Assembly (NCBI GenBank): GCA_022821965.1
Contig: JAJECN010000019.1
Coordinates: forward strand, 1-51,468
Direction: 5' to 3'
DNA: 51,468 nt
Source: Candidatus Poribacteria bacterium
Lineage (GTDB): Bacteria; Poribacteria; WGA-4E; WGA-3G
The position numbers and the translations under genes were made by a program. The notes beneath the pieces were generated by a model, which was given only the letters and a program-made list of their open reading frames with translations, did no database searches and was not told the origin of the DNA. Below, piece after piece: positions 1 to 51,468 of the stretch (position 1 is its first letter; every line of letters starts with the position of its first letter).

Positions 1-25
1 CTGACAACTGATAAAATATCCATTA

Positions 26-78
26 GGTATCCTCTCCTATAAAAAGTTAAGGCTTTGTTGTTCTTAGGAAAGGATACC
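26..78. repeat. Inverted repeat, possible terminator of an upstream gene
   Basis: Arms at 26-39 and 65-78 are inverted copies matching at 13 of 14 positions, with a 25-base spacer. The right arm is followed by a C/T-rich stretch. It could be the terminator of a gene left of the window or a REP-like palindrome. No gene is seen in 1-225 apart from this. Confidence 0.4.
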
Positions 79-225
79 CCTTTTCCGCTTCTCTTTCAAC
101 ACATATCACTCAATACCCCCTGCCAAAATATTTACACACCCGTCTCCATTGGAAATTAGCGATGGACTTTCATTGGACGCTGTGATAGAATAGAGGAAAG
201 AAACTGTCAACCGCAAGGAGAAAAA

Positions 226-1851
226 ATGCGACGTTTCGGAACGCACGGCCGCGTATTGCCCCAAAAACACTATGTCGTTCCTCGCACCGAGGAAATCGCG
301 CGGTTCATTAATCGCATCAAAGATGGCAAGTACATCGTCCTTTTCGCACCCCGACAGACCGGCAAAACTACCTTTTTCCGATTGGCACTCGACAGACTTG
401 TTGCGGAAGATCCAACCTATTTCCCAATCCAACTCAACTTTGAAGTGTATGAAGACTATTCTGCCTCTGGCTTTTACAACCACCTCTACGAAATGATTCG
501 TGAGGAACTTGAAACGACCTTCCAGAAACGCGGAACGGTTATCTCACCGGAGTTAGTCCGCTTTCTGGAGAGAACAACATTAACAGATCATGTTTCGATG
601 TTAGACTTTTTTGGGCATCTTGAAAGTTTGCTGACGTGTGAAGAGGGTGAGCAAAAAATTGTGCTCCTCATTGATGAGTTTGATGGTATTCCGCGGGGAG
701 CCTTGAGGGGTTTTCTCCATACGCTCCGCTCCATTTACCTCAACGATGATCCCCGATGTCCTCACAGCGTCGGTATTGTGGGCATCAAAAATATCACACA
801 ACTTGATTATGATAGGTCTATTTCGCCGTTCAATATTCAAGATGAGTTTCACCTGGCAAACTTCACGCTTGAACAGGTAGACGATCTTCTTGCACAGTAT
901 ACTGAGGAAGTCGGACAACCCTTTACATCGGAAGTCATCGAAGCCCTTCATAAACAGACGGCAGGACAGCCGTTCCTCGTTAATCGCCTCGCGCAGATCC
1001 TGACTGAGGAACTGGAGATTCCGAAAACGGAAACATTGACTATAGCCCACTTTGCAAAAGCACATACACGACTTCTGAGGGAAAGGAACACCAACATCGA
1101 TCATTTGCGAGCCAATGTCCGTCGGGACCCCCGCTTTGGAAAACTCCTGATGCGAATCGCCTCTTACGAAAGAGGTTTGCTATTCAACTCGGATAATGAC
1201 CTCATGAACGAACTTGTCACTTATGGGGTTATTGCTGAAGGGGCTGACAGTATGTGTGAGATCGTTAACCCGATTTATCAGCACCGTATCCTGCAGATAT
1301 TCAAGCCCACCTTTAACGGACTTGAGAACACATATTTCCCCGAAGACACTGGAGTAGATTTTATCGATTATCTCACTCCGACAGGTCAACTTGAGATGGA
1401 AGCGTTGCTTAATAACTTTCAGGCGTTTATTGCGCGCGCCGGGTTCCGCATCCTACAGGTCCCGGATACGCCTCAAGAGTATGTCGGGCAACACCTCCTT
1501 TACGCGTATCTCGACCACTTCGTCCGTATTGTTGGTGCGGATATGTTCCTCGAAGTCCAAACCGGGCGGGGACGGATAGACTTACTGCTCCTTCACAACC
1601 TGCGAAAATATATCGTGGAGACAAAGATATGGGAGGGACCCCGGTATTATCAATCTGGTAAAAAGCAGCTCGCGGCGTATATAAAATTGGAAGGGGCGGT
1701 CGAGGGCTATTACATTGTTTTCGATCATCGGCAGAATCCAGAGCCACGGGCAGAAACAGAAATGGTGGACGGTGTAACGATTCGGAGTTACGTTATTCCT
1801 GTGATGCAAGAAAAACCATCGGAGCATCAGCAAATAGAACCCACGTTATAG
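226..1851 (+). CDS. AAA-ATPase-like protein with C-terminal PD-(D/E)XK nuclease-like domain
   Basis: A 541-residue predicted P-loop ATPase. The Walker A motif APRQTGKTT lies near residues 40-48 and a Walker B-like LLIDEFD near 147-153, followed by winged-helix-like sequence. The C-terminal third carries the pattern GRIDLLLL...YIVETKIW, that is an Asp then ExK as in PD-(D/E)XK nucleases. This matches the AAA_35-type ATPase plus PDDEXK_9-like architecture that is multiplied in Poribacteria, Bacteroidetes and other lineages. Its real function is unknown; defence, mobile-element domestication or DNA repair are guesses. The start is fixed by AAGGAG at 215-220, six bases before ATG. It stands alone ahead of an unrelated oxidoreductase with its own promoter. 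No truncation is seen. Confidence 0.85.
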   Translation: MRRFGTHGRVLPQKHYVVPRTEEIARFINRIKDGKYIVLFAPRQTGKTTFFRLALDRLVAEDPTYFPIQLNFEVYEDYSASGFYNHLYEMIREELETTFQKRGTVISPELVRFLERTTLTDHVSMLDFFGHLESLLTCEEGEQKIVLLIDEFDGIPRGALRGFLHTLRSIYLNDDPRCPHSVGIVGIKNITQLDYDRSISPFNIQDEFHLANFTLEQVDDLLAQYTEEVGQPFTSEVIEALHKQTAGQPFLVNRLAQILTEELEIPKTETLTIAHFAKAHTRLLRERNTNIDHLRANVRRDPRFGKLLMRIASYERGLLFNSDNDLMNELVTYGVIAEGADSMCEIVNPIYQHRILQIFKPTFNGLENTYFPEDTGVDFIDYLTPTGQLEMEALLNNFQAFIARAGFRILQVPDTPQEYVGQHLLYAYLDHFVRIVGADMFLEVQTGRGRIDLLLLHNLRKYIVETKIWEGPRYYQSGKKQLAAYIKLEGAVEGYYIVFDHRQNPEPRAETEMVDGVTIRSYVIPVMQEKPSEHQQIEPTL

Positions 1852-1860
1852 GAAAAAACA

Positions 1861-1889
1861 TTGACATCATAAGGGAGATGTCATAGAAT
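1861..1889 (+). promoter_or_regulatory. Sigma-70-type promoter for the Gfo/Idh/MocA gene
   Basis: TTGACA at 1861-1866 and TAGAAT at 1884-1889 are separated by 17 bases. The predicted transcript starts near 1896, about 68 bases before the ATG. The match is seen directly; activity is inferred. Confidence 0.65.
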
Positions 1890-1963
1890 TGCATAGTCCC
1901 CTCGGGTGTGCGCTGTAGAACAAGGTTGCGCGAATTATCGGGGAGATACATAAGGAGGCTTAC

Positions 1964-3133
1964 ATGGCAGAACGAATTAAAATGGGATTAGTCGGATGCG
2001 GTGGTATGTCCGGTGCTCACATGGGTGGGTATCGCCAACTCTGGTCCGCCGGACTCAGGGATTATGAGATTGTGGCAGCGTGCGACATCGCTGAGGAACG
2101 CGCTGAGGAACGCGCAAATCAAGCACAAGAGTTTCAAGGTGGCACGAAGCCAGCCGTCTATACAGAACTTGACCAGATGCTGGCGAAACACCCCGATCTG
2201 GAGTGCGTTGACATCTGCGCACTTCACAGTGCCCACCACACACTCGCCGTACCTGCCCTGGAGGCAGGAAAGCATGTTATCATTGAAAAGCCGTTCGGTA
2301 TCACAATGCGGGCATGCAAACTGATGATGGACGCGGCGGATCGAAACGATAAGATTATCTCCGTCGCTGAAAATTATCGCTTGGCACGTATCCAACGCAC
2401 ACGCAGCTGGGCAATCGCTCAAGGACGTATCGGTGATCCCCGCATGTTCTTCTGGATAGAGGTCAACGAAGGCTTAGGGAAATGGGGTTGGCGGAACTTC
2501 AAGATGGATGCAGGCGGCGGTTGGGCATTAGACGGAGGCGTGCATTTTACCGATCTGATGCGCTATATTCTCGGTATGGAAGCCGAAGAGGTCTACGCCA
2601 TTAACAAGGCTTACGAACCGTTCCGATACGACAATCCGGCAGAAAGAGAAGGCGGTTATGCGGTTGATGTCGAGGATGCGATGATCGCTACCATCAAGTT
2701 TGAACAGGGTGTTACGGCGCAGTGGACATGGGTCGGTTCAGCCCCTGGGCGGGGTTTCGGTCAACATACCGTCTACGGCAGCGAAGGTGCGCTTGACTGG
2801 AATCAAGGATTGGTGCCCCGTGGCGGTGAACCGATTTCTAACGAAGACCTGATGAAAGAGTTCACCGATAGCCTCAGCGATTCAGAACGCGAATACTACT
2901 TCCCAAGCGGTGTGGAAGATACTGTCGCGATTGAATTGAAATACTTCGCTGATGCAATTCGGACAGGTGGTAAACCGGAAGTAGATGCTGTCGAAGGCAT
3001 GCGGTCAGAAGCCATCTGCATGGCAGTCTATGAATCGGGATGGTTCGGTCGCCCTGTAACGATTGAGGAGATCGAAAACTGCGAATTGGAAGGCTATCAG
3101 AAGGAAATTAACGATAAGTTAGGGATTGCGTAA
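1964..3133 (+). CDS. Gfo/Idh/MocA family NAD(P)-dependent oxidoreductase
   Basis: A 389-residue predicted sugar or polyol dehydrogenase. The N-terminal Rossmann fold has GLVGCGGMSGAHMGGY at residues 8-23. The family EKP motif (IIEKPFG) is near residue 107. The C-terminal substrate domain has GGGWALDGGVHFTDLMRY, with the Asp and His expected for catalysis. AAGGAGG at 1952-1958 precedes the ATG. It is followed after 100 bases by a short-chain dehydrogenase on the same strand, a pairing common in carbohydrate catabolism of PVC-like and poribacterial genomes. The substrate cannot be deduced. A consensus-like promoter lies at 1861-1889. Confidence 0.93.
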   Translation: MAERIKMGLVGCGGMSGAHMGGYRQLWSAGLRDYEIVAACDIAEERAEERANQAQEFQGGTKPAVYTELDQMLAKHPDLECVDICALHSAHHTLAVPALEAGKHVIIEKPFGITMRACKLMMDAADRNDKIISVAENYRLARIQRTRSWAIAQGRIGDPRMFFWIEVNEGLGKWGWRNFKMDAGGGWALDGGVHFTDLMRYILGMEAEEVYAINKAYEPFRYDNPAEREGGYAVDVEDAMIATIKFEQGVTAQWTWVGSAPGRGFGQHTVYGSEGALDWNQGLVPRGGEPISNEDLMKEFTDSLSDSEREYYFPSGVEDTVAIELKYFADAIRTGGKPEVDAVEGMRSEAICMAVYESGWFGRPVTIEEIENCELEGYQKEINDKLGIA

Positions 3134-3175
3134 AGGTAAATTTGTGGGCAAATGGATAATCTACTCTTCATTGTT

Positions 3176-3196
3176 GGCGAGGTTTCAAACCTCGCC
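3176..3196. repeat. REP-like palindrome, GGCGAGGTTT family
   Basis: A 21-base perfect palindrome (GGCGAGGTTT / AAACCTCGCC around a single C) sits between the oxidoreductase and the short-chain dehydrogenase. The same family recurs at 32541-32567 and, degraded, at 48513-48554. It could act as a transcription pause or an mRNA 3'-end stabiliser. Confidence 0.75.
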
Positions 3197-3247
3197 AGCG
3201 ACGCGCGGGCGTAAACCCTTGCAAACTCACCCAAGATGGAGCAGATA

Positions 3248-4048
3248 ATGAATCGATTGGACGGGAAGGTTGCGATCGTTACAGGTGCGGGGAAAAAAGG
3301 TGAAGTTGACGGCACCGGCTACGCAACATCAATGCTTTTCGCGAGAGAAGGTGCGAAAGTCCTGTTGGCGGACATCTCCCCTGAGAACGCCAACGCCACA
3401 CTCGCAGAAATTGAGGCAGAGGGTGGCGAAGCATCGGTATTCATCGGCGACCTGTCCACAGAGGCAGCCTGCGCTGGAATGGTAGAAGCTGCTGTCGAAC
3501 GCTTTGGCAAAGTGAATATCCTCTTCAACAACGTTGGACTCGGCGGTTCCGGGATAGTCACACAGGTGGACGAAGAGAAGTGGGACAGAGTGATGGATGT
3601 CAACCTCAAGAGCATGATTATGGCGTGTAAGCACGCTGTGCCTCGGATGGCTGAGGCAGGTGGTGGCTCAATCATCAATGTCTCATCAATCGACGCGCTG
3701 CGCGCGGGTTCATCTCGGAATCTGCCCTACGCCGCCGCGAAGGGTGGGATGATTTCTGCCACAACAGTGATGGCGGTTCATCATGGACGCGACAACATTC
3801 GCGTGAACTGTATCGCGCCGGGACATCTCTACGCTTCGTTTCCTGCACCGTATCTGAGCGAAGCGGAGCGCGAACGGCGCCGTCTCATCGGACCGCTTGG
3901 CACGGAAGGAACCGCTTGGGATGTCGCTTGGGCAACTGTTTTTCTCGCCAGTGACGAATCGAAATGGATTTCCGGTGTCACCATTCCGATTGATGCCGGT
4001 TTGCTCGCCGCAACGCCGCTCGCGGTTGTCCATCAGCTTGACGAATAA
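3248..4048 (+). CDS. Short-chain dehydrogenase/reductase (SDR) family protein
   Basis: A 266-residue predicted NAD(P)-dependent oxidoreductase with a Rossmann fold. It has VTGAG near the N-terminus, NNVG (usual NNAG) near residue 93, a catalytic Ser in VSSIDA and YAAAK as the Tyr-Lys pair. The glycine motif is odd: the usual TGxxxGIG carries an insertion (TGAGKKGEVDGTG). An ATG four codons upstream (3236) keeps the frame. ATG 3248 is preferred because GGAG at 3238-3241 sits six bases before it and the protein then starts MNRLDGKVAIVTGAG as in relatives. It probably shares a catabolic role with the preceding Gfo/Idh/MocA gene. The substrate is unknown. Confidence 0.9.
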   Translation: MNRLDGKVAIVTGAGKKGEVDGTGYATSMLFAREGAKVLLADISPENANATLAEIEAEGGEASVFIGDLSTEAACAGMVEAAVERFGKVNILFNNVGLGGSGIVTQVDEEKWDRVMDVNLKSMIMACKHAVPRMAEAGGGSIINVSSIDALRAGSSRNLPYAAAKGGMISATTVMAVHHGRDNIRVNCIAPGHLYASFPAPYLSEAERERRRLIGPLGTEGTAWDVAWATVFLASDESKWISGVTIPIDAGLLAATPLAVVHQLDE

Positions 4049-4181
4049 AACCAATTCCCCCCAGGCCCGGTAGGTGCGGTTTGCAACCGGGGTCCCCACC
4101 CGTTACTGGGAAGGGACACTGGACTTCTACAGGAGATTAGCGAATTAATTTAAAAATCCTCATCAAACCTCGCCTGCAGCC

Positions 4182-4423
4182 TGTAGGTTGGGTAGAACGG
4201 GACTGAGAAGGCAAATGCAGTGTTCCAAAGACGCGTCGAATCTAACATATCGTCATCCGCACTCAAGAACATAGTGAAACCCAACTTCATACTGTCAGAG
4301 CTTCCAAAAAACGTAAAAACGTTGGGTTTCACTCGGTTTCCGTTTGATGTGGCATGGTATGGCAAACCTTCGTTTTTCTATTGCTTTCAAGGTTCTGTTA
4401 GAATCCGTTCAACCCAACCTACA
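4182..4423. mobile_element. MITE-like element, TGTAGGTTGGGT family, copy 1
   Basis: A 242-base element with inverted ends: TGTAGGTTGGGTAGAACGG on the left and, on the opposite strand at 4423-4401, TGTAGGTTGGGTTGAACGG. Inside are the inner inverted words AAACCCAACTTCAT and GTTGGGTTTCACT. It has no open frame of its own. A second copy of the same plan lies at 48158-48407. It fills most of the gap between the convergent SDR and lamin-tail genes. Confidence 0.7.
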
Positions 4424-4451
4424 ATGCTGTTGGGCATCAGCTTGACGAATG

Positions 4452-4492
4452 AAAAAAAGAAAGCGGGCAATGGATTAGAATCCATTGCCCGC
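4452..4492 (-). terminator. Rho-independent terminator of the lamin-tail gene
   Basis: Read on the minus strand, a hairpin with a 13-14 bp stem (GCGGGCAATGGATT and complement, 4492-4463) is followed by a T-rich run (4462-4452). It lies 37 bases after the stop codon at 4529. This is the clearest intrinsic terminator in the window. Confidence 0.85.
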
Positions 4493-4528
4493 TGTGTATC
4501 TCAGGGATATTCTTAGGATACACCTCGG

Positions 4529-6709
4529 TTAATGCTGTGATTGCTTCAACGCACCCCACTGCGTAGCAAGCTTACCTTTGGCGGAAATGAACCCTCTCAG
4601 GCGAACTGTGGCTAACGTTTGACGGTCACCAGCATGGGATACGTCTTGAATCTGGTAATAGTAGACGACGTTCGGTTTCGCCGTGGCATCTGTCCACGTG
4701 TAGGTAGTACTTTCCGCAGTTGTGCCTGCCCCCGGAATCAGCTGCGCGTTGACGACCTTGAATTCACCCGTCTTCGTTTGACTCCGCAGGATATTGAATC
4801 CGGCGTTGTCTACCTCGGATTGGGTCGTCCACTGGAGGACAATTGCACCGCTCTCGGTGCGTTCCGGACGGAAGTGTGAGAGCTCAACGGGCAGTTCGCC
4901 CCCTGCTTGGATGCCGGGGCTACCGCGGTCGGAGCTGCTGCCATACCAAGTGTCAATTCTTTTTCTCCTTAGCCACGAGAAATCGGTGTTTACTGCGCGG
5001 ACCCACCCATCTTGCCGGGTGCCATCGTGTACTATGCCTTCGTTAGCGTATCTCCCGGTTCGCTGGTTATAGTCGCGATACCGCCGGATGATTGAGGTGC
5101 GATACCCGTCTATTGTCCAACCGTCAGGCAATTTCCATGCGGTCCGGTTTCTCCCATCAAGGTTTCCAACTTCATCAACGAGATTACCTCTTCCATCAAC
5201 GAGCTCGATGCGGAACCCCTGGGTTGGGTGCAAGAAGGGATCGCGCTGGCTATTCATACCAAATTCACGAGCGAGCTCAGGGTAAACATTAAAGACGCGA
5301 GTCGGTACAAAGTGCGTGCGATCAGAGTTTCTACTGCTTGCTGCTGAGACGATTAGCACCGTCTGGCGTGGTTTGATAGTTTTTACGGCACCCCTATTCT
5401 TAAAATTAATTGTTCCGGACAGGGGTGCGCGCGGATCGTTATAGTTTTCAATTCTCAGCTCCCATCCACCATCAGTATTTAAGGCAACGGGCGTTTTAGA
5501 ACTATTGGAAATTTCAATCCATTGGATGTCACTTGTGCCACCAGCAGCAGCGAACATGATTTCGCTGATAGTCACTGTTCCTTCTCTTGACGTGGTGCCT
5601 GGTGGCGCACCGGTCGCAGCGACTGTAAAACTGTGTGCGGGGGTAGGCGTTGCTGCGTTTTGTATCCCACCTGTGTCTGCCACTGCATTGGCATTGACCT
5701 GCAGGGTCACCGTCGTAACACTCGGATCGGGCGTGAGTGTTGCAACGTAAGTGTTTGTACCGGGGATTGCGATAGGAATGCTAATCGAACCGCCGATGAT
5801 CGAGATTTCGCTAGCAAGCAACGCATTGCCCGCTTGAAGGGATTCGTTAAAAGCGATAGTTATGACAAACTGCCCACCCCCGACAGGTGGCAAACCACTA
5901 ATCGTCGCCTCGGGTCCGGTCGTATCGACGGTAAACGTGCCTTTCGGGAAGATATACGAGCCAGTAGCCGAAGGTTCTACTGTTACCTGCGCTATGCCTA
6001 CCCCGGGGCGAATTGTCACCGTCCAGACTCTTTTCGCGGCATCAGATGAGAGACCATCAATAGATCCACCGACAACTTTGATATCTGCGCTTGTCAGTGT
6101 AATTGCAGTCGTTGAGGTGAGCGTCACGGTAAACGGCGCATTACCACCAATAAATCTATTAGGGGACAGCGTAAGCGGTGGTGCCGCGCTACGAATTATT
6201 TCGACCGATTTTACGACAGCAGCTGCGGGGACAAGTTCCCCGGGGATGAAACTATTGGGGGCAAAAACGGGTTGGGTTTGGGCAGACTCAGCTGGCACTG
6301 CTATATTTACCTTACTAACATCACCCTTAACAGTGATTGTCGTTGTCCACACCGCACTATCTGTAGTTGTAAGGCGATCGGCTGTGGCACCGTTCAGAAC
6401 AGGATTGTCGTTGCTATCTAAACCCTGCAACACAATATCACTGATATCAAAGCCAGTTACTGGGGTATTAACAGGAGGATCCGGGGTATCATCCTGAAAC
6501 GTGATAGTTAACGGAAAAGGAAGGGATTCGGCCCTGATGCCGTATCTTTGGATGCCCAGCGTGTTCGGATCATTGTCATCATTTTCTAACTCATCTGGCA
6601 CGGACAGGACCGGTACCACAGCTGCGGTAGCAGGTGCTGTAACGAAGACAAGCCCCGCAACGAGTAACACAGCCAAAACCAACAGATATGTCAATTTATT
6701 TAAGAACAT
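4529..6709 (-). CDS. Secreted lamin-tail-domain (LTD) protein with C-terminal WGxLK motif
   Basis: A 726-residue predicted exported protein. The N-terminus has a signal peptide (NKLTYLLVLAVLLVAGLVFV). Residues about 30-365 are repeated beta-sandwich or Big-like segments rich in T, V and G. Residues about 380-550 resemble a lamin-tail domain (GTVTISEIMF...WIEISN...ELVDGRGNLVDEVGN). Residues about 605-705 resemble the fibronectin-like module that precedes sorting domains in Bacteroidetes (LPVELSHF...WTTQSEVDNAGFNILRS). The protein then ends KLATQWGALK plus five residues. The same C-terminal motif occurs in the LamG gene (39046-39831) and the truncated propeller (51021-51377). GGAGG lies ten bases before ATG 6709. 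It probably acts at or outside the outer membrane; its partner is unknown. Confidence 0.8.
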   Translation of the reverse strand: MFLNKLTYLLVLAVLLVAGLVFVTAPATAAVVPVLSVPDELENDDNDPNTLGIQRYGIRAESLPFPLTITFQDDTPDPPVNTPVTGFDISDIVLQGLDSNDNPVLNGATADRLTTTDSAVWTTTITVKGDVSKVNIAVPAESAQTQPVFAPNSFIPGELVPAAAVVKSVEIIRSAAPPLTLSPNRFIGGNAPFTVTLTSTTAITLTSADIKVVGGSIDGLSSDAAKRVWTVTIRPGVGIAQVTVEPSATGSYIFPKGTFTVDTTGPEATISGLPPVGGGQFVITIAFNESLQAGNALLASEISIIGGSISIPIAIPGTNTYVATLTPDPSVTTVTLQVNANAVADTGGIQNAATPTPAHSFTVAATGAPPGTTSREGTVTISEIMFAAAGGTSDIQWIEISNSSKTPVALNTDGGWELRIENYNDPRAPLSGTINFKNRGAVKTIKPRQTVLIVSAASSRNSDRTHFVPTRVFNVYPELAREFGMNSQRDPFLHPTQGFRIELVDGRGNLVDEVGNLDGRNRTAWKLPDGWTIDGYRTSIIRRYRDYNQRTGRYANEGIVHDGTRQDGWVRAVNTDFSWLRRKRIDTWYGSSSDRGSPGIQAGGELPVELSHFRPERTESGAIVLQWTTQSEVDNAGFNILRSQTKTGEFKVVNAQLIPGAGTTAESTTYTWTDATAKPNVVYYYQIQDVSHAGDRQTLATVRLRGFISAKGKLATQWGALKQSQH

Positions 6710-6746
6710 TCGTCATTTTCCTCCTTCAGGCAAATTCAAACTCAGG

Positions 6747-6774
6747 AATATATTTTAACCTTTGATCTGGTCAA
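6747..6774 (-). promoter_or_regulatory. Promoter of the lamin-tail gene
   Basis: On the minus strand TTGACC (6774-6769) and TATATT (6752-6747) are separated by 16 bases. They lie 38 bases upstream of the start codon and just ahead of the GGAGG ribosome-binding site. Confidence 0.55.
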
Positions 6775-7111
6775 CCTTTTTTCTTAGATATAACTTTCAA
6801 AAAAATGCCCAAGCAAAACATTGCGAATTTTCAAAATTTTCTTCCTAACAAGATAACGTCATTTTCCTTAAGGACGTTACAAAAAAGCACCATAAAAAAC
6901 GGGGATAAAGAAGAAGATCAGGCGTGGTGTGTCTCATCTGAATTGCGCGTTACTGCAGGTTTCACAGAGGTTGTGGACTTTGAGTATTTTCTCAGAGGTG
7001 TTGTTGTGTAATGTGGAACGCTATTTGTATACAAGCGTTTTTTACGGTTTTCAAACATTCCATTTTCGCCAATAATATAAGGAGTGGTTCTTCATCATTT
7101 AAAAAATCACG
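6775..7111. other. Intergenic stretch with a terminator-like hairpin
   Basis: No convincing gene here. A 68-codon frame at 6805-7011 (+) lacks a ribosome-binding site and a recognisable product. AACGCT at 7017-7022 pairs with AGCGTT at 7034-7039 and runs into six T residues (7038-7043), which looks like a plus-strand intrinsic terminator. It may insulate the downstream Rpn-like gene. Confidence 0.4.
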
Positions 7112-7140
7112 TTGATATTTCTTCAAATCTTGTGTATAAT
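7112..7140 (+). promoter_or_regulatory. Near-consensus promoter giving a predicted leaderless mRNA
   Basis: TTGATA at 7112-7117 and TATAAT at 7135-7140 are 17 bases apart. A start about seven bases after the -10 box falls on the A of ATG 7147. That ATG has no Shine-Dalgarno sequence, consistent with leaderless translation. Confidence 0.7.
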
Positions 7141-7146
7141 ACAAGT

Positions 7147-8028
7147 ATGGCACCCTTCGATGAACTCTTCAAACACTTGGCGGATTATTCTCCGGAGCAA
7201 CTTGCAGCCTTAGCACTGAATACAGCACGCGTCGAAGTTGGAGACCTTCTGAACACCGAGCAACCTACGGTTAAGGTACATCACAGCGACCTGACGTTTC
7301 GGATCTCGCTACCTGATAGAGGCGAAGACGCTATCTTGCATATAGAGGCACAAACGGACGATAGCCGAGAGAAACCGATGCCGCTGCGAATGTTGGCGTA
7401 TGCAAGTTTTCTCGCACATCAGTATGAGATTAACGTCTATTCCACAGTTTTCTATCTCCGTCCGCCTGCCGGACAAAGAGACCCAGGGCGTTACGAATAT
7501 GGAGATGAGGAAACGGGCGGTTTGCGGTTCAAGTATAATGTGATCCGAGTGTATGAGTTAGAAGGTGAAGCATATTTAGACCCCGGCTCTGTTGGGTTAC
7601 TTCCGTTTACACCGTTGATGCAGCCGCCCTCGGGGATGACCTCTGAAGCCTGGGTTGAGACCTGCATAGAAACGACAAAAGCAGCTCCGGTAGATAAGCA
7701 GACGCGAGGCACATTATTATATGCACTCTCCGTTTTTGGGGGGTTAGTTCATCCGCCTGAACTTTTTCAGGATCCGGTATTGGAGGAAATTATGCAAGAA
7801 TCTCCTGTTTACGAACGCATCATACAACGAGGTATCGAACGCGGAGCGCGCCAAGCGATGATTGAAAACATTTTGGCAGTCCTCAAAGCGCGGTTCACAG
7901 ATGCCGATGTCAACACCCTGAGTCCCAGGCTTGAAGCAATTGAGGACCTCAACCGTCTCAAGCAGTTGAATCTAAATGCTTCCTTAGCCAATAGTTTCCC
8001 GGCATTCCAAGAAAGCTTAGACGGATAA
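7147..8028 (+). CDS. Rpn-like PD-(D/E)XK nuclease family protein
   Basis: A 293-residue protein of the Rpn (recombination-promoting nuclease / transposase_31-like) type. The N-terminus (MAPFDELFKHLADY) is family-like. The putative catalytic core lies at residues about 55-85, with an Asp in the RGEDAI strand and the IEAQ triad end (ExQ in place of ExK), followed by a hydrophobic helix (RMLAYASFLAHQYE). The C-terminal part is helical and charged. Rpn proteins of E. coli are DNA endonucleases linked to recombination; the role here is inferred. An upstream GTG at 7084 keeps the frame. ATG 7147 is preferred because a near-consensus promoter places the transcript start on it. Confidence 0.8.
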   Translation: MAPFDELFKHLADYSPEQLAALALNTARVEVGDLLNTEQPTVKVHHSDLTFRISLPDRGEDAILHIEAQTDDSREKPMPLRMLAYASFLAHQYEINVYSTVFYLRPPAGQRDPGRYEYGDEETGGLRFKYNVIRVYELEGEAYLDPGSVGLLPFTPLMQPPSGMTSEAWVETCIETTKAAPVDKQTRGTLLYALSVFGGLVHPPELFQDPVLEEIMQESPVYERIIQRGIERGARQAMIENILAVLKARFTDADVNTLSPRLEAIEDLNRLKQLNLNASLANSFPAFQESLDG

Positions 8029-8063
8029 CGCACACTGCCTGACACCTTCAGAGGAAACAGACA

Positions 8064-8594
8064 TTAGAACTGGGCGGGGAAGTTGCCACGCGCGGCATCC
8101 ATGATTTCGCCTGTAATCTCGTCATGTCCGTTTTCCTTCGCAAAACTTTCAATCCCCATCTTCGCCATAGGACGAACAAACGACGGAATCCGTTCCAAAC
8201 GTTCAAGTGCCTCCGCCGACCAGACGGGACCGGTCGGTTCGATAGGTTCAGAAGTTTCCTGAAACGCCTCGGAGATAACGCCAGTAAAAGGGCACTTGCC
8301 ACCCTCAGTGGTTTCGCCTGAACCGGTCTCTGAAGAAACCTCATTAGGCATCACATTGTCTTTCGCGGTTTCTAACTGTGAACGCACCAGCTGCATCGGC
8401 TGCGCGGCTTCGTTGCTACCACCGAGTTTGAGATCCAAAGACTTCAGCATCTGAGTTTCCGACGGATTGAGGTACATAGCAATCTCTGTAAAACAGTCAG
8501 GGCATTCAAAAAGTGCTGTCACAGAGCCTTGTTCAGGACGGGTTACGTCTTTAAACTTCATCGCTGCGTCACAGTCTGTACACAAGAACTTCAT
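8064..8594 (-). CDS. Zinc-ribbon plus PCP_red domain protein
   Basis: A 176-residue protein. The N-terminus has two CxxC pairs (CTDC at 5-8, CPDC at 30-33), likely a zinc ribbon. The middle is low complexity. The C-terminus (about 123-170) matches the PCP_red helical domain known from the light-independent protochlorophyllide reductase B subunit (WSAEALERLERIPSFVR...IESFAKENGHDEIT). No chlorophyll-synthesis gene is visible, so the domain is used for something else, perhaps Fe-S or redox protein binding. Start 8594 has GGAG five bases ahead. The stop of the upstream Mrp gene is ten bases away, so the two are co-transcribed. Related domains occur three times in the 11445-13334 gene. Confidence 0.75.
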   Translation of the reverse strand: MKFLCTDCDAAMKFKDVTRPEQGSVTALFECPDCFTEIAMYLNPSETQMLKSLDLKLGGSNEAAQPMQLVRSQLETAKDNVMPNEVSSETGSGETTEGGKCPFTGVISEAFQETSEPIEPTGPVWSAEALERLERIPSFVRPMAKMGIESFAKENGHDEITGEIMDAARGNFPAQF

Positions 8595-8604
8595 TTTTTC
8601 TCCT

Positions 8605-9486
8605 TTAATTTTCAAAAAACGCTTGAATCTTTTCAGCGACTTGCCTGAGTGCCTTACTTGCAGGTGCATCAGAATATTCGTCAATATAAGGGGTTCCGGT
8701 GTCACTACAACGTGCCAGTCTTGGATCAAAAGGGATACTACCGAGGATGACCTGTTGGAACGCCTCGTCCAGTGTCTCGTCAGCGGAAAAGAGGGGACCC
8801 TCTTCGCCACAGTGTTGACAGACATAGAAAGCCATATTCTCGACAACACCGATGATTGGGACCTTGAGAACATCTCTCGCCAAGGTTACCGATTTTTTGA
8901 CGACCAGCTGCGATACCTCAGACGGAATTGTCACGACGACAACACCACCGAGGTTCGGGATGAGTTCCGCTACATTTGGAAGTCGATCACTTCCGGGTGG
9001 CAGATCAAGTAGGAGGTAATCCAACTCGCCCCACTCGGTGTCAGCGATAAACTCTCGGAGCGCGCCGACCTCCATTGTGCTACGCCATGTGAACGCGTCC
9101 TTCTGGGTATAGGCGTTCCAGAGCACCGGTGCATCGTCTTCTGCCAAGAGTAAGTCCATAGAGATAAGCTTGGTACCGAGGACTGAGACCGCAGGCTTAA
9201 CACCAACAGATGTATATTCCAGTGTCGCGTTTCGGACACCCATCATCTTGGCAAGGGTTGGTCCGTTGATGTCAGCATCCACGACCCCAACAGTGTTGCC
9301 TCTCAGCGTGAGCGCGGTAGCGAGATTAGCGGTAAGGGCACTCTTGCCGACCCCACCTTTCCCACTCATAACGGCGACAGTATGTTTGACGGAAGCAAGC
9401 CGTTTCTGAAGCCGATCCGCCTGCGCTGTGACTTGCCCGATAATGTTGGAGCCAGCATCGTTCGGCAGTTCTTTGTACGTTTTCAT
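8605..9486 (-). CDS. mrp: Mrp/NBP35-type iron-sulfur cluster carrier ATPase
   Basis: A 293-residue deviant Walker A ATPase: VMSGKGGVGKSALTAN at about 39-54, LLLDLPPG as the Walker B region, and a CxxC (CQHC) near residue 225 that would bridge an Fe-S cluster between two monomers. It lacks the N-terminal DUF59/MIP18 domain of long Mrp proteins, so it is the short form. It is expected to act in the cytoplasm, delivering Fe-S clusters to apo-proteins. Its ATG overlaps the stop of the upstream PQQ gene in an ATGA arrangement (9483-9486), so the two are translationally coupled. A PCP_red protein gene follows ten bases downstream. Confidence 0.9.
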   Translation of the reverse strand: MKTYKELPNDAGSNIIGQVTAQADRLQKRLASVKHTVAVMSGKGGVGKSALTANLATALTLRGNTVGVVDADINGPTLAKMMGVRNATLEYTSVGVKPAVSVLGTKLISMDLLLAEDDAPVLWNAYTQKDAFTWRSTMEVGALREFIADTEWGELDYLLLDLPPGSDRLPNVAELIPNLGGVVVVTIPSEVSQLVVKKSVTLARDVLKVPIIGVVENMAFYVCQHCGEEGPLFSADETLDEAFQQVILGSIPFDPRLARCSDTGTPYIDEYSDAPASKALRQVAEKIQAFFEN

Positions 9487-10751
9487 TTTTTGCCGATGGC
9501 ATAGAGTGCCTGATAGCTCCGCAGATAAAGCACCCCGTTTGAGACAACAGGAGATGCAGCGACGGCTTCCTCTATCGAATTTCTGGCGACAATTTCAAAT
9601 TTACGTCCCGCCTTCACGACATTGACAATCCCGTCACGAGATGTTAGATAGATGTGTCCATCCGCATAGACAGGCGAGGCGCGATGACGGTGTCGATGCG
9701 TCCGCTCGCGATAGAGTTGTTTCCCGGTTGCAGCATCAAGGCATGTCAGGTTGCCCCTTTCTCCACAAAGATAGATTAAACCCTCGTGGATAAGAGGGGA
9801 GGGAACATCCGGTGTTCCTTGTCGAAGTTTCCAAAGTTGCCATTTGCTATCAGTTATATCACCTTTTGCAGCTGGATCAATGCCCAAAACGGGTCCGTTT
9901 TTCGCCGACGGAACAACGATGAGCCCCTCTGTCGCAACGGGAGAAGCAACGAACCGGAGCGACGGATTATAACCCATCACCGGATTCAAGCCACCACATC
10001 GCCAGATTTCGCTGCCATCTTCGAGACTGTGGGCTGTGACATAATCCGCACCGTGGACAACAAGGTATTCACGTTCCGCATCGCGATAGAGAATCGGAGA
10101 GGTATACGCTTGTTCACATTCATCGGTCGCGTCACTCTTGCGCTTATGTTTCCAAATCTCTTTGCCCGTCATTTTGTCGAGTGCCAGCACGACCCATGCA
10201 TTGCTGTGGATGAGGTGGATGTAAAGTCGGTCCTTGTCAACCAGCGGTGTTGTTGACATAACGAAGTAGAGGTTGAAACTACCGTAACGCTCAGCAAGAT
10301 TGGTATGCCAAACCTGATTTCCATCGAAATCATAGCAGGCGAGGTCTCCAGTTCCGAGAAACGCCCAGACATGTTCGCCGTCAGTTACAGGCGACGGAGC
10401 GGCAGAATTGCCTTCGCCCCCGCGGACGCTTCGGTTGCCACGCCCTACAGTCTGTTTCCAAAGTTCTTCACCTTCAGTGCTAATGCACATCAGAACGAGA
10501 GCATTCCCCTCAGCTGAAGTGAGGAAAATCTTGTCTTCCCAAACGACAGGCGTAGAGGCAGCCTCACCAGGGAGTGGTAAACGCCATTTAATATTTTCAG
10601 TTTGACTCCACTGGATAGGTACATCGGTCTCGTGGCTGATGCCGTCATTGTTTGGTCCGCGCCATTGGTGCCAGTTTTCAGCATATAAAACGCCTACAAG
10701 GATAAAAACGCCAAGTAGAAGCGTTAGCGTATTTCTTAGTATATGTTTCAT
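9483..10751 (-). CDS. PQQ-like beta-propeller repeat protein, exported
   Basis: A 422-residue predicted periplasmic beta-propeller. It has a signal peptide (ILRNTLTLLLGVFILVGVLY) followed by the WHQWRGPNNDG opening typical of planctomycete and poribacterial PQQ-like proteins, then blades with G-x-x-x-W and ALD-x-x-TGK repeats (ALDKMTGKEIWKHK, CLDAATGKQLY). A propeller of this kind may be structural (BamB-like) or enzymatic; no cofactor ligands can be assigned. ATG 10751 was chosen over an upstream start because GGAGG lies just before it and the signal peptide begins there. It heads the PQQ-Mrp-PCP_red operon. Confidence 0.85.
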   Translation of the reverse strand: MKHILRNTLTLLLGVFILVGVLYAENWHQWRGPNNDGISHETDVPIQWSQTENIKWRLPLPGEAASTPVVWEDKIFLTSAEGNALVLMCISTEGEELWKQTVGRGNRSVRGGEGNSAAPSPVTDGEHVWAFLGTGDLACYDFDGNQVWHTNLAERYGSFNLYFVMSTTPLVDKDRLYIHLIHSNAWVVLALDKMTGKEIWKHKRKSDATDECEQAYTSPILYRDAEREYLVVHGADYVTAHSLEDGSEIWRCGGLNPVMGYNPSLRFVASPVATEGLIVVPSAKNGPVLGIDPAAKGDITDSKWQLWKLRQGTPDVPSPLIHEGLIYLCGERGNLTCLDAATGKQLYRERTHRHRHRASPVYADGHIYLTSRDGIVNVVKAGRKFEIVARNSIEEAVAASPVVSNGVLYLRSYQALYAIGKK

Positions 10752-10805
10752 GGTGACCCCTCCTCGATGAAACCTGTTCAAATAGGAAATCGCAATCAGC
10801 AACGA

Positions 10806-10875
10806 GTTGTCAGCGGTCAGTTAAAGAAAACTGTAGGATTTCAAAAATCTTCTGTGACTGATAACTGATAACTGA
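10806..10875. repeat. GATAAC-type hairpin element
   Basis: The left end GTTGTCAGCGGTCAGTTAA and right end ACTGATAACTGATAACTGA are inverted versions of each other around a short middle. It is a member of the family also seen at 16338-16410, 16641-16735 and 44805-44930. Confidence 0.6.
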
Positions 10876-10877
10876 AA

Positions 10878-10898
10878 GGAAAACCCGAAGGGTTTTCC
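10878..10898. terminator. Perfect hairpin downstream of the 10916-11344 gene
   Basis: GGAAAACCC and its complement form a 9 bp stem around a GAA loop, next to a GATAAC-type repeat. It lies just after the stop of the minus-strand gene at 10916. It lacks a strong T run, so it may act as a mild terminator or 3'-end stabiliser. Confidence 0.45.
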
Positions 10899-10915
10899 GT
10901 ACTGATGACTGTTTT

Positions 10916-11344
10916 TCAACGATTCTCGTCTGTCCATAAACCTCGATCGTGCCCATTCCATTGGTAAGGGACTATCTTTGACAAGGCACCTAATCTATAC
11001 TCCAGAAACTCATGTTCCGCCTCTATAACATATCCTTCATTTGTGAAAATAGGGAACTCCAGTTCGGCAAGAGAATCAAAAGGTTCAATTTCCAGCCATA
11101 CATCAAGCTTACCTTCCACCGTCTTATAAAACAAATCTGCGGAATGGCTTTCATGCTTCAGAATCATGAGAGTGCCGGACTGCTGAACCTCTCCATTAGA
11201 TGAACGCACCTTCACACCGACGACAAGATTACGCGTCGGGGGCGGATCTGACTGTACCTTAAACCATAAACCTTGATGTGAGCCTTCTGCAACGCCCTCA
11301 TTTGGACCGAGGATTTGGAATGTGACGGCTGGAATATCGGACAT
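10916..11344 (-). CDS. Hypothetical protein, probable beta-sandwich
   Basis: A 142-residue protein I do not recognise. It has alternating hydrophobic strands and a segment like Calx-beta or Ig modules (LVVGVKVRSSNG, GTLMILKHESHSADLFY), with no signal peptide, membrane span or cysteine pattern. It is taken as real because GGGAGA lies nine bases before its ATG. It sits between the stress-protein fusion gene and the PQQ operon on the same strand, so it may be read with either. Confidence 0.55.
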   Translation of the reverse strand: MSDIPAVTFQILGPNEGVAEGSHQGLWFKVQSDPPPTRNLVVGVKVRSSNGEVQQSGTLMILKHESHSADLFYKTVEGKLDVWLEIEPFDSLAELEFPIFTNEGYVIEAEHEFLEYRLGALSKIVPYQWNGHDRGLWTDENR

Positions 11345-11444
11345 AATTTGTCTCCCTGTTCTGGCAATTTTTCAATAACCACCGATACATATAAACAGTT
11401 GGGAATCGGAATTCCCTCCTACAGAGACCCTACTCCTGGTTCGG

Positions 11445-13334
11445 CTATTGATAATACTCCCCAAGCACCTCATTGGCGAGACTTCTGCCATCCTCAATGA
11501 CCCGTGCGGCGAAATCGAGTGTAACTTGCGTAACGTTGTTCTCCTGTGCCCGCTGTTCAATCCGGGTTTGCGTGATATTCCGCATAAACCCAGCGGGAAC
11601 TAAATTCAAACGTTCGATTGCCTCTTTCGTCCATTCCACCGGACTTTCAAAATTCTGAATGACTTCAGCGGTTTGGGAACCCGTTTGTGCTTGTACTTCC
11701 CTGAGTTCCGGAGCATCTTCACGAACTGCAGCCGCTTCCCCCATGCTGTCGTTGATAATCTCTGTTGCAAAGGCATTCGTGATAGTGCTAATCTTTTGGG
11801 AGCGTGCGGACTTCTCAATTCGTGCCTTGACGTTCCGACGCATATAGCCGCGCGGAACACGCCGCAGTGCCTTTTTGGATTCTTCTGACCACTGGAGTCG
11901 CACACCGTCGAATGTCTCTTCCTCTTCAGCACCCCCTTCGTCTACAGCGATGTGTTCCAACGAATTTTTATCCACCATCTGAAAACGTTCCGGTTCCGAA
12001 CTACAGACGGGACACTTGATAGGCTGCTGATTGTGTGCGGCATAGCCACACTCACCGCAGATGTAGGTCTTCACGGCATCAGATTCCAGCACCTTCTGCT
12101 CCGCGATTTCTTTTGCAACGCGCGTCAGCTTTTCAGAAGCACGTTGTGGCATAATCGCTTCCATCGCCATGTCAATGACGCTCTCAGTAATGACGGAATG
12201 ACCGCGCTCTATCGCAAATCGATGAACGGCTGTCTTGGCGATACCGCGCACGAGAGGCGGGGCTTTCTCCATCCTATCCAATGCTTCCTGGGTCCAGACA
12301 AGCGTCTCTTCCGCCTTTACATCAATCTGTGGGAAGTAACGCTGACTTGATAAGAGAACATTGCAGGGTGCGAGACGTAGCAGGTTCTCGGCAGTGCTGC
12401 CGATGTCCACATCCTGTTCACTGTGAACGCCAATTCTGCCTAAAACGAGGAGCCACGGATCTGTTTTGCGGGTGTATTGTAGAATCTTTTCGTAGCCTTT
12501 TCCATCGAGCAGTGTAATTTTTAGTGCGTAGTCGTGTTCCTCTTTGGCAATGGAGCGTGCAACCTCCAAGTGTGATTGATAAATTTTCGCCAATCCTGTA
12601 TCAATGACTTCTTCGTGGAGTTGTTCCTGCTCTTTAAATCTGAAGGTCCTCGCGGCGCGTTCTGTGAGCACATTCACAACGGAATTGAAAACGATATAGT
12701 GGAGATACGGATCGTAGACACCAACGGCTTCGACCTGTTTGTTGAACTTATGTCCGAGTTGTATCGCCGTTTTCAAACCTGAAAAAGATTCAGGACTTCC
12801 ATCAATTCCGACAAGGATATTTCCATCATGTTCTTCAATCGGATCGAGGTCTCGGACGACAAGGGTATCCGTATGGATACGGCGGACGACGCGTTCACAG
12901 ACACCACCGATGAGGCTATCCTTGACAGCACCCATGCCGAGTGCACCCATAATCACCAGATCGTAGTCGCTTTTCTCAATGTCCTCAACGAGTTTTATGT
13001 AGTGCTTGCCCTCCGGCATTTTCGCTTCAAACGGGATGTTAAACTCGGTACACTTCTCCTTCATAACCTCCAGATAGGAATCGGAGATCAGTTGCAGACC
13101 CATCGTAATGAGGGTATCGTGAATACGGCGTTGTTTTTCAAGCTCGACCTCGTCCTGATACTCCTCTGGTAGGGTGTACTCCATCTGTTTAAAGCGGACA
13201 TCGTGCATTTTCGCGGCATAAACGTGCGAACCGACCAATTGAGAACCGAACTTCCTCGCGAACGCGACTGCCAAAGCAATACTCGCATCCGAGTAGTCCG
13301 AATTGTCAACGGGGACATAGATTTTTTTCATCAT
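11445..13334 (-). CDS. UspA-UspA-PCP_red-rubredoxin-PCP_red-PCP_red fusion protein
   Basis: A 629-residue multi-domain protein (numbering from ATG 13334). Residues about 1-165 and 170-330 are two universal-stress-protein folds (KKIYVPVDNSDYSDAS; ILVGIDGSPESFSG) with a glycine-rich nucleotide loop (MGALGMGAVKDSLIGGV). Three PCP_red-like helical domains follow at about 347-395, 481-530 and 567-615, each beginning W-[TS]-x-E and ending in a short amphipathic helix. A rubredoxin-like knuckle (YICGECGY...CPVC) lies at about 424-446 between the first and second. This combination suggests a redox- or metal-sensing stress protein, but no function is established. The start TAGGAAC...ATGATG lies 13 bases after the lipoprotein stop, so coupling is likely. 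Confidence 0.8.
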   Translation of the reverse strand: MMKKIYVPVDNSDYSDASIALAVAFARKFGSQLVGSHVYAAKMHDVRFKQMEYTLPEEYQDEVELEKQRRIHDTLITMGLQLISDSYLEVMKEKCTEFNIPFEAKMPEGKHYIKLVEDIEKSDYDLVIMGALGMGAVKDSLIGGVCERVVRRIHTDTLVVRDLDPIEEHDGNILVGIDGSPESFSGLKTAIQLGHKFNKQVEAVGVYDPYLHYIVFNSVVNVLTERAARTFRFKEQEQLHEEVIDTGLAKIYQSHLEVARSIAKEEHDYALKITLLDGKGYEKILQYTRKTDPWLLVLGRIGVHSEQDVDIGSTAENLLRLAPCNVLLSSQRYFPQIDVKAEETLVWTQEALDRMEKAPPLVRGIAKTAVHRFAIERGHSVITESVIDMAMEAIMPQRASEKLTRVAKEIAEQKVLESDAVKTYICGECGYAAHNQQPIKCPVCSSEPERFQMVDKNSLEHIAVDEGGAEEEETFDGVRLQWSEESKKALRRVPRGYMRRNVKARIEKSARSQKISTITNAFATEIINDSMGEAAAVREDAPELREVQAQTGSQTAEVIQNFESPVEWTKEAIERLNLVPAGFMRNITQTRIEQRAQENNVTQVTLDFAARVIEDGRSLANEVLGEYYQ

Positions 13335-13347
13335 TTTTTTAATGTTC

Positions 13348-14007
13348 CTATTTTTTTCTATAGACTTCCTGATCTTCATCCGTCAGAGTGAGGAGATCGT
13401 TTTCCAAATGCCATGTGTAGGTTGTAAGATCTAATCCAAATTCTTCTCTGAATTCCTGTTCCAACGCTCGTTCAACCTCTTTGAATTCTTCCTGGAATTC
13501 CTTTTCAAGTTCCCGTGCTTTTTCGTTCAATTCCAGTTCTAATTCCTCAAGTTCCGGAATACCAGCAGTGTCAACATCGTAAGAAAAAGAAAAAGAAACA
13601 TCAGCGTTGACCCGATCGCCGGAGATGATTTCAAGCGTCGATCCTGAAGCAACATAACTTCCGTTGACTGTAATTTTCATTTTAAGCCCAATTGTATACT
13701 CAACCTTAAGACCCCGTACTTCTATGTCGATGGACTCCGTTTCCGAGAATGAGATCAACGCCTCTCTATACAACAAACCGTCGGAGGCAAACACAAGTTT
13801 CATTGATGCCTCGGACACTTCCCCATCATTCCCATCACCTTGGAAATACACTTGTGGGGTTTTACCACCTATCTTTATGAGTTCCCATGTCCCAACTAAA
13901 TCCTCCAACGGATCCTTTTCTGCCTCTATCTCGTCCCCACCACAACTCAATAAGCCAACTGAAACTACCGAACAGAGTAGCAAACAAGTATAGACAAACT
14001 TTACCAT
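13348..14007 (-). CDS. Lipoprotein with lipocalin-like domain and charged coiled coil
   Basis: A 219-residue predicted lipoprotein. The signal peptide VKFVYTCLLLCSVVSVGLL ends in the lipobox LSCG, so Cys becomes the lipidated N-terminus. A small lipocalin-like fold follows (LVGTWELIKIGG...), interrupted near residues 145-190 by a very acidic helix (repeating E, L and K), and closed by TYTWHLENDLLTLTD. The start was set at ATG 14007 with GGAG eight bases before it. The gene ends 13 bases before the stress-protein fusion gene and probably forms an operon with it. Its role is unknown. Confidence 0.75.
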   Translation of the reverse strand: MVKFVYTCLLLCSVVSVGLLSCGGDEIEAEKDPLEDLVGTWELIKIGGKTPQVYFQGDGNDGEVSEASMKLVFASDGLLYREALISFSETESIDIEVRGLKVEYTIGLKMKITVNGSYVASGSTLEIISGDRVNADVSFSFSYDVDTAGIPELEELELELNEKARELEKEFQEEFKEVERALEQEFREEFGLDLTTYTWHLENDLLTLTDEDQEVYRKK

Positions 14008-14068
14008 TATTCTCCTTTGAAAAATCTTTAAATCCAAACCACATCAGGATAGGTAAGTACAAAACAAA

Positions 14069-14347
14069 TCAATCTCCAAGACCATCTTTTCGCTTTCGAT
14101 AGTGAGTCCCCCAAAAGCCGCCAAGTATATGCGCAATCAGGGTCGCTGGCCATAAGTAAACCATCGCCGTTTGCCAGCCCCAGTCGAGGACAAAACGCCG
14201 CACAACGATGTTAATCACGATCGGAATGTAGAGGCACCTACTCCACGGACGACTGAATCTCTTAAACCGCCCACGAAAAAACCCGAATGTGAAGTGAATC
14301 ACAAAAGCCGCCACTGAAATCAACAGGTTTGGCACACTGTTTATCAT
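14069..14347 (-). CDS. Small hypothetical membrane protein
   Basis: 92 residues with three likely hydrophobic segments (LLISVAAFVIHFTFGFF, CLYIPIVINIVV, AMVYLWPATLIAHILGGF) and a basic C-terminus. The family is not recognised. It lies downstream of SCO on the same strand. The ribosome-binding site is weak, so existence is moderately supported. Confidence 0.45.
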   Translation of the reverse strand: MINSVPNLLISVAAFVIHFTFGFFRGRFKRFSRPWSRCLYIPIVINIVVRRFVLDWGWQTAMVYLWPATLIAHILGGFWGTHYRKRKDGLGD

Positions 14348-14468
14348 TTATCTCTAAACAAACCGATTTGACTAAAGCGTGTAGTCCGATCTGTAAAAGC
14401 AGACGGAGTTACGCAGAAGAAATCAGTTCAAATTTAAACCTAACCGAACGCATGGCGAATAGATAAAA

Positions 14469-15107
14469 TCATTTTTTCAGAAGCGCGTTAACGTCCCGCC
14501 GTAGACGCAGCAGCGCAGGTTTACTCCGACTATCGTAGTGGCCATAGATGTTTCCATCCGGTGCGACGAGAACAAACCGTGTGCTATGAAGTATTTCGGT
14601 ACCTTTGTGCCCCGCAGCTAAACTGAACCCCTCTTCAGCCAACTGATAGATACGTCCCTTGTCCCCAGTAAGAAAGTGCCAACGTCTTTCGTCAGCACCA
14701 TAAGCCTTCGCATAGCGTGAAAGGACAGCCGCTGTATCCCGTTCCGGATCCACAGAAAAGGAAACGAAGTAGACCGGATCCGCGACAAATTCGGATTGAA
14801 GACGTGCCATCTCCTGTGTCATCGCCGGACAAATCGTTGGGCAGTTGGTAAAGATAAAGTCCGCCACCCAGATTTTGCCCTTCATATCGGACAAGGCTAA
14901 CCGCTTTCCTCGTTGGTCGGTTAGACTGAAGTCCGGTACGGGGACAGTTTCACTTTTAGAAACTGGCACCTCCGATTTGGTGTCAAATACCGACCATAAA
15001 TTGATACCCGCGATGCCAACAATGATAACACCCAGCACCACCCAAACCAGAGTGCTTTTGTCAAGTCGCCGTTCAGCTTTGTTAGAACTGTCGTTCTGTG
15101 CTTCCAT
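14469..15107 (-). CDS. SCO1/SenC family copper chaperone for cytochrome oxidase
   Basis: A 212-residue membrane-anchored thioredoxin-fold protein. One N-terminal helix (TLVWVVLGVIIVGIAGINLW) is followed by the periplasmic domain. Copper ligands are visible: CPTIC in FTNCPTICPAM (the CxxxC pair) and a later His in LHSTRF. The family inserts copper into the CuA site of cytochrome oxidase subunit II or reduces its cysteines. It closes the oxidase gene block; a 68-base palindrome separates it from the subunit IV gene. Confidence 0.92.
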   Translation of the reverse strand: MEAQNDSSNKAERRLDKSTLVWVVLGVIIVGIAGINLWSVFDTKSEVPVSKSETVPVPDFSLTDQRGKRLALSDMKGKIWVADFIFTNCPTICPAMTQEMARLQSEFVADPVYFVSFSVDPERDTAAVLSRYAKAYGADERRWHFLTGDKGRIYQLAEEGFSLAAGHKGTEILHSTRFVLVAPDGNIYGHYDSRSKPALLRLRRDVNALLKK

Positions 15108-15139
15108 TTTTTACTTTACCTTGCGGTCAATCACGCACG

Positions 15140-15207
15140 TTTTGCCAAAAACAATCCATACGAGAATTCAGTCTCACCGATGGTGAGACTTAGAATCCTT
15201 GGCAAAA
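15140..15207. repeat. 68-base interrupted palindrome between coxIV and SCO
   Basis: Outer arms TTTTGCCAA (15140-15148) and TTGGCAAAA (15199-15207) are perfect complements. An inner 8 bp stem GTCTCACC / GGTGAGAC around GAT lies at 15171-15189. As RNA it would form one long hairpin in the operon spacer, without a T run. It could set relative expression of SCO. Confidence 0.6.
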
Positions 15208-15262
15208 TTTAATACCGAGCAGAATATTAAAAGCAAACCAATAGGCAACTTGGACAGGGCAG

Positions 15263-15598
15263 TTAGTGAGCGGACGTATCAACAACTTCTGCCGGCTTCT
15301 CTATCCCTTCGTGCCGCGAATCCGACGTAAGGTCAGGCATTAGCGCAAATACGAGAAAAACACAGATAATAAAAGGCGTTAGCACGATAATCGCCAGCGT
15401 TTTCCTTTCAAACTTTAGATGCATGAAATAGATAGCAACTAAAGCAGCTTTAGCACACGCCAACCCGATAAGCAGGATGGCTTTCACCACAATCGAGTAT
15501 TCCGGTATCGCCACCCCGATCTCAATAGCCGTGAGTGCAGCCAGCCAATAAAAGATATTCATGTATTTCGGATGATCTTTGTGTCCGTTTTCTGCCAT
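15263..15598 (-). CDS. Cytochrome c oxidase subunit IV (prokaryotic)
   Basis: A 111-residue protein with three transmembrane helices (FYWLAALTAIEIGVAI, AILLIGLACAKAALVAIYFMHLKF, IIVLTPFIICVFLVFALMP), matching the CtaF/COX4_pro family that stabilises caa3-type oxidases. The FMHLKFE segment is characteristic. ATG 15598 is preferred to the ATG two codons earlier because AGGAG is then eight bases ahead; for the earlier ATG the gap is too small. The stop of the preceding subunit III gene (TAG) forms part of that AGGAG, so translation is coupled. Confidence 0.85.
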   Translation of the reverse strand: MAENGHKDHPKYMNIFYWLAALTAIEIGVAIPEYSIVVKAILLIGLACAKAALVAIYFMHLKFERKTLAIIVLTPFIICVFLVFALMPDLTSDSRHEGIEKPAEVVDTSAH

Positions 15599-15609
15599 TT
15601 TCATTTCTC

Positions 15610-16260
15610 CTACAGTAGATAGATGAAGGTGAATACCATAATCCAGATAAGGTCAACGAAGTGCCAATAGAGTCCAACGATCTCTACCTCATGGTTAAAC
15701 TCAGCCGTATACCTGCCACGCAAGCCGTGTATCAAGATAACGATCAGATAAATGACACCACCGGTCACGTGCATCCCGTGGAAACCTGTGATGGCATAGA
15801 ACATGGGACCAAAAAGCGTTGAACCGCTAATCGCTGCACCTGACAATCCATGATCGGGAATACCAGTAAGCGTCAACCCGTGGGTAATCAGATGATACCA
15901 TTCATAAGCCTGCAACCCAAGGAAAATGACTCCCCCAGCAATTGTCAACCCTAAAAACGTGCACATGCGTGAAACATTGCCGTTTTGAATAGCTTCAAGT
16001 GCCTTCACCATCGTGACGCTACTGCATATCAACAGGAACGTCATTGCTGCTGTTAGGTTAATACCCAGAATCTCGTCTGGCGGCACCCAACCGATTACAC
16101 CTGCACCTGCCCGGACAGCAGCATAAGCCGCCAACAACGCGCCAAACGACATGGTGTCCCCGACGAGGAAAATCCACATCCCCAGCTTGCCGAGGCTGTC
16201 CGGCGTAAGCGAAGGTTCATATACATCTTCAATATGATCCGAAGTGGTAGCGTGTTCCAC
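15610..16260 (-). CDS. ctaE: Cytochrome c oxidase subunit III
   Basis: A 216-residue, five-helix subunit III of the short, bacterial caa3 type. Family features include LGMWIFLVGDTMSFGALLAAY near the N-terminus, the YEWYHL segment, GFHGMHVTGGVIYL and a final YWHFVDLIWIMVF. The start is GTG 16260 with GGAG nine bases ahead. An upstream in-frame TTG at 16302 would only add residues encoded by a palindromic repeat. Downstream is subunit IV with overlapping signals. The oxidase cluster holds a second subunit III-like gene at 16737-17333. Confidence 0.92.
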   Translation of the reverse strand: MEHATTSDHIEDVYEPSLTPDSLGKLGMWIFLVGDTMSFGALLAAYAAVRAGAGVIGWVPPDEILGINLTAAMTFLLICSSVTMVKALEAIQNGNVSRMCTFLGLTIAGGVIFLGLQAYEWYHLITHGLTLTGIPDHGLSGAAISGSTLFGPMFYAITGFHGMHVTGGVIYLIVILIHGLRGRYTAEFNHEVEIVGLYWHFVDLIWIMVFTFIYLL

Positions 16261-16286
16261 TATATTTAACTCCTTTCCGTCTGCGA

Positions 16287-16313
16287 GTAGGTGCGGTTTC
16301 AAACCGCATCTAC
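16287..16313. repeat. Palindrome upstream of ctaE
   Basis: GTAGGTGCGGTTT and AAACCGCATCTAC flank a single C, pairing at 12 of 13 positions. It lies in the ctaE leader. A half-relative occurs at 4069-4083. Confidence 0.5.
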
Positions 16314-16337
16314 CGATGAAATGCGCAAGTCCTATTA

Positions 16338-16410
16338 GTTATCAGTTAAGAATTTCTGACGCGTAGAAGACGTTTCTTTAACCGACTACCGATAACCGAT
16401 AACCGATAAC
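16338..16410. repeat. GATAAC-type hairpin element overlapping a coding 3' end
   Basis: The left end GTTATCAGTTAAG and the right end of three tandem CCGATAA heptamers are inverted relatives. The element contains the stop codon and the last 20 or so codons of the small gene 16346-16621. Confidence 0.65.
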
Positions 16411-16621
16411 CATTCCATTGTAAGAAAATCGTGCCTCCGATGATACCGAAAACAGTAAAGGGCATCGCTATCATAAAAAGGATACTCCAATTAAAACCTT
16501 TACCGATAGGGTCATCAAGCGTTTTACAAGCGGGGCATGCGTCAACGGACATCGGGACGCTGAACATGGCGAGTATTAAGACGGATGCCCATATAGCGTT
16601 TGTATAAAACGATTTGTTCAT
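16346..16621 (-). CDS. Small membrane protein with CPAC motif in the oxidase cluster
   Basis: A 91-residue protein: signal peptide (NAIWASVLILAMFSVPMSVDA), then CPAC just after the predicted cleavage site, then one membrane helix (FNWSILFMIAMPFTVFGIIGGTIFL). The CxxC after the signal peptide suggests periplasmic thiol or copper chemistry linked to oxidase assembly, but the family is not recognised. AGGA precedes ATG 16621. The last 20 or so residues, starting about YRLSVIG, are encoded by a GATAAC-type repeat, so the natural C-terminus has been replaced or extended by an inserted repeat. Confidence 0.65.
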   Translation of the reverse strand: MNKSFYTNAIWASVLILAMFSVPMSVDACPACKTLDDPIGKGFNWSILFMIAMPFTVFGIIGGTIFLQWNGYRLSVIGSRLKKRLLRVRNS

Positions 16622-16640
16622 TTAACACTTCCTTTTTATA

Positions 16641-16735
16641 ATTATCAGTTGCCAGATTTTAGGTTCAGTTAAAGAGGGCTATGGCTTAATAGATCCACCT
16701 CTTAACCGACAGCTGATAACCGATAACTGATAACC
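16641..16735. repeat. GATAAC-type hairpin element
   Basis: The left end ATTATCAGTTGCCAG and the right end with three GATAAC words (AGCTGATAACCGATAACTG) frame a middle with a TTAAAGAGG / CCTCTTAA pair. It ends two bases before the stop codon of the subunit III-like gene at 16737. Confidence 0.65.
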
Positions 16736-16736
16736 A

Positions 16737-17333
16737 TTAAAAGAGATACACTAAAACATAGAGAATCGGCCAAAGCGCGACAACAAAAATCCAGTAGATT
16801 GTACAGGTATCAACGCCAACATAACGCGCAGCGGAGAAACGTCCTTTCAATGCCATCCCAAAAACGATGAACAACCATATAACAGCACTCAGCACGTGAA
16901 CCGCATGGCACCCAATCAGTACGTAAAAGATGCCACCGTAGACCCCAGACTGAAGTGTAAGCCCTTTACCAATCAGCTGCCCCCATTCGCTTCCTTGTAT
17001 TCCAAGGAAGAGAAGCCCAAGGACACCCGTGAGCAGAAGCCATTTGTGGAGCTGCTTCACCAAATCCTTCTGAATCGCACGGCGCGCTTGAAACATCGTG
17101 TAACCACTCAGCAGAAGCAGGGCAGTATTGATGCCGGTTACCGCACGTGGCAACTCAATCCCGATATGTGATGGCGGGGGCCAAGTAACGTTGCCAACCC
17201 GAAACACAAGAAATGTCCCAATCAAACCTGAAAACAACATCGTCTCTGCACCGAGTAGGATTAAGATTCCCAAGCGTGCGTTGCTCAAGGGTTGACGGTC
17301 ACGGATTCCAGAGTTATTATGGGTTTCCATCAT
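16737..17333 (-). CDS. Second cytochrome c oxidase subunit III-like protein
   Basis: A 198-residue, five-helix protein of the heme-copper oxidase subunit III family (LGILILLGAETMLFSGLIGTFLVFR; GCHAVHVLSAVIWLFIV; IYWIFVVALWPILYVLVYLF). It is clearly related to the ctaE product 0.5 kb downstream but shorter at the N-terminus. Two subunit III genes beside a single subunit I gene suggest either a divided role or an accessory subunit. Start choice is between ATG 17333 and 17330; neither has a good ribosome-binding site. Confidence 0.85.
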   Translation of the reverse strand: MMETHNNSGIRDRQPLSNARLGILILLGAETMLFSGLIGTFLVFRVGNVTWPPPSHIGIELPRAVTGINTALLLLSGYTMFQARRAIQKDLVKQLHKWLLLTGVLGLLFLGIQGSEWGQLIGKGLTLQSGVYGGIFYVLIGCHAVHVLSAVIWLFIVFGMALKGRFSAARYVGVDTCTIYWIFVVALWPILYVLVYLF

Positions 17334-17366
17334 TGTTTCAATTTGATAATCGAGATGCTTTTTATT

Positions 17367-17600
17367 TTATGTCTTTCGTACGACTCGAATAACGATTTCA
17401 ACGACCGCAGCAATAATCAGCAAAACCCCAATAATACCCAAAACAGGGACGACAAGACTACCGACAACACTCTCAACAGACTTAGGTGCTTTGCTGCCTG
17501 TAACAATCGCTGCCGTTACGATAGCGAACAATCCGGCAAACAGTAGACACAAGATAAGTCCGAGACGACGATTTCGTTTGTGATGTTCCGGTGCATTCAT
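17367..17600 (-). CDS. Small two-helix membrane protein
   Basis: 77 residues with two membrane segments (LGLILCLLFAGLFAIVTAAIV; LVVPVLGIIGVLLIIAAVVEIVI) and a basic, His-containing N-terminus (MNAPEHHKRNRR). The family is not recognised. It is probably an oxidase-associated small subunit because it lies between ctaB and the subunit III-like gene. ATG 17600 was chosen because GGAG is six bases upstream. Confidence 0.55.
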   Translation of the reverse strand: MNAPEHHKRNRRLGLILCLLFAGLFAIVTAAIVTGSKAPKSVESVVGSLVVPVLGIIGVLLIIAAVVEIVIRVVRKT

Positions 17601-17695
17601 GATCGCTCCAGCGGGTCCGACCCAAAACGGTTCCGACCATAAGTTCCTCTGAGACAACCTAATTCAATAAACAAATGTCCAAATAGCACCAATCC

Positions 17696-18619
17696 CTAAA
17701 TTTTATCCAACGCCATGGTAATAAATACCAACGGCAGATAAAGCAACGAGGCGTATAAGAGATAGCGTGCTGCCTTTACCGAGCGCGCGCGAGCCAAATA
17801 GATACCGACTGCTAAAAACCCTGCACCTGCCAGCAGTGCCGTGAAGAAATAGATGCTACCGGCAATATTATACAGCGCAGGCAACAAGCCGATCCCGAGG
17901 AGCGCGACGCAATTAATCACAATTTGACGGCACGTACTTGCACCGTCTGGATGAATAACCGGTAACAGACGGAAACCTGCTTTCGCGTAATCCTCGCGAT
18001 AGATGTAGGCTATCGCGAGAGAATGCGGTAACTGCCACAAAAAGAGGATCGTAAATAACACCCACGCTTCACCTGTTAGCGAACCTCTTGCCGCAACCCA
18101 TCCAACAACAGGCGGAAGTGCCCCCGGCACCGCACCGATAAGCGTACAGAGCGAAGTCTTCCGCTTAAGCGGCGTATAGAGAAACAGATAACTGACGACT
18201 ATCAGCGAAATAACGAACCCACTCAGCACATTGACGATAAACGTCAGATACAACATTCCGCCACCCGTAAGCACAGCACCAACGAGGAGTGCCTCCAACG
18301 GATCCATTCTACCATCAGGCAGCGGTCTCTCTTGCGTCCGTTTCATCTGTGCGTCTACATCGCGTTCCAAGTATTGGTTGAGTCCTAATACACCTGCTGC
18401 TGTCAATCCTGCACCGATAAGCGTATGCAGACATCGGAGCCAATCCACGGTTTGGGCACCGAGATAGAAACCTGCAGCAGTTGTAATGAGTATCATTACA
18501 ACCAATCGCGGTTTGACGAGTTCGACAAAATCAGCAGCGCGATGCACAAAAACCGTCTGCTTCGACGGTGGATTTACTGCGTCTGTGTTGTCTGGTAAGG
18601 TTGCAGTTGTTGAACGCAT
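17696..18619 (-). CDS. ctaB: Protoheme IX farnesyltransferase (heme O synthase)
   Basis: A 307-residue UbiA-type prenyltransferase with about nine helices. It converts heme B to heme O with farnesyl diphosphate. The first Asp-rich signature is LNQYLERDVDAQMKRTQERP (N-x3-D-x3-D form) near residues 80-99, and YIYREDYAKAGFRLLP is the second conserved loop. It works with CtaA, encoded just upstream, to supply heme A to subunit I. No strong ribosome-binding site is seen at ATG 18619. Confidence 0.95.
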   Translation of the reverse strand: MRSTTATLPDNTDAVNPPSKQTVFVHRAADFVELVKPRLVVMILITTAAGFYLGAQTVDWLRCLHTLIGAGLTAAGVLGLNQYLERDVDAQMKRTQERPLPDGRMDPLEALLVGAVLTGGGMLYLTFIVNVLSGFVISLIVVSYLFLYTPLKRKTSLCTLIGAVPGALPPVVGWVAARGSLTGEAWVLFTILFLWQLPHSLAIAYIYREDYAKAGFRLLPVIHPDGASTCRQIVINCVALLGIGLLPALYNIAGSIYFFTALLAGAGFLAVGIYLARARSVKAARYLLYASLLYLPLVFITMALDKI

Positions 18620-18718
18620 TTTTTAAACTATTAAATCTGGTGACCGTTCCATTGGTTCGTAATAAGGTAATTTATTGCCCGTTGTATGCGCCTTCAGAAC
18701 GTACTCAGTATATCTATC

Positions 18719-19654
18719 TCACTCTGTAGCGAGTGCACCGTTCGCTGGCACATCAACAACTACCGATGCATCAGTGAACCGGTAGATCTTTAAAGTAAGC
18801 ACAAAACTGCTTACTAACATAAGTGCCCCAACTGCGACATGTGCAGTTGTGATTGTTACCGTGAGCGCGGTTGCGAACGTTTCCCCGAAAGCGGTCAGCT
18901 TCGCGAAAAACGCCCCTGTGCCGAGCATCAACTGAACAGCAAGCAGCCCCAACAATAAGAACGTCATCGACGGAGCAATCCTCTGTGCCTCATCATCTGT
19001 TCCAAGGATACGTCTCGCCAACAAAAAGATATGCAGTGTAACCAAAAAGGCGAAAAGAAGATGCGCATCAAGCCTGCTTCCGGTATGCCGCAAAATCGCA
19101 CCAAAGATGAGCTGCACATAAATAAGACACGTCGTAATCAGACTTAACCGCCGCAGCTTCTGTGCCGTCCCGTTTACAGATGCGGTCCTATCCTTCCACC
19201 AATCACGAGAAGTAAACCAAGCAATCCCACAGAGCAGTGCAAAAAACGCTTGGGCAAGACACGCATGCACGATCGCGAAGTTGCGGTTAATCTGCGTAAC
19301 CCGAAGTCCACCAAGAACACCCTGAACAATAACAGCGACAAGTGCTACAAGTCCAAGCCATTTCAACCACTTACGGGAATCTCTTACCAAAGCGAAGATA
19401 AAGAGACCGACTGTCAAGAGTCCAACAAGGGACCCCATGAGCCGATGGCTATGCTCATATAGGATACCGCCTACCATCTCCGACAACGGATAGAGAAACA
19501 TATTATACCCGAAGGTCGTTGGCCAATCGGGCACAGCCAATCCGGACTCGGTACTCGTGACAATTCCACCGATGACAATCAAGAAGAAAGTTGCACCTGC
19601 AGTGAGGCGTGCCGTTCTGTGCAGCCATGGGCTATAATTAGTCTTTTTGTCCAT
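18719..19654 (-). CDS. ctaA: Heme A synthase (COX15/CtaA)
   Basis: A 311-residue, eight-helix protein that oxidises heme O to heme A. It has the opening WLHRTARLTAGATFFLIVIGG, the motif GLAVPDWPTTFG, and EHSHRLMGSLVG with the conserved E-x-x-x-H type heme ligands; later helices carry further His residues (VHACLAQAFFALL; TTAHVAVGALML). An in-frame start 39 codons upstream (19771) would add a tail encoded by GGAAGATTGGAAG repeats, so ATG 19654 is preferred. ATG 19681 is also possible. Confidence 0.9.
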   Translation of the reverse strand: MDKKTNYSPWLHRTARLTAGATFFLIVIGGIVTSTESGLAVPDWPTTFGYNMFLYPLSEMVGGILYEHSHRLMGSLVGLLTVGLFIFALVRDSRKWLKWLGLVALVAVIVQGVLGGLRVTQINRNFAIVHACLAQAFFALLCGIAWFTSRDWWKDRTASVNGTAQKLRRLSLITTCLIYVQLIFGAILRHTGSRLDAHLLFAFLVTLHIFLLARRILGTDDEAQRIAPSMTFLLLGLLAVQLMLGTGAFFAKLTAFGETFATALTVTITTAHVAVGALMLVSSFVLTLKIYRFTDASVVVDVPANGALATE

Positions 19655-19675
19655 GTCTAACCCGGTATGGGTTTC

Positions 19676-19797
19676 TTCCATCCTTCCGTTCTTCCTTCTA
19701 TCAACTGGAAGATTGGAAGATTCTTGGTTGGAAGGCAGGAAGATTGGAAGGTTCGGGTCCCATCCTTCCATCCTTCCATTCCATTCTTCTTCCGTCT
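19676..19797. repeat. GGAAGATTGGAAG low-complexity repeat upstream of ctaA
   Basis: Direct GGAAGATTGGAAG words (19708-19758) are flanked by CATCCTTCC words in opposite sense on both sides. The stretch can fold back on itself and fills the ctaD-ctaA spacer. It creates spurious open frames on both strands. Confidence 0.6.
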
Positions 19798-19798
19798 C

Positions 19799-21619
19799 TT
19801 AGTCTCCGCTGGTCGCGGGTGCGTGTTCAGGGTCTGCCTGCGGAATCCAATCTGATTCCTCACCGGGTACACTATATTCATAAGGACCCCGGTAGACAGT
19901 CGGAATTTGACCGAAATTGCCGTGCGGCACTGGCGTAGGTGCTTCCCACTCCAATGTATTTACATGCCAAGGGTTTTTCTCAGCGACTTTTCCGCGGTAC
20001 ATACTCCAGAAGAAGTTAAAGACCAGTATCAATTGTGCGAAACCGAGGGTAAACGCACTCATCGTAATAAAGATGTTCATACCCTCAAACTGTTGCAAGA
20101 ATTCATACTGCATCGGGTTGGAGATTCGCCGCATGTGTCCACCTACACCGAGAATATGCATCGGGAAGAAGGTGCAGTTGAAAGCGATAAACGTCAACCA
20201 AAAATGAATCTTCGAGAGTACATCGTTCATGTGCCGTCCGTACATCTTCGGGAACCAGAAGATAATACCCCCGAACATAGCGAACAGACTACCGCCGAAC
20301 ACAACGTAATGGATATGTGCGACAATGTAATAGGTATCGTGGATGAAAATGTCCACCGGCGTATTTGCCATATAGATACCGCTGAGTCCACCAATCACAA
20401 ACATCGAAACAAAAGCAATCGCGTGAAGCATTGGCGCTGTAAATCGGATTGAACCGCGGAACATTGTCCCAAGCCAGTTAAACGTCTTGATGGCTGATGG
20501 CACCGCAATGAGCATCGTTGTCGTCATAAACACAGAACCGAGTCCGGGCCGCATGCCACTCTGGAACATGTGGTGCCCCCAAACGATCCATCCCAAAAAC
20601 GCGATAGCGATCATCGCGTAAACCATAGAACGGTAGCCGAAGATCGGTTTCCGTGAAAAGACCGCCACCAATTCGGAAGCAATGCCCATCCCCGGTAAGA
20701 TAAGGATATAGACTTCAGGGTGTCCAAAGAACCAGAAGAGATGTTGCCACAGGAGCGGATCACCGCCACCCTCCGCCGTTGCAGTAAAGAACGTCGTTCC
20801 CGCAAGCCTATCAAATATGAGAAGAGCGAGTGCCGAAGAAAGCACAGGGAACGCAAGTAGTAAGAGAATCGCGACAATGAAAAGCGACCAAATGACTAAC
20901 GGTAGTCGGAAAAACGTCATTCCGGGCGCGCGCATATTGATAATCGTGGTGATATAGTTAATAGACCCGACTAACGAAGAAAATCCTTGAATAAGTAGAC
21001 TAATTGCCCAAAGGTTTTGTCCCCAGTCAACCCCTGTCCATTGTGGATCAGAAGAGAGCGGCGCGTAGCCTGTCCACCCTGCCGCTGCGTGACCGCCGGG
21101 GACAAAAAACCCGATTGTCATAACAATTGCGGCGAGAACTGCAAGCCAAAAGGAGAGCATGTTAAGGATAGGAAACGCCATATCCCGTGTACCGATCATC
21201 AACGGAATTAAGAAATTGCCGAAAGCACCCACCAAGATCGGAACAACGACGAAGAACACCATAATAGTGGCATGCATCGTGAACAGCATGTTGTAAAATG
21301 CGGGTTCGACGACCCCATTCGGCATATTTACTTCAAGCCATTCCTCTTGCTCAGATTCATAAATCCGCTCCCACATCCTATCAGCACCGGTAACAACTTC
21401 ACCTTCCTCAAGGTATTGTGGCGAGGCACCGATAATCGGCAGTGGTCTTTCAGGGTAAGCAAGTTGCCATCTAAAGAGAAGCGCAAGACCGCCCCCAACA
21501 AACAACATAATCAGTCCGTAGATGAGGAACTGCTTACCGATCATCTTGTGGTCGAGTGAAAAGATATATTTGCTAATAAAACTTTCTTCATGATGTGACG
21601 AATGTTCGTTATCGTGCAT
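19799..21619 (-). CDS. ctaD: Cytochrome c oxidase subunit I
   Basis: A 606-residue heme-copper oxidase subunit I with 12 or more helices. Metal ligands are visible: His in FTMHATIMVFF (low-spin heme), GHPEVYIL (CuB His plus cross-linked Tyr, with the Glu of A1-type enzymes), WGHHMF (CuB His pair) and VAHIHYVVFGG (heme a3 and heme a His). It catalyses O2 reduction coupled to proton pumping in the inner membrane. ATG 21619 (MHDNEHSSHH) is preferred because GGAG lies ten bases ahead; it follows the subunit II stop by 20 bases. Confidence 0.96.
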   Translation of the reverse strand: MHDNEHSSHHEESFISKYIFSLDHKMIGKQFLIYGLIMLFVGGGLALLFRWQLAYPERPLPIIGASPQYLEEGEVVTGADRMWERIYESEQEEWLEVNMPNGVVEPAFYNMLFTMHATIMVFFVVVPILVGAFGNFLIPLMIGTRDMAFPILNMLSFWLAVLAAIVMTIGFFVPGGHAAAGWTGYAPLSSDPQWTGVDWGQNLWAISLLIQGFSSLVGSINYITTIINMRAPGMTFFRLPLVIWSLFIVAILLLLAFPVLSSALALLIFDRLAGTTFFTATAEGGGDPLLWQHLFWFFGHPEVYILILPGMGIASELVAVFSRKPIFGYRSMVYAMIAIAFLGWIVWGHHMFQSGMRPGLGSVFMTTTMLIAVPSAIKTFNWLGTMFRGSIRFTAPMLHAIAFVSMFVIGGLSGIYMANTPVDIFIHDTYYIVAHIHYVVFGGSLFAMFGGIIFWFPKMYGRHMNDVLSKIHFWLTFIAFNCTFFPMHILGVGGHMRRISNPMQYEFLQQFEGMNIFITMSAFTLGFAQLILVFNFFWSMYRGKVAEKNPWHVNTLEWEAPTPVPHGNFGQIPTVYRGPYEYSVPGEESDWIPQADPEHAPATSGD

Positions 21620-21639
21620 TGTTATTGTTCTCCTTCCGC

Positions 21640-22305
21640 CTACTGAGGCCATCTTTCTTGAACCCAGGCATCATAGTCATTTTGTGTATGGACATTGAGG
21701 TACCCGAGCATGCCGGAGTGTCCAAATCCACACAATTCGGCGCACGGAATTTCATAACGACCTGCCTTTGTTGCCTCAAACCAGACATCAATAAATCGGT
21801 TGGGCAAAGCATCCTGTTTGAGCCGTAACTGTGGCACGAAGAAACTGTGGATCACATCCTCAGCGGTTAAGCGGATATGCACGACCGCGTTGACCGGCAC
21901 ATGCAATTCGTTTTCCAATTCCAGATCATCATCTGTCCCGAACTCGTTATCGGGACCGGGATACGTCATATCCCAGTTAAACTGCTTTCCATTGACCTGG
22001 ACAACAACATCTGGATTCTCAGGAAATTGCGTAGGCGACTTAATATTATTCCACTGCGGGTAACTGAACATCGCGAGCACAAAGACAATCACCGTTGTTG
22101 CGGCTGTCCAAATAATTTCCAGCGTTGTGCTCCCCTCAATGTAGTCTGCCTTCTTGCCTTCCTGATGCCGATATTTAATCAAGAAAACAATGAGGGTTCC
22201 CATCACAAGGACGAACACAATAAGGGTAAGCCAATAGATCGCGTGAAAGAGGTTATCAACGCCTTGCCCAAACGTTGATACGTTCTCTGGTAGCCATTGA
22301 AGCAT
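21640..22305 (-). CDS. ctaC: Cytochrome c oxidase subunit II (CuA)
   Basis: 221 residues: two N-terminal helices (AIYWLTLIVFVLVMGTLIVF; IIWTAATTVIVFVLAMF) and a periplasmic cupredoxin domain. The CuA ligands are in CAELCGFGHSGM (C-x3-C-x3-H-x2-M), with an earlier His in IHSFFVPQL. There is no fused cytochrome c, so a separate carrier must deliver electrons. AAGGAGG lies five bases before ATG. It directly precedes ctaD. Confidence 0.96.
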   Translation of the reverse strand: MLQWLPENVSTFGQGVDNLFHAIYWLTLIVFVLVMGTLIVFLIKYRHQEGKKADYIEGSTTLEIIWTAATTVIVFVLAMFSYPQWNNIKSPTQFPENPDVVVQVNGKQFNWDMTYPGPDNEFGTDDDLELENELHVPVNAVVHIRLTAEDVIHSFFVPQLRLKQDALPNRFIDVWFEATKAGRYEIPCAELCGFGHSGMLGYLNVHTQNDYDAWVQERWPQ

Positions 22306-22323
22306 CCAGTCCTCCTTAATAGT

Positions 22324-22353
22324 GCGCTTCGCTTGTTGAAAAGCGAAAGGCGC
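22324..22353. promoter_or_regulatory. Hairpin in the leader of ctaC
   Basis: GCGCTTCGCTT (22324-22334) pairs with AAGCGAAAGGCGC (22341-22353) with a small bulge. It lies between the ABC permease stop and ctaC. It may pause or terminate transcription between exporter and oxidase genes. Confidence 0.4.
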
Positions 22354-22377
22354 GTAAGATTTTCGTTCCTAACAAGT

Positions 22378-23157
22378 CTAATTTGCTTCTGCAGATGCCG
22401 TGAAAGTTGCCCCCACGTACGTCAATACACAAAATAGACCGGTAATCAGCATCGAGAGTGTCCACGAGGGCACCTCGCCAACTGCTGTAGCTGTGTTAAG
22501 ATACAGACTCTGCCGAAAAGCATCGAGTCCATACGTTAGTGGATTCAGTTTCATTGCCCATGCTAACCAACCAGGTACGCCTGTACTCGGAAAAAACGCA
22601 CCGGAGAGAAGCCAAATCGGAATCAGCAGGAGATTCATAATCGCATGAAACCCCTGTGTTGAATCCATCCGCCACGCGATGAGTAGTCCGAGGTTTGTCA
22701 AGCCAAACGCCAAAAGTGCCATCACACCGAGCGTGAGAAGGAGCGATGCGGCACTAAATCGGAAACCGGTCATCGGTGCCAATAATAGTAACAGTATTCC
22801 TTGTAAAAGTGCCAGCGTCGTCCCACCTAACGCTTGTGCGAGCACAAGCCGCCACCTCGGTACAGGCGCGACGAGTACGCCTTGCAGGAAACCTTCACGC
22901 CGGTCATTCACAACCGAAATTGTAGCGAAAATAGACGTAAAAAGCAAGACTAAAACGACGATACCGGGATAAAAATATTCAATATAACTAAGACCATCTA
23001 CCTCACCGGAAGGTTGAAAAGACGCGCTCAAACCACTTCCAATGAGAAGCCAAAATACTAAAGGTTGTGCGATAGCACTGAAGAGCCGACTCCGCTGACG
23101 ATAAAACCTGATGATTTCGCGCCACCAGATCGTTGCAATCGGTAGCAGATTTTTAAT
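22378..23157 (-). CDS. ABC-2 type transporter permease, non-canonical start
   Basis: About 259 residues, six helices, ABC-2 permease family (YRQRSRLFSAIAQPLVFW; FYPGIVVLVLLFTSIFATISVV; conserved VNDRREGFLQGVLVAPVPR). The coding frame clearly runs upstream of the TTG at 23031 into KNLLPIATIWWREIIRFYR, the family N-terminus. Between the in-frame TGA overlapping the ATPase gene and that TTG there is no ATG, GTG or TTG. ATT 23157, ATT 23166 or CTG 23148 are the only options. The frame overlaps the stop of the ATPase gene, so coupled re-initiation is plausible. A sequencing error cannot be excluded. Confidence 0.8.
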   Translation of the reverse strand: MKNLLPIATIWWREIIRFYRQRSRLFSAIAQPLVFWLLIGSGLSASFQPSGEVDGLSYIEYFYPGIVVLVLLFTSIFATISVVNDRREGFLQGVLVAPVPRWRLVLAQALGGTTLALLQGILLLLLAPMTGFRFSAASLLLTLGVMALLAFGLTNLGLLIAWRMDSTQGFHAIMNLLLIPIWLLSGAFFPSTGVPGWLAWAMKLNPLTYGLDAFRQSLYLNTATAVGEVPSWTLSMLITGLFCVLTYVGATFTASAEAN

Positions 23158-24097
23158 TTTCCCAATCCTTCCTCTCCACGAGCGGGTTTCCTGTCAACTT
23201 TACAAATACGTCCTCTAACGTCGGTTTCCCGAACCGTACCGATTGAATCTCATTTGGAAACGCCGCAACCACATCCCGGGCGAACTGATGTCCACGTTTA
23301 CATTCAATACGCAACCAATTATCCATTAAGACTGTCGAAACGCCAAACCGATCAACAATAGCGGCATCGAGTGTCTCACTGTTTGTGCTCTCTATGAGGA
23401 CAACATCGCCACCGACCCGTGCCTTGAGTTCATCAGGTGTTCCGAGAGCGACCAACTTGCCTGAATCAAGAATACCTACCCTGTTGCACGCCTCAGCATC
23501 CTCTAACAGATGCGTCGTAAGTAGAACGAGGATATTTTCTGTGTCCACAAGGGCACCAAGATAGTCGTTGAGTTGGCGACGTGCTCCTACATCCAATCCA
23601 CTCGTCGGTTCATCAAGGAACAAAACACTTGGGGAATGTAACAGGGCTTTCGCGATCTCAACGCGTCTTTGCAAACCACCCGATAGGATTTCCACACGTT
23701 CCGTTGCCCTATCCGAGACCCCAAAACATTCAAGCAGTTCCGAAATTCGGTAGCGCAGCGTTTTACCAGCGAGTCCATAAAGATGGCCATGGTGTCGTAA
23801 ATTCTCAACGACGGTAAGTTTCGCATCCAGCCCCGGGTGTTGAAAAACAACACCTAAGAGATGCCGAATCGCTTTTACCTCCGTCGCTAAGTTGTGTCCG
23901 AGGATACGAACGCTGCCAGACGTTAACGGCATCAGCGTAGACAGGATCCTAAAAAGTGTTGTTTTGCCACTCCCATTCGGGCCGAGGAGTCCAAAAATTT
24001 CGCCACATGAGACGCGAAAACTAACATTGTCGAGTGCGCGCCGCTCCCGATAAGCATGGGAAAGATTTTCTACTTCAATTCGGTTGTCAGTAGCCAT
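23153..24097 (-). CDS. ABC-2 type transporter ATP-binding protein
   Basis: A 314-residue ATPase: Walker A GPNGSGKTT, signature LSGGLQRRVEIAKAL, Walker B VLFLDEPTSGLD and switch TTHLLEDAE. The C-terminal extension after residue 220 is typical of the NatA/CcmA-like exporters. ATG 24097 (MATDNRIEVENLSH) is chosen; an upstream in-frame GTG at 24154 lies in a GATAAC-type repeat. With the following permease it would form an exporter set inside the oxidase cluster, perhaps for heme, copper or an assembly factor; the cargo is inferred only from context. Confidence 0.92.
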   Translation of the reverse strand: MATDNRIEVENLSHAYRERRALDNVSFRVSCGEIFGLLGPNGSGKTTLFRILSTLMPLTSGSVRILGHNLATEVKAIRHLLGVVFQHPGLDAKLTVVENLRHHGHLYGLAGKTLRYRISELLECFGVSDRATERVEILSGGLQRRVEIAKALLHSPSVLFLDEPTSGLDVGARRQLNDYLGALVDTENILVLLTTHLLEDAEACNRVGILDSGKLVALGTPDELKARVGGDVVLIESTNSETLDAAIVDRFGVSTVLMDNWLRIECKRGHQFARDVVAAFPNEIQSVRFGKPTLEDVFVKLTGNPLVERKDWEN

Positions 24098-24167
24098 GGA
24101 ATCCAAAACCTCTGTGTCTACCACAAGGAAACCCTCTTTCTGACCGCTGACCACCGACTACTGATAA

Positions 24168-24950
24168 CTACTTTAGTTTCAGTGTGAAATCTTGCGTGAC
24201 AGTGCCACCAGCTGCTACAGTAACAGCGACAGGGGCCTTGTTGTTAGTACCACACGCTTCATGCCAATAACCAAGTTTGTAGTCACCTGCGGGGACATCT
24301 TCAAGCGTGAATTCACCCTTTTCGTTCGTCACGGCAAAATAAGGATGCGGTACATAAGCAATCCAAGCCGACATCCACCCATGAATGTCGCATTTGACTG
24401 AGACAGGACCCTCCGCCTTCTTGACAGCCTTAAGGGGCATCTTTTTGCGGTTCTTTGTCTGCTGTTTGTTAACCGGCGTATTGATGCTGCTGAAGATATG
24501 GACGTTGTGATTAACTCTATCGTTATTCAACATTGTTACCCGAACACCGAGCGGGACAATCTGGACATGCGGACTGAATTTGCAGTCCTTCTGATCAATC
24601 TCCAGTTTGGTGGATTTGTCAAAATCTTTACCTGCTGAAATGTCAATTAGGTAGACAATCGTGTTTTTTAAAGCGTTGCCTTCACCAACGACAAGCGATT
24701 CATCATATTTGTCAGTAGCACCACAGATTGCCTGATCTTTGGTGATTTCCAGTACTTTCATCTCAGGTACATCGCCTTCAAACGTCACTACGCCGCTAAT
24801 CGTGCCGCCATTATTCACTGCCTTAGCTTTATACGCTTTGGGAAACACCAACATTTCCATCTCTCCGGAACCGGAGTCAGCTGCGAAGGCACCACCGACA
24901 TAGCAACACGCGAGAAATACCGTGAGACTTGCCAACAAATAAGTTTTCAT
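24168..24950 (-). CDS. Cupredoxin-like exported protein (plastocyanin/carboxypeptidase-regulatory-like), copy B
   Basis: 260 residues with a signal peptide (TYLLASLTVFLACCYVGGAFA). The mature part combines an SGVVTFEGDVPE strand opening, a cupredoxin-like fold and a C-terminal carboxypeptidase-regulatory-like segment (GEFTLEDVPAGDYKLGYWHEACG). Candidate type 1 copper ligands are His 148 or 151 in NHNVHIF and Cys 187, His 190 and Met 193 in CDIHGWM. It is paralogous to the 31285-32034 gene; the two bracket the CydA-like/cytochrome block. A periplasmic electron carrier is the likely role. Its TAG stop is followed immediately by TTATCAG of a repeat. Confidence 0.8.
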   Translation of the reverse strand: MKTYLLASLTVFLACCYVGGAFAADSGSGEMEMLVFPKAYKAKAVNNGGTISGVVTFEGDVPEMKVLEITKDQAICGATDKYDESLVVGEGNALKNTIVYLIDISAGKDFDKSTKLEIDQKDCKFSPHVQIVPLGVRVTMLNNDRVNHNVHIFSSINTPVNKQQTKNRKKMPLKAVKKAEGPVSVKCDIHGWMSAWIAYVPHPYFAVTNEKGEFTLEDVPAGDYKLGYWHEACGTNNKAPVAVTVAAGGTVTQDFTLKLK

Positions 24951-24964
24951 TTTTTTCTCCTTTA

Positions 24965-25033
24965 ATAGCCTCAGCCATCAGCCTTCGGCTTTCAATTACA
25001 AGTTATTTACTAACTGCTGACTGCTGACGGTTT
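24965..25033. repeat. CAGCCATCAG-type hairpin repeat
   Basis: The left words CAGCCATCAGCCTTCGGCTTTC and right words CTGCTGACTGCTGACGG frame the spacer between two respiratory genes. The plan is like 31199-31281 and, more loosely, 37089-37173. It appears to be a sequence variant of the GATAAC family. Confidence 0.5.
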
Positions 25034-25050
25034 CCAACAGCCATTGCGGT

Positions 25051-26781
25051 TTACATATTTTTGACTTCTTCTGAATTCCTCCGCTGTACGACTGCCCTTA
25101 AACCGAAAAGCAAGCCGAGAGAAAGAATTGCAATCAAAGGCGGATAAACGAACCGTCTTGAAGACGGGACAGGTTCAAGGACGAAAGTGTACCAACTTGT
25201 CATCACCCTTTTCGTATCAATATCACCATTCGCGCCATCCCACGCCGAGAAAGCGATGGGGACAAAAACACCGGGTTCAAGTTGTAAGTCCTTCTTATCA
25301 TCGGTCTTCAAGGAACGTTTCACCCACAATTTGTATTGTCCATTTGTGTAGGCACTCTGTACGTGGAGTTCGCCTTGTGCTTCCTGAACTTCGGCATTGT
25401 TGATACCTTTAGCGGTAAGCTCGGTCACCTGTTCAGGGGCGGAGGCTTTCCAATGCCACAGATAGACCGGTAGTCTACCACCCCACAAGAAATAGGGTTT
25501 TGGTGCAGTCGGACCTTGCGGTACCTTCACTGGAAATTGAATTGCCAATGCATCTTCAAGGGTTTTCCCTGTCGCTTCATCCGTTTCGTCGCCAACCGTA
25601 TTTGTTCGATCATCCCATGTGAAGAGGAATGCAGTCTCTTTGTCGTTGTAAAATGATTTGACATTCACGGAATCAATCGTTGGATTAAACTGGCGAGGCT
25701 CAATGACGATCTGCCCGACAAGCGGGAAATACCCAGATTGAAGCGTTTCCCATGCGGCATCATCCATTGCCGGCAACGCACCTTGAACGTATTGTGAGCG
25801 GAGTACATTATTCCCAATCGCAGATTCAGGACGTTTTTCAGGTGAAAGCGATTTAACGTAATTCGCCAGATGCCAACTCTTTTCATAAACGACCTTCATG
25901 GCGTTATTATATGTCTGCTGTTCAGCTGCACTCAACTCCATACCTTCCGCCCGATTGAGCGCGACATCAACAGCGGCATCCATTTTTTCGTAAAACTGCT
26001 CGGATGCCTCTTCTTCCGCCGCCGTCATTTCGTCTTTGTTCTCCAATTCGCTGAGACGTGTGGACTCCTCCGCAGTCAATCCGAAATGCAGGAAACTATC
26101 ACCTTCAAATGCAGGCATTGGTGAACCTGCAAGTCCACCGATGAATCGCTTGAAGATGTCCTCGGTGTCAGCACCACCTCGGTAATTCCAACCCTGCGTT
26201 AGATTTGCAGGCCACGTCTGGAATCCCCATTCATCAGTCAGCGTAGGCGCAGACGTACCGTCACCGCGTCCAACGTTGCCGTGGCACTCAACGCAACCGA
26301 GATCAACATAAAGTCCCTTCCCAATCTCCACGCTCTCCTCAGAGTAAGGAATTTTATCCTCAAGACTAATCACCCGGGGCGATGTTTCACTCTCTTTAAA
26401 ACCATCGTAGAAGGTTTTAATATAAGCCACCACTTCCCAACGATCATCGGCACTCAGGGAAGTTTCCCACCCAGGCATTGACGATCCGGGCATCCCTTCG
26501 GTAATAATGTCAAAAAGATCTTGATCGGTCGGGAGTTGACCACTCTCCGTGGAACGAATCTTATACAACCCGCGTGTGAAATCCCTCGGTTTAGGGAGGA
26601 GATTCTCAGCGGCAGAGCCGTCACCTCTACCTTCAGTCCCGTGGCAGTGCGCGCAGCTATTCTCGTAAACCTCTTTTCCTTTTTCGGAGGCTTCTGGAGC
26701 GTTTTGCGCGTGTGCCAACGTAAGAACACATAGTATTCCGAAAACCAGCATTAGGAGGGAAACCACATTTCTATTTTTCAT
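25051..26781 (-). CDS. Diheme cytochrome c fused to an ethylbenzene-dehydrogenase-type heme domain
   Basis: A 576-residue exported, membrane-anchored protein. After the signal peptide (VVSLLMLVFGILCVLTLAHA) come two cytochrome c domains with CAHCH (about residues 43-47) and CVECH (about 162-166), each followed by a GRGDG turn, with Met ligands in PGSSMPGWE and GSPMPAFE. Residues about 330-535 resemble the EB_dh domain that binds heme b in the gamma subunits of DMSO-reductase-family enzymes (FPLVGQIVIEPRQFNP, FTWDDRTNT). One C-terminal helix follows (PPLIAILSLGLLFGLRAVV). No molybdopterin partner is encoded nearby. ATG 26781 follows the previous stop by one base, with GGGGAGG upstream. Confidence 0.85.
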   Translation of the reverse strand: MKNRNVVSLLMLVFGILCVLTLAHAQNAPEASEKGKEVYENSCAHCHGTEGRGDGSAAENLLPKPRDFTRGLYKIRSTESGQLPTDQDLFDIITEGMPGSSMPGWETSLSADDRWEVVAYIKTFYDGFKESETSPRVISLEDKIPYSEESVEIGKGLYVDLGCVECHGNVGRGDGTSAPTLTDEWGFQTWPANLTQGWNYRGGADTEDIFKRFIGGLAGSPMPAFEGDSFLHFGLTAEESTRLSELENKDEMTAAEEEASEQFYEKMDAAVDVALNRAEGMELSAAEQQTYNNAMKVVYEKSWHLANYVKSLSPEKRPESAIGNNVLRSQYVQGALPAMDDAAWETLQSGYFPLVGQIVIEPRQFNPTIDSVNVKSFYNDKETAFLFTWDDRTNTVGDETDEATGKTLEDALAIQFPVKVPQGPTAPKPYFLWGGRLPVYLWHWKASAPEQVTELTAKGINNAEVQEAQGELHVQSAYTNGQYKLWVKRSLKTDDKKDLQLEPGVFVPIAFSAWDGANGDIDTKRVMTSWYTFVLEPVPSSRRFVYPPLIAILSLGLLFGLRAVVQRRNSEEVKNM

Positions 26782-26782
26782 C

Positions 26783-27559
26783 TTAGTGTGCCTCCCCAAA
26801 AGTTCGTGGCTGATAGCCGGTATAGTCGGATAGAAAAAGGATTACGTCCCAAATTTCGTCTTTTGTTAAGTAGTCTTCCCAAATAGGCATCGCCGAATCC
26901 CAAGGCGTTCCCGCTGCAGGTAATCCCGGTCCACCCTTTGCTATCCGCCAAAAGAAGAAAGATTCTTGGAAGTTAGGAATAATCCCTGGGTCTTGGAAAT
27001 TAGCAGGGAGCGGTTGGAGGTACGGTGCGAAATGCCCCTGTCCATCTAAGTGATCACCATGGCAGGGAAAACAATTCTGATGATAGACACGCCTACCATT
27101 CTCAACATGCGCTTTGAACGCCTCCGGATCATCTTTCTCATAATGCCGGAAGGGGTTCACGACATCTTGCATCGTGCCAATGACCTCATCTTTGTAAGTC
27201 AACTCAAGCGGCGGCGATGGGTGTGCATCACGCGGACTTCCGGGTGGGTTTGCTCGCTGGGCAATAATCGAGTAGGTATAACCGAGTAAAAAAAACGGAA
27301 TCAACACCGCAATAACGCGGCGGCGGACACGGCGTTTGTCATCGACGAGCGTTTCATGGATGGGGCGCAGAAACTCGCGAAACAGTGAGTCCTCAACGGA
27401 AATATGCACCAAGACAGCGATTAAAATCAGCCCCATATACATCGCAATCACGCTTGCCGGGATCGGTACTGATATAACACCGCCAATGACGAAGCGCAGT
27501 ACGAGCCAAGAACCGACCAGAATTATGAGACATATTGTGAAGAGCGACAGTCTTTTCAT
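26783..27559 (-). CDS. Membrane-anchored monoheme cytochrome c
   Basis: 258 residues. Three N-terminal hydrophobic helices (LFTICLIILVGSWLVLRFVIGG; VIAMYMGLILIAVLVHI; VIAVLIPFFLLGYTYSI) precede a C-terminal cytochrome c domain with CFPCH near residue 163 and the distal Met in DSAMPIWED. The protein ties a heme c domain to a multi-helix anchor, fitting a subunit of a membrane complex rather than a free carrier. Only one base separates it from the next gene, so the operon is tight. Confidence 0.87.
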   Translation of the reverse strand: MKRLSLFTICLIILVGSWLVLRFVIGGVISVPIPASVIAMYMGLILIAVLVHISVEDSLFREFLRPIHETLVDDKRRVRRRVIAVLIPFFLLGYTYSIIAQRANPPGSPRDAHPSPPLELTYKDEVIGTMQDVVNPFRHYEKDDPEAFKAHVENGRRVYHQNCFPCHGDHLDGQGHFAPYLQPLPANFQDPGIIPNFQESFFFWRIAKGGPGLPAAGTPWDSAMPIWEDYLTKDEIWDVILFLSDYTGYQPRTFGEAH

Positions 27560-27682
27560 TTTTCTAATTTTCCTTGCGGTTTGGTCAGGTGGGTTCGTGG
27601 TTTGACCTTTCCTGACGTATATCCGCCTTCCATTACATTACAGGCTAAGTTTTCTGTTTTTTTAACAACTATTCTTTGTCTG

Positions 27683-29191
27683 TTATTCCGCGGGAGCCTC
27701 ACCTGTCTCTGCTGGCACTGCTTCCGCTGTCGCGCCAGTGAGTGTGCTTAAGAAAGAGAGCAAATTGCTCATATCCAATACCGATAACAACAGCGGGAAG
27801 TTTTCAGGCATTGGCGATGTAACCAGCAACTTTTTGCCGGAGGCACGGGTAAAGGTAACTTCCTCAAGATCAAACGTATCAAATATCTCTTCACTTCCAT
27901 CAACGATCAAGACGATTTCGTCGTCGTCCATCGTGCCTGAAACATACTCGCCAACAATTTCATCACCATCAAAAGTGACAACGGTCATCATGCTTTTGAC
28001 ATCCGTTTTGGAGAACGCCTTATCTTCGCCGTTAACATTAAGCGTCACAGTCTCGGCGGTTTCCGAAACGATTGCCCCACTCACCGGAGCATCTGCATCC
28101 GCGGGTGTTAGCGTCAAGGTAAAATAACCCTTCGCCTGTAGATCGGCGAGTTCTTCAATCGGTTCCTCATCAAGTTCGCTCAGTAAAATAGTGTGTTCCT
28201 CTTCCACGCCATCCGCAGTTTTGGTTCGGACGACTATCTTTTCTTCATCTTGCGAGACGAGTGTCCCTTGGTAAGTTATTCCGTTGGCACGCACGGTAAC
28301 AGCACCGTAACCACTTACAATCTGCGCACTCGGCAGCAAGATTGATTCTTCAAGATACCGCATGTCGTTAAAGGCAGCAATTTCGGAAAGATCCGGTGCA
28401 GTGACGACTTCAAAGTCCGTAGTCGCTTCTCCCGCTGCAGGACCCTCTACTCCCGTAACAACGTGGCATGCGTTACACGCCGCACTCACAAAAACCTTTT
28501 TGCCGAGTTCAGGATCGCCAGTCAGCAATGGAGGAAGTGCTTCAGCAGTTACACTGACATCCTTCCTATCTATAGGTTCATCAAAGGGTGTCGGATCAAT
28601 TTCGCCACCTTGACTCTCAAGGTAAGCGATAACCGCTTGAATCTCCACGTGAGAAAGCGCAATCGGGGCTTTCCATACCTCCGGCATAATCTTACCGTAA
28701 CCGGGGACAAGGTGGTTCGCAGGGAAATATAGAGATTCAATCAAATATGTTCTCGCATCCATACCGGGTATGCGGCTCGCTGCGTTAAGACCGATGTCTG
28801 TCAAGTCAGGACATCTTCCTGGGGGTGCCGAAGTATCCACAGTATGACACGCGCTACACTGCCCTTTGCCATTAAATACCAAAGCACCCTGTTCAGCGAC
28901 TGCCTCTGGGTCACTCCAATCCAGCTCGGTTAAATTCACCGCCGTGGAACTTTCGGGTACAAGACTCGCGACGAAAGCGTAAAACCATATCACCGCAAGT
29001 GAGAACGTCAACAACTTCATGACGTTCGACCACAAAACGATGTTTATGACGACCGAGATGAGAAACCAAACCGACCAAGGTAGTAAGTTTTCCGAGGCAA
29101 TCGGAAACGCAGACACCCCAGCAATATAGGCGACGAAACTCACCACCATTAAGATTAGACTCGCAATTTTTATGAGCGTATTTCTTGACAT
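27683..29191 (-). CDS. Diheme membrane cytochrome c with tandem SH3-like insertion
   Basis: 502 residues. Two or three N-terminal helices (1-78) precede a cytochrome c domain with CSACH at 112-116 and Met in GKIMPEVW, then a second with CNACH at 239-243. The second fold is interrupted: between about residues 293 and 457 there are three successive beta-rich repeats of the form GTLVSQDEEKIVVRT, GAIVSETAETVTLNV and GEYVSGTMDDDEIVLIV, each ending in a Leu/Val-Asp-Leu/Val turn. The distal ligand follows only at SPMPENF (about 459-465). The eight-heme protein at 33011 carries one such repeat. The insertion may be a docking surface; its function is unknown. Confidence 0.85.
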   Translation of the reverse strand: MSRNTLIKIASLILMVVSFVAYIAGVSAFPIASENLLPWSVWFLISVVINIVLWSNVMKLLTFSLAVIWFYAFVASLVPESSTAVNLTELDWSDPEAVAEQGALVFNGKGQCSACHTVDTSAPPGRCPDLTDIGLNAASRIPGMDARTYLIESLYFPANHLVPGYGKIMPEVWKAPIALSHVEIQAVIAYLESQGGEIDPTPFDEPIDRKDVSVTAEALPPLLTGDPELGKKVFVSAACNACHVVTGVEGPAAGEATTDFEVVTAPDLSEIAAFNDMRYLEESILLPSAQIVSGYGAVTVRANGITYQGTLVSQDEEKIVVRTKTADGVEEEHTILLSELDEEPIEELADLQAKGYFTLTLTPADADAPVSGAIVSETAETVTLNVNGEDKAFSKTDVKSMMTVVTFDGDEIVGEYVSGTMDDDEIVLIVDGSEEIFDTFDLEEVTFTRASGKKLLVTSPMPENFPLLLSVLDMSNLLSFLSTLTGATAEAVPAETGEAPAE

Positions 29192-29290
29192 ATTTTTAAA
29201 TATTAAGTTTTCGCTCCGCTCTCCATTTCATTACGAGCGGGTTTCTGATTAAGTACATCGGGATTAAGGACAAACATGGCTGTCCCCTTG

Positions 29291-31189
29291 TTAATCGTCG
29301 CTTTCTACAGCAACTTCGGCTTCCACAGGGGCAGCTGCGGCTTGCTTCTTCTTTTCACCCCACAAACCGAGCCAGAAGATGAACCCAACGAGTGCGAAGA
29401 AGGCTACCATGATGATCGCTACCATGTTCACGGCTTCGCTGAGAAGTGGCGTAAATGCATCGGGCGATGTATCTTGCATGACACCGAAGATATGCCATGC
29501 CTCTCGAAGCCCTGAGCGCGCATATCCCATCAGTCCCATCAGGGACGTAAACGTAATTGCCACCAGAATTAACACGTATTGTGAGCGATCTGTCATCTCT
29601 CCCCATTTAATAGTGCCAGACATTGTCGCCTTGCGATACATGAAAATATCGACCACTGTGACAACTGCCATCACCGCAAGCGCAACCAAAACCTGATATG
29701 GGGTAAGGATATTGACACGCAAATCTGTCGGAACGGTAAATCCGACGATACCGATAACTACGATTGAGACCGTCGCGAGGAAAAAGATCACAGAGATGGC
29801 AACGTTGCCAATCCGTTTCCAACTTGCCGTAGGTATCTTGCCTGAACGCCGATAAAACAAGAAACTCAAGAAAGTGGTGAGAATAATGATGTTAACAGCC
29901 GTATTTTTGGCAGTCATCAAGCCAAACAATCCGAGGTGTGGATGGTTGGCACCGCCCATCGCACTCAGTTCACTGGCACTTGAGATCTTAGAGAGCGTCC
30001 GTGGGGTCATCCAGATAGCAACACAGATAATAATAACCGTGATCATATACGGACGGTATCGCGCATAAACCTCCGCCCCTTCAATGCGTCCCATGCCCGA
30101 CCAGAGGTAGTAGTTCGCACCAATAAATAGGACACCAATCATTACCGCCTGAATAATGAACAGCCAAGAAAAGAGGCTACCCATCATGTTGATGCCCATC
30201 GTGTTATTGAACATATAGATTTCTCTACCAAGCCAATAACCGAGGAAAGGCAGCGGTATAAGTCCGCAGAGCGCAATGAAGTTTCCGGTATAACCCATCC
30301 AGTCGTAGTGTGCTTTGTCCTCTTTTGTCTTCGCAACGAGGAATCGAAACGCGGCATAAGCCGCCACAATCGAACCTCCGAAGGCGATGTTCCCCACGAG
30401 ACGGTGGATATTAACAGGCATCCACGTAAAGTTGTTGACAGCATCCCAAAGGGTGCCCATGAACTCACCTGTTGTCTCGTTGTGGAGCGGCACCATTGTG
30501 TGGCTTGTAACACCCTCCATAGCGGTTTCAGGTGTTAGTGATGGATCCGCAGCCAATTTCTCTTCAATCCAAGACTTCCGCCGTCCTTCAGAGAGTACGC
30601 CGTATTGGGTTGCCGGACTCGTCTGGTAACTCAACCATGAATTAGAGACGAACATAATTGCCGTCCCCCACACGTTTAATAAAACACCGAGGAAGAGATG
30701 CCATCCTTTATGGCGGCCTTGCATCTTATCCCATCCGTAGGAGTAGAGGTAAAGCGTAAAGGTCTCACCGAAGAACAAGACGACGTAAAAAATCATCGTC
30801 GGTCCGAATATCCCACTCAGCTTGGTCATAACCTTCGGATAGCACCAGATGAGGATAAAGACGAGTACACCACCGAGTAACGCTGTCGTCGAAAACGCAC
30901 CCATACAGAGTTTAATGAACTCCTGCGCCATCCGGTCGTATCGCATGTCCTTGGTCTTCCAGCCGATAAATTCGATGATAACGGCGAACATCGGGACACC
31001 GAGAATAAAGGATCCGAATAACAGGTGGAGCTGCGCGGCAATCCATGCTGCATTTCGACTGCCGATCTTCGGGAAGGGGCGATATTCCGCCTCGGTCGCA
31101 TCTTGGGCAAACACCACCGGTGCAACTGCTAAAAAGGCATAAGCAATCAGCACGCAACCGAGTATGAGATAGAGTCTCTTTTTAGACAT
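29291..31189 (-). CDS. CydA-like cytochrome bd superfamily membrane protein without quinol loop
   Basis: 632 residues, about 14 helices, longer than E. coli CydA (522). Features match CydA: His 55 in LHLLFG (high-spin heme ligand), GET at 141-143 (Glu like E99) in FFGETFTLYLYSYGWDKM, His 262 in NIHRLVGN (heme b558), and a Met near 335 in GINMMGSLF. The stretch where CydA has its long Q-loop (GRQPW) is short: GYWLGREIYMFNNTMG. Five extra C-terminal helices follow. No CydB gene is present. It sits among c-type cytochromes, so it may take electrons from cytochrome c rather than quinol. It resembles the non-quinol branches of the bd superfamily; whether it reduces O2 is inference. Confidence 0.8.
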   Translation of the reverse strand: MSKKRLYLILGCVLIAYAFLAVAPVVFAQDATEAEYRPFPKIGSRNAAWIAAQLHLLFGSFILGVPMFAVIIEFIGWKTKDMRYDRMAQEFIKLCMGAFSTTALLGGVLVFILIWCYPKVMTKLSGIFGPTMIFYVVLFFGETFTLYLYSYGWDKMQGRHKGWHLFLGVLLNVWGTAIMFVSNSWLSYQTSPATQYGVLSEGRRKSWIEEKLAADPSLTPETAMEGVTSHTMVPLHNETTGEFMGTLWDAVNNFTWMPVNIHRLVGNIAFGGSIVAAYAAFRFLVAKTKEDKAHYDWMGYTGNFIALCGLIPLPFLGYWLGREIYMFNNTMGINMMGSLFSWLFIIQAVMIGVLFIGANYYLWSGMGRIEGAEVYARYRPYMITVIIICVAIWMTPRTLSKISSASELSAMGGANHPHLGLFGLMTAKNTAVNIIILTTFLSFLFYRRSGKIPTASWKRIGNVAISVIFFLATVSIVVIGIVGFTVPTDLRVNILTPYQVLVALAVMAVVTVVDIFMYRKATMSGTIKWGEMTDRSQYVLILVAITFTSLMGLMGYARSGLREAWHIFGVMQDTSPDAFTPLLSEAVNMVAIIMVAFFALVGFIFWLGLWGEKKKQAAAAPVEAEVAVESDD

Positions 31190-31198
31190 TTTTTATGG

Positions 31199-31281
31199 CT
31201 TTCGGCTGTCAGCCGTCGGCTTTCGGTTTCCGTTAGCAAAGAGAGTTTCTTACTGACTGCCGAAAACTGACTGCTGACTGC
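31199..31281. repeat. CAGCCGTCGG-type hairpin repeat
   Basis: TTCGGCTGTCAGCCGTCGGC on the left and ACTGACTGCTGACTGC on the right frame the spacer between the cupredoxin and CydA-like genes. It replaces the usual ribosome-binding site region of the CydA-like gene. Confidence 0.5.
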
Positions 31282-31284
31282 TAT

Positions 31285-32034
31285 TTATTTCGCGCGTTTC
31301 TTAAAGTCAGCACTTGTAAAGTTTACGGCGATATCACCACTTGCTGGCACTTCAATCGTTTTGTTCGCTGAACCGAGTTCTTCATGCCATGCGACGACAC
31401 GCACTCTACCGGCTGGCACATCAGCGATCGAATAATTGCCGGTATCCGCAGATTTTTCGTAGTCATCGGAACTAATCCATGCGCCATCAGCATCCTTGTA
31501 ACCAGTGACAGTGAAAAAGTCATTGGGAACAGCAACGATGTAGCCGGTCATCCAAGCATGAATATCGCATGTGAACTTAATATTTTCAACCTTTTCGATT
31601 TTGTGCGGGATAACTTTGCCGGGCTGCGGAATCTGATAGTTTATCGCGTTATTCTTTTTCGCGTGAGAATGCACATTATGGGCAATCGGATCACTGGAGG
31701 TAATATCAACGGTAGAACCAGCAACAACCGCAAGAACGTGTGGGTAGTAAGCGCACCCCTTTTGATCCATAACCGGGTTCTTATCCGGGACGGTAGGTTT
31801 TGCACCACGAACGCGGGCGTAAATAACAACGTTCTTGATGCCTTTGCCTTTTGAGACAACGAGTGCTTCGGACTTTGTGCCTTTTACAGTGTCAATGCAA
31901 TGCTGGTCTTTGGTCGCAGTCAAGGCGGGACGTGCTGGTGCATCACCATCATACATTACAGTACCGGTGATAGTGCCCGCAAACGCAACACTCGTCAACA
32001 CCCCAAAGGCGAGCAAAGCAACTACGATTTTCAT
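31285..32034 (-). CDS. Cupredoxin-like exported protein, copy A
   Basis: 249 residues with a signal peptide (KIVVALLAFGVLTSVAFA). The architecture is the same as the gene at 24168: GTVMYDGDAPARP opening, cupredoxin-like core with His in AHNVHSH, and CDIHAWM supplying Cys, His and Met ligands, then a carboxypeptidase-regulatory-like end (GNYSIADVPAGRVRVVAWHEELG). A periplasmic copper electron carrier is likely. AGAGGAG lies seven bases before ATG. The transcript probably begins at the perfect promoter at 32357-32384 and crosses an IS200/IS605-like end. Confidence 0.8.
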   Translation of the reverse strand: MKIVVALLAFGVLTSVAFAGTITGTVMYDGDAPARPALTATKDQHCIDTVKGTKSEALVVSKGKGIKNVVIYARVRGAKPTVPDKNPVMDQKGCAYYPHVLAVVAGSTVDITSSDPIAHNVHSHAKKNNAINYQIPQPGKVIPHKIEKVENIKFTCDIHAWMTGYIVAVPNDFFTVTGYKDADGAWISSDDYEKSADTGNYSIADVPAGRVRVVAWHEELGSANKTIEVPASGDIAVNFTSADFKKRAK

Positions 32035-32089
32035 GATTTTTCTCCTCTATAGTTTAAATTTAACCTGTAATATATTAACACCACAGGAT

Positions 32090-32352
32090 TTGACACTCCC
32101 ACACCTAAAGGAGTGGGATTCTTGCTTCGTCGTTTCGTGCCTTACCAAGTAAGGTCTTACAGAAACTCCACAAGCGTTTTGTCTCTCGGTATGCCCTACC
32201 GCGAGGAAAGTAAAAGTTTTTGAATGTAAGCAGGGGGTTGCTAAATTATAGCAATATGATTTGGTGTTCTCTGCTTAACATTCGTGGGTACTACTCACAA
32301 CCTACGGCAATAGGCGTGGCGCGATTGCCGTCCCACCACTTGTAAGCAGTAA
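32090..32352 (-). ncRNA. IS200/IS605-like right end, possible structured leader or omega-RNA-like transcript
   Basis: Read on the minus strand, the segment ends GAATCCCACTCCTTTAGG...GTGTCAA at 32090, the form of IS200/IS605 right ends: a subterminal hairpin (CCCAC/GTGGG at 32117-32098) then TCAA. Upstream are three perfect or near-perfect hairpins: CCTTAC/GTAAGG (32154-32140), CGGTA/TACCG (32205-32185) and CGGCAAT/ATTGCCG (32330-32305). A consensus promoter lies just ahead. No tnpB or tnpA frame survives. It is either a decayed element reused as the leader of the cupredoxin gene or a free RNA. The omega-RNA comparison is inference. Confidence 0.5.
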
Positions 32353-32356
32353 TATA

Positions 32357-32384
32357 ATTATACTATATTTCCGTGCATTGTCAA
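32357..32384 (-). promoter_or_regulatory. Perfect sigma-70-type promoter (minus strand)
   Basis: TTGACA (32384-32379) and TATAAT (32362-32357) are exact consensus boxes with a 16-base spacer. Transcription would begin near 32350, reading through the IS605-like segment to the cupredoxin and CydA-like genes. Confidence 0.75.
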
Positions 32385-32515
32385 GTTTTTTTGATACCAG
32401 CACGGGCGATACGGGGTTGGACCCAAAGCTAAAGCATTGGGATTGTCAGTTAATTCCCTTCAAAATGGAAACAAAAAGACCTAAAATTTTCACTAAATTT
32501 TCTAAAGCCTTATCA

Positions 32516-32612
32516 AGACTTACGCAAACCCCAATCCCCTGCTGGCGAGGTTGAAAACCTCGCCAGCGGCACATCACACGTGGGATATCATAGGAAAATT
32601 GCCTAAGTCCTA
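32516..32612. mobile_element. AGGACTTACGCA-family MITE, copy A
   Basis: A 97-base element with ends AAGACTTACGCAAA and, inverted, TAGGACTTAGGCAAT. A perfect 12 bp GCTGGCGAGGTT palindrome (32541-32567) sits inside it. The family recurs at 44074-44196 and 47525-47643. Confidence 0.6.
32541..32567. repeat. REP-like palindrome, GGCGAGGTT family
   Basis: GCTGGCGAGGTT and AACCTCGCCAGC form a perfect 12 bp stem around GAA. It lies 58 bases downstream of the cytochrome c gene stop at 32625 and inside a MITE-like element. Confidence 0.75.
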
Positions 32613-32624
32613 CTTATTTTCGGG

Positions 32625-32981
32625 TTACCGACGAAACGTCTCCTTAATATAGGCAAGAATTTCCTGTTGTTCTTCATCATTGAGATAATAATAGAACGCT
32701 GGCATATCGTTTTTCCCACTGTTGATGCTATCCAGCAATTGCTCATCGCTGTGCATCTCCCACAAATTATTATCTGTAAGGTCTGCTGGATCTAACCTTT
32801 TGAAACGTCCGATGCGTCCATTGCCTTCCCCATTGTTTCCATGGCACCCCGCGCAGTATCGAGCGTATTTGTACTCAACCTGCGACTGATATTTCGTACT
32901 CGGGTCAACCTGTCTTGCCAACCAAATTAACCCATTGAGCCACACAAGAATCATAACAACGATGACAATAAGGTGTCTCAT
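32625..32981 (-). CDS. Small membrane-anchored monoheme cytochrome c
   Basis: 118 residues: one N-terminal helix (LIVIVVMILVWLNGLIWLA) and a cytochrome c domain with CAGCH near 43-47 and distal Met in KNDMPAFYY. It ends the Rieske/cytochrome b operon, 29 bases after the eight-heme gene. It may hand electrons on to the oxidase. Confidence 0.88.
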   Translation of the reverse strand: MRHLIVIVVMILVWLNGLIWLARQVDPSTKYQSQVEYKYARYCAGCHGNNGEGNGRIGRFKRLDPADLTDNNLWEMHSDEQLLDSINSGKNDMPAFYYYLNDEEQQEILAYIKETFRR

Positions 32982-33010
32982 AATATTAGGAGTTATCAGT
33001 TAGTCGAAAA

Positions 33011-36000
33011 CTATTTTCCCAAAGAAATGAGGTAATCTCGAACAAGTCGAATCTGTTCCTCAGCATCATTGCCAGCATAACCGTCAAGTGGTATATGTTG
33101 CCCACCAACGAGGGGCCACGCCTGCGGCATCGCCGTTCCGGGTTGGAACGACTGCGGATCCTTCATCCAATCAATGAGCCAATCCAATTTGAGCCGCTCT
33201 TTCGCCAATGCGAGATCAGGTCGTCCCGCCTTGTCGCTCCCTTCAGGAATAACTTCACCCTGCGAAGGATGGCAGGAGATACACTGAAGCGTGTCAAAAA
33301 TCTGCTTACCGACTCGTAATTCAGCACGCGTCGGTGTCGGCATTTCAAGCGTCTCATAAGGGAAGGGTTCATCGTCAAGCGCAGAGAAGTACTCGACAAG
33401 CGTTGTCGCTTCGTCATCAGACAGTCCGAATGTCGGCATCCGTACTTTGAGTCCATAACGGATTTCTGACGGCTCCTTCAGGAATTCAAATAACCAGTCT
33501 GGATAAACCCTCGCGCCTTCAGCTTTCAACGTCGGCGGTGCAAACTGCGTGGCAACCATCTCACTTAACCCTTCGTGTGCGATGATAACATCGCGATAAT
33601 CACCGCCACCACCTTCAATCTCATGGCATCCAGCGCAATTATATTTTTTCACCAGCCGTCTGCCAGCATCAATACGGTTCAATTTCTCGGATCGGTTATG
33701 GATATAACTGAGTGGATACTTCTCCGGTTGGAAACTCTTCAAAAGCACAGCGAGTGCTTTCGCGTCTTCGTCGTTCATCTGGAAGACAGGCATACGAGAG
33801 ACAATGCGTCGCGTCTGGTAACGCCGTGGGTCGGTCACTTTACCAAGGGTCCATCCAGTCCAACTGTGTTCAATATCTACCGTATCACCAAAGTCAAGTT
33901 CATCAGCGAATTTCGCGCCGAATTCGCCGAGATCAGCACCGACTTTTGATTCATTTTCAAATCCAGGGACTTCATGGCAACCGAAACATCCGTAAGTTCT
34001 GACGAGTGTCTCACCTTCTGCTACGTCCACTTCACCGATGGATTCAGTAGATACGTTCGGGGTTGCCTGCTGTAAACTCATCAAGTACGCGACAACATCA
34101 TCAACTTCGCTATCGTTCAACCGCAAACTCGGCATACTCGTATCTGGATCGTACGCTTTCGGATCGCGGATCCACTGTCGGAGGTAATTCGGCGTAACCT
34201 TTTCGCCAACACTGTCCAGTGCCGGAGCAAAATCGCTTCCTAAACCACCAACAGCATGACACGTAAGACAGCCAACAGTTTTAACAGTCTCTTCACCTGC
34301 TTCAATAGCACGTTGAGATTCGGAATAGGTTGCACTGACCTCATCAAGATTCGCATCACGCATTTGTGCAAGGTAAGCTGCGATAGATTTTACCTCATCA
34401 ACAATGCGAATAACATAACTGTCAGGATACGGATATTCCGTGCCGTCATCCGTTTTGAGGATAATACCATTCGCTGTTTTGGTGACAACACCGGTACGTT
34501 TCCCACCATTCTTGAGGTAAACGACTTGCGTCATGCCATCGGCAGGAAAGAAGTTTGGCATCGTCGTATTCGGCAGATGCGCCTCAGGCTTCTTAATCCA
34601 ACTTTCGAGCCAAGCAGTATCTGTTATCTTGCTACCGACTTTCGCAAGTGACGGACCAACGTTGGCGAGGTCTTCAATAGCACTATAGCCTTCTACGGCG
34701 TGGCAGCCGTGACAGCCGAGGTCTTCAAAGAGTGCCAAACCCTTTGTCAGATTAGGGGCATAGTCCTGAGGTTCATCGGTTTCAGGATTCACACCGTAAT
34801 CTAACATCACCACACCATCGTGACAACGACGGCAGTTAGATTCCATATATCCGGCTGTATCTTCAGAGGTTCTGCCGGTATGCTCATCCAAACCAAGTAC
34901 AGGGGTGAGCCAATACTCAGCATGCGTCAAGGCGTGCGCGGATTTTGCTGTGAGTGCTTGTCCCTGTCCACCGTGGCAGGGCGTACATCCAAATCTATCA
35001 ACAGGGTGTTTCGCAAGGAGAACATCTCGATGCGGATGCGTCTGGAGGACTGAATGGTAGCCGGTCTCATAAGAGATCTCTACTTCGCCGAAGACATCGA
35101 CATCACTGAAAGTAAGGGTGCCGTTCTCTTCTAATGTATATTCGTCTGCTTCCGCCTCAAATCCATCAATTATAATATTCTCACTCCCGACTTTAACACT
35201 TGCGTGCTTGAGACGATGGACAACCGGATTTTCGCCATCACCTTCTACCTCAAATATCTCTTGGGCAGATTGCTCATAGCCTTCCCTATCAACAGAGAAG
35301 TGACACGTCGCACACCTGTCTGCGGTATGGCTGAAATCTTCAAGATAGTATTGCGTGATGGTTCGCGTTTCACGGAAGGGATTTTCTAATAGGCTACCGA
35401 GGAAGGTTCTCTTGATACCACCAACTGAATGGAGTTTTTCCTCAAGGCGTGCTACTTCGTCATACTTTGCTTTGTCGGCTTGTAAAGATTGAAGCGAGGC
35501 TTGAGCAGCGGTAATGCCACCAGTGATCTCTGTATCTGTCGTATTATATTTTTGCGCGATAAGGTAGGTGCTGAGCGCACTCTGTGCGTCTCCATTGGCT
35601 TGATAAAATTGCGCCAAAACTTTGTTCGCCTCTGCAAAGGCAGCTTCCGCTTTCAAAACGGCTTCGGTCAGTTCACTCTCAATCTCGGATTCAAAATCCG
35701 CTAATTTCTTTTGCCACTTGTCAACAGTCGCATTATGTTTACCCTTCGCTTCATGGAGGCTATGCTGATATTTATAATTAATCGCATCCGATTCGCTCTG
35801 TCGAAACTTGCGTTCTTGCAGTGCTTCGTCCAAGGCAACTTGAGCGTTCCTGATTTCTTTCGTTAACCTTCCGAGCTCTTTCGGATCAGGTTCCTGAGGT
35901 GTAGGGAGTTCAGGTAGAATTAACTTCGCATTCTCCAATTCCGCGTGTGTCTTTTCATATTCATATTGATAAAATTGCTGCTGGATCTGCTTCCATGGAC

Positions 36001-36139
36001 GGCGAGTAATCATCTCACTCCAGAATCCCCATAAGGTGACCAGTCCCAACAATCCAGACAGAATAAAGAACAAAGCAGAATACGACTTACTCTCAGCAGG
36101 AATTTCCTTTTTGTTCCTCACGAAATCTTCTCCCTCCAT
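33011..36139 (-). CDS. Membrane-anchored octaheme cytochrome c with coiled coil
   Basis: 1042 residues. One helix (21-40) is followed by a long charged coiled coil (about 50-240). Eight CxxCH sites follow at about 276 (CATCH), 385 (CTPCH), 436 (CRRCH), 476 (CHGCH), 624 (CLTCH), 718 (CFGCH), 836 (CAGCH) and 953 (CISCH). The later five look like tandem class I cytochrome c domains with Met ligands (TTMPNFF, TSMPSLR, SRMPVFQ, VRMPTFG, TAMPQAW). Residues about 540-578 form an SH3-like insertion (GKRTGVVTKTANGIILKT) between the Met loop and last helix of the fourth heme domain. It follows cytochrome b, where cytochrome c1 would be expected, so it probably carries electrons away from the Rieske protein. 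Confidence 0.9.
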   Translation of the reverse strand: MEGEDFVRNKKEIPAESKSYSALFFILSGLLGLVTLWGFWSEMITRRPWKQIQQQFYQYEYEKTHAELENAKLILPELPTPQEPDPKELGRLTKEIRNAQVALDEALQERKFRQSESDAINYKYQHSLHEAKGKHNATVDKWQKKLADFESEIESELTEAVLKAEAAFAEANKVLAQFYQANGDAQSALSTYLIAQKYNTTDTEITGGITAAQASLQSLQADKAKYDEVARLEEKLHSVGGIKRTFLGSLLENPFRETRTITQYYLEDFSHTADRCATCHFSVDREGYEQSAQEIFEVEGDGENPVVHRLKHASVKVGSENIIIDGFEAEADEYTLEENGTLTFSDVDVFGEVEISYETGYHSVLQTHPHRDVLLAKHPVDRFGCTPCHGGQGQALTAKSAHALTHAEYWLTPVLGLDEHTGRTSEDTAGYMESNCRRCHDGVVMLDYGVNPETDEPQDYAPNLTKGLALFEDLGCHGCHAVEGYSAIEDLANVGPSLAKVGSKITDTAWLESWIKKPEAHLPNTTMPNFFPADGMTQVVYLKNGGKRTGVVTKTANGIILKTDDGTEYPYPDSYVIRIVDEVKSIAAYLAQMRDANLDEVSATYSESQRAIEAGEETVKTVGCLTCHAVGGLGSDFAPALDSVGEKVTPNYLRQWIRDPKAYDPDTSMPSLRLNDSEVDDVVAYLMSLQQATPNVSTESIGEVDVAEGETLVRTYGCFGCHEVPGFENESKVGADLGEFGAKFADELDFGDTVDIEHSWTGWTLGKVTDPRRYQTRRIVSRMPVFQMNDEDAKALAVLLKSFQPEKYPLSYIHNRSEKLNRIDAGRRLVKKYNCAGCHEIEGGGGDYRDVIIAHEGLSEMVATQFAPPTLKAEGARVYPDWLFEFLKEPSEIRYGLKVRMPTFGLSDDEATTLVEYFSALDDEPFPYETLEMPTPTRAELRVGKQIFDTLQCISCHPSQGEVIPEGSDKAGRPDLALAKERLKLDWLIDWMKDPQSFQPGTAMPQAWPLVGGQHIPLDGYAGNDAEEQIRLVRDYLISLGK

Positions 36140-36200
36140 GTCAATTGATACATTACGATGTCATTGCCAACGATATACGTAAAGGGGACAACCATCCGCG

Positions 36201-37067
36201 TTAAATGTTGAACCACGGGGATACCCAGATGTATTTCACATTCAATACTACACGCAGTACCATTTTTATTGGCAGCGCGAGCATGGTTAAGAACAGAAAT
36301 GAGACAACAATATATCGGACAAGACCGAGCTCCTGCAGGAAATGGCTACTTTTACGCTTCCACAAGTAGAAAATGGGACCAATAGCGAAATACCCTGCGA
36401 CGACAAAAAACCCGAAAAAGTTCGCAGTGGGCGCATCTCGGATACCGAACAGATACGACAAATTCACGTTCGTCAATGGAACAACAAGGTGCGGATCCCA
36501 CTTCTCCCAAGGCGCGAAGAAGTTCCATCCGGGGCCTCTGAGGAATGTACCGACAACCATCAAGACGATCCATAAAATGATAAATCCGAAGCAGAACACA
36601 GCAAGCGCGAACGGACGTTCCTTGATTGTGTAATAACCTTTACCTTTCGGATTAATGTCAATATATGGAATAGCTATCAAACCTGCGATAATTAGACCCG
36701 GCAGCACCACCCCGGCAATCCACGGGTCAAAGTAAACGAGCATTTCTTGGAGCGCAAGAAAATACCACGGTGCTTTAGAAGGGTTCGGGGTCTTTGTTGG
36801 GTCGCTCGGTTCCTCAAGCGGGGCATCAATCATAATCGACCAGACCCCGAGCACCAACATCACGATAATCGCACAGATAAACTCATTTCGGCACAAGTAG
36901 GGCCACACATAGACTTTATCGTTGAGAGCGGCATCCGAAGGGACACCTGTCTTGTCGGTCTGGCGTGCTTGCCGGTATGAAAGCCAGATGAAATAGGGTA
37001 TTAAAAAGAGAATAGCAACAATGGGGACATTATCCGGCTTCGTCACCAGTGCTATAAAATTCTCCAT
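36201..37067 (-). CDS. petD: Cytochrome b C-terminal subunit (subunit IV-like)
   Basis: 288 residues, about six to seven helices. The Qo-site motif appears as KAPWYFLALQEMLVYF, the APWY form seen in several bacterial split cytochrome b complexes, in place of PEWY. Further helices follow (GVVLPGLIIAGLIAIPYID; FALAVFCFGFIILWIVLMVVG). It extends beyond the 160-residue cyanobacterial PetD, so it is a longer bacterial version. GGAGCAGGAT precedes ATG 37067. It is encoded 111 bases after the petB-like gene. Confidence 0.92.
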   Translation of the reverse strand: MENFIALVTKPDNVPIVAILFLIPYFIWLSYRQARQTDKTGVPSDAALNDKVYVWPYLCRNEFICAIIVMLVLGVWSIMIDAPLEEPSDPTKTPNPSKAPWYFLALQEMLVYFDPWIAGVVLPGLIIAGLIAIPYIDINPKGKGYYTIKERPFALAVFCFGFIILWIVLMVVGTFLRGPGWNFFAPWEKWDPHLVVPLTNVNLSYLFGIRDAPTANFFGFFVVAGYFAIGPIFYLWKRKSSHFLQELGLVRYIVVSFLFLTMLALPIKMVLRVVLNVKYIWVSPWFNI

Positions 37068-37088
37068 ATCCTGCTCCTTTTTTATCGC

Positions 37089-37173
37089 AATCAGCCATCA
37101 GCAGTCAGTAGGACGTGTGGCAGGTGAGAACATTTGCAACCGCCACAACTACCGACAGCCAATTCGCTGACAG
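37089..37173. repeat. CAGCCATCAG-type repeat between the cytochrome b genes
   Basis: CAGCCATCAGCAGTCAGTAGG on one side and ACTACCGACAGCC...GCTGACAGCC on the other fill the petB-petD spacer. It is a loose member of the family at 24965-25033 and 31199-31281. Confidence 0.4.
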
Positions 37174-37178
37174 CCATT

Positions 37179-37949
37179 TTATAGAGGCCCAGAGATGCCA
37201 CCATCCTTACGCACACGCCAGAAATGCAAAGCCATCAGGACACTTGCTAACAGCGGAACTGCAACACAGTGTAAAATATAGAACCTCAACAACGTTGAGG
37301 GACCTACTATTGTCCCCGCCAGCAGTGCAAATCGGACATCGTTTGATTGTGTAATGTCTTGCGGAGCAAATGGACCTTCATGTCCCAAAACCGGGGTCGC
37401 ACGTGCCATGTTCGTTCCTACAGTCACAGCCCAAAATGCCAACTGATCCCACGGTAACAAGTACCCCGTGAAACTCAGGAAAAATGTCACGAGTAACAAG
37501 ATGACACCAACTGCCCAGTTGAATTCTCGTGGTTTCTTATAGGAACCCGTCAAGAAAACTCTGAACATATGCAACATCACCGAGATAACCATGCCATGTG
37601 CTGCCCAGCGGTGCATGTTACGTAGGAGCATCCCGAACGGAATATCAAATTCAAGGTATTGAACATCGTGGAAAGCATATTCGGCTGTTGGCCGGTAATA
37701 GAACATCAGGAGTACGCCGGTGACGGCTGTCACAAGAAACATAAGGAAAGTGATACCGCCCATGCACCATGTAAAGCGGAAATTCAACGCGTGCCGAGAA
37801 ATCCGGGGAGGATGGAGATGCAACCAGACGTTTTGGAGAACCTGTAAGGTGTAGCGACGCCCCGTTTGTTCATATCCGTGGCGGAATATAGAGCGCCAAA
37901 TGTCGGAATTCGTAATCTTTTCTTTGAGCCCTTTACGTTCTTCGTTCAT
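37179..37949 (-). CDS. petB: Cytochrome b N-terminal subunit (cytochrome b6-like)
   Basis: 256 residues, four core helices. The heme b ligands are the His pairs in RNMHRWAAHGMVISVMLHMF (helix B) and LHCVAVPLLASVLMALHFWR (helix D). GYLLPWDQLAFWAVTVGTNM marks the Qo region. It has an N-terminal extension of about 65 residues. In the inner membrane it forms a quinol:cytochrome c oxidoreductase with the Rieske protein upstream and the petD-like subunit downstream. Confidence 0.95.
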   Translation of the reverse strand: MNEERKGLKEKITNSDIWRSIFRHGYEQTGRRYTLQVLQNVWLHLHPPRISRHALNFRFTWCMGGITFLMFLVTAVTGVLLMFYYRPTAEYAFHDVQYLEFDIPFGMLLRNMHRWAAHGMVISVMLHMFRVFLTGSYKKPREFNWAVGVILLLVTFFLSFTGYLLPWDQLAFWAVTVGTNMARATPVLGHEGPFAPQDITQSNDVRFALLAGTIVGPSTLLRFYILHCVAVPLLASVLMALHFWRVRKDGGISGPL

Positions 37950-38048
37950 ATTCTTTTAGCAAGTTTCGACGTAGATGGCAAGATGCGCCTATAAAGTCGA
38001 AACGCCTTTTCTGCCCAACCGGAGCTGAGCACAAATGCTCTCCTTTCT

Positions 38049-38582
38049 TCAGACCTTCAAAAAGGAGCCTGGATCGCTCCATTGTCCCTTCTCACCTAAA
38101 AATTTCACAGACTTGTCAATTTCGAGTTGACCATCTTCTGCTAACGTAATTTTAACCCGTTCAAGGGGGCGGGGCGCCGGACCTTCGTAGTTAACACCCT
38201 CTCGATCAAAACCACTACCGTGACATGGACACTTGAATTTACTTTCAGAGCCAAGCCAGCGAGGTGTACATCCGAGGTGTGTGCAGATGGTTAAAAGTGC
38301 GTAGAACTCACCGTCCTGTTTTCGGACAATCCAAACACCAAACGGCTCTTTTTTGTACTTTTCACTAACACTGCCCGGTGGATATTCAGCCGGGAATCCT
38401 GCTTTAAAAATAGAGGAGGGTTCAAACAGTACGCGTGGATACAGATACCGAACCAATCCCGGTCCGAAGGCCAAACCCGATGCTGCAACGAAAGTCCCCC
38501 AGCCGAGAGATTTGAAAAATTTACGTCGAGATTCCACTTCTACCCCCGAATCTTGCAGGTAACGCTTACGCGCAATACCCAC
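38049..38582 (-). CDS. Rieske [2Fe-2S] protein of the cytochrome b complex
   Basis: 177 residues. ESRRKFFKSLGWGTFVAASG is a twin-arginine type membrane anchor. The cluster ligands are in CTHLGC and CPCHGSGFD (two Cys and two His, with the disulfide cysteines). The start is GTG 38582; no ATG is available upstream of the anchor and no ribosome-binding site is obvious. It is the first gene of the bc operon, about 170 bases after a perfect promoter. Confidence 0.94.
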   Translation of the reverse strand: MGIARKRYLQDSGVEVESRRKFFKSLGWGTFVAASGLAFGPGLVRYLYPRVLFEPSSIFKAGFPAEYPPGSVSEKYKKEPFGVWIVRKQDGEFYALLTICTHLGCTPRWLGSESKFKCPCHGSGFDREGVNYEGPAPRPLERVKITLAEDGQLEIDKSVKFLGEKGQWSDPGSFLKV

Positions 38583-39045
38583 GAATCAAAACTAAATCGC
38601 ATATATTATAAATCAGTTCTAAATAAATGTCACCAAAATCTTTTTGCATCTGAAAGTCTGTTTTGCACAAACAGCACACATGCATCAATTCCAGATTGGT
38701 TCGATTAAAAGAGCATAAAAGTTACCCAAAGCAATTTTCGCGCCATGAGCGTTAATTATTATAACATGTCTTCAAAAGTTTGTCAACCATTTTTTAAATT
38801 TTTTCACAGAATTTTTTAAAAATTACAAGTGAACACCTCCTTTCTTTTCGATCAACCTCTTAAAGGACTGCAAAGCTTAGTAAAACCGACAGATCCAATA
38901 GGAAATCGTGGAGATCAACCACTCAATTTGTAACGAAACGAGCAAAATTTTGTTCAATTCTTCAAGGATCTATGATACAATCTACCCGACGATTTCCCAG
39001 TTTGCAGGTATCAAGAACCAACAACCCAACGACGGAGGAGCCAAG
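38583..39045. other. AT-rich divergent intergenic region
   Basis: It contains the Rieske operon promoter (38758-38786), an A/T-rich tract (38790-38830) and, near 38976-38981, a TACAAT box that may serve the LamG gene, though its -35 region is poor. No gene is seen. Confidence 0.5.
38758..38786 (-). promoter_or_regulatory. Perfect sigma-70-type promoter of the Rieske/cytochrome b operon
   Basis: On the minus strand TTGACA (38786-38781) and TATAAT (38763-38758) are exact consensus boxes with the optimal 17-base spacer. Transcription would start near 38751, giving a leader of about 170 bases. Confidence 0.8.
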
Positions 39046-39831
39046 ATGATACGCTTGATAATCAGTTTAATCACCATAGGTCTCATGTTTACACAACTCA
39101 GCACCGCTGAAATCGATCCGAAATCTATTGTCGGTGCGTGGTTGTTCAACGAAAACAGCGGAAAAGTCGCCAAAGATTCATCCGACAATGGCAACGATGG
39201 CGACCTTGTCGGCGGTGCTAAATGGGTGAAGGGTAAATTCGGCAACGCCATTGAACTCAACGGTAAGGATGCTTGGGTCACTGTTCCAGAAATTGGACCA
39301 CTTGAGGATTTTACACTCCTAAAATGGTTTAATGCGACAGGTAGAGTCGGGCTGTGGAGATGCTTCTTTAACCGAGACGGTTGGGCACCCGGGTTTGTCC
39401 ACTACCAGTTTCGTCCAGACAACAAGATGGAGATGGCGATTCACTCCAACAACCCAGTGCGACATCCGGGTTGGCTCAATTCAAAGTTTACAGCGGATAA
39501 GGATATCCTAAACAAATGGTTCCATCTCGCAGTTGCATATAGCAGCAACGACGAATCCGTTCACGTCTACTTCGATGGCGAACTGGATGCCGAGGGCAAA
39601 TGGGGTCCCTTGCCCGGGGAATTTGGACCTGGACGTATCGGTTCATGGAGTGGGGGCGGCAGAGAGTGGGAAGGTATGTTCGACGAAATGCTACTCTTCG
39701 ATGTCGCATTGGAGGAAGCCGACATCCAGATGCTCATGGAGAACGGTTTAGAAGACACCCTCGCAGTTGAGGCGGCAAACAAAGCTGCAACAATCTGGGG
39801 ACAACTTAAGTTAGGATTTACGGATAAATAG
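39046..39831 (+). CDS. LamG-domain exported protein with C-terminal WGxLK motif
   Basis: 261 residues. A signal peptide (MIRLIISLITIGLMFTQLSTA) is followed by a concanavalin-like LamG fold (GAWLFNENSGKVAKDSSDNG; HVYFDGELDAEG; FDEMLLFDVALEEADIQ), typically a carbohydrate- or ligand-binding jelly roll. The end AATIWGQLK plus six residues matches the tails of two other exported proteins in this window. ATG 39046 is fixed by GGAGGAG at 39034-39040; an in-frame start 46 codons upstream lacks this. LamG proteins are heavily multiplied in Poribacteria. Confidence 0.88.
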   Translation: MIRLIISLITIGLMFTQLSTAEIDPKSIVGAWLFNENSGKVAKDSSDNGNDGDLVGGAKWVKGKFGNAIELNGKDAWVTVPEIGPLEDFTLLKWFNATGRVGLWRCFFNRDGWAPGFVHYQFRPDNKMEMAIHSNNPVRHPGWLNSKFTADKDILNKWFHLAVAYSSNDESVHVYFDGELDAEGKWGPLPGEFGPGRIGSWSGGGREWEGMFDEMLLFDVALEEADIQMLMENGLEDTLAVEAANKAATIWGQLKLGFTDK

Positions 39832-39847
39832 ATAGGTACTCTCCGGT

Positions 39848-39870
39848 AGGCGTGCTTCCGAAGCACGCCT
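39848..39870. terminator. Hairpin between convergent LamG and UDG genes
   Basis: AGGCGTGCTT and AAGCACGCCT form a perfect 10 bp stem around CCG, 16 bases after the LamG stop. It may end transcripts from both sides. The absence of a T run is noted. Confidence 0.55.
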
Positions 39871-39914
39871 CTGGAAGAACAAACGAACTCTTTCCCCACA
39901 CCGCAACAAAGTTT

Positions 39915-40547
39915 TCAAAAAAGCGTTAGTTTGGGAACTTCAATCGGTTCCTGCAGTTTCCGCACCGCCTCAGCGATATCGTCAATAACGATTTGGCGCA
40001 GTGCCGTGAAATTCTCACCCTCTTGTCGCAGGACATAAGCAGGATTAAACGTCGCCATGGCAAACGGCGCATAGTGGGTATCCGTAAACCAGACACCGCG
40101 TTCTTCTGTAATGCGGAAATTGCGATCAATAAGTGTTTTTGCTGCAGGCGCACCCATACAGAGAATCACCGACGGCAGCATCAGTGTAAGTTCGCCATCA
40201 AGCCATTTAGCACACGCCTTAATCTCCGATGCCTTCGGCGGACGGTTTTTCAATACACCGCCCCTCAGACTTGCAGCCCGACATTTAATGATGTTCGTGA
40301 GCCAGATATCTGCACGCGTTAACTCGTTTGCTGCTAAAACCTCGTCAAGCAAATCCCCAGCAGGACCTGAAAACGGAAAGGTCGTGTGATTATCGGCAGC
40401 GGAGGGTCCCTCTGCAACAACCGCTAATTTCGCCGTAGCATCCCCGCTACCGAAAACAACATTCGCACGGGTCTCCGCCAAATCACAAGCAGTACAAGTG
40501 CTCGCGCGCGCTTTAAGGGCTTGCATCTGTGTCTGCACACTACTCAT
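39915..40547 (-). CDS. Family-4-type uracil-DNA glycosylase
   Basis: 210 residues. It has four cluster cysteines (CTAC near 18-21, then KCRAAS and KACAKWL), the active-site segment VVAEGPSAADN...FPFSGPAGDLLDE (equivalent of GEAPG...PFVGRAG) and the second motif ATFNPAYVLR. In most relatives the second motif is HP; here Asn replaces His. It removes uracil from DNA in base-excision repair. The gene faces LamG in convergent orientation. The substitution may alter activity or mark a subfamily. Confidence 0.85.
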   Translation of the reverse strand: MSSVQTQMQALKARASTCTACDLAETRANVVFGSGDATAKLAVVAEGPSAADNHTTFPFSGPAGDLLDEVLAANELTRADIWLTNIIKCRAASLRGGVLKNRPPKASEIKACAKWLDGELTLMLPSVILCMGAPAAKTLIDRNFRITEERGVWFTDTHYAPFAMATFNPAYVLRQEGENFTALRQIVIDDIAEAVRKLQEPIEVPKLTLF

Positions 40548-40587
40548 TTTCTCACACCGAATTTCTTAGAACAAACTACCACTGAAA

Positions 40588-43125
40588 CTACAAAGTTCCA
40601 CCTGAAGTTTTCGCAAAGTGAATGCTCGCTTGCACCAACTTATCCGGTTGAACTCCGGTAAACGTCAACCTATAGATCGGTTTGTCCCATTCATATTGAT
40701 AATCGCTGCCGTAAGTTGCCACGCTTGTTGGTAAGTAACCCTCTGGCACATGAATAAAGCAGGTACCATCAGCCTGTCTAAGCGGTTTGCAAACAAGCAG
40801 ATAATTTTCACCATGACTATCCCAACCCGCAGACAGAATTTCAACACCGCCTTGCGTATAATGCATATCCGTAGCGAGCAATTGCGGCACATCCTGTTCC
40901 TCACGGAAGCAGAGCAGTTTCGCAGAACGAGGCGGTATGTTCAACAAAGTCACGCCGTCTGAAACCTTTCCAAGATATTGACGCATCCAGAAGTCATGGA
41001 CGAGGAACTCCTTGGATTCAGGCAATCCCAGTGCGCTCAATTGAAAATAAGCGTCCCCCTCCTGGTCATCCCAGTTGAAAACAGCGGCAAGATGCCACGT
41101 TTCACGAGGTGTTGAAACCGGTAGGCTCCATATTTTAGGGAAAGGTTCATCGTAAAGGTCTACGGGTGTAGCCGCTTCACCGATGAGTGGGAAGATTTTT
41201 GCCAAGTATGCAGCGCGCGACGAAGTGAGTGTCGAGAGTTGATCGGCGCAGAAGACTGTCCCACCACTCAATGCAGCCGCTGTTATTTCCACGATTGCCT
41301 CGTTGATAGGTCGGGGTTCATCAACGGCAACCTCACCGAACACATGTCCCCAGAGAACGTTATGCTCCCTTATATGTGCCGCATACCGACTCAGACGATG
41401 CTTGGTGCCACGCTGATGATGCCAAGGGTCGCTCGCACGGTTGGAAACCGCACCGGCAGTGGAAATCGAAGGACTGAGGACGGGGGCACTGACACCAATA
41501 CTACCGATACACGGACCCGGAACAGCATTGTACCCTGCAAGCAAAACGTCCTCTTTGAAAAAAGGTGACCTTTCCGAGCGTGCATCATCAATCGCATCCC
41601 TGATTAACTCCCCAGCGAGCCGATAAAGCTGCACTGAAGTTAGGCTACTGTCGTGCCAACGCAAGTTGTGGGAAGCGTTCGTGAGTCCTGTTGTATAAGG
41701 CGTGAAATCTGCGTTGATGAGTGAATACCCACATCCGTTGACGATCTGTTTAATCTGTCCACGAATGCGCGATTGTACCTCTGGGTGCGAAACGTCTAAG
41801 AGGGCAACCTCTTTGCCACTCTCTGGCAGATGGACTGTGGCAGGCTTGTAACTATTACGCACCGACAAACCACGAGAATTTCCTTTTCCACGACGAGACG
41901 TGGTCTGTTCCTGTATACAATAGTTTGGATGGCTCTTTAGAAGTTCCGAATCAAGTGCAACACAGAATGGATTAAAACGGATGCCCGCCTTAAAACCCTT
42001 TGCCCGGATTTGATTGGCAACAACTTGGATACTCTCACCATTTTGTAGCACCGAAGCCTCTGAACTTGACGTAACACTTCCCAACTCTGATTCGGACACC
42101 GCATCCAATTGGATATAATCGATACCGCCAGTGTAACTTGGCTGAAACAGCGGATTCTCGGCGAGGGCATCCGTTTGGGTTAAAATGGCGTTCGTGTCAA
42201 GGGATTCTTGTGTATCGGAAAGCGTCCACGCAATAATTGGTTTACGACATGCCGGTCCGGTCTGAGACCCTTGCCCGACGTTCCGCGCCACCAACTCAGT
42301 ATAATGTTTATAGGCTTCTGTAGCCCCCTCTGTAAAGTTGATATAGGCAGTTTCGGAGGTGATTTCTTCACCGGAGGCGCACTGGTGTTCACACTGATGA
42401 TAAAGTGCCCACGGGTTAACACCGGATGCCGATGATTTTTTACGCTGCCCTTGCGAGCCGCGCCCTCTATTGCCGTCTTGACATCCAACCTGAACTCGGG
42501 GCCACCATTTCTCAGTCGTCAGGAAACCGAAGACGAGTGCCTTACCACTCTTTGTATCGTGAAGGATACCATCGTGACTGGGATGCATAGCATCGGTCTC
42601 ACTCAGTAGAAACCCTTCATACAACCTTTTACTGACACCCGGAGAAACAGGGGGCATGTTGATAAAGAGATGATAATCTGACGTGCGGTCTCCGAGCAGC
42701 ACAGCCCCACGGTTCCCTGAAACACCAAGCACCGTCATGCTGTCCAGTTGCAACGGTTCCGATTTTAGGTTTTCAACACCAACCTTCAGATGAACAGAAG
42801 GGTGATCGGCATAGCAATTGAGGTAGGTGTTTATCCGAATCCCTTTACCTGTCGTCTCGTGCGAGAAGCGGATCTGGTGATAATCACCGAAAACATCTGT
42901 CTTGGGGAGCTCGGTGATAAATTCGCGGGTACCAGCGTCTTCAGTTTTGACGACGCTCCCATCTTTAAGCGTTATCTGGGCACTCCCGTCCCGGATAATT
43001 GTGGCACCGCCCTCATCAATGTAATCCCATGTTCCTTTTGAAAGGTTAAATTTAATCTCATATTTACTGTGGTTTATCACGGCGAGATTCCCCTGCCGTG
43101 AGACTGCTATATCATCTGCTCTCAT
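40588..43125 (-). CDS. GH36-like alpha-galactosidase superfamily protein
   Basis: 845 residues with the plan of melibiase-like enzymes: an N-terminal beta-sandwich (about 1-290), a TIM-barrel region (about 300-650) with IDYIQLDAVSESE, and a C-terminal beta domain. LINADFTPYTTG holds an Asp-Phe that may be the nucleophile position, and SDPWHH lies in the later acid/base region. There is no signal peptide, so it is probably cytoplasmic. The substrate is unknown. It lies between a bicupin gene and the UDG gene. A function in alpha-galactoside breakdown is inferred from fold only. Confidence 0.7.
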   Translation of the reverse strand: MRADDIAVSRQGNLAVINHSKYEIKFNLSKGTWDYIDEGGATIIRDGSAQITLKDGSVVKTEDAGTREFITELPKTDVFGDYHQIRFSHETTGKGIRINTYLNCYADHPSVHLKVGVENLKSEPLQLDSMTVLGVSGNRGAVLLGDRTSDYHLFINMPPVSPGVSKRLYEGFLLSETDAMHPSHDGILHDTKSGKALVFGFLTTEKWWPRVQVGCQDGNRGRGSQGQRKKSSASGVNPWALYHQCEHQCASGEEITSETAYINFTEGATEAYKHYTELVARNVGQGSQTGPACRKPIIAWTLSDTQESLDTNAILTQTDALAENPLFQPSYTGGIDYIQLDAVSESELGSVTSSSEASVLQNGESIQVVANQIRAKGFKAGIRFNPFCVALDSELLKSHPNYCIQEQTTSRRGKGNSRGLSVRNSYKPATVHLPESGKEVALLDVSHPEVQSRIRGQIKQIVNGCGYSLINADFTPYTTGLTNASHNLRWHDSSLTSVQLYRLAGELIRDAIDDARSERSPFFKEDVLLAGYNAVPGPCIGSIGVSAPVLSPSISTAGAVSNRASDPWHHQRGTKHRLSRYAAHIREHNVLWGHVFGEVAVDEPRPINEAIVEITAAALSGGTVFCADQLSTLTSSRAAYLAKIFPLIGEAATPVDLYDEPFPKIWSLPVSTPRETWHLAAVFNWDDQEGDAYFQLSALGLPESKEFLVHDFWMRQYLGKVSDGVTLLNIPPRSAKLLCFREEQDVPQLLATDMHYTQGGVEILSAGWDSHGENYLLVCKPLRQADGTCFIHVPEGYLPTSVATYGSDYQYEWDKPIYRLTFTGVQPDKLVQASIHFAKTSGGTL

Positions 43126-43295
43126 CCATTGAATTTCCTTTTTTATCTTTGCGTAAAGAATCTGCCGTGCCTATTCGGAAGCCAAAATCTTGCCAGCCAT
43201 CCCCATAAACAGTTCGCTTCATCCCATATAAAAAGGGCGATAAAGACGACAAGCGAAACCTCCACCCCCTTAATAATATAGGAGTGCAAGTTTCG

Positions 43296-44030
43296 CTAAT
43301 GGAAAGGGGCAACCGCCCAACAAGATATGACCGCTGTCGGTTCATCCCCTGCTTGGGAAAGTGAGAAGGTGTCTCCCGGAGAAAGGAATAGGACATCATG
43401 TTGTTCCAATTCGCACGTCTCGCCAGTCCCAGTTGTCACGCCAGCACTTCCATCCTTTAGCACATAAATCGATTCACTCTCTATCGGTTCATGTGTAAAA
43501 CGCTCACCTTTGTTGAGGGAAATGTAATCCAAGGAGAGATGGACAGAGCCTTTTTTCGGTGAGACCACGCTTCGCCAATCGGTGGATTTCCCAAAAACGG
43601 GACCACTCCGCGCCATATTGATCACCTGAACGTTACTCCGATGTCCATCTTGGGGCGTGGGGGCTTCATCGGGCGTATCCCGTTCACCCCGGTAGAGTGC
43701 CATATCCGGCGGAGCCTGGAAACTAATTAGACGCGCCATATTGGGCGTTGTGTTTACCGTTCCGTGGACCTCCCCTGCCGGGACAAAAATGACATCGCCC
43801 GCAGCAATCGGCGTATAAACCTCCCCCTGTCGAATAGCCCCACCACCCTCCAAGACAACAATCGCGTCTTCAGAAGCATCGTGGTAATGCTGTGTAAATT
43901 CTTGACCGGGGGCGTGAATACCATGGTTCAGCGTCAACTGCTTGGAACCCATATCGGGATGCACAACACGCCAATTTTTACCTTTCCCCATTTGAAAGGG
44001 CGTTCCAGATTGCAGATTCAAGATTTTCAT
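43296..44030 (-). CDS. Bicupin protein
   Basis: 244 residues, two cupin barrels. The first has a full metal site (TQHYHDASEDAIVVLEG and PAGEVHGTVN: His, His, Glu, His). The second (GERFTHEPIESESIYVLKDG; SPGDTFSLSQ) lacks several ligands and is probably structural. Such proteins are often small-molecule dioxygenases or sugar-binding regulators. It precedes the GH36-like gene on the same strand. The 170-base spacer contains an imperfect hairpin (GCGAAACCTCCAC at 43252-43264 and GTGCAAGTTTCGC). Confidence 0.85.
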   Translation of the reverse strand: MKILNLQSGTPFQMGKGKNWRVVHPDMGSKQLTLNHGIHAPGQEFTQHYHDASEDAIVVLEGGGAIRQGEVYTPIAAGDVIFVPAGEVHGTVNTTPNMARLISFQAPPDMALYRGERDTPDEAPTPQDGHRSNVQVINMARSGPVFGKSTDWRSVVSPKKGSVHLSLDYISLNKGERFTHEPIESESIYVLKDGSAGVTTGTGETCELEQHDVLFLSPGDTFSLSQAGDEPTAVISCWAVAPFH

Positions 44031-44073
44031 TTTTTTCTTCAGTCCCTAAAGCACAATATGCCTTAACAATTCA

Positions 44074-44196
44074 TAGGACTTACGCATTTCCTCTTAAAGT
44101 CCCCTGATAAGGGGGATTTAGGGGGTTGAAAATACGGAAAATACCGCTTTTTTGCGTCCAAATGTCCAATATTTGCTCAGTTTGCGTAAGTCCTGA
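44074..44196. mobile_element. AGGACTTACGCA-family MITE, copy B
   Basis: A 123-base element with ends TAGGACTTACGCA and, inverted, TCAGGACTTACGCAAA. It carries an inner GTCCCC...GGGGGATTT fold. It lies five bases from the rsmD stop codon. Confidence 0.75.
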
Positions 44197-44200
44197 ATAC

Positions 44201-44797
44201 TTAAACGTCTACAGACTCTTTCTGATAAAACGACACAACCGTATCCCCGTAACGCGCTTGCCGACGCTGCCTCAAGCTCCCAACTGCGTCCGGTACAATG
44301 TACTGCTTCGCATGTTCAACAAGCAGAACACCACCAACGGGGAGTAACAAACCCTCAGCAAGCAATTCCAGGCAGTCCGTATACAGTCGCGAACCATTCA
44401 CGAAACCAACACCATACGGCGGATCAAAATAGATAACCTCAAACACAGCTGACCGCTTGCCGAGGTCCGAAATCCCTTTCACAACATCGCGACGGAGCAG
44501 ACAATGCCTCGCCTCGGATTCAGCAAGTAGCCCACATATACCGAGGTTTCGCTCTATAATTCCGATGCACCGCGCGTCACGTTCCAAAAAGGTGACATGT
44601 TTCGCACCACGGCTTAACGCTTCAATCCCCATACTTCCCGTACCAGCACAAAGGTCTAAGAAATTTGCACCAACAACCCGTTCCCGTAGGATACTAAAAA
44701 CCGACTCTTTAACCCGATCAGCAGTCGGACGGACGAGGCGATCCCCTTTAGGGGTAATCAACCGTCTGCCCTTGAATGTGCCAGCAATAACTCTCAT
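44201..44797 (-). CDS. rsmD: 16S rRNA (guanine(966)-N(2))-methyltransferase
   Basis: 198 residues. MRVIAGTFKGRRL and RPTADRVKESVFSIL are signature N-terminal segments. LDLCAGTGSMGIEALSRGA binds S-adenosylmethionine and FDPPYG is the catalytic DPPY-type motif. It methylates G966 of 16S rRNA. The last codons border a MITE. A GATAAC-type repeat lies immediately upstream, replacing a normal ribosome-binding site region. Confidence 0.95.
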   Translation of the reverse strand: MRVIAGTFKGRRLITPKGDRLVRPTADRVKESVFSILRERVVGANFLDLCAGTGSMGIEALSRGAKHVTFLERDARCIGIIERNLGICGLLAESEARHCLLRRDVVKGISDLGKRSAVFEVIYFDPPYGVGFVNGSRLYTDCLELLAEGLLLPVGGVLLVEHAKQYIVPDAVGSLRQRRQARYGDTVVSFYQKESVDV

Positions 44798-44804
44798 TTT
44801 TAGG

Positions 44805-44930
44805 GTTGTCAGTTTTCAGTTAAGAGGTTTTTCGGTAATAATTCACCTGTGCCCTGGAATATTCCAAACTGCGGTGGATCGTTACCAGAACCCTCTTTAA
44901 CTGATAACCGATCACTGACAACCGATAACT
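44805..44930. repeat. GATAAC-type hairpin element adjoining a TAG stop
   Basis: GTTGTCAGTTTTCAGTTAAG on the left is inverted relative to ACTGATAACCGATCACTG and ACCGATAACT on the right. On the minus strand the DUF1501 gene ends with TAG and runs directly into TTATCGG. Confidence 0.65.
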
Positions 44931-46233
44931 ATTTGAATAACTCTTCTATGACCGAGCCATCGTCAACAACCCGAATCGGACGACCAGATCGGGAATAGTT
45001 CTCTTCGGTACCGTCGATTCCAAGGGCAAAGCAGAGCGAGGCAAACAGATCGGGCACGCGGACAGCACCACTGACAACCTCAGTCCCATCTTCATTCGTA
45101 CTTCCGATGACCTGCCCACCGCGTGTACCACCGCCTGCAACGACCGCCGACCACCCCTCGGTATGATGGTCGCGCCCATCGTTGTCGTTAATCTTCGGCG
45201 TGCGCCCGAATTCACCCAGCCACAGCACAACAGTCTCCTCAAGAAGATCACGTTCAGCCAAATCTTTCAGGAGCATCGCGAATGCCGGGTCTACCATATC
45301 AAGGAGTTCTTCCGTCCGTTCAAAGTTGTTTTCATGCGTATCCCAGCCATCTATTGAAACCTCCACAAATTTGACCCCGGCTTCCACGAGTCGTCGTGCC
45401 ATCAAGCAGCCCTGACCGAACTTGTTCATACCATAAGCTTCGCGGATAGCGACGGGTTCCTCATTGAGATGAAACGCATCTATTTTTGGGGAGTTGATGA
45501 GCTGGTCGGCTTTCTTGTAAATTGCTTCATGTGCTTCCGTGCTGCGTCCAGTCCGTTTCGCAATGAAATCCGCCTCAATCGCCTTGAGCATTTTGAGACG
45601 TTCGCGAAAACGGTGTGTGTCCATCTGCGCAGGATAGGAGAGGTCCTCCACAGGACTCATCGGATCCTTGACGATAAACGGATCGTGCGTCGCACCGAGG
45701 AATCCACCGGAGTACGTCGGCGCATTGATATTAACACAACTCGGCAGATCGGAAGTGTCATCTTCAAGGTAGTAAGAGGTAAGTGAACCGAGGGTGGGAT
45801 GTCTGACCGCGCCGCCGGGGGCATAACCTGTATGCAGCAAATAGCGTGCGCGTTCATGGTTTCCTTCACGCGAGACCATCGATCGGATGATGGAGAGATG
45901 ATGCGCCTGCTCCGCGACATTTGGGAGGTGTTCCGAAATCTTTATGCCTTTAGCACTCGTCGGAATCGCTGCAAAGGGACCGCCATTTTCGGTGCCGGGC
46001 TTCGGATCAAAAGTGTCTAATTGACTCGCGCCACCGCTCATGAACAGCACAATGCAATTTTTGGCGCGCGGCACAACATCCTCAAGCTGCGCAAGCCCCA
46101 TCGAACTAAAATGCTGCATCGCAACGAGCCCCAGAAAACTGCCGACACTGCTTTTGAAAAACCCACGCCGTGAGATTTCTTTGTGCCACAATTCCGGGGT
46201 ATCGTACTCCGGCACCCACAATTTCGCGTCCAT
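44929..46233 (-). CDS. DUF1501 family protein, Tat-exported
   Basis: 434 residues. A twin-arginine signal ISRRGFFKSSVGSF near the N-terminus is followed by the alkaline-phosphatase-like fold of DUF1501 (IVLFMSGGASQLDTFDPKPG; DGWDTHENN; LGEFGRTPKIND; GRDHHTEGWSAVVAGGG). This family is greatly expanded in Planctomycetes and Poribacteria and is thought to be a sulfatase relative without proven activity; the sulfatase Cys is not seen. ATG 46233 has AAGGAGG seven bases upstream, better than the GTG two codons earlier. Confidence 0.93.
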   Translation of the reverse strand: MDAKLWVPEYDTPELWHKEISRRGFFKSSVGSFLGLVAMQHFSSMGLAQLEDVVPRAKNCIVLFMSGGASQLDTFDPKPGTENGGPFAAIPTSAKGIKISEHLPNVAEQAHHLSIIRSMVSREGNHERARYLLHTGYAPGGAVRHPTLGSLTSYYLEDDTSDLPSCVNINAPTYSGGFLGATHDPFIVKDPMSPVEDLSYPAQMDTHRFRERLKMLKAIEADFIAKRTGRSTEAHEAIYKKADQLINSPKIDAFHLNEEPVAIREAYGMNKFGQGCLMARRLVEAGVKFVEVSIDGWDTHENNFERTEELLDMVDPAFAMLLKDLAERDLLEETVVLWLGEFGRTPKINDNDGRDHHTEGWSAVVAGGGTRGGQVIGSTNEDGTEVVSGAVRVPDLFASLCFALGIDGTEENYSRSGRPIRVVDDGSVIEELFK

Positions 46234-46401
46234 CTCCACCCTCCTTAATTCTTCATTCCTATCATTTTAACATGTTCGCGTCTTTTAAACAAGGACAAAA
46301 TTTCAGAGGATTTTTCAACCTTTATCTCCTGAAACGGAGCAGAACGGAAGGGTGGAAAATAGGAAGAAGGAATTTTCCGCCTGTCATAATGTAAACATCA
46401 C

Positions 46402-47397
46402 CTAAAAACCATATCTGTTCAATTTCCTTTGTAACGTCCGTATGCCAATCCCCAACATATTTGCGGTTTTTGTCCGGTTCCCATCAAGCCATGCTAAAGT
46501 TTTACAGATGAACGTTTCTTCCACCGCCTCAAGCGTCGTGCCGAAAGGAAAACTCATCTCTTGTTCATTTTCAGATGTAAGTAGTTCTTTGAGGGAATTC
46601 ACGGGTCGTTTCTGACACATCCGAATCTCCTCGGGTAGATGTTCTGGTAACAGAATCTCCCCTTTGGCAAAGCAAGATGCCCTTTCAATAGCGTTTTCCA
46701 ACTCCCGGACATTCCCGGGCCAAGAGTAACTTTTGAGGAGAGCCAACGTACTCGGTGCTATCTCGGAAACTCCCGAGGCACAGGACAAGCGATGTTTCTC
46801 AAGGAAGTAGACTACTAAATCCTCAATATCCTCCAGCCGTTCTGATAGCGTCGGTAGAGAGACAGATGCCATATTCAACCGATAATAAAGGTCTTCACGA
46901 AACAATCCATCTTTAACGGCTTGTGCCAGATCTCGGTTGGTAGCCGCTACGATTCGGACATCCATCGCAATTAGTTTCTCACCACCAACGCGTTCAATCT
47001 CACCCGTCTCAATCGCCCTTAACAACTTTGGTTGCATAGAAAGCGGCATCTCCGTGATTTCATCAAGGAACAGTGTTCCCTTGTGCGCTCTTTCAAACCT
47101 ACCAATATGACGTGTGTTCGCACTCGTGAACGCGCCTTTCTCGTGTCCGAACAGTTCACTCTCCAATAAGTTCTCCTGTATTGCTGCACAATTGACAGAA
47201 ACCATCTCTCCCGACCTGCCACTATTTTCGTGAAGAGCACGCGCGATCAAGTCTTTACCGGTTCCCGTTTCGCCATAAACCACAACTCTCAACGGTGTAT
47301 CCGCAAGATTCTCAATTTGTTGCAGAACGTCAAAAATTTGAGAACTCTTCCCGATGATTTCTCTGTAATCCCCACGCAAACTATCCCCTGTCAACAT
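46402..47397 (-). CDS. Sigma-54-dependent activator, AAA+ plus Fis-type HTH, no sensor domain
   Basis: 331 residues from ATG 47397, which has GGAGG ten bases ahead. The AAA+ domain shows GETGTGKDLIARA (Walker A), GAFTSA in place of GAFTGA, and GTLFLDEITEM (Walker B), then an Arg-finger region (FREDLYYRLN). The end TANMLGIGIRTLQRKLNRYG is a Fis-type helix-turn-helix. The open frame extends to GTG 47538 inside a MITE terminal repeat, so an original receiver domain may have been cut off. Alternatively it is a PspF-like stand-alone activator. Targets are unknown; no -24/-12 promoter was identified nearby. Confidence 0.85.
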   Translation of the reverse strand: MLTGDSLRGDYREIIGKSSQIFDVLQQIENLADTPLRVVVYGETGTGKDLIARALHENSGRSGEMVSVNCAAIQENLLESELFGHEKGAFTSANTRHIGRFERAHKGTLFLDEITEMPLSMQPKLLRAIETGEIERVGGEKLIAMDVRIVAATNRDLAQAVKDGLFREDLYYRLNMASVSLPTLSERLEDIEDLVVYFLEKHRLSCASGVSEIAPSTLALLKSYSWPGNVRELENAIERASCFAKGEILLPEHLPEEIRMCQKRPVNSLKELLTSENEQEMSFPFGTTLEAVEETFICKTLAWLDGNRTKTANMLGIGIRTLQRKLNRYGF

Positions 47398-47524
47398 AAT
47401 TTGAGATCCTCCCTCTTGTATAACTGCTGGCACCTTTTCCTCAACACGCCTATGTAGGAGAGTTTCTAACCTCAATTGAGACCGGAAAACCTCAGAACTA
47501 ACCGAAAATAATGGTCCCTCCGTG

Positions 47525-47643
47525 TAGGACTTACGCACTTCTAAAGTTCCCTATCCGTGATAAGCGGATATGGGTTAGAAACACAAGTATAACGACTTTT
47601 TCAGGAAAAATATATCTTGTCTGCTCAATTTGCGTAAATCCTA
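47525..47643. mobile_element. AGGACTTACGCA-family MITE, copy C
   Basis: A 119-base element with ends TAGGACTTACGCA and, inverted, TAGGATTTACGCAAA. Its left end supplies the GTG and first codons of the longest open frame of the sigma-54 activator. An in-frame TAG lies five codons further up. Confidence 0.75.
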
Positions 47644-47786
47644 TGGAAATCGAACGGTACTTGTCAAATGGATATAATCCGTTCATTAACCATTCTAAAG
47701 TTTGGACAATCTTAAGAATTCTCGCGCCATACGTTGGTATCTATTGAAACACCTTAGAGAATCGATAAGATTTTTTACAAACATCG

Positions 47787-47851
47787 CCCCGCTGGGGCTA
47801 ACGTCCGGGGGGCTGCGTGCCTATCTATAGACATTCCACCCCGCTGGGGCT
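47787..47851. repeat. CCCCGCTGGGGCT direct repeat pair
   Basis: Two copies of the palindromic 13-mer at 47787-47799 and 47839-47851, 52 bases apart, enclose a GC-rich spacer. No gene is seen between 47644 and 48028 apart from this. Confidence 0.55.
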
Positions 47852-48028
47852 GCATTCTTTTACGCTTGAAATCTTTTTTCTCTGAGTTGGAACTCCGTGC
47901 CGAACTTAGAGAAAAATCGGAAGTGCCGTGAAATGCCCTGAAACCGACAAGTATTGTCTAAACCTTAGTATAGTTATAATAGGACAATTCTAAATATTAT
48001 TCAATAAAAATCTGTATCTAACCAAAAA

Positions 48029-48588
48029 TTATAGTAAAGCCTATAATTTCCTAAAGTTTGGACAATTTATGTCGCGTGTGAGTTGAATGTTCAAGGAACT
48101 ATATATGTTTCCGCGAGTCACGTACGAAGAATAAACTCAGAGAAAAACGCCCCTTGATGTAGGTTGGATTCAACGGAACTACATGAATAGAGGACCGCAC
48201 CCGAGAGACAGCCAAAACACAAGTTCCCTGAGATACCCCTAAAAATGTAGTGAAACCTAACTTCATATCTATCAGACATCCCACCCCATAAGGCGGAAAC
48301 GTGTTGGATTTCACTTCGGACTTGGCACGGGGACAGATTCTATTCAAATAGGGTTTTCTTGGTTTTCGCTATAGCCTCTGTTTTATATCCGTTCAACCCA
48401 ACCTACAATCCTATCTTTTCGGATATTAATAGAAATCGCAGATGTCGCGCGAACTTCTTAAAATTGTCTTATAGTAGAATCCGAAAATATGTTTACAGTC
48501 CGGCTGGGAACAAATCCTCACCGCCGCTGGCGAGGATTGTATCCTTGCCCTTGTGGTGGTGTATAAATAATTACGGGCTTTACTATAA
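48029..48588. mobile_element. 560-base composite with TTATAGTAAAGCC inverted ends
   Basis: Ends at 48029-48048 and, inverted, 48588-48569 match at 18 of 20 positions. No transposase frame is inside. A TGTAGGTTGGGT-family element (48158-48407) and a GGCGAGGAT palindrome (48513-48554) lie within it, suggesting successive nested insertions. Confidence 0.55.
48158..48407. mobile_element. MITE-like element, TGTAGGTTGGGT family, copy 2
   Basis: A 250-base element with ends TGTAGGTTGGATTCAACGG and, inverted at 48407-48389, TGTAGGTTGGGTTGAACGG. Inner words GTGAAACCTAACTTCAT and GTTGGATTTCACT match copy 1 at 4182-4423 in position and order. Confidence 0.7.
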
Positions 48589-48639
48589 GATGTCACGAAT
48601 TGCGAAGTCCTAATTAAAAATGGAAAGGTAAAGTAAAAA

Positions 48640-48950
48640 TTGACTGGTTTTCAAAAAATATTGCCCCAACTTTATCTTTTTGAAGAGGATAGTGTTTCTT
48701 ATGCTGCCGATCTTGAAAAAGCGCGCGTCGTCAACTCTCACCTGTGATGCTGGATATCCTGAAACTCACAGAAACGCAGACGGATGATGCGATTGTTGAG
48801 ACCCTGAAAGCCTCTTATCAAAAGGACGACATCTCTGAGGCGTTTGAAAAATGCGCGGCACTTGAGTTAATAATGAAATGTCAACAAAACCTAAAGTTCG
48901 CTCCTTACGAGAAGAGAACCTCAATTTCAAGAATAAAAGGTTGCTGTTGA
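48640..48950 (+). pseudogene. Frameshifted fragment, possibly the N-terminus of a radical-SAM peptide maturase
   Basis: From TTG 48640 a frame reads TGFQKILPQLYLFEEDSVSY...VVNSHL then stops at a TGA. The next frame, from GTG 48744, continues the same kind of protein (VMLDILKLTETQTDDAIVET) and ends at 48950. Joined across the shift, the fragment has the look of the wing-helix leader segment of radical-SAM/SPASM maturases (a strand pair, then helix with DDI...AFEK). No radical-SAM domain follows. The shift and truncation make it a remnant. The family guess is weak. Confidence 0.3.
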
Positions 48951-49440
48951 ACTAAAATGGTGGTGAATGTAAGAAGAGGAAGGTGTATACAAAACAAGGG
49001 CGAAGACTCCCCGCCCATGATCTTCAACTTGGTGTGTAGGTTGGATTAAATAGAAATTATGGTATGGAAAAGCACCTATTAGTCTGTCCAGTCTAAAATT
49101 GGGAGTAACCCGGTTCGTGGTAGAGCAATTCATTGCCCGTTTCTGACCGGCGGACGTGAGATAAATCGCACGACTATGAACTAATCTATCTACAATTTGA
49201 ACGCGGATAGACCAATAGGTTAGGGCGCGATACACAACTGCGCCCAATAAATACTGGTTTTAAGAAGTCAACGAGTCTGCATCAAGACTAAGTGTTTTTC
49301 GTATTCCTCATTGAGAGCCTCATTTTCTCTACTCTGGGATCTTCTTCAAAAGTGAAGGTAAGAAAATTGGCAGCACCATGTTCAGAAAGCATCTCTTTAA
49401 AGGTAATTTCTGATTCCTCCATTGGTTCTGCTTAGTCATC
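48951..49440. other. Repeat-rich intergenic region
   Basis: It holds a solo TGTAGGTTGGAT end at 49035 and a hairpin GGGCGC...GCGCCC at 49223-49245. The short frames present have no ribosome-binding site or recognisable product. No gene is seen. Confidence 0.5.
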
Positions 49441-49899
49441 TTAGCTGCCACCCGGACATTGACACCAATTGTTCCACGTGTTATAGTCACAACTACAAGA
49501 TGTTATGCTCTCTGTGTGATGGGTTGCACACCCACAAGTGCGATAGGCAGTTCCTATACAATAATCCCGGACATTCCGCGCACTTTTCAGTTTTTCCCGT
49601 TTCTCTTTCGCCACCTTTTCCGCCTTTTTAATTTTTTTCGCAATCTCTGATAACTTGCGACCATATGTTGAATCGCTAGAGTCTTTCGAAGCCTGTACAT
49701 AAAGATCTACTTCCTGGAGTTTAAGATTTTTTAATATTCGATCAGCAGTTCTTGATTCACGTTCGGCTTTATCCACAGCTTTCTGTTCTGACTCGCATGG
49801 AGAATGTCCGAACGCTTGAAGACCCAAAAAAGATAACAGTGTTACGAGAATCCCAAAACTTAAGAGATATGAATGCTTTTCACAATATCTCCTTTCCAT
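49441..49899 (-). CDS. Secreted Cys-rich protein with three C-x-C pairs
   Basis: 152 residues, family unknown. The signal peptide is YLLSFGILVTLLSFLGLQAFG. Residues about 36-110 form a charged helix or coiled coil. The last 39 residues carry seven Cys, including C-x-C at 122/124, 135/137 and 146/148, ending in Gly-Gly-Ser. This tail could bind metal, form disulfides or be modified. It is the second gene of a pair after 49913-50554, 13 bases apart. ATG 49899 lacks an upstream ribosome-binding site; an AAGGAG lies just inside the gene, so the start is uncertain. Confidence 0.6.
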   Translation of the reverse strand: MERRYCEKHSYLLSFGILVTLLSFLGLQAFGHSPCESEQKAVDKAERESRTADRILKNLKLQEVDLYVQASKDSSDSTYGRKLSEIAKKIKKAEKVAKEKREKLKSARNVRDYCIGTAYRTCGCATHHTESITSCSCDYNTWNNWCQCPGGS

Positions 49900-49912
49900 A
49901 AATAAATATTAC

Positions 49913-50554
49913 TTAGTGCGTATGAGTGGGAGTTGGACGAATGGGTCTTTCTCGCTCCAATTCCTTGTCCTTTTTCTCCCAAGCTTTTACCTTGGCTTTC
50001 CAAGCTTTTAGTTTCGATATATAAGCGGTCTTATCCTGATTCCCCATACGCTGGATCTCTTCAAGACTAACAGACGTAATTGAATCAAACTCTTGATTCA
50101 ATTCATCCCATTCTTCCCGCAAGGCATCAAATTCCTCCTCATACTCCTTCATAGCCTGGTACCACTCCAAATCCCGCTTGCTGTCTTCTATAACTTCGGG
50201 AGGCACAGGATTAAGTTGAGGAGTAGTCTGTACCGAATTCTTTTCCACCGATGCACCATTTGGAGGATTTACTTTATCTGACCTACTAGCGTGCGGATGC
50301 GCGTGCAATTCCGCGTGTTCACCCTCCATATGTGCATTCTCAACGATGCTTTCCACTGGAATTGAATCCACAGGGGCAGCTTGGTCGTTCTTATATTCCA
50401 TGGCGGACGTATCAGAAATATCGGCTGGCTGCGTAACCGTAGCAGATCTTTTTGGAAGATTGCCGACAAAGCGTCTGTTACTATACTTGAGGTATAGCGT
50501 CCAAGCAGCACCCAAACTGATTAAAAGAACTGCGATAAAAACGAATTTTTTCAC
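49913..50554 (-). CDS. Membrane-anchored His-rich hypothetical protein
   Basis: 213 residues. One N-terminal helix (KKFVFIAVLLISLGAAWTLYL) is followed by a low-complexity linker containing a His cluster (HMEGEHAELHAHPH at 75-88), an acidic/basic coiled coil (about 115-205) and a final THTH. The His groups suggest metal binding in the periplasm. The start is GTG 50554 with AAGGAGG six bases ahead. It heads a two-gene operon with the Cys-rich protein. The family is not recognised. Confidence 0.65.
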   Translation of the reverse strand: MKKFVFIAVLLISLGAAWTLYLKYSNRRFVGNLPKRSATVTQPADISDTSAMEYKNDQAAPVDSIPVESIVENAHMEGEHAELHAHPHASRSDKVNPPNGASVEKNSVQTTPQLNPVPPEVIEDSKRDLEWYQAMKEYEEEFDALREEWDELNQEFDSITSVSLEEIQRMGNQDKTAYISKLKAWKAKVKAWEKKDKELERERPIRPTPTHTH

Positions 50555-51020
50555 TAAGGTCCTCCTTGTTGTAAAAGCCTGAGATATACAACATTAAGAT
50601 ATCTCATGTCTCAAAACTACCATTAGGTTCATTAGAAAGGTTTTTCTATGTGACCGAAGTCGGCTGTATAAAGGGAAAATCCATACGCCTTCTCACATCT
50701 AAAATTCGATTGTTCTTGAACAGGCACCGACCTACAAAACGATGTCTTTGTTCAAACGCGGCGGACATGTTTGTAAAAAAGCGTTGATTTACATCCTATA
50801 TGCGGACCCTTGACTTTACACTCGTTAGCAATAGTTTATAGCAATTACCGTGCCAATTATTAAAACCCTACAAACATTGGATCCGCACCCGTTCTGAACC
50901 CCGTCATTTTGACGTATGCGTCCTATTGACGCGTCATTTTGACGGATTGCTCACACCTTCTGCCCAATCGCCTTAAATACTTGAGTTGTCGGTGAAACTG
51001 ATTTGTTTCGACAGGTTTTC
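50555..51020. other. Intergenic region upstream of the His-rich gene
   Basis: No gene is seen. It contains two identical 13-base palindromes (listed separately) and a plus-strand TTGACT near 50811 without a coding region behind it. The minus-strand promoter of the His-rich gene could not be fixed. Confidence 0.5.
50902..50944. promoter_or_regulatory. Two CGTCATTTTGACG palindromes 30 bases apart
   Basis: CGTCATTTTGACG at 50902-50914 and again at 50932-50944 are exact copies. Each is a 5 bp inverted repeat around TTT. The 30-base centre spacing is close to three helical turns, as in paired operators. The nearest downstream start is the His-rich gene about 350 bases away, so the regulated gene is uncertain. 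Confidence 0.4.
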
Positions 51021-51377
51021 CTACTTTAAGTCCTGCTGCTTGAGTTTTCCCCAGAGAGTGGTTAATCGGTTGGTAGGTTCCACAGCATACGCAACATCAG
51101 TCCGAGTCCAATCAAATAACCACACACCCTTCTCATGCTCATCCAAGAATTCTTTATGGGGACCTCCGTTGATAGGTGCTGCGAAGTTGCGATATATCCC
51201 ATCTACTTGTATTGTGTAAACAACGTACTGTCCATCAGGTGACCATTTGAGGTTAAAGGTGCCTACCTCGGCTTCTTGAGTTTCTATAGTTTTCAAGTTT
51301 GGTCGACCGGTAAGTGAGACAAAGCTAATGAACTCATAGCGAGTACGGTCTAAGAATGGTTGAAAGTTATACGAAAG
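51021..51377 (-). pseudogene. 5'-truncated TolB-like beta-propeller gene with WGxLK tail
   Basis: The frame is open from the TAA at 51378-51380 but has no usable start before TTG 51296. The coding part reads as the last blades of a TolB/WD40-like propeller (LKWSPDGQYVVYTIQ; APINGGPHKEF) and ends RLTTLWGKLK plus four residues, the C-terminal motif shared with the lamin-tail and LamG proteins. The 5' part is missing; a transposase-like tail abuts it. Confidence 0.6.
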
Positions 51378-51468
51378 TTAATCATAGAATATGCGAGATA
51401 TCGAAACCCTAAACGCGTCTCTTTGAGTTTATCGTAGCTGAGTGCGAGTTTTCGATAGGTATCTTGCC
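51350..51468 (-). mobile_element. Possible transposase 3' remnant at the window edge
   Basis: A minus-strand frame, open to the window edge, ends at the TAG 51352-51350 and reads LALSYDKLKETRLGFRYLAY, like the C-terminal helix of IS4/IS5-type DDE transposases. It overlaps the truncated propeller frame by 28 bases, suggesting an insertion that removed its 5' part. Too little is present to name a family. Confidence 0.3.

Follow-up and report, generated by a model that had tools for sequence, protein, structure and literature searches.

The 51,468-nt stretch of Candidatus Poribacteria DNA analysed here (hereafter the window) comes from a sponge-symbiont bacterium and contains a small mobile element, and the explanation that, taken as a whole, we hold with high confidence is that this is a non-autonomous, internally deleted IS200/IS605 element of the IS1341 type, PATE-like and with nearly all of tnpB lost. 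Most likely the element makes a solo guide RNA that TnpB could use in trans, and it may also drive the gene behind it, which a first-pass annotation had called a cupredoxin.

An element with two ends and no TnpB

Read on the minus strand from 32462, the element shows in order a left palindrome, a promoter and a folded stretch; a short remnant similar to the 3' end of tnpB follows, then a scaffold of three stems and, last, the terminal hairpin (Table 1). The first-pass annotation had recognised an IS200/IS605-type right end with an omega-RNA scaffold, which is borne out by the terminal hairpin followed by TCAA (the end reads TGTCAA at 32090), by homologous ends elsewhere and by covariation across 30 sequences. 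It had taken this for an orphan end, having missed the left end and its palindrome; we find instead a complete element, absent from an empty-site allele in sister species. The ends occur again in four other copies within the genome, and this recurrence together with the covarying scaffold is more than chance would produce. Because AA is common to both sides, the boundary is uncertain by 1-3 bases. As annotated, the TnpB frame is gone apart from its short 3'-end-like tail; the longest stop-to-stop frame is 61 codons, and the element has no transposase or TnpB of its own. On the minus strand the region folds better than 200 of 200 shuffles (z -4.9). A GC-rich hairpin (CCCTGCTGGCGAGGTTGAAAACCTCGCCAGCGGC, plus strand) lies close upstream of the element at 32537-32571, and a similar one is found in L075 near 1340-1370.

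The annotated promoter is an exact TTGACA-N16-TATAAT on the minus strand, a form for which 0.04 exact matches are expected in a window of such composition. Its origin lies in tnpB: many full copies across the genus carry a TTGAC..TATAAT-type promoter ahead of tnpB, 73-81 nt from the left end, and the TnpB-less relatives (minis) in G020 and G035 have one at the same place. Since full copies carry this promoter ahead of tnpB, the window element corresponds to the tnpB promoter, leader and scaffold with the coding core deleted. A TTGACA on the plus strand at 32090 was rejected as a promoter, because it is the right-end TGTCAA read on the opposite strand. Elsewhere in the window, a second exact consensus promoter (TTGACA-N17-TATAAT) lies at 38758-38786 on the minus strand.

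Table 1. Features of the TnpB-less element and its surroundings
Feature	Position	Strand	Details and basis
Whole TnpB-less element	32090..32462	minus	Left end 32462, right end 32090; ~373 bp
Left-end subterminal palindrome CCCAATGCTTTAGCTTTGGG	32422..32441	minus	Sequence; conserved among copies
tnpB-type promoter TTGACA-N16-TATAAT	32357..32384	minus	Exact match; same place in full copies
Likely tnpB 5' leader remnant	32271..32349	minus	Position after promoter; architecture descriptor
Remnant P1, 5' strand	32342-32349	minus	Two partners, 32291-32298 and 32271-32279
Remnant P2	32332-32339 with 32316-32323	minus	
Remnant pseudoknot	32324-32330 with 32305-32311	minus	
Third complementary segment CTGCTTACATTC	32222..32233	minus	Pairs with 32271-32279; covaried form in the G020 mini
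Right-end omega-RNA scaffold	32090..32208	minus	H1 32183-32205; H2 32132-32166; H3 32095-32119 (right-end palindrome); then TCAA
Terminal hairpin and TCAA	32119..32090	minus	
Predicted guide position, host sequence ATCCTGTGGTGTTAATATAT	32070..32089	minus	Follows TCAA; rule from ISDra2 (PMC8612924)
Host upstream block	32467..32472	minus	GTTTCC here, ATTTGC in most orthologues; the insertion lies between it and its -10
Host extended -10-like box TGTTAATAT	32072..32080	minus	Conserved in orthologues; downstream of the insertion; putative promoter role
Downstream gene	31285..32034	minus	ORF; 249-aa protein, apparently with a signal peptide; its start codon is 55 bases past the element

Among the relatives in the same genome, C49 and C28 are full TnpB copies whose ends are homologous to those of the window element (right ends 83% and 70% identical, respectively), and C36 and C57 are further minis, both lacking the promoter; the exact sublineage of the window element is present as a single copy. 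Comparison with an intact copy, which the annotation had proposed as a test, rests on C49, and at 83% right-end identity it does not refute the annotation. In C49 the TnpB has its full length and its Pfam domains, and no inactivation was seen in it. Its close named matches (63-79% identity) are all from Candidatus Poribacteria, and others, from other phyla, reach 31-39%. Y1_Tnp, the transposase type that would mobilise such an element in trans, has four matches in the genome, one of them next to a TnpB on C47. Across the genus, full copies mostly measure 1374-1491 bp, and most copies start TGAAGGG preceded by A or T.

TnpB-less relatives are also found in other genomes. That in G020 (363 bp) sits at an unrelated site, is 78% identical over its full length, promoter included, and retains promoter and scaffold. 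In G034, three ~505-bp relatives (L171, L172, L173) are 99.8% identical and occupy more than one site, although two of the three have common flanks and may represent one segmental duplication. G036 contains a 536-bp pair at more than one site (L174 and L175, 98.7% identical) and a ~600-bp pair at two sites (L137 and L138, ~97% identical) in which most of tnpB is deleted and leader and scaffold are kept. Near-identical copies at several sites (97-99.8%) indicate that TnpB-less forms do spread. L171-L173 and L174-L175 have the same left end, promoter and leader-like pseudoknot, with ~250 nt of non-coding, apparently structured sequence in place of the usual scaffold.

Right-end scaffold and tnpB leader

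Both the further copies and the covariation for which the annotation had suggested searching were found. Over 25 scaffold pairs in 30 right ends, the window's among them, 96.5% of pairs are standard and nine show compensatory changes; slid controls are 39-58% paired. The window scaffold is fully paired, its stem H2 carries changes peculiar to it, and the structure is common to it and to TnpB-linked right ends. Covariance model R2 gives it 130.8 bits, a score for one of the model's own training rows. Across five genomes, 18 of 46 scaffolds have no TnpB domain upstream. The annotated omega-RNA-like fold is supported for this right-end scaffold; the hairpins upstream are most likely not omega-RNA but what remains of a tnpB 5' leader.

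By the ISDra2 rule host sequence from 32089 onward would serve as the guide, ahead of the downstream gene as the annotation had placed it, and the candidate target is TTTTGAA-ATCCTGTGGTGTTAAT. Elsewhere in its own genome, no second TGA-preceded guide match was found at one mismatch or fewer. The window matched nothing in Rfam, including RAGATH-18 (the IS607 TnpB guide), for which L137 and L075 score 29.8 and 27.9 bits against a gathering score of 44.9. A scan of the window and its relatives gave no Rfam hit at gathering score and none convincing below it.

Of all the parts, the leader RNA that lies between the promoter and the start of tnpB least resembles anything in Rfam, where it has no match, or in the literature searched. 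Fourteen distinct leaders share stems P1, P2 and P3 and a pseudoknot with 97.4% of cells paired, and 17 of 25 pairs show compensatory changes (slid controls, 27-41%). The 5' strand of P1 has two tandem 3' partners that covary equally well, the second just before the start codon, which suggests two exclusive states that would control tnpB translation. Covariance model R1 has between 2 and 52 matches in every one of the genus's 38 genomes and matches 3 of the 21 genera of the phylum; it did not match eight TnpB loci from outside Poribacteria. In five genomes with 120 TnpB genes, 92 of 107 R1 matches precede a TnpB domain, in nearly every case by 470-670 nt. Our literature search, which covered few subscription papers, returned no report of standalone guide RNAs or of tnpB leader riboswitches.

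The folded stretch of the window element is likely a remnant of this leader, given its position after the promoter, the comparison with G020, in which the three complementary segments change together, and a shuffle test. The architecture descriptor used in that test, composed after the three sequences had been seen, matches the window, G020 and G035 minis and 0, 1 and 0 of 3000 shuffles, respectively. R1 and R3 (trained on seven complete tnpB leaders, minis left out) gave no significant match to the window leader, R3 none even with filters off, so we call its identity likely.

Leaders also occur before other genes. A complete tnpB-type leader directly precedes a gene for a 123-aa secreted-type protein (L150:1457-1557, minus), and a weaker case, which fails the strict descriptor, lies at L146:1437-1532 (minus). 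The genes behind the two encode secreted-type coiled-coil proteins of 121-123 aa unrelated to TnpB, and a search ahead of both leaders for a left end gave no convincing match.

Insertion site and possible functions

Sister species have no element at the orthologous locus. In L028 and L029, with 94-95% identity on the downstream side, the two flanks meet at a CATTTTG(A/G)AATCC junction without duplication, indicating clean insertion. The target was a TTGA(A) site lying between two conserved blocks upstream of the downstream gene. In the nearest sisters the TAM beside the unoccupied site is TTGG, not TTGA, which counts against our explanation. A TTTGC-type block lies upstream of GTTAATATATT in 22 of 24 orthologues, and its spacing to GTTAA is exactly 18 nt in 20 of them; the spacing of 22 in L032 and L035 reflects a block picked up 4 nt further upstream. 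Judged by this conservation, the paired blocks are probably the native promoter of the gene. The gene belongs to a respiratory cluster; against Pfam its product gave a weak sub-threshold domain only, which leaves the cupredoxin name unconfirmed.

TnpB is thought to aid the persistence of IS605-type elements through cleavage of the empty site. In the reading we prefer, the inherited tnpB promoter would give a transcript that includes the omega-RNA scaffold and continues into host sequence as a guide. A related TnpB, such as that of C49, could act in trans, binding and trimming this RNA and so protecting the insertion against the empty allele. Recognition by the C49 TnpB is uncertain given the 17% divergence of the right ends and the single copy of the sublineage. 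Processing of this kind has a precedent in cis, where omega-RNA comes from TnpB's own mRNA via 5' processing by TnpB (PMC10278001). The same transcript could run on into the downstream gene, toward which the element's promoter points, and replace the disrupted native promoter. Against the preferred reading stand the possible -10 box that persists in host sequence downstream and the failure of R1 and R3 to detect the window leader.

It is possible, though we lean against it, that the promoter, leader and scaffold are merely decaying without function after the jump or a later deletion. The single-copy state of the sublineage and the loss of the promoter from C36 and C57 fit such a dead remnant, as do passages on Haloquadratum IS605 elements in which core deletions are frequent (PMC3119063), but the promoter here is an exact consensus, the scaffold is fully paired and has H2 changes of its own, and the G020 relative has retained both at another site. 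Plausible, but on balance less likely than not, is that the element has instead been co-opted solely to give the downstream gene a promoter and a structured leader, without serving as a guide. The element has come between the conserved blocks, the farther of which is altered, and its promoter aims at a gene whose start codon is 55 bases away; yet the insertion is young, being absent from near sisters, so selection for such a role is not demonstrable, and the native -10-like box is intact downstream of the element, leaving a possible -10 in host sequence. The altered block (TTTCC for TTTGC) proves nothing alone, since the element-less orthologue L045 likewise has TTTCC.

A further reading is TldR-like, with the RNA guiding a relative of TnpB in the repression of a host gene. 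It would call for a scaffold under its own promoter and TnpB genes in the genome, both of which are present. We regard this as highly improbable, as the guide has no second TGA-preceded target in its own genome at up to one mismatch and the C49 TnpB looks like an intact, full-length protein with its domain families.

Returning to the preferred reading of a guide RNA used in trans, we tentatively propose a wider picture for Poribacteria, in which a bistable pseudoknot leader exerts riboswitch-like control over tnpB, TnpB-less elements like the one here retain leader and guide scaffold under the tnpB promoter and act as solo guide-RNA parasites that rely on a resident TnpB for upkeep, and host genes occasionally acquire the leader. 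If true, a TnpB-less element with a promoter-driven scaffold would mean that upkeep can be shared in trans, and transposition would scatter guide RNAs into host leaders. The leader itself, a compact and strongly covarying RNA with two exclusive pairings by the tnpB start codon, offers a lead on how expression of guide-directed nucleases is controlled.

Comparison with known systems

The window element fits the kind described in passages on the PATEs (palindrome-associated transposable elements) of Haloquadratum (PMC3119063). It differs from the PATEs of those passages, which do not discuss promoter or guide function, in keeping tnpB promoter, leader and scaffold in order, as a ready guide-RNA transcription unit. 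The ORF-less IStrons of Bacillus cereus (PMC4227781) are likewise IS605-related and spread after ORF loss with a structured RNA kept; theirs is a self-splicing group I intron, whereas Rfam finds none in the window element or its relatives. As in ISDra2 (PMC8612924), the scaffold spans the tnpB 3' end and the right end, the guide would come from flanking DNA and the target is of TTGA type, but TnpB is present in cis there and absent from the window element. The tnpB leader recalls the tnpA 5' leader and 5'tnpA small RNA of Salmonella IS200 (PMC12594629), also a structured 5' leader near a ribosome-binding site. That leader is a simple stem-loop on tnpA, whereas the Poribacterial tnpB leader forms a pseudoknot with two alternative P1 partners.
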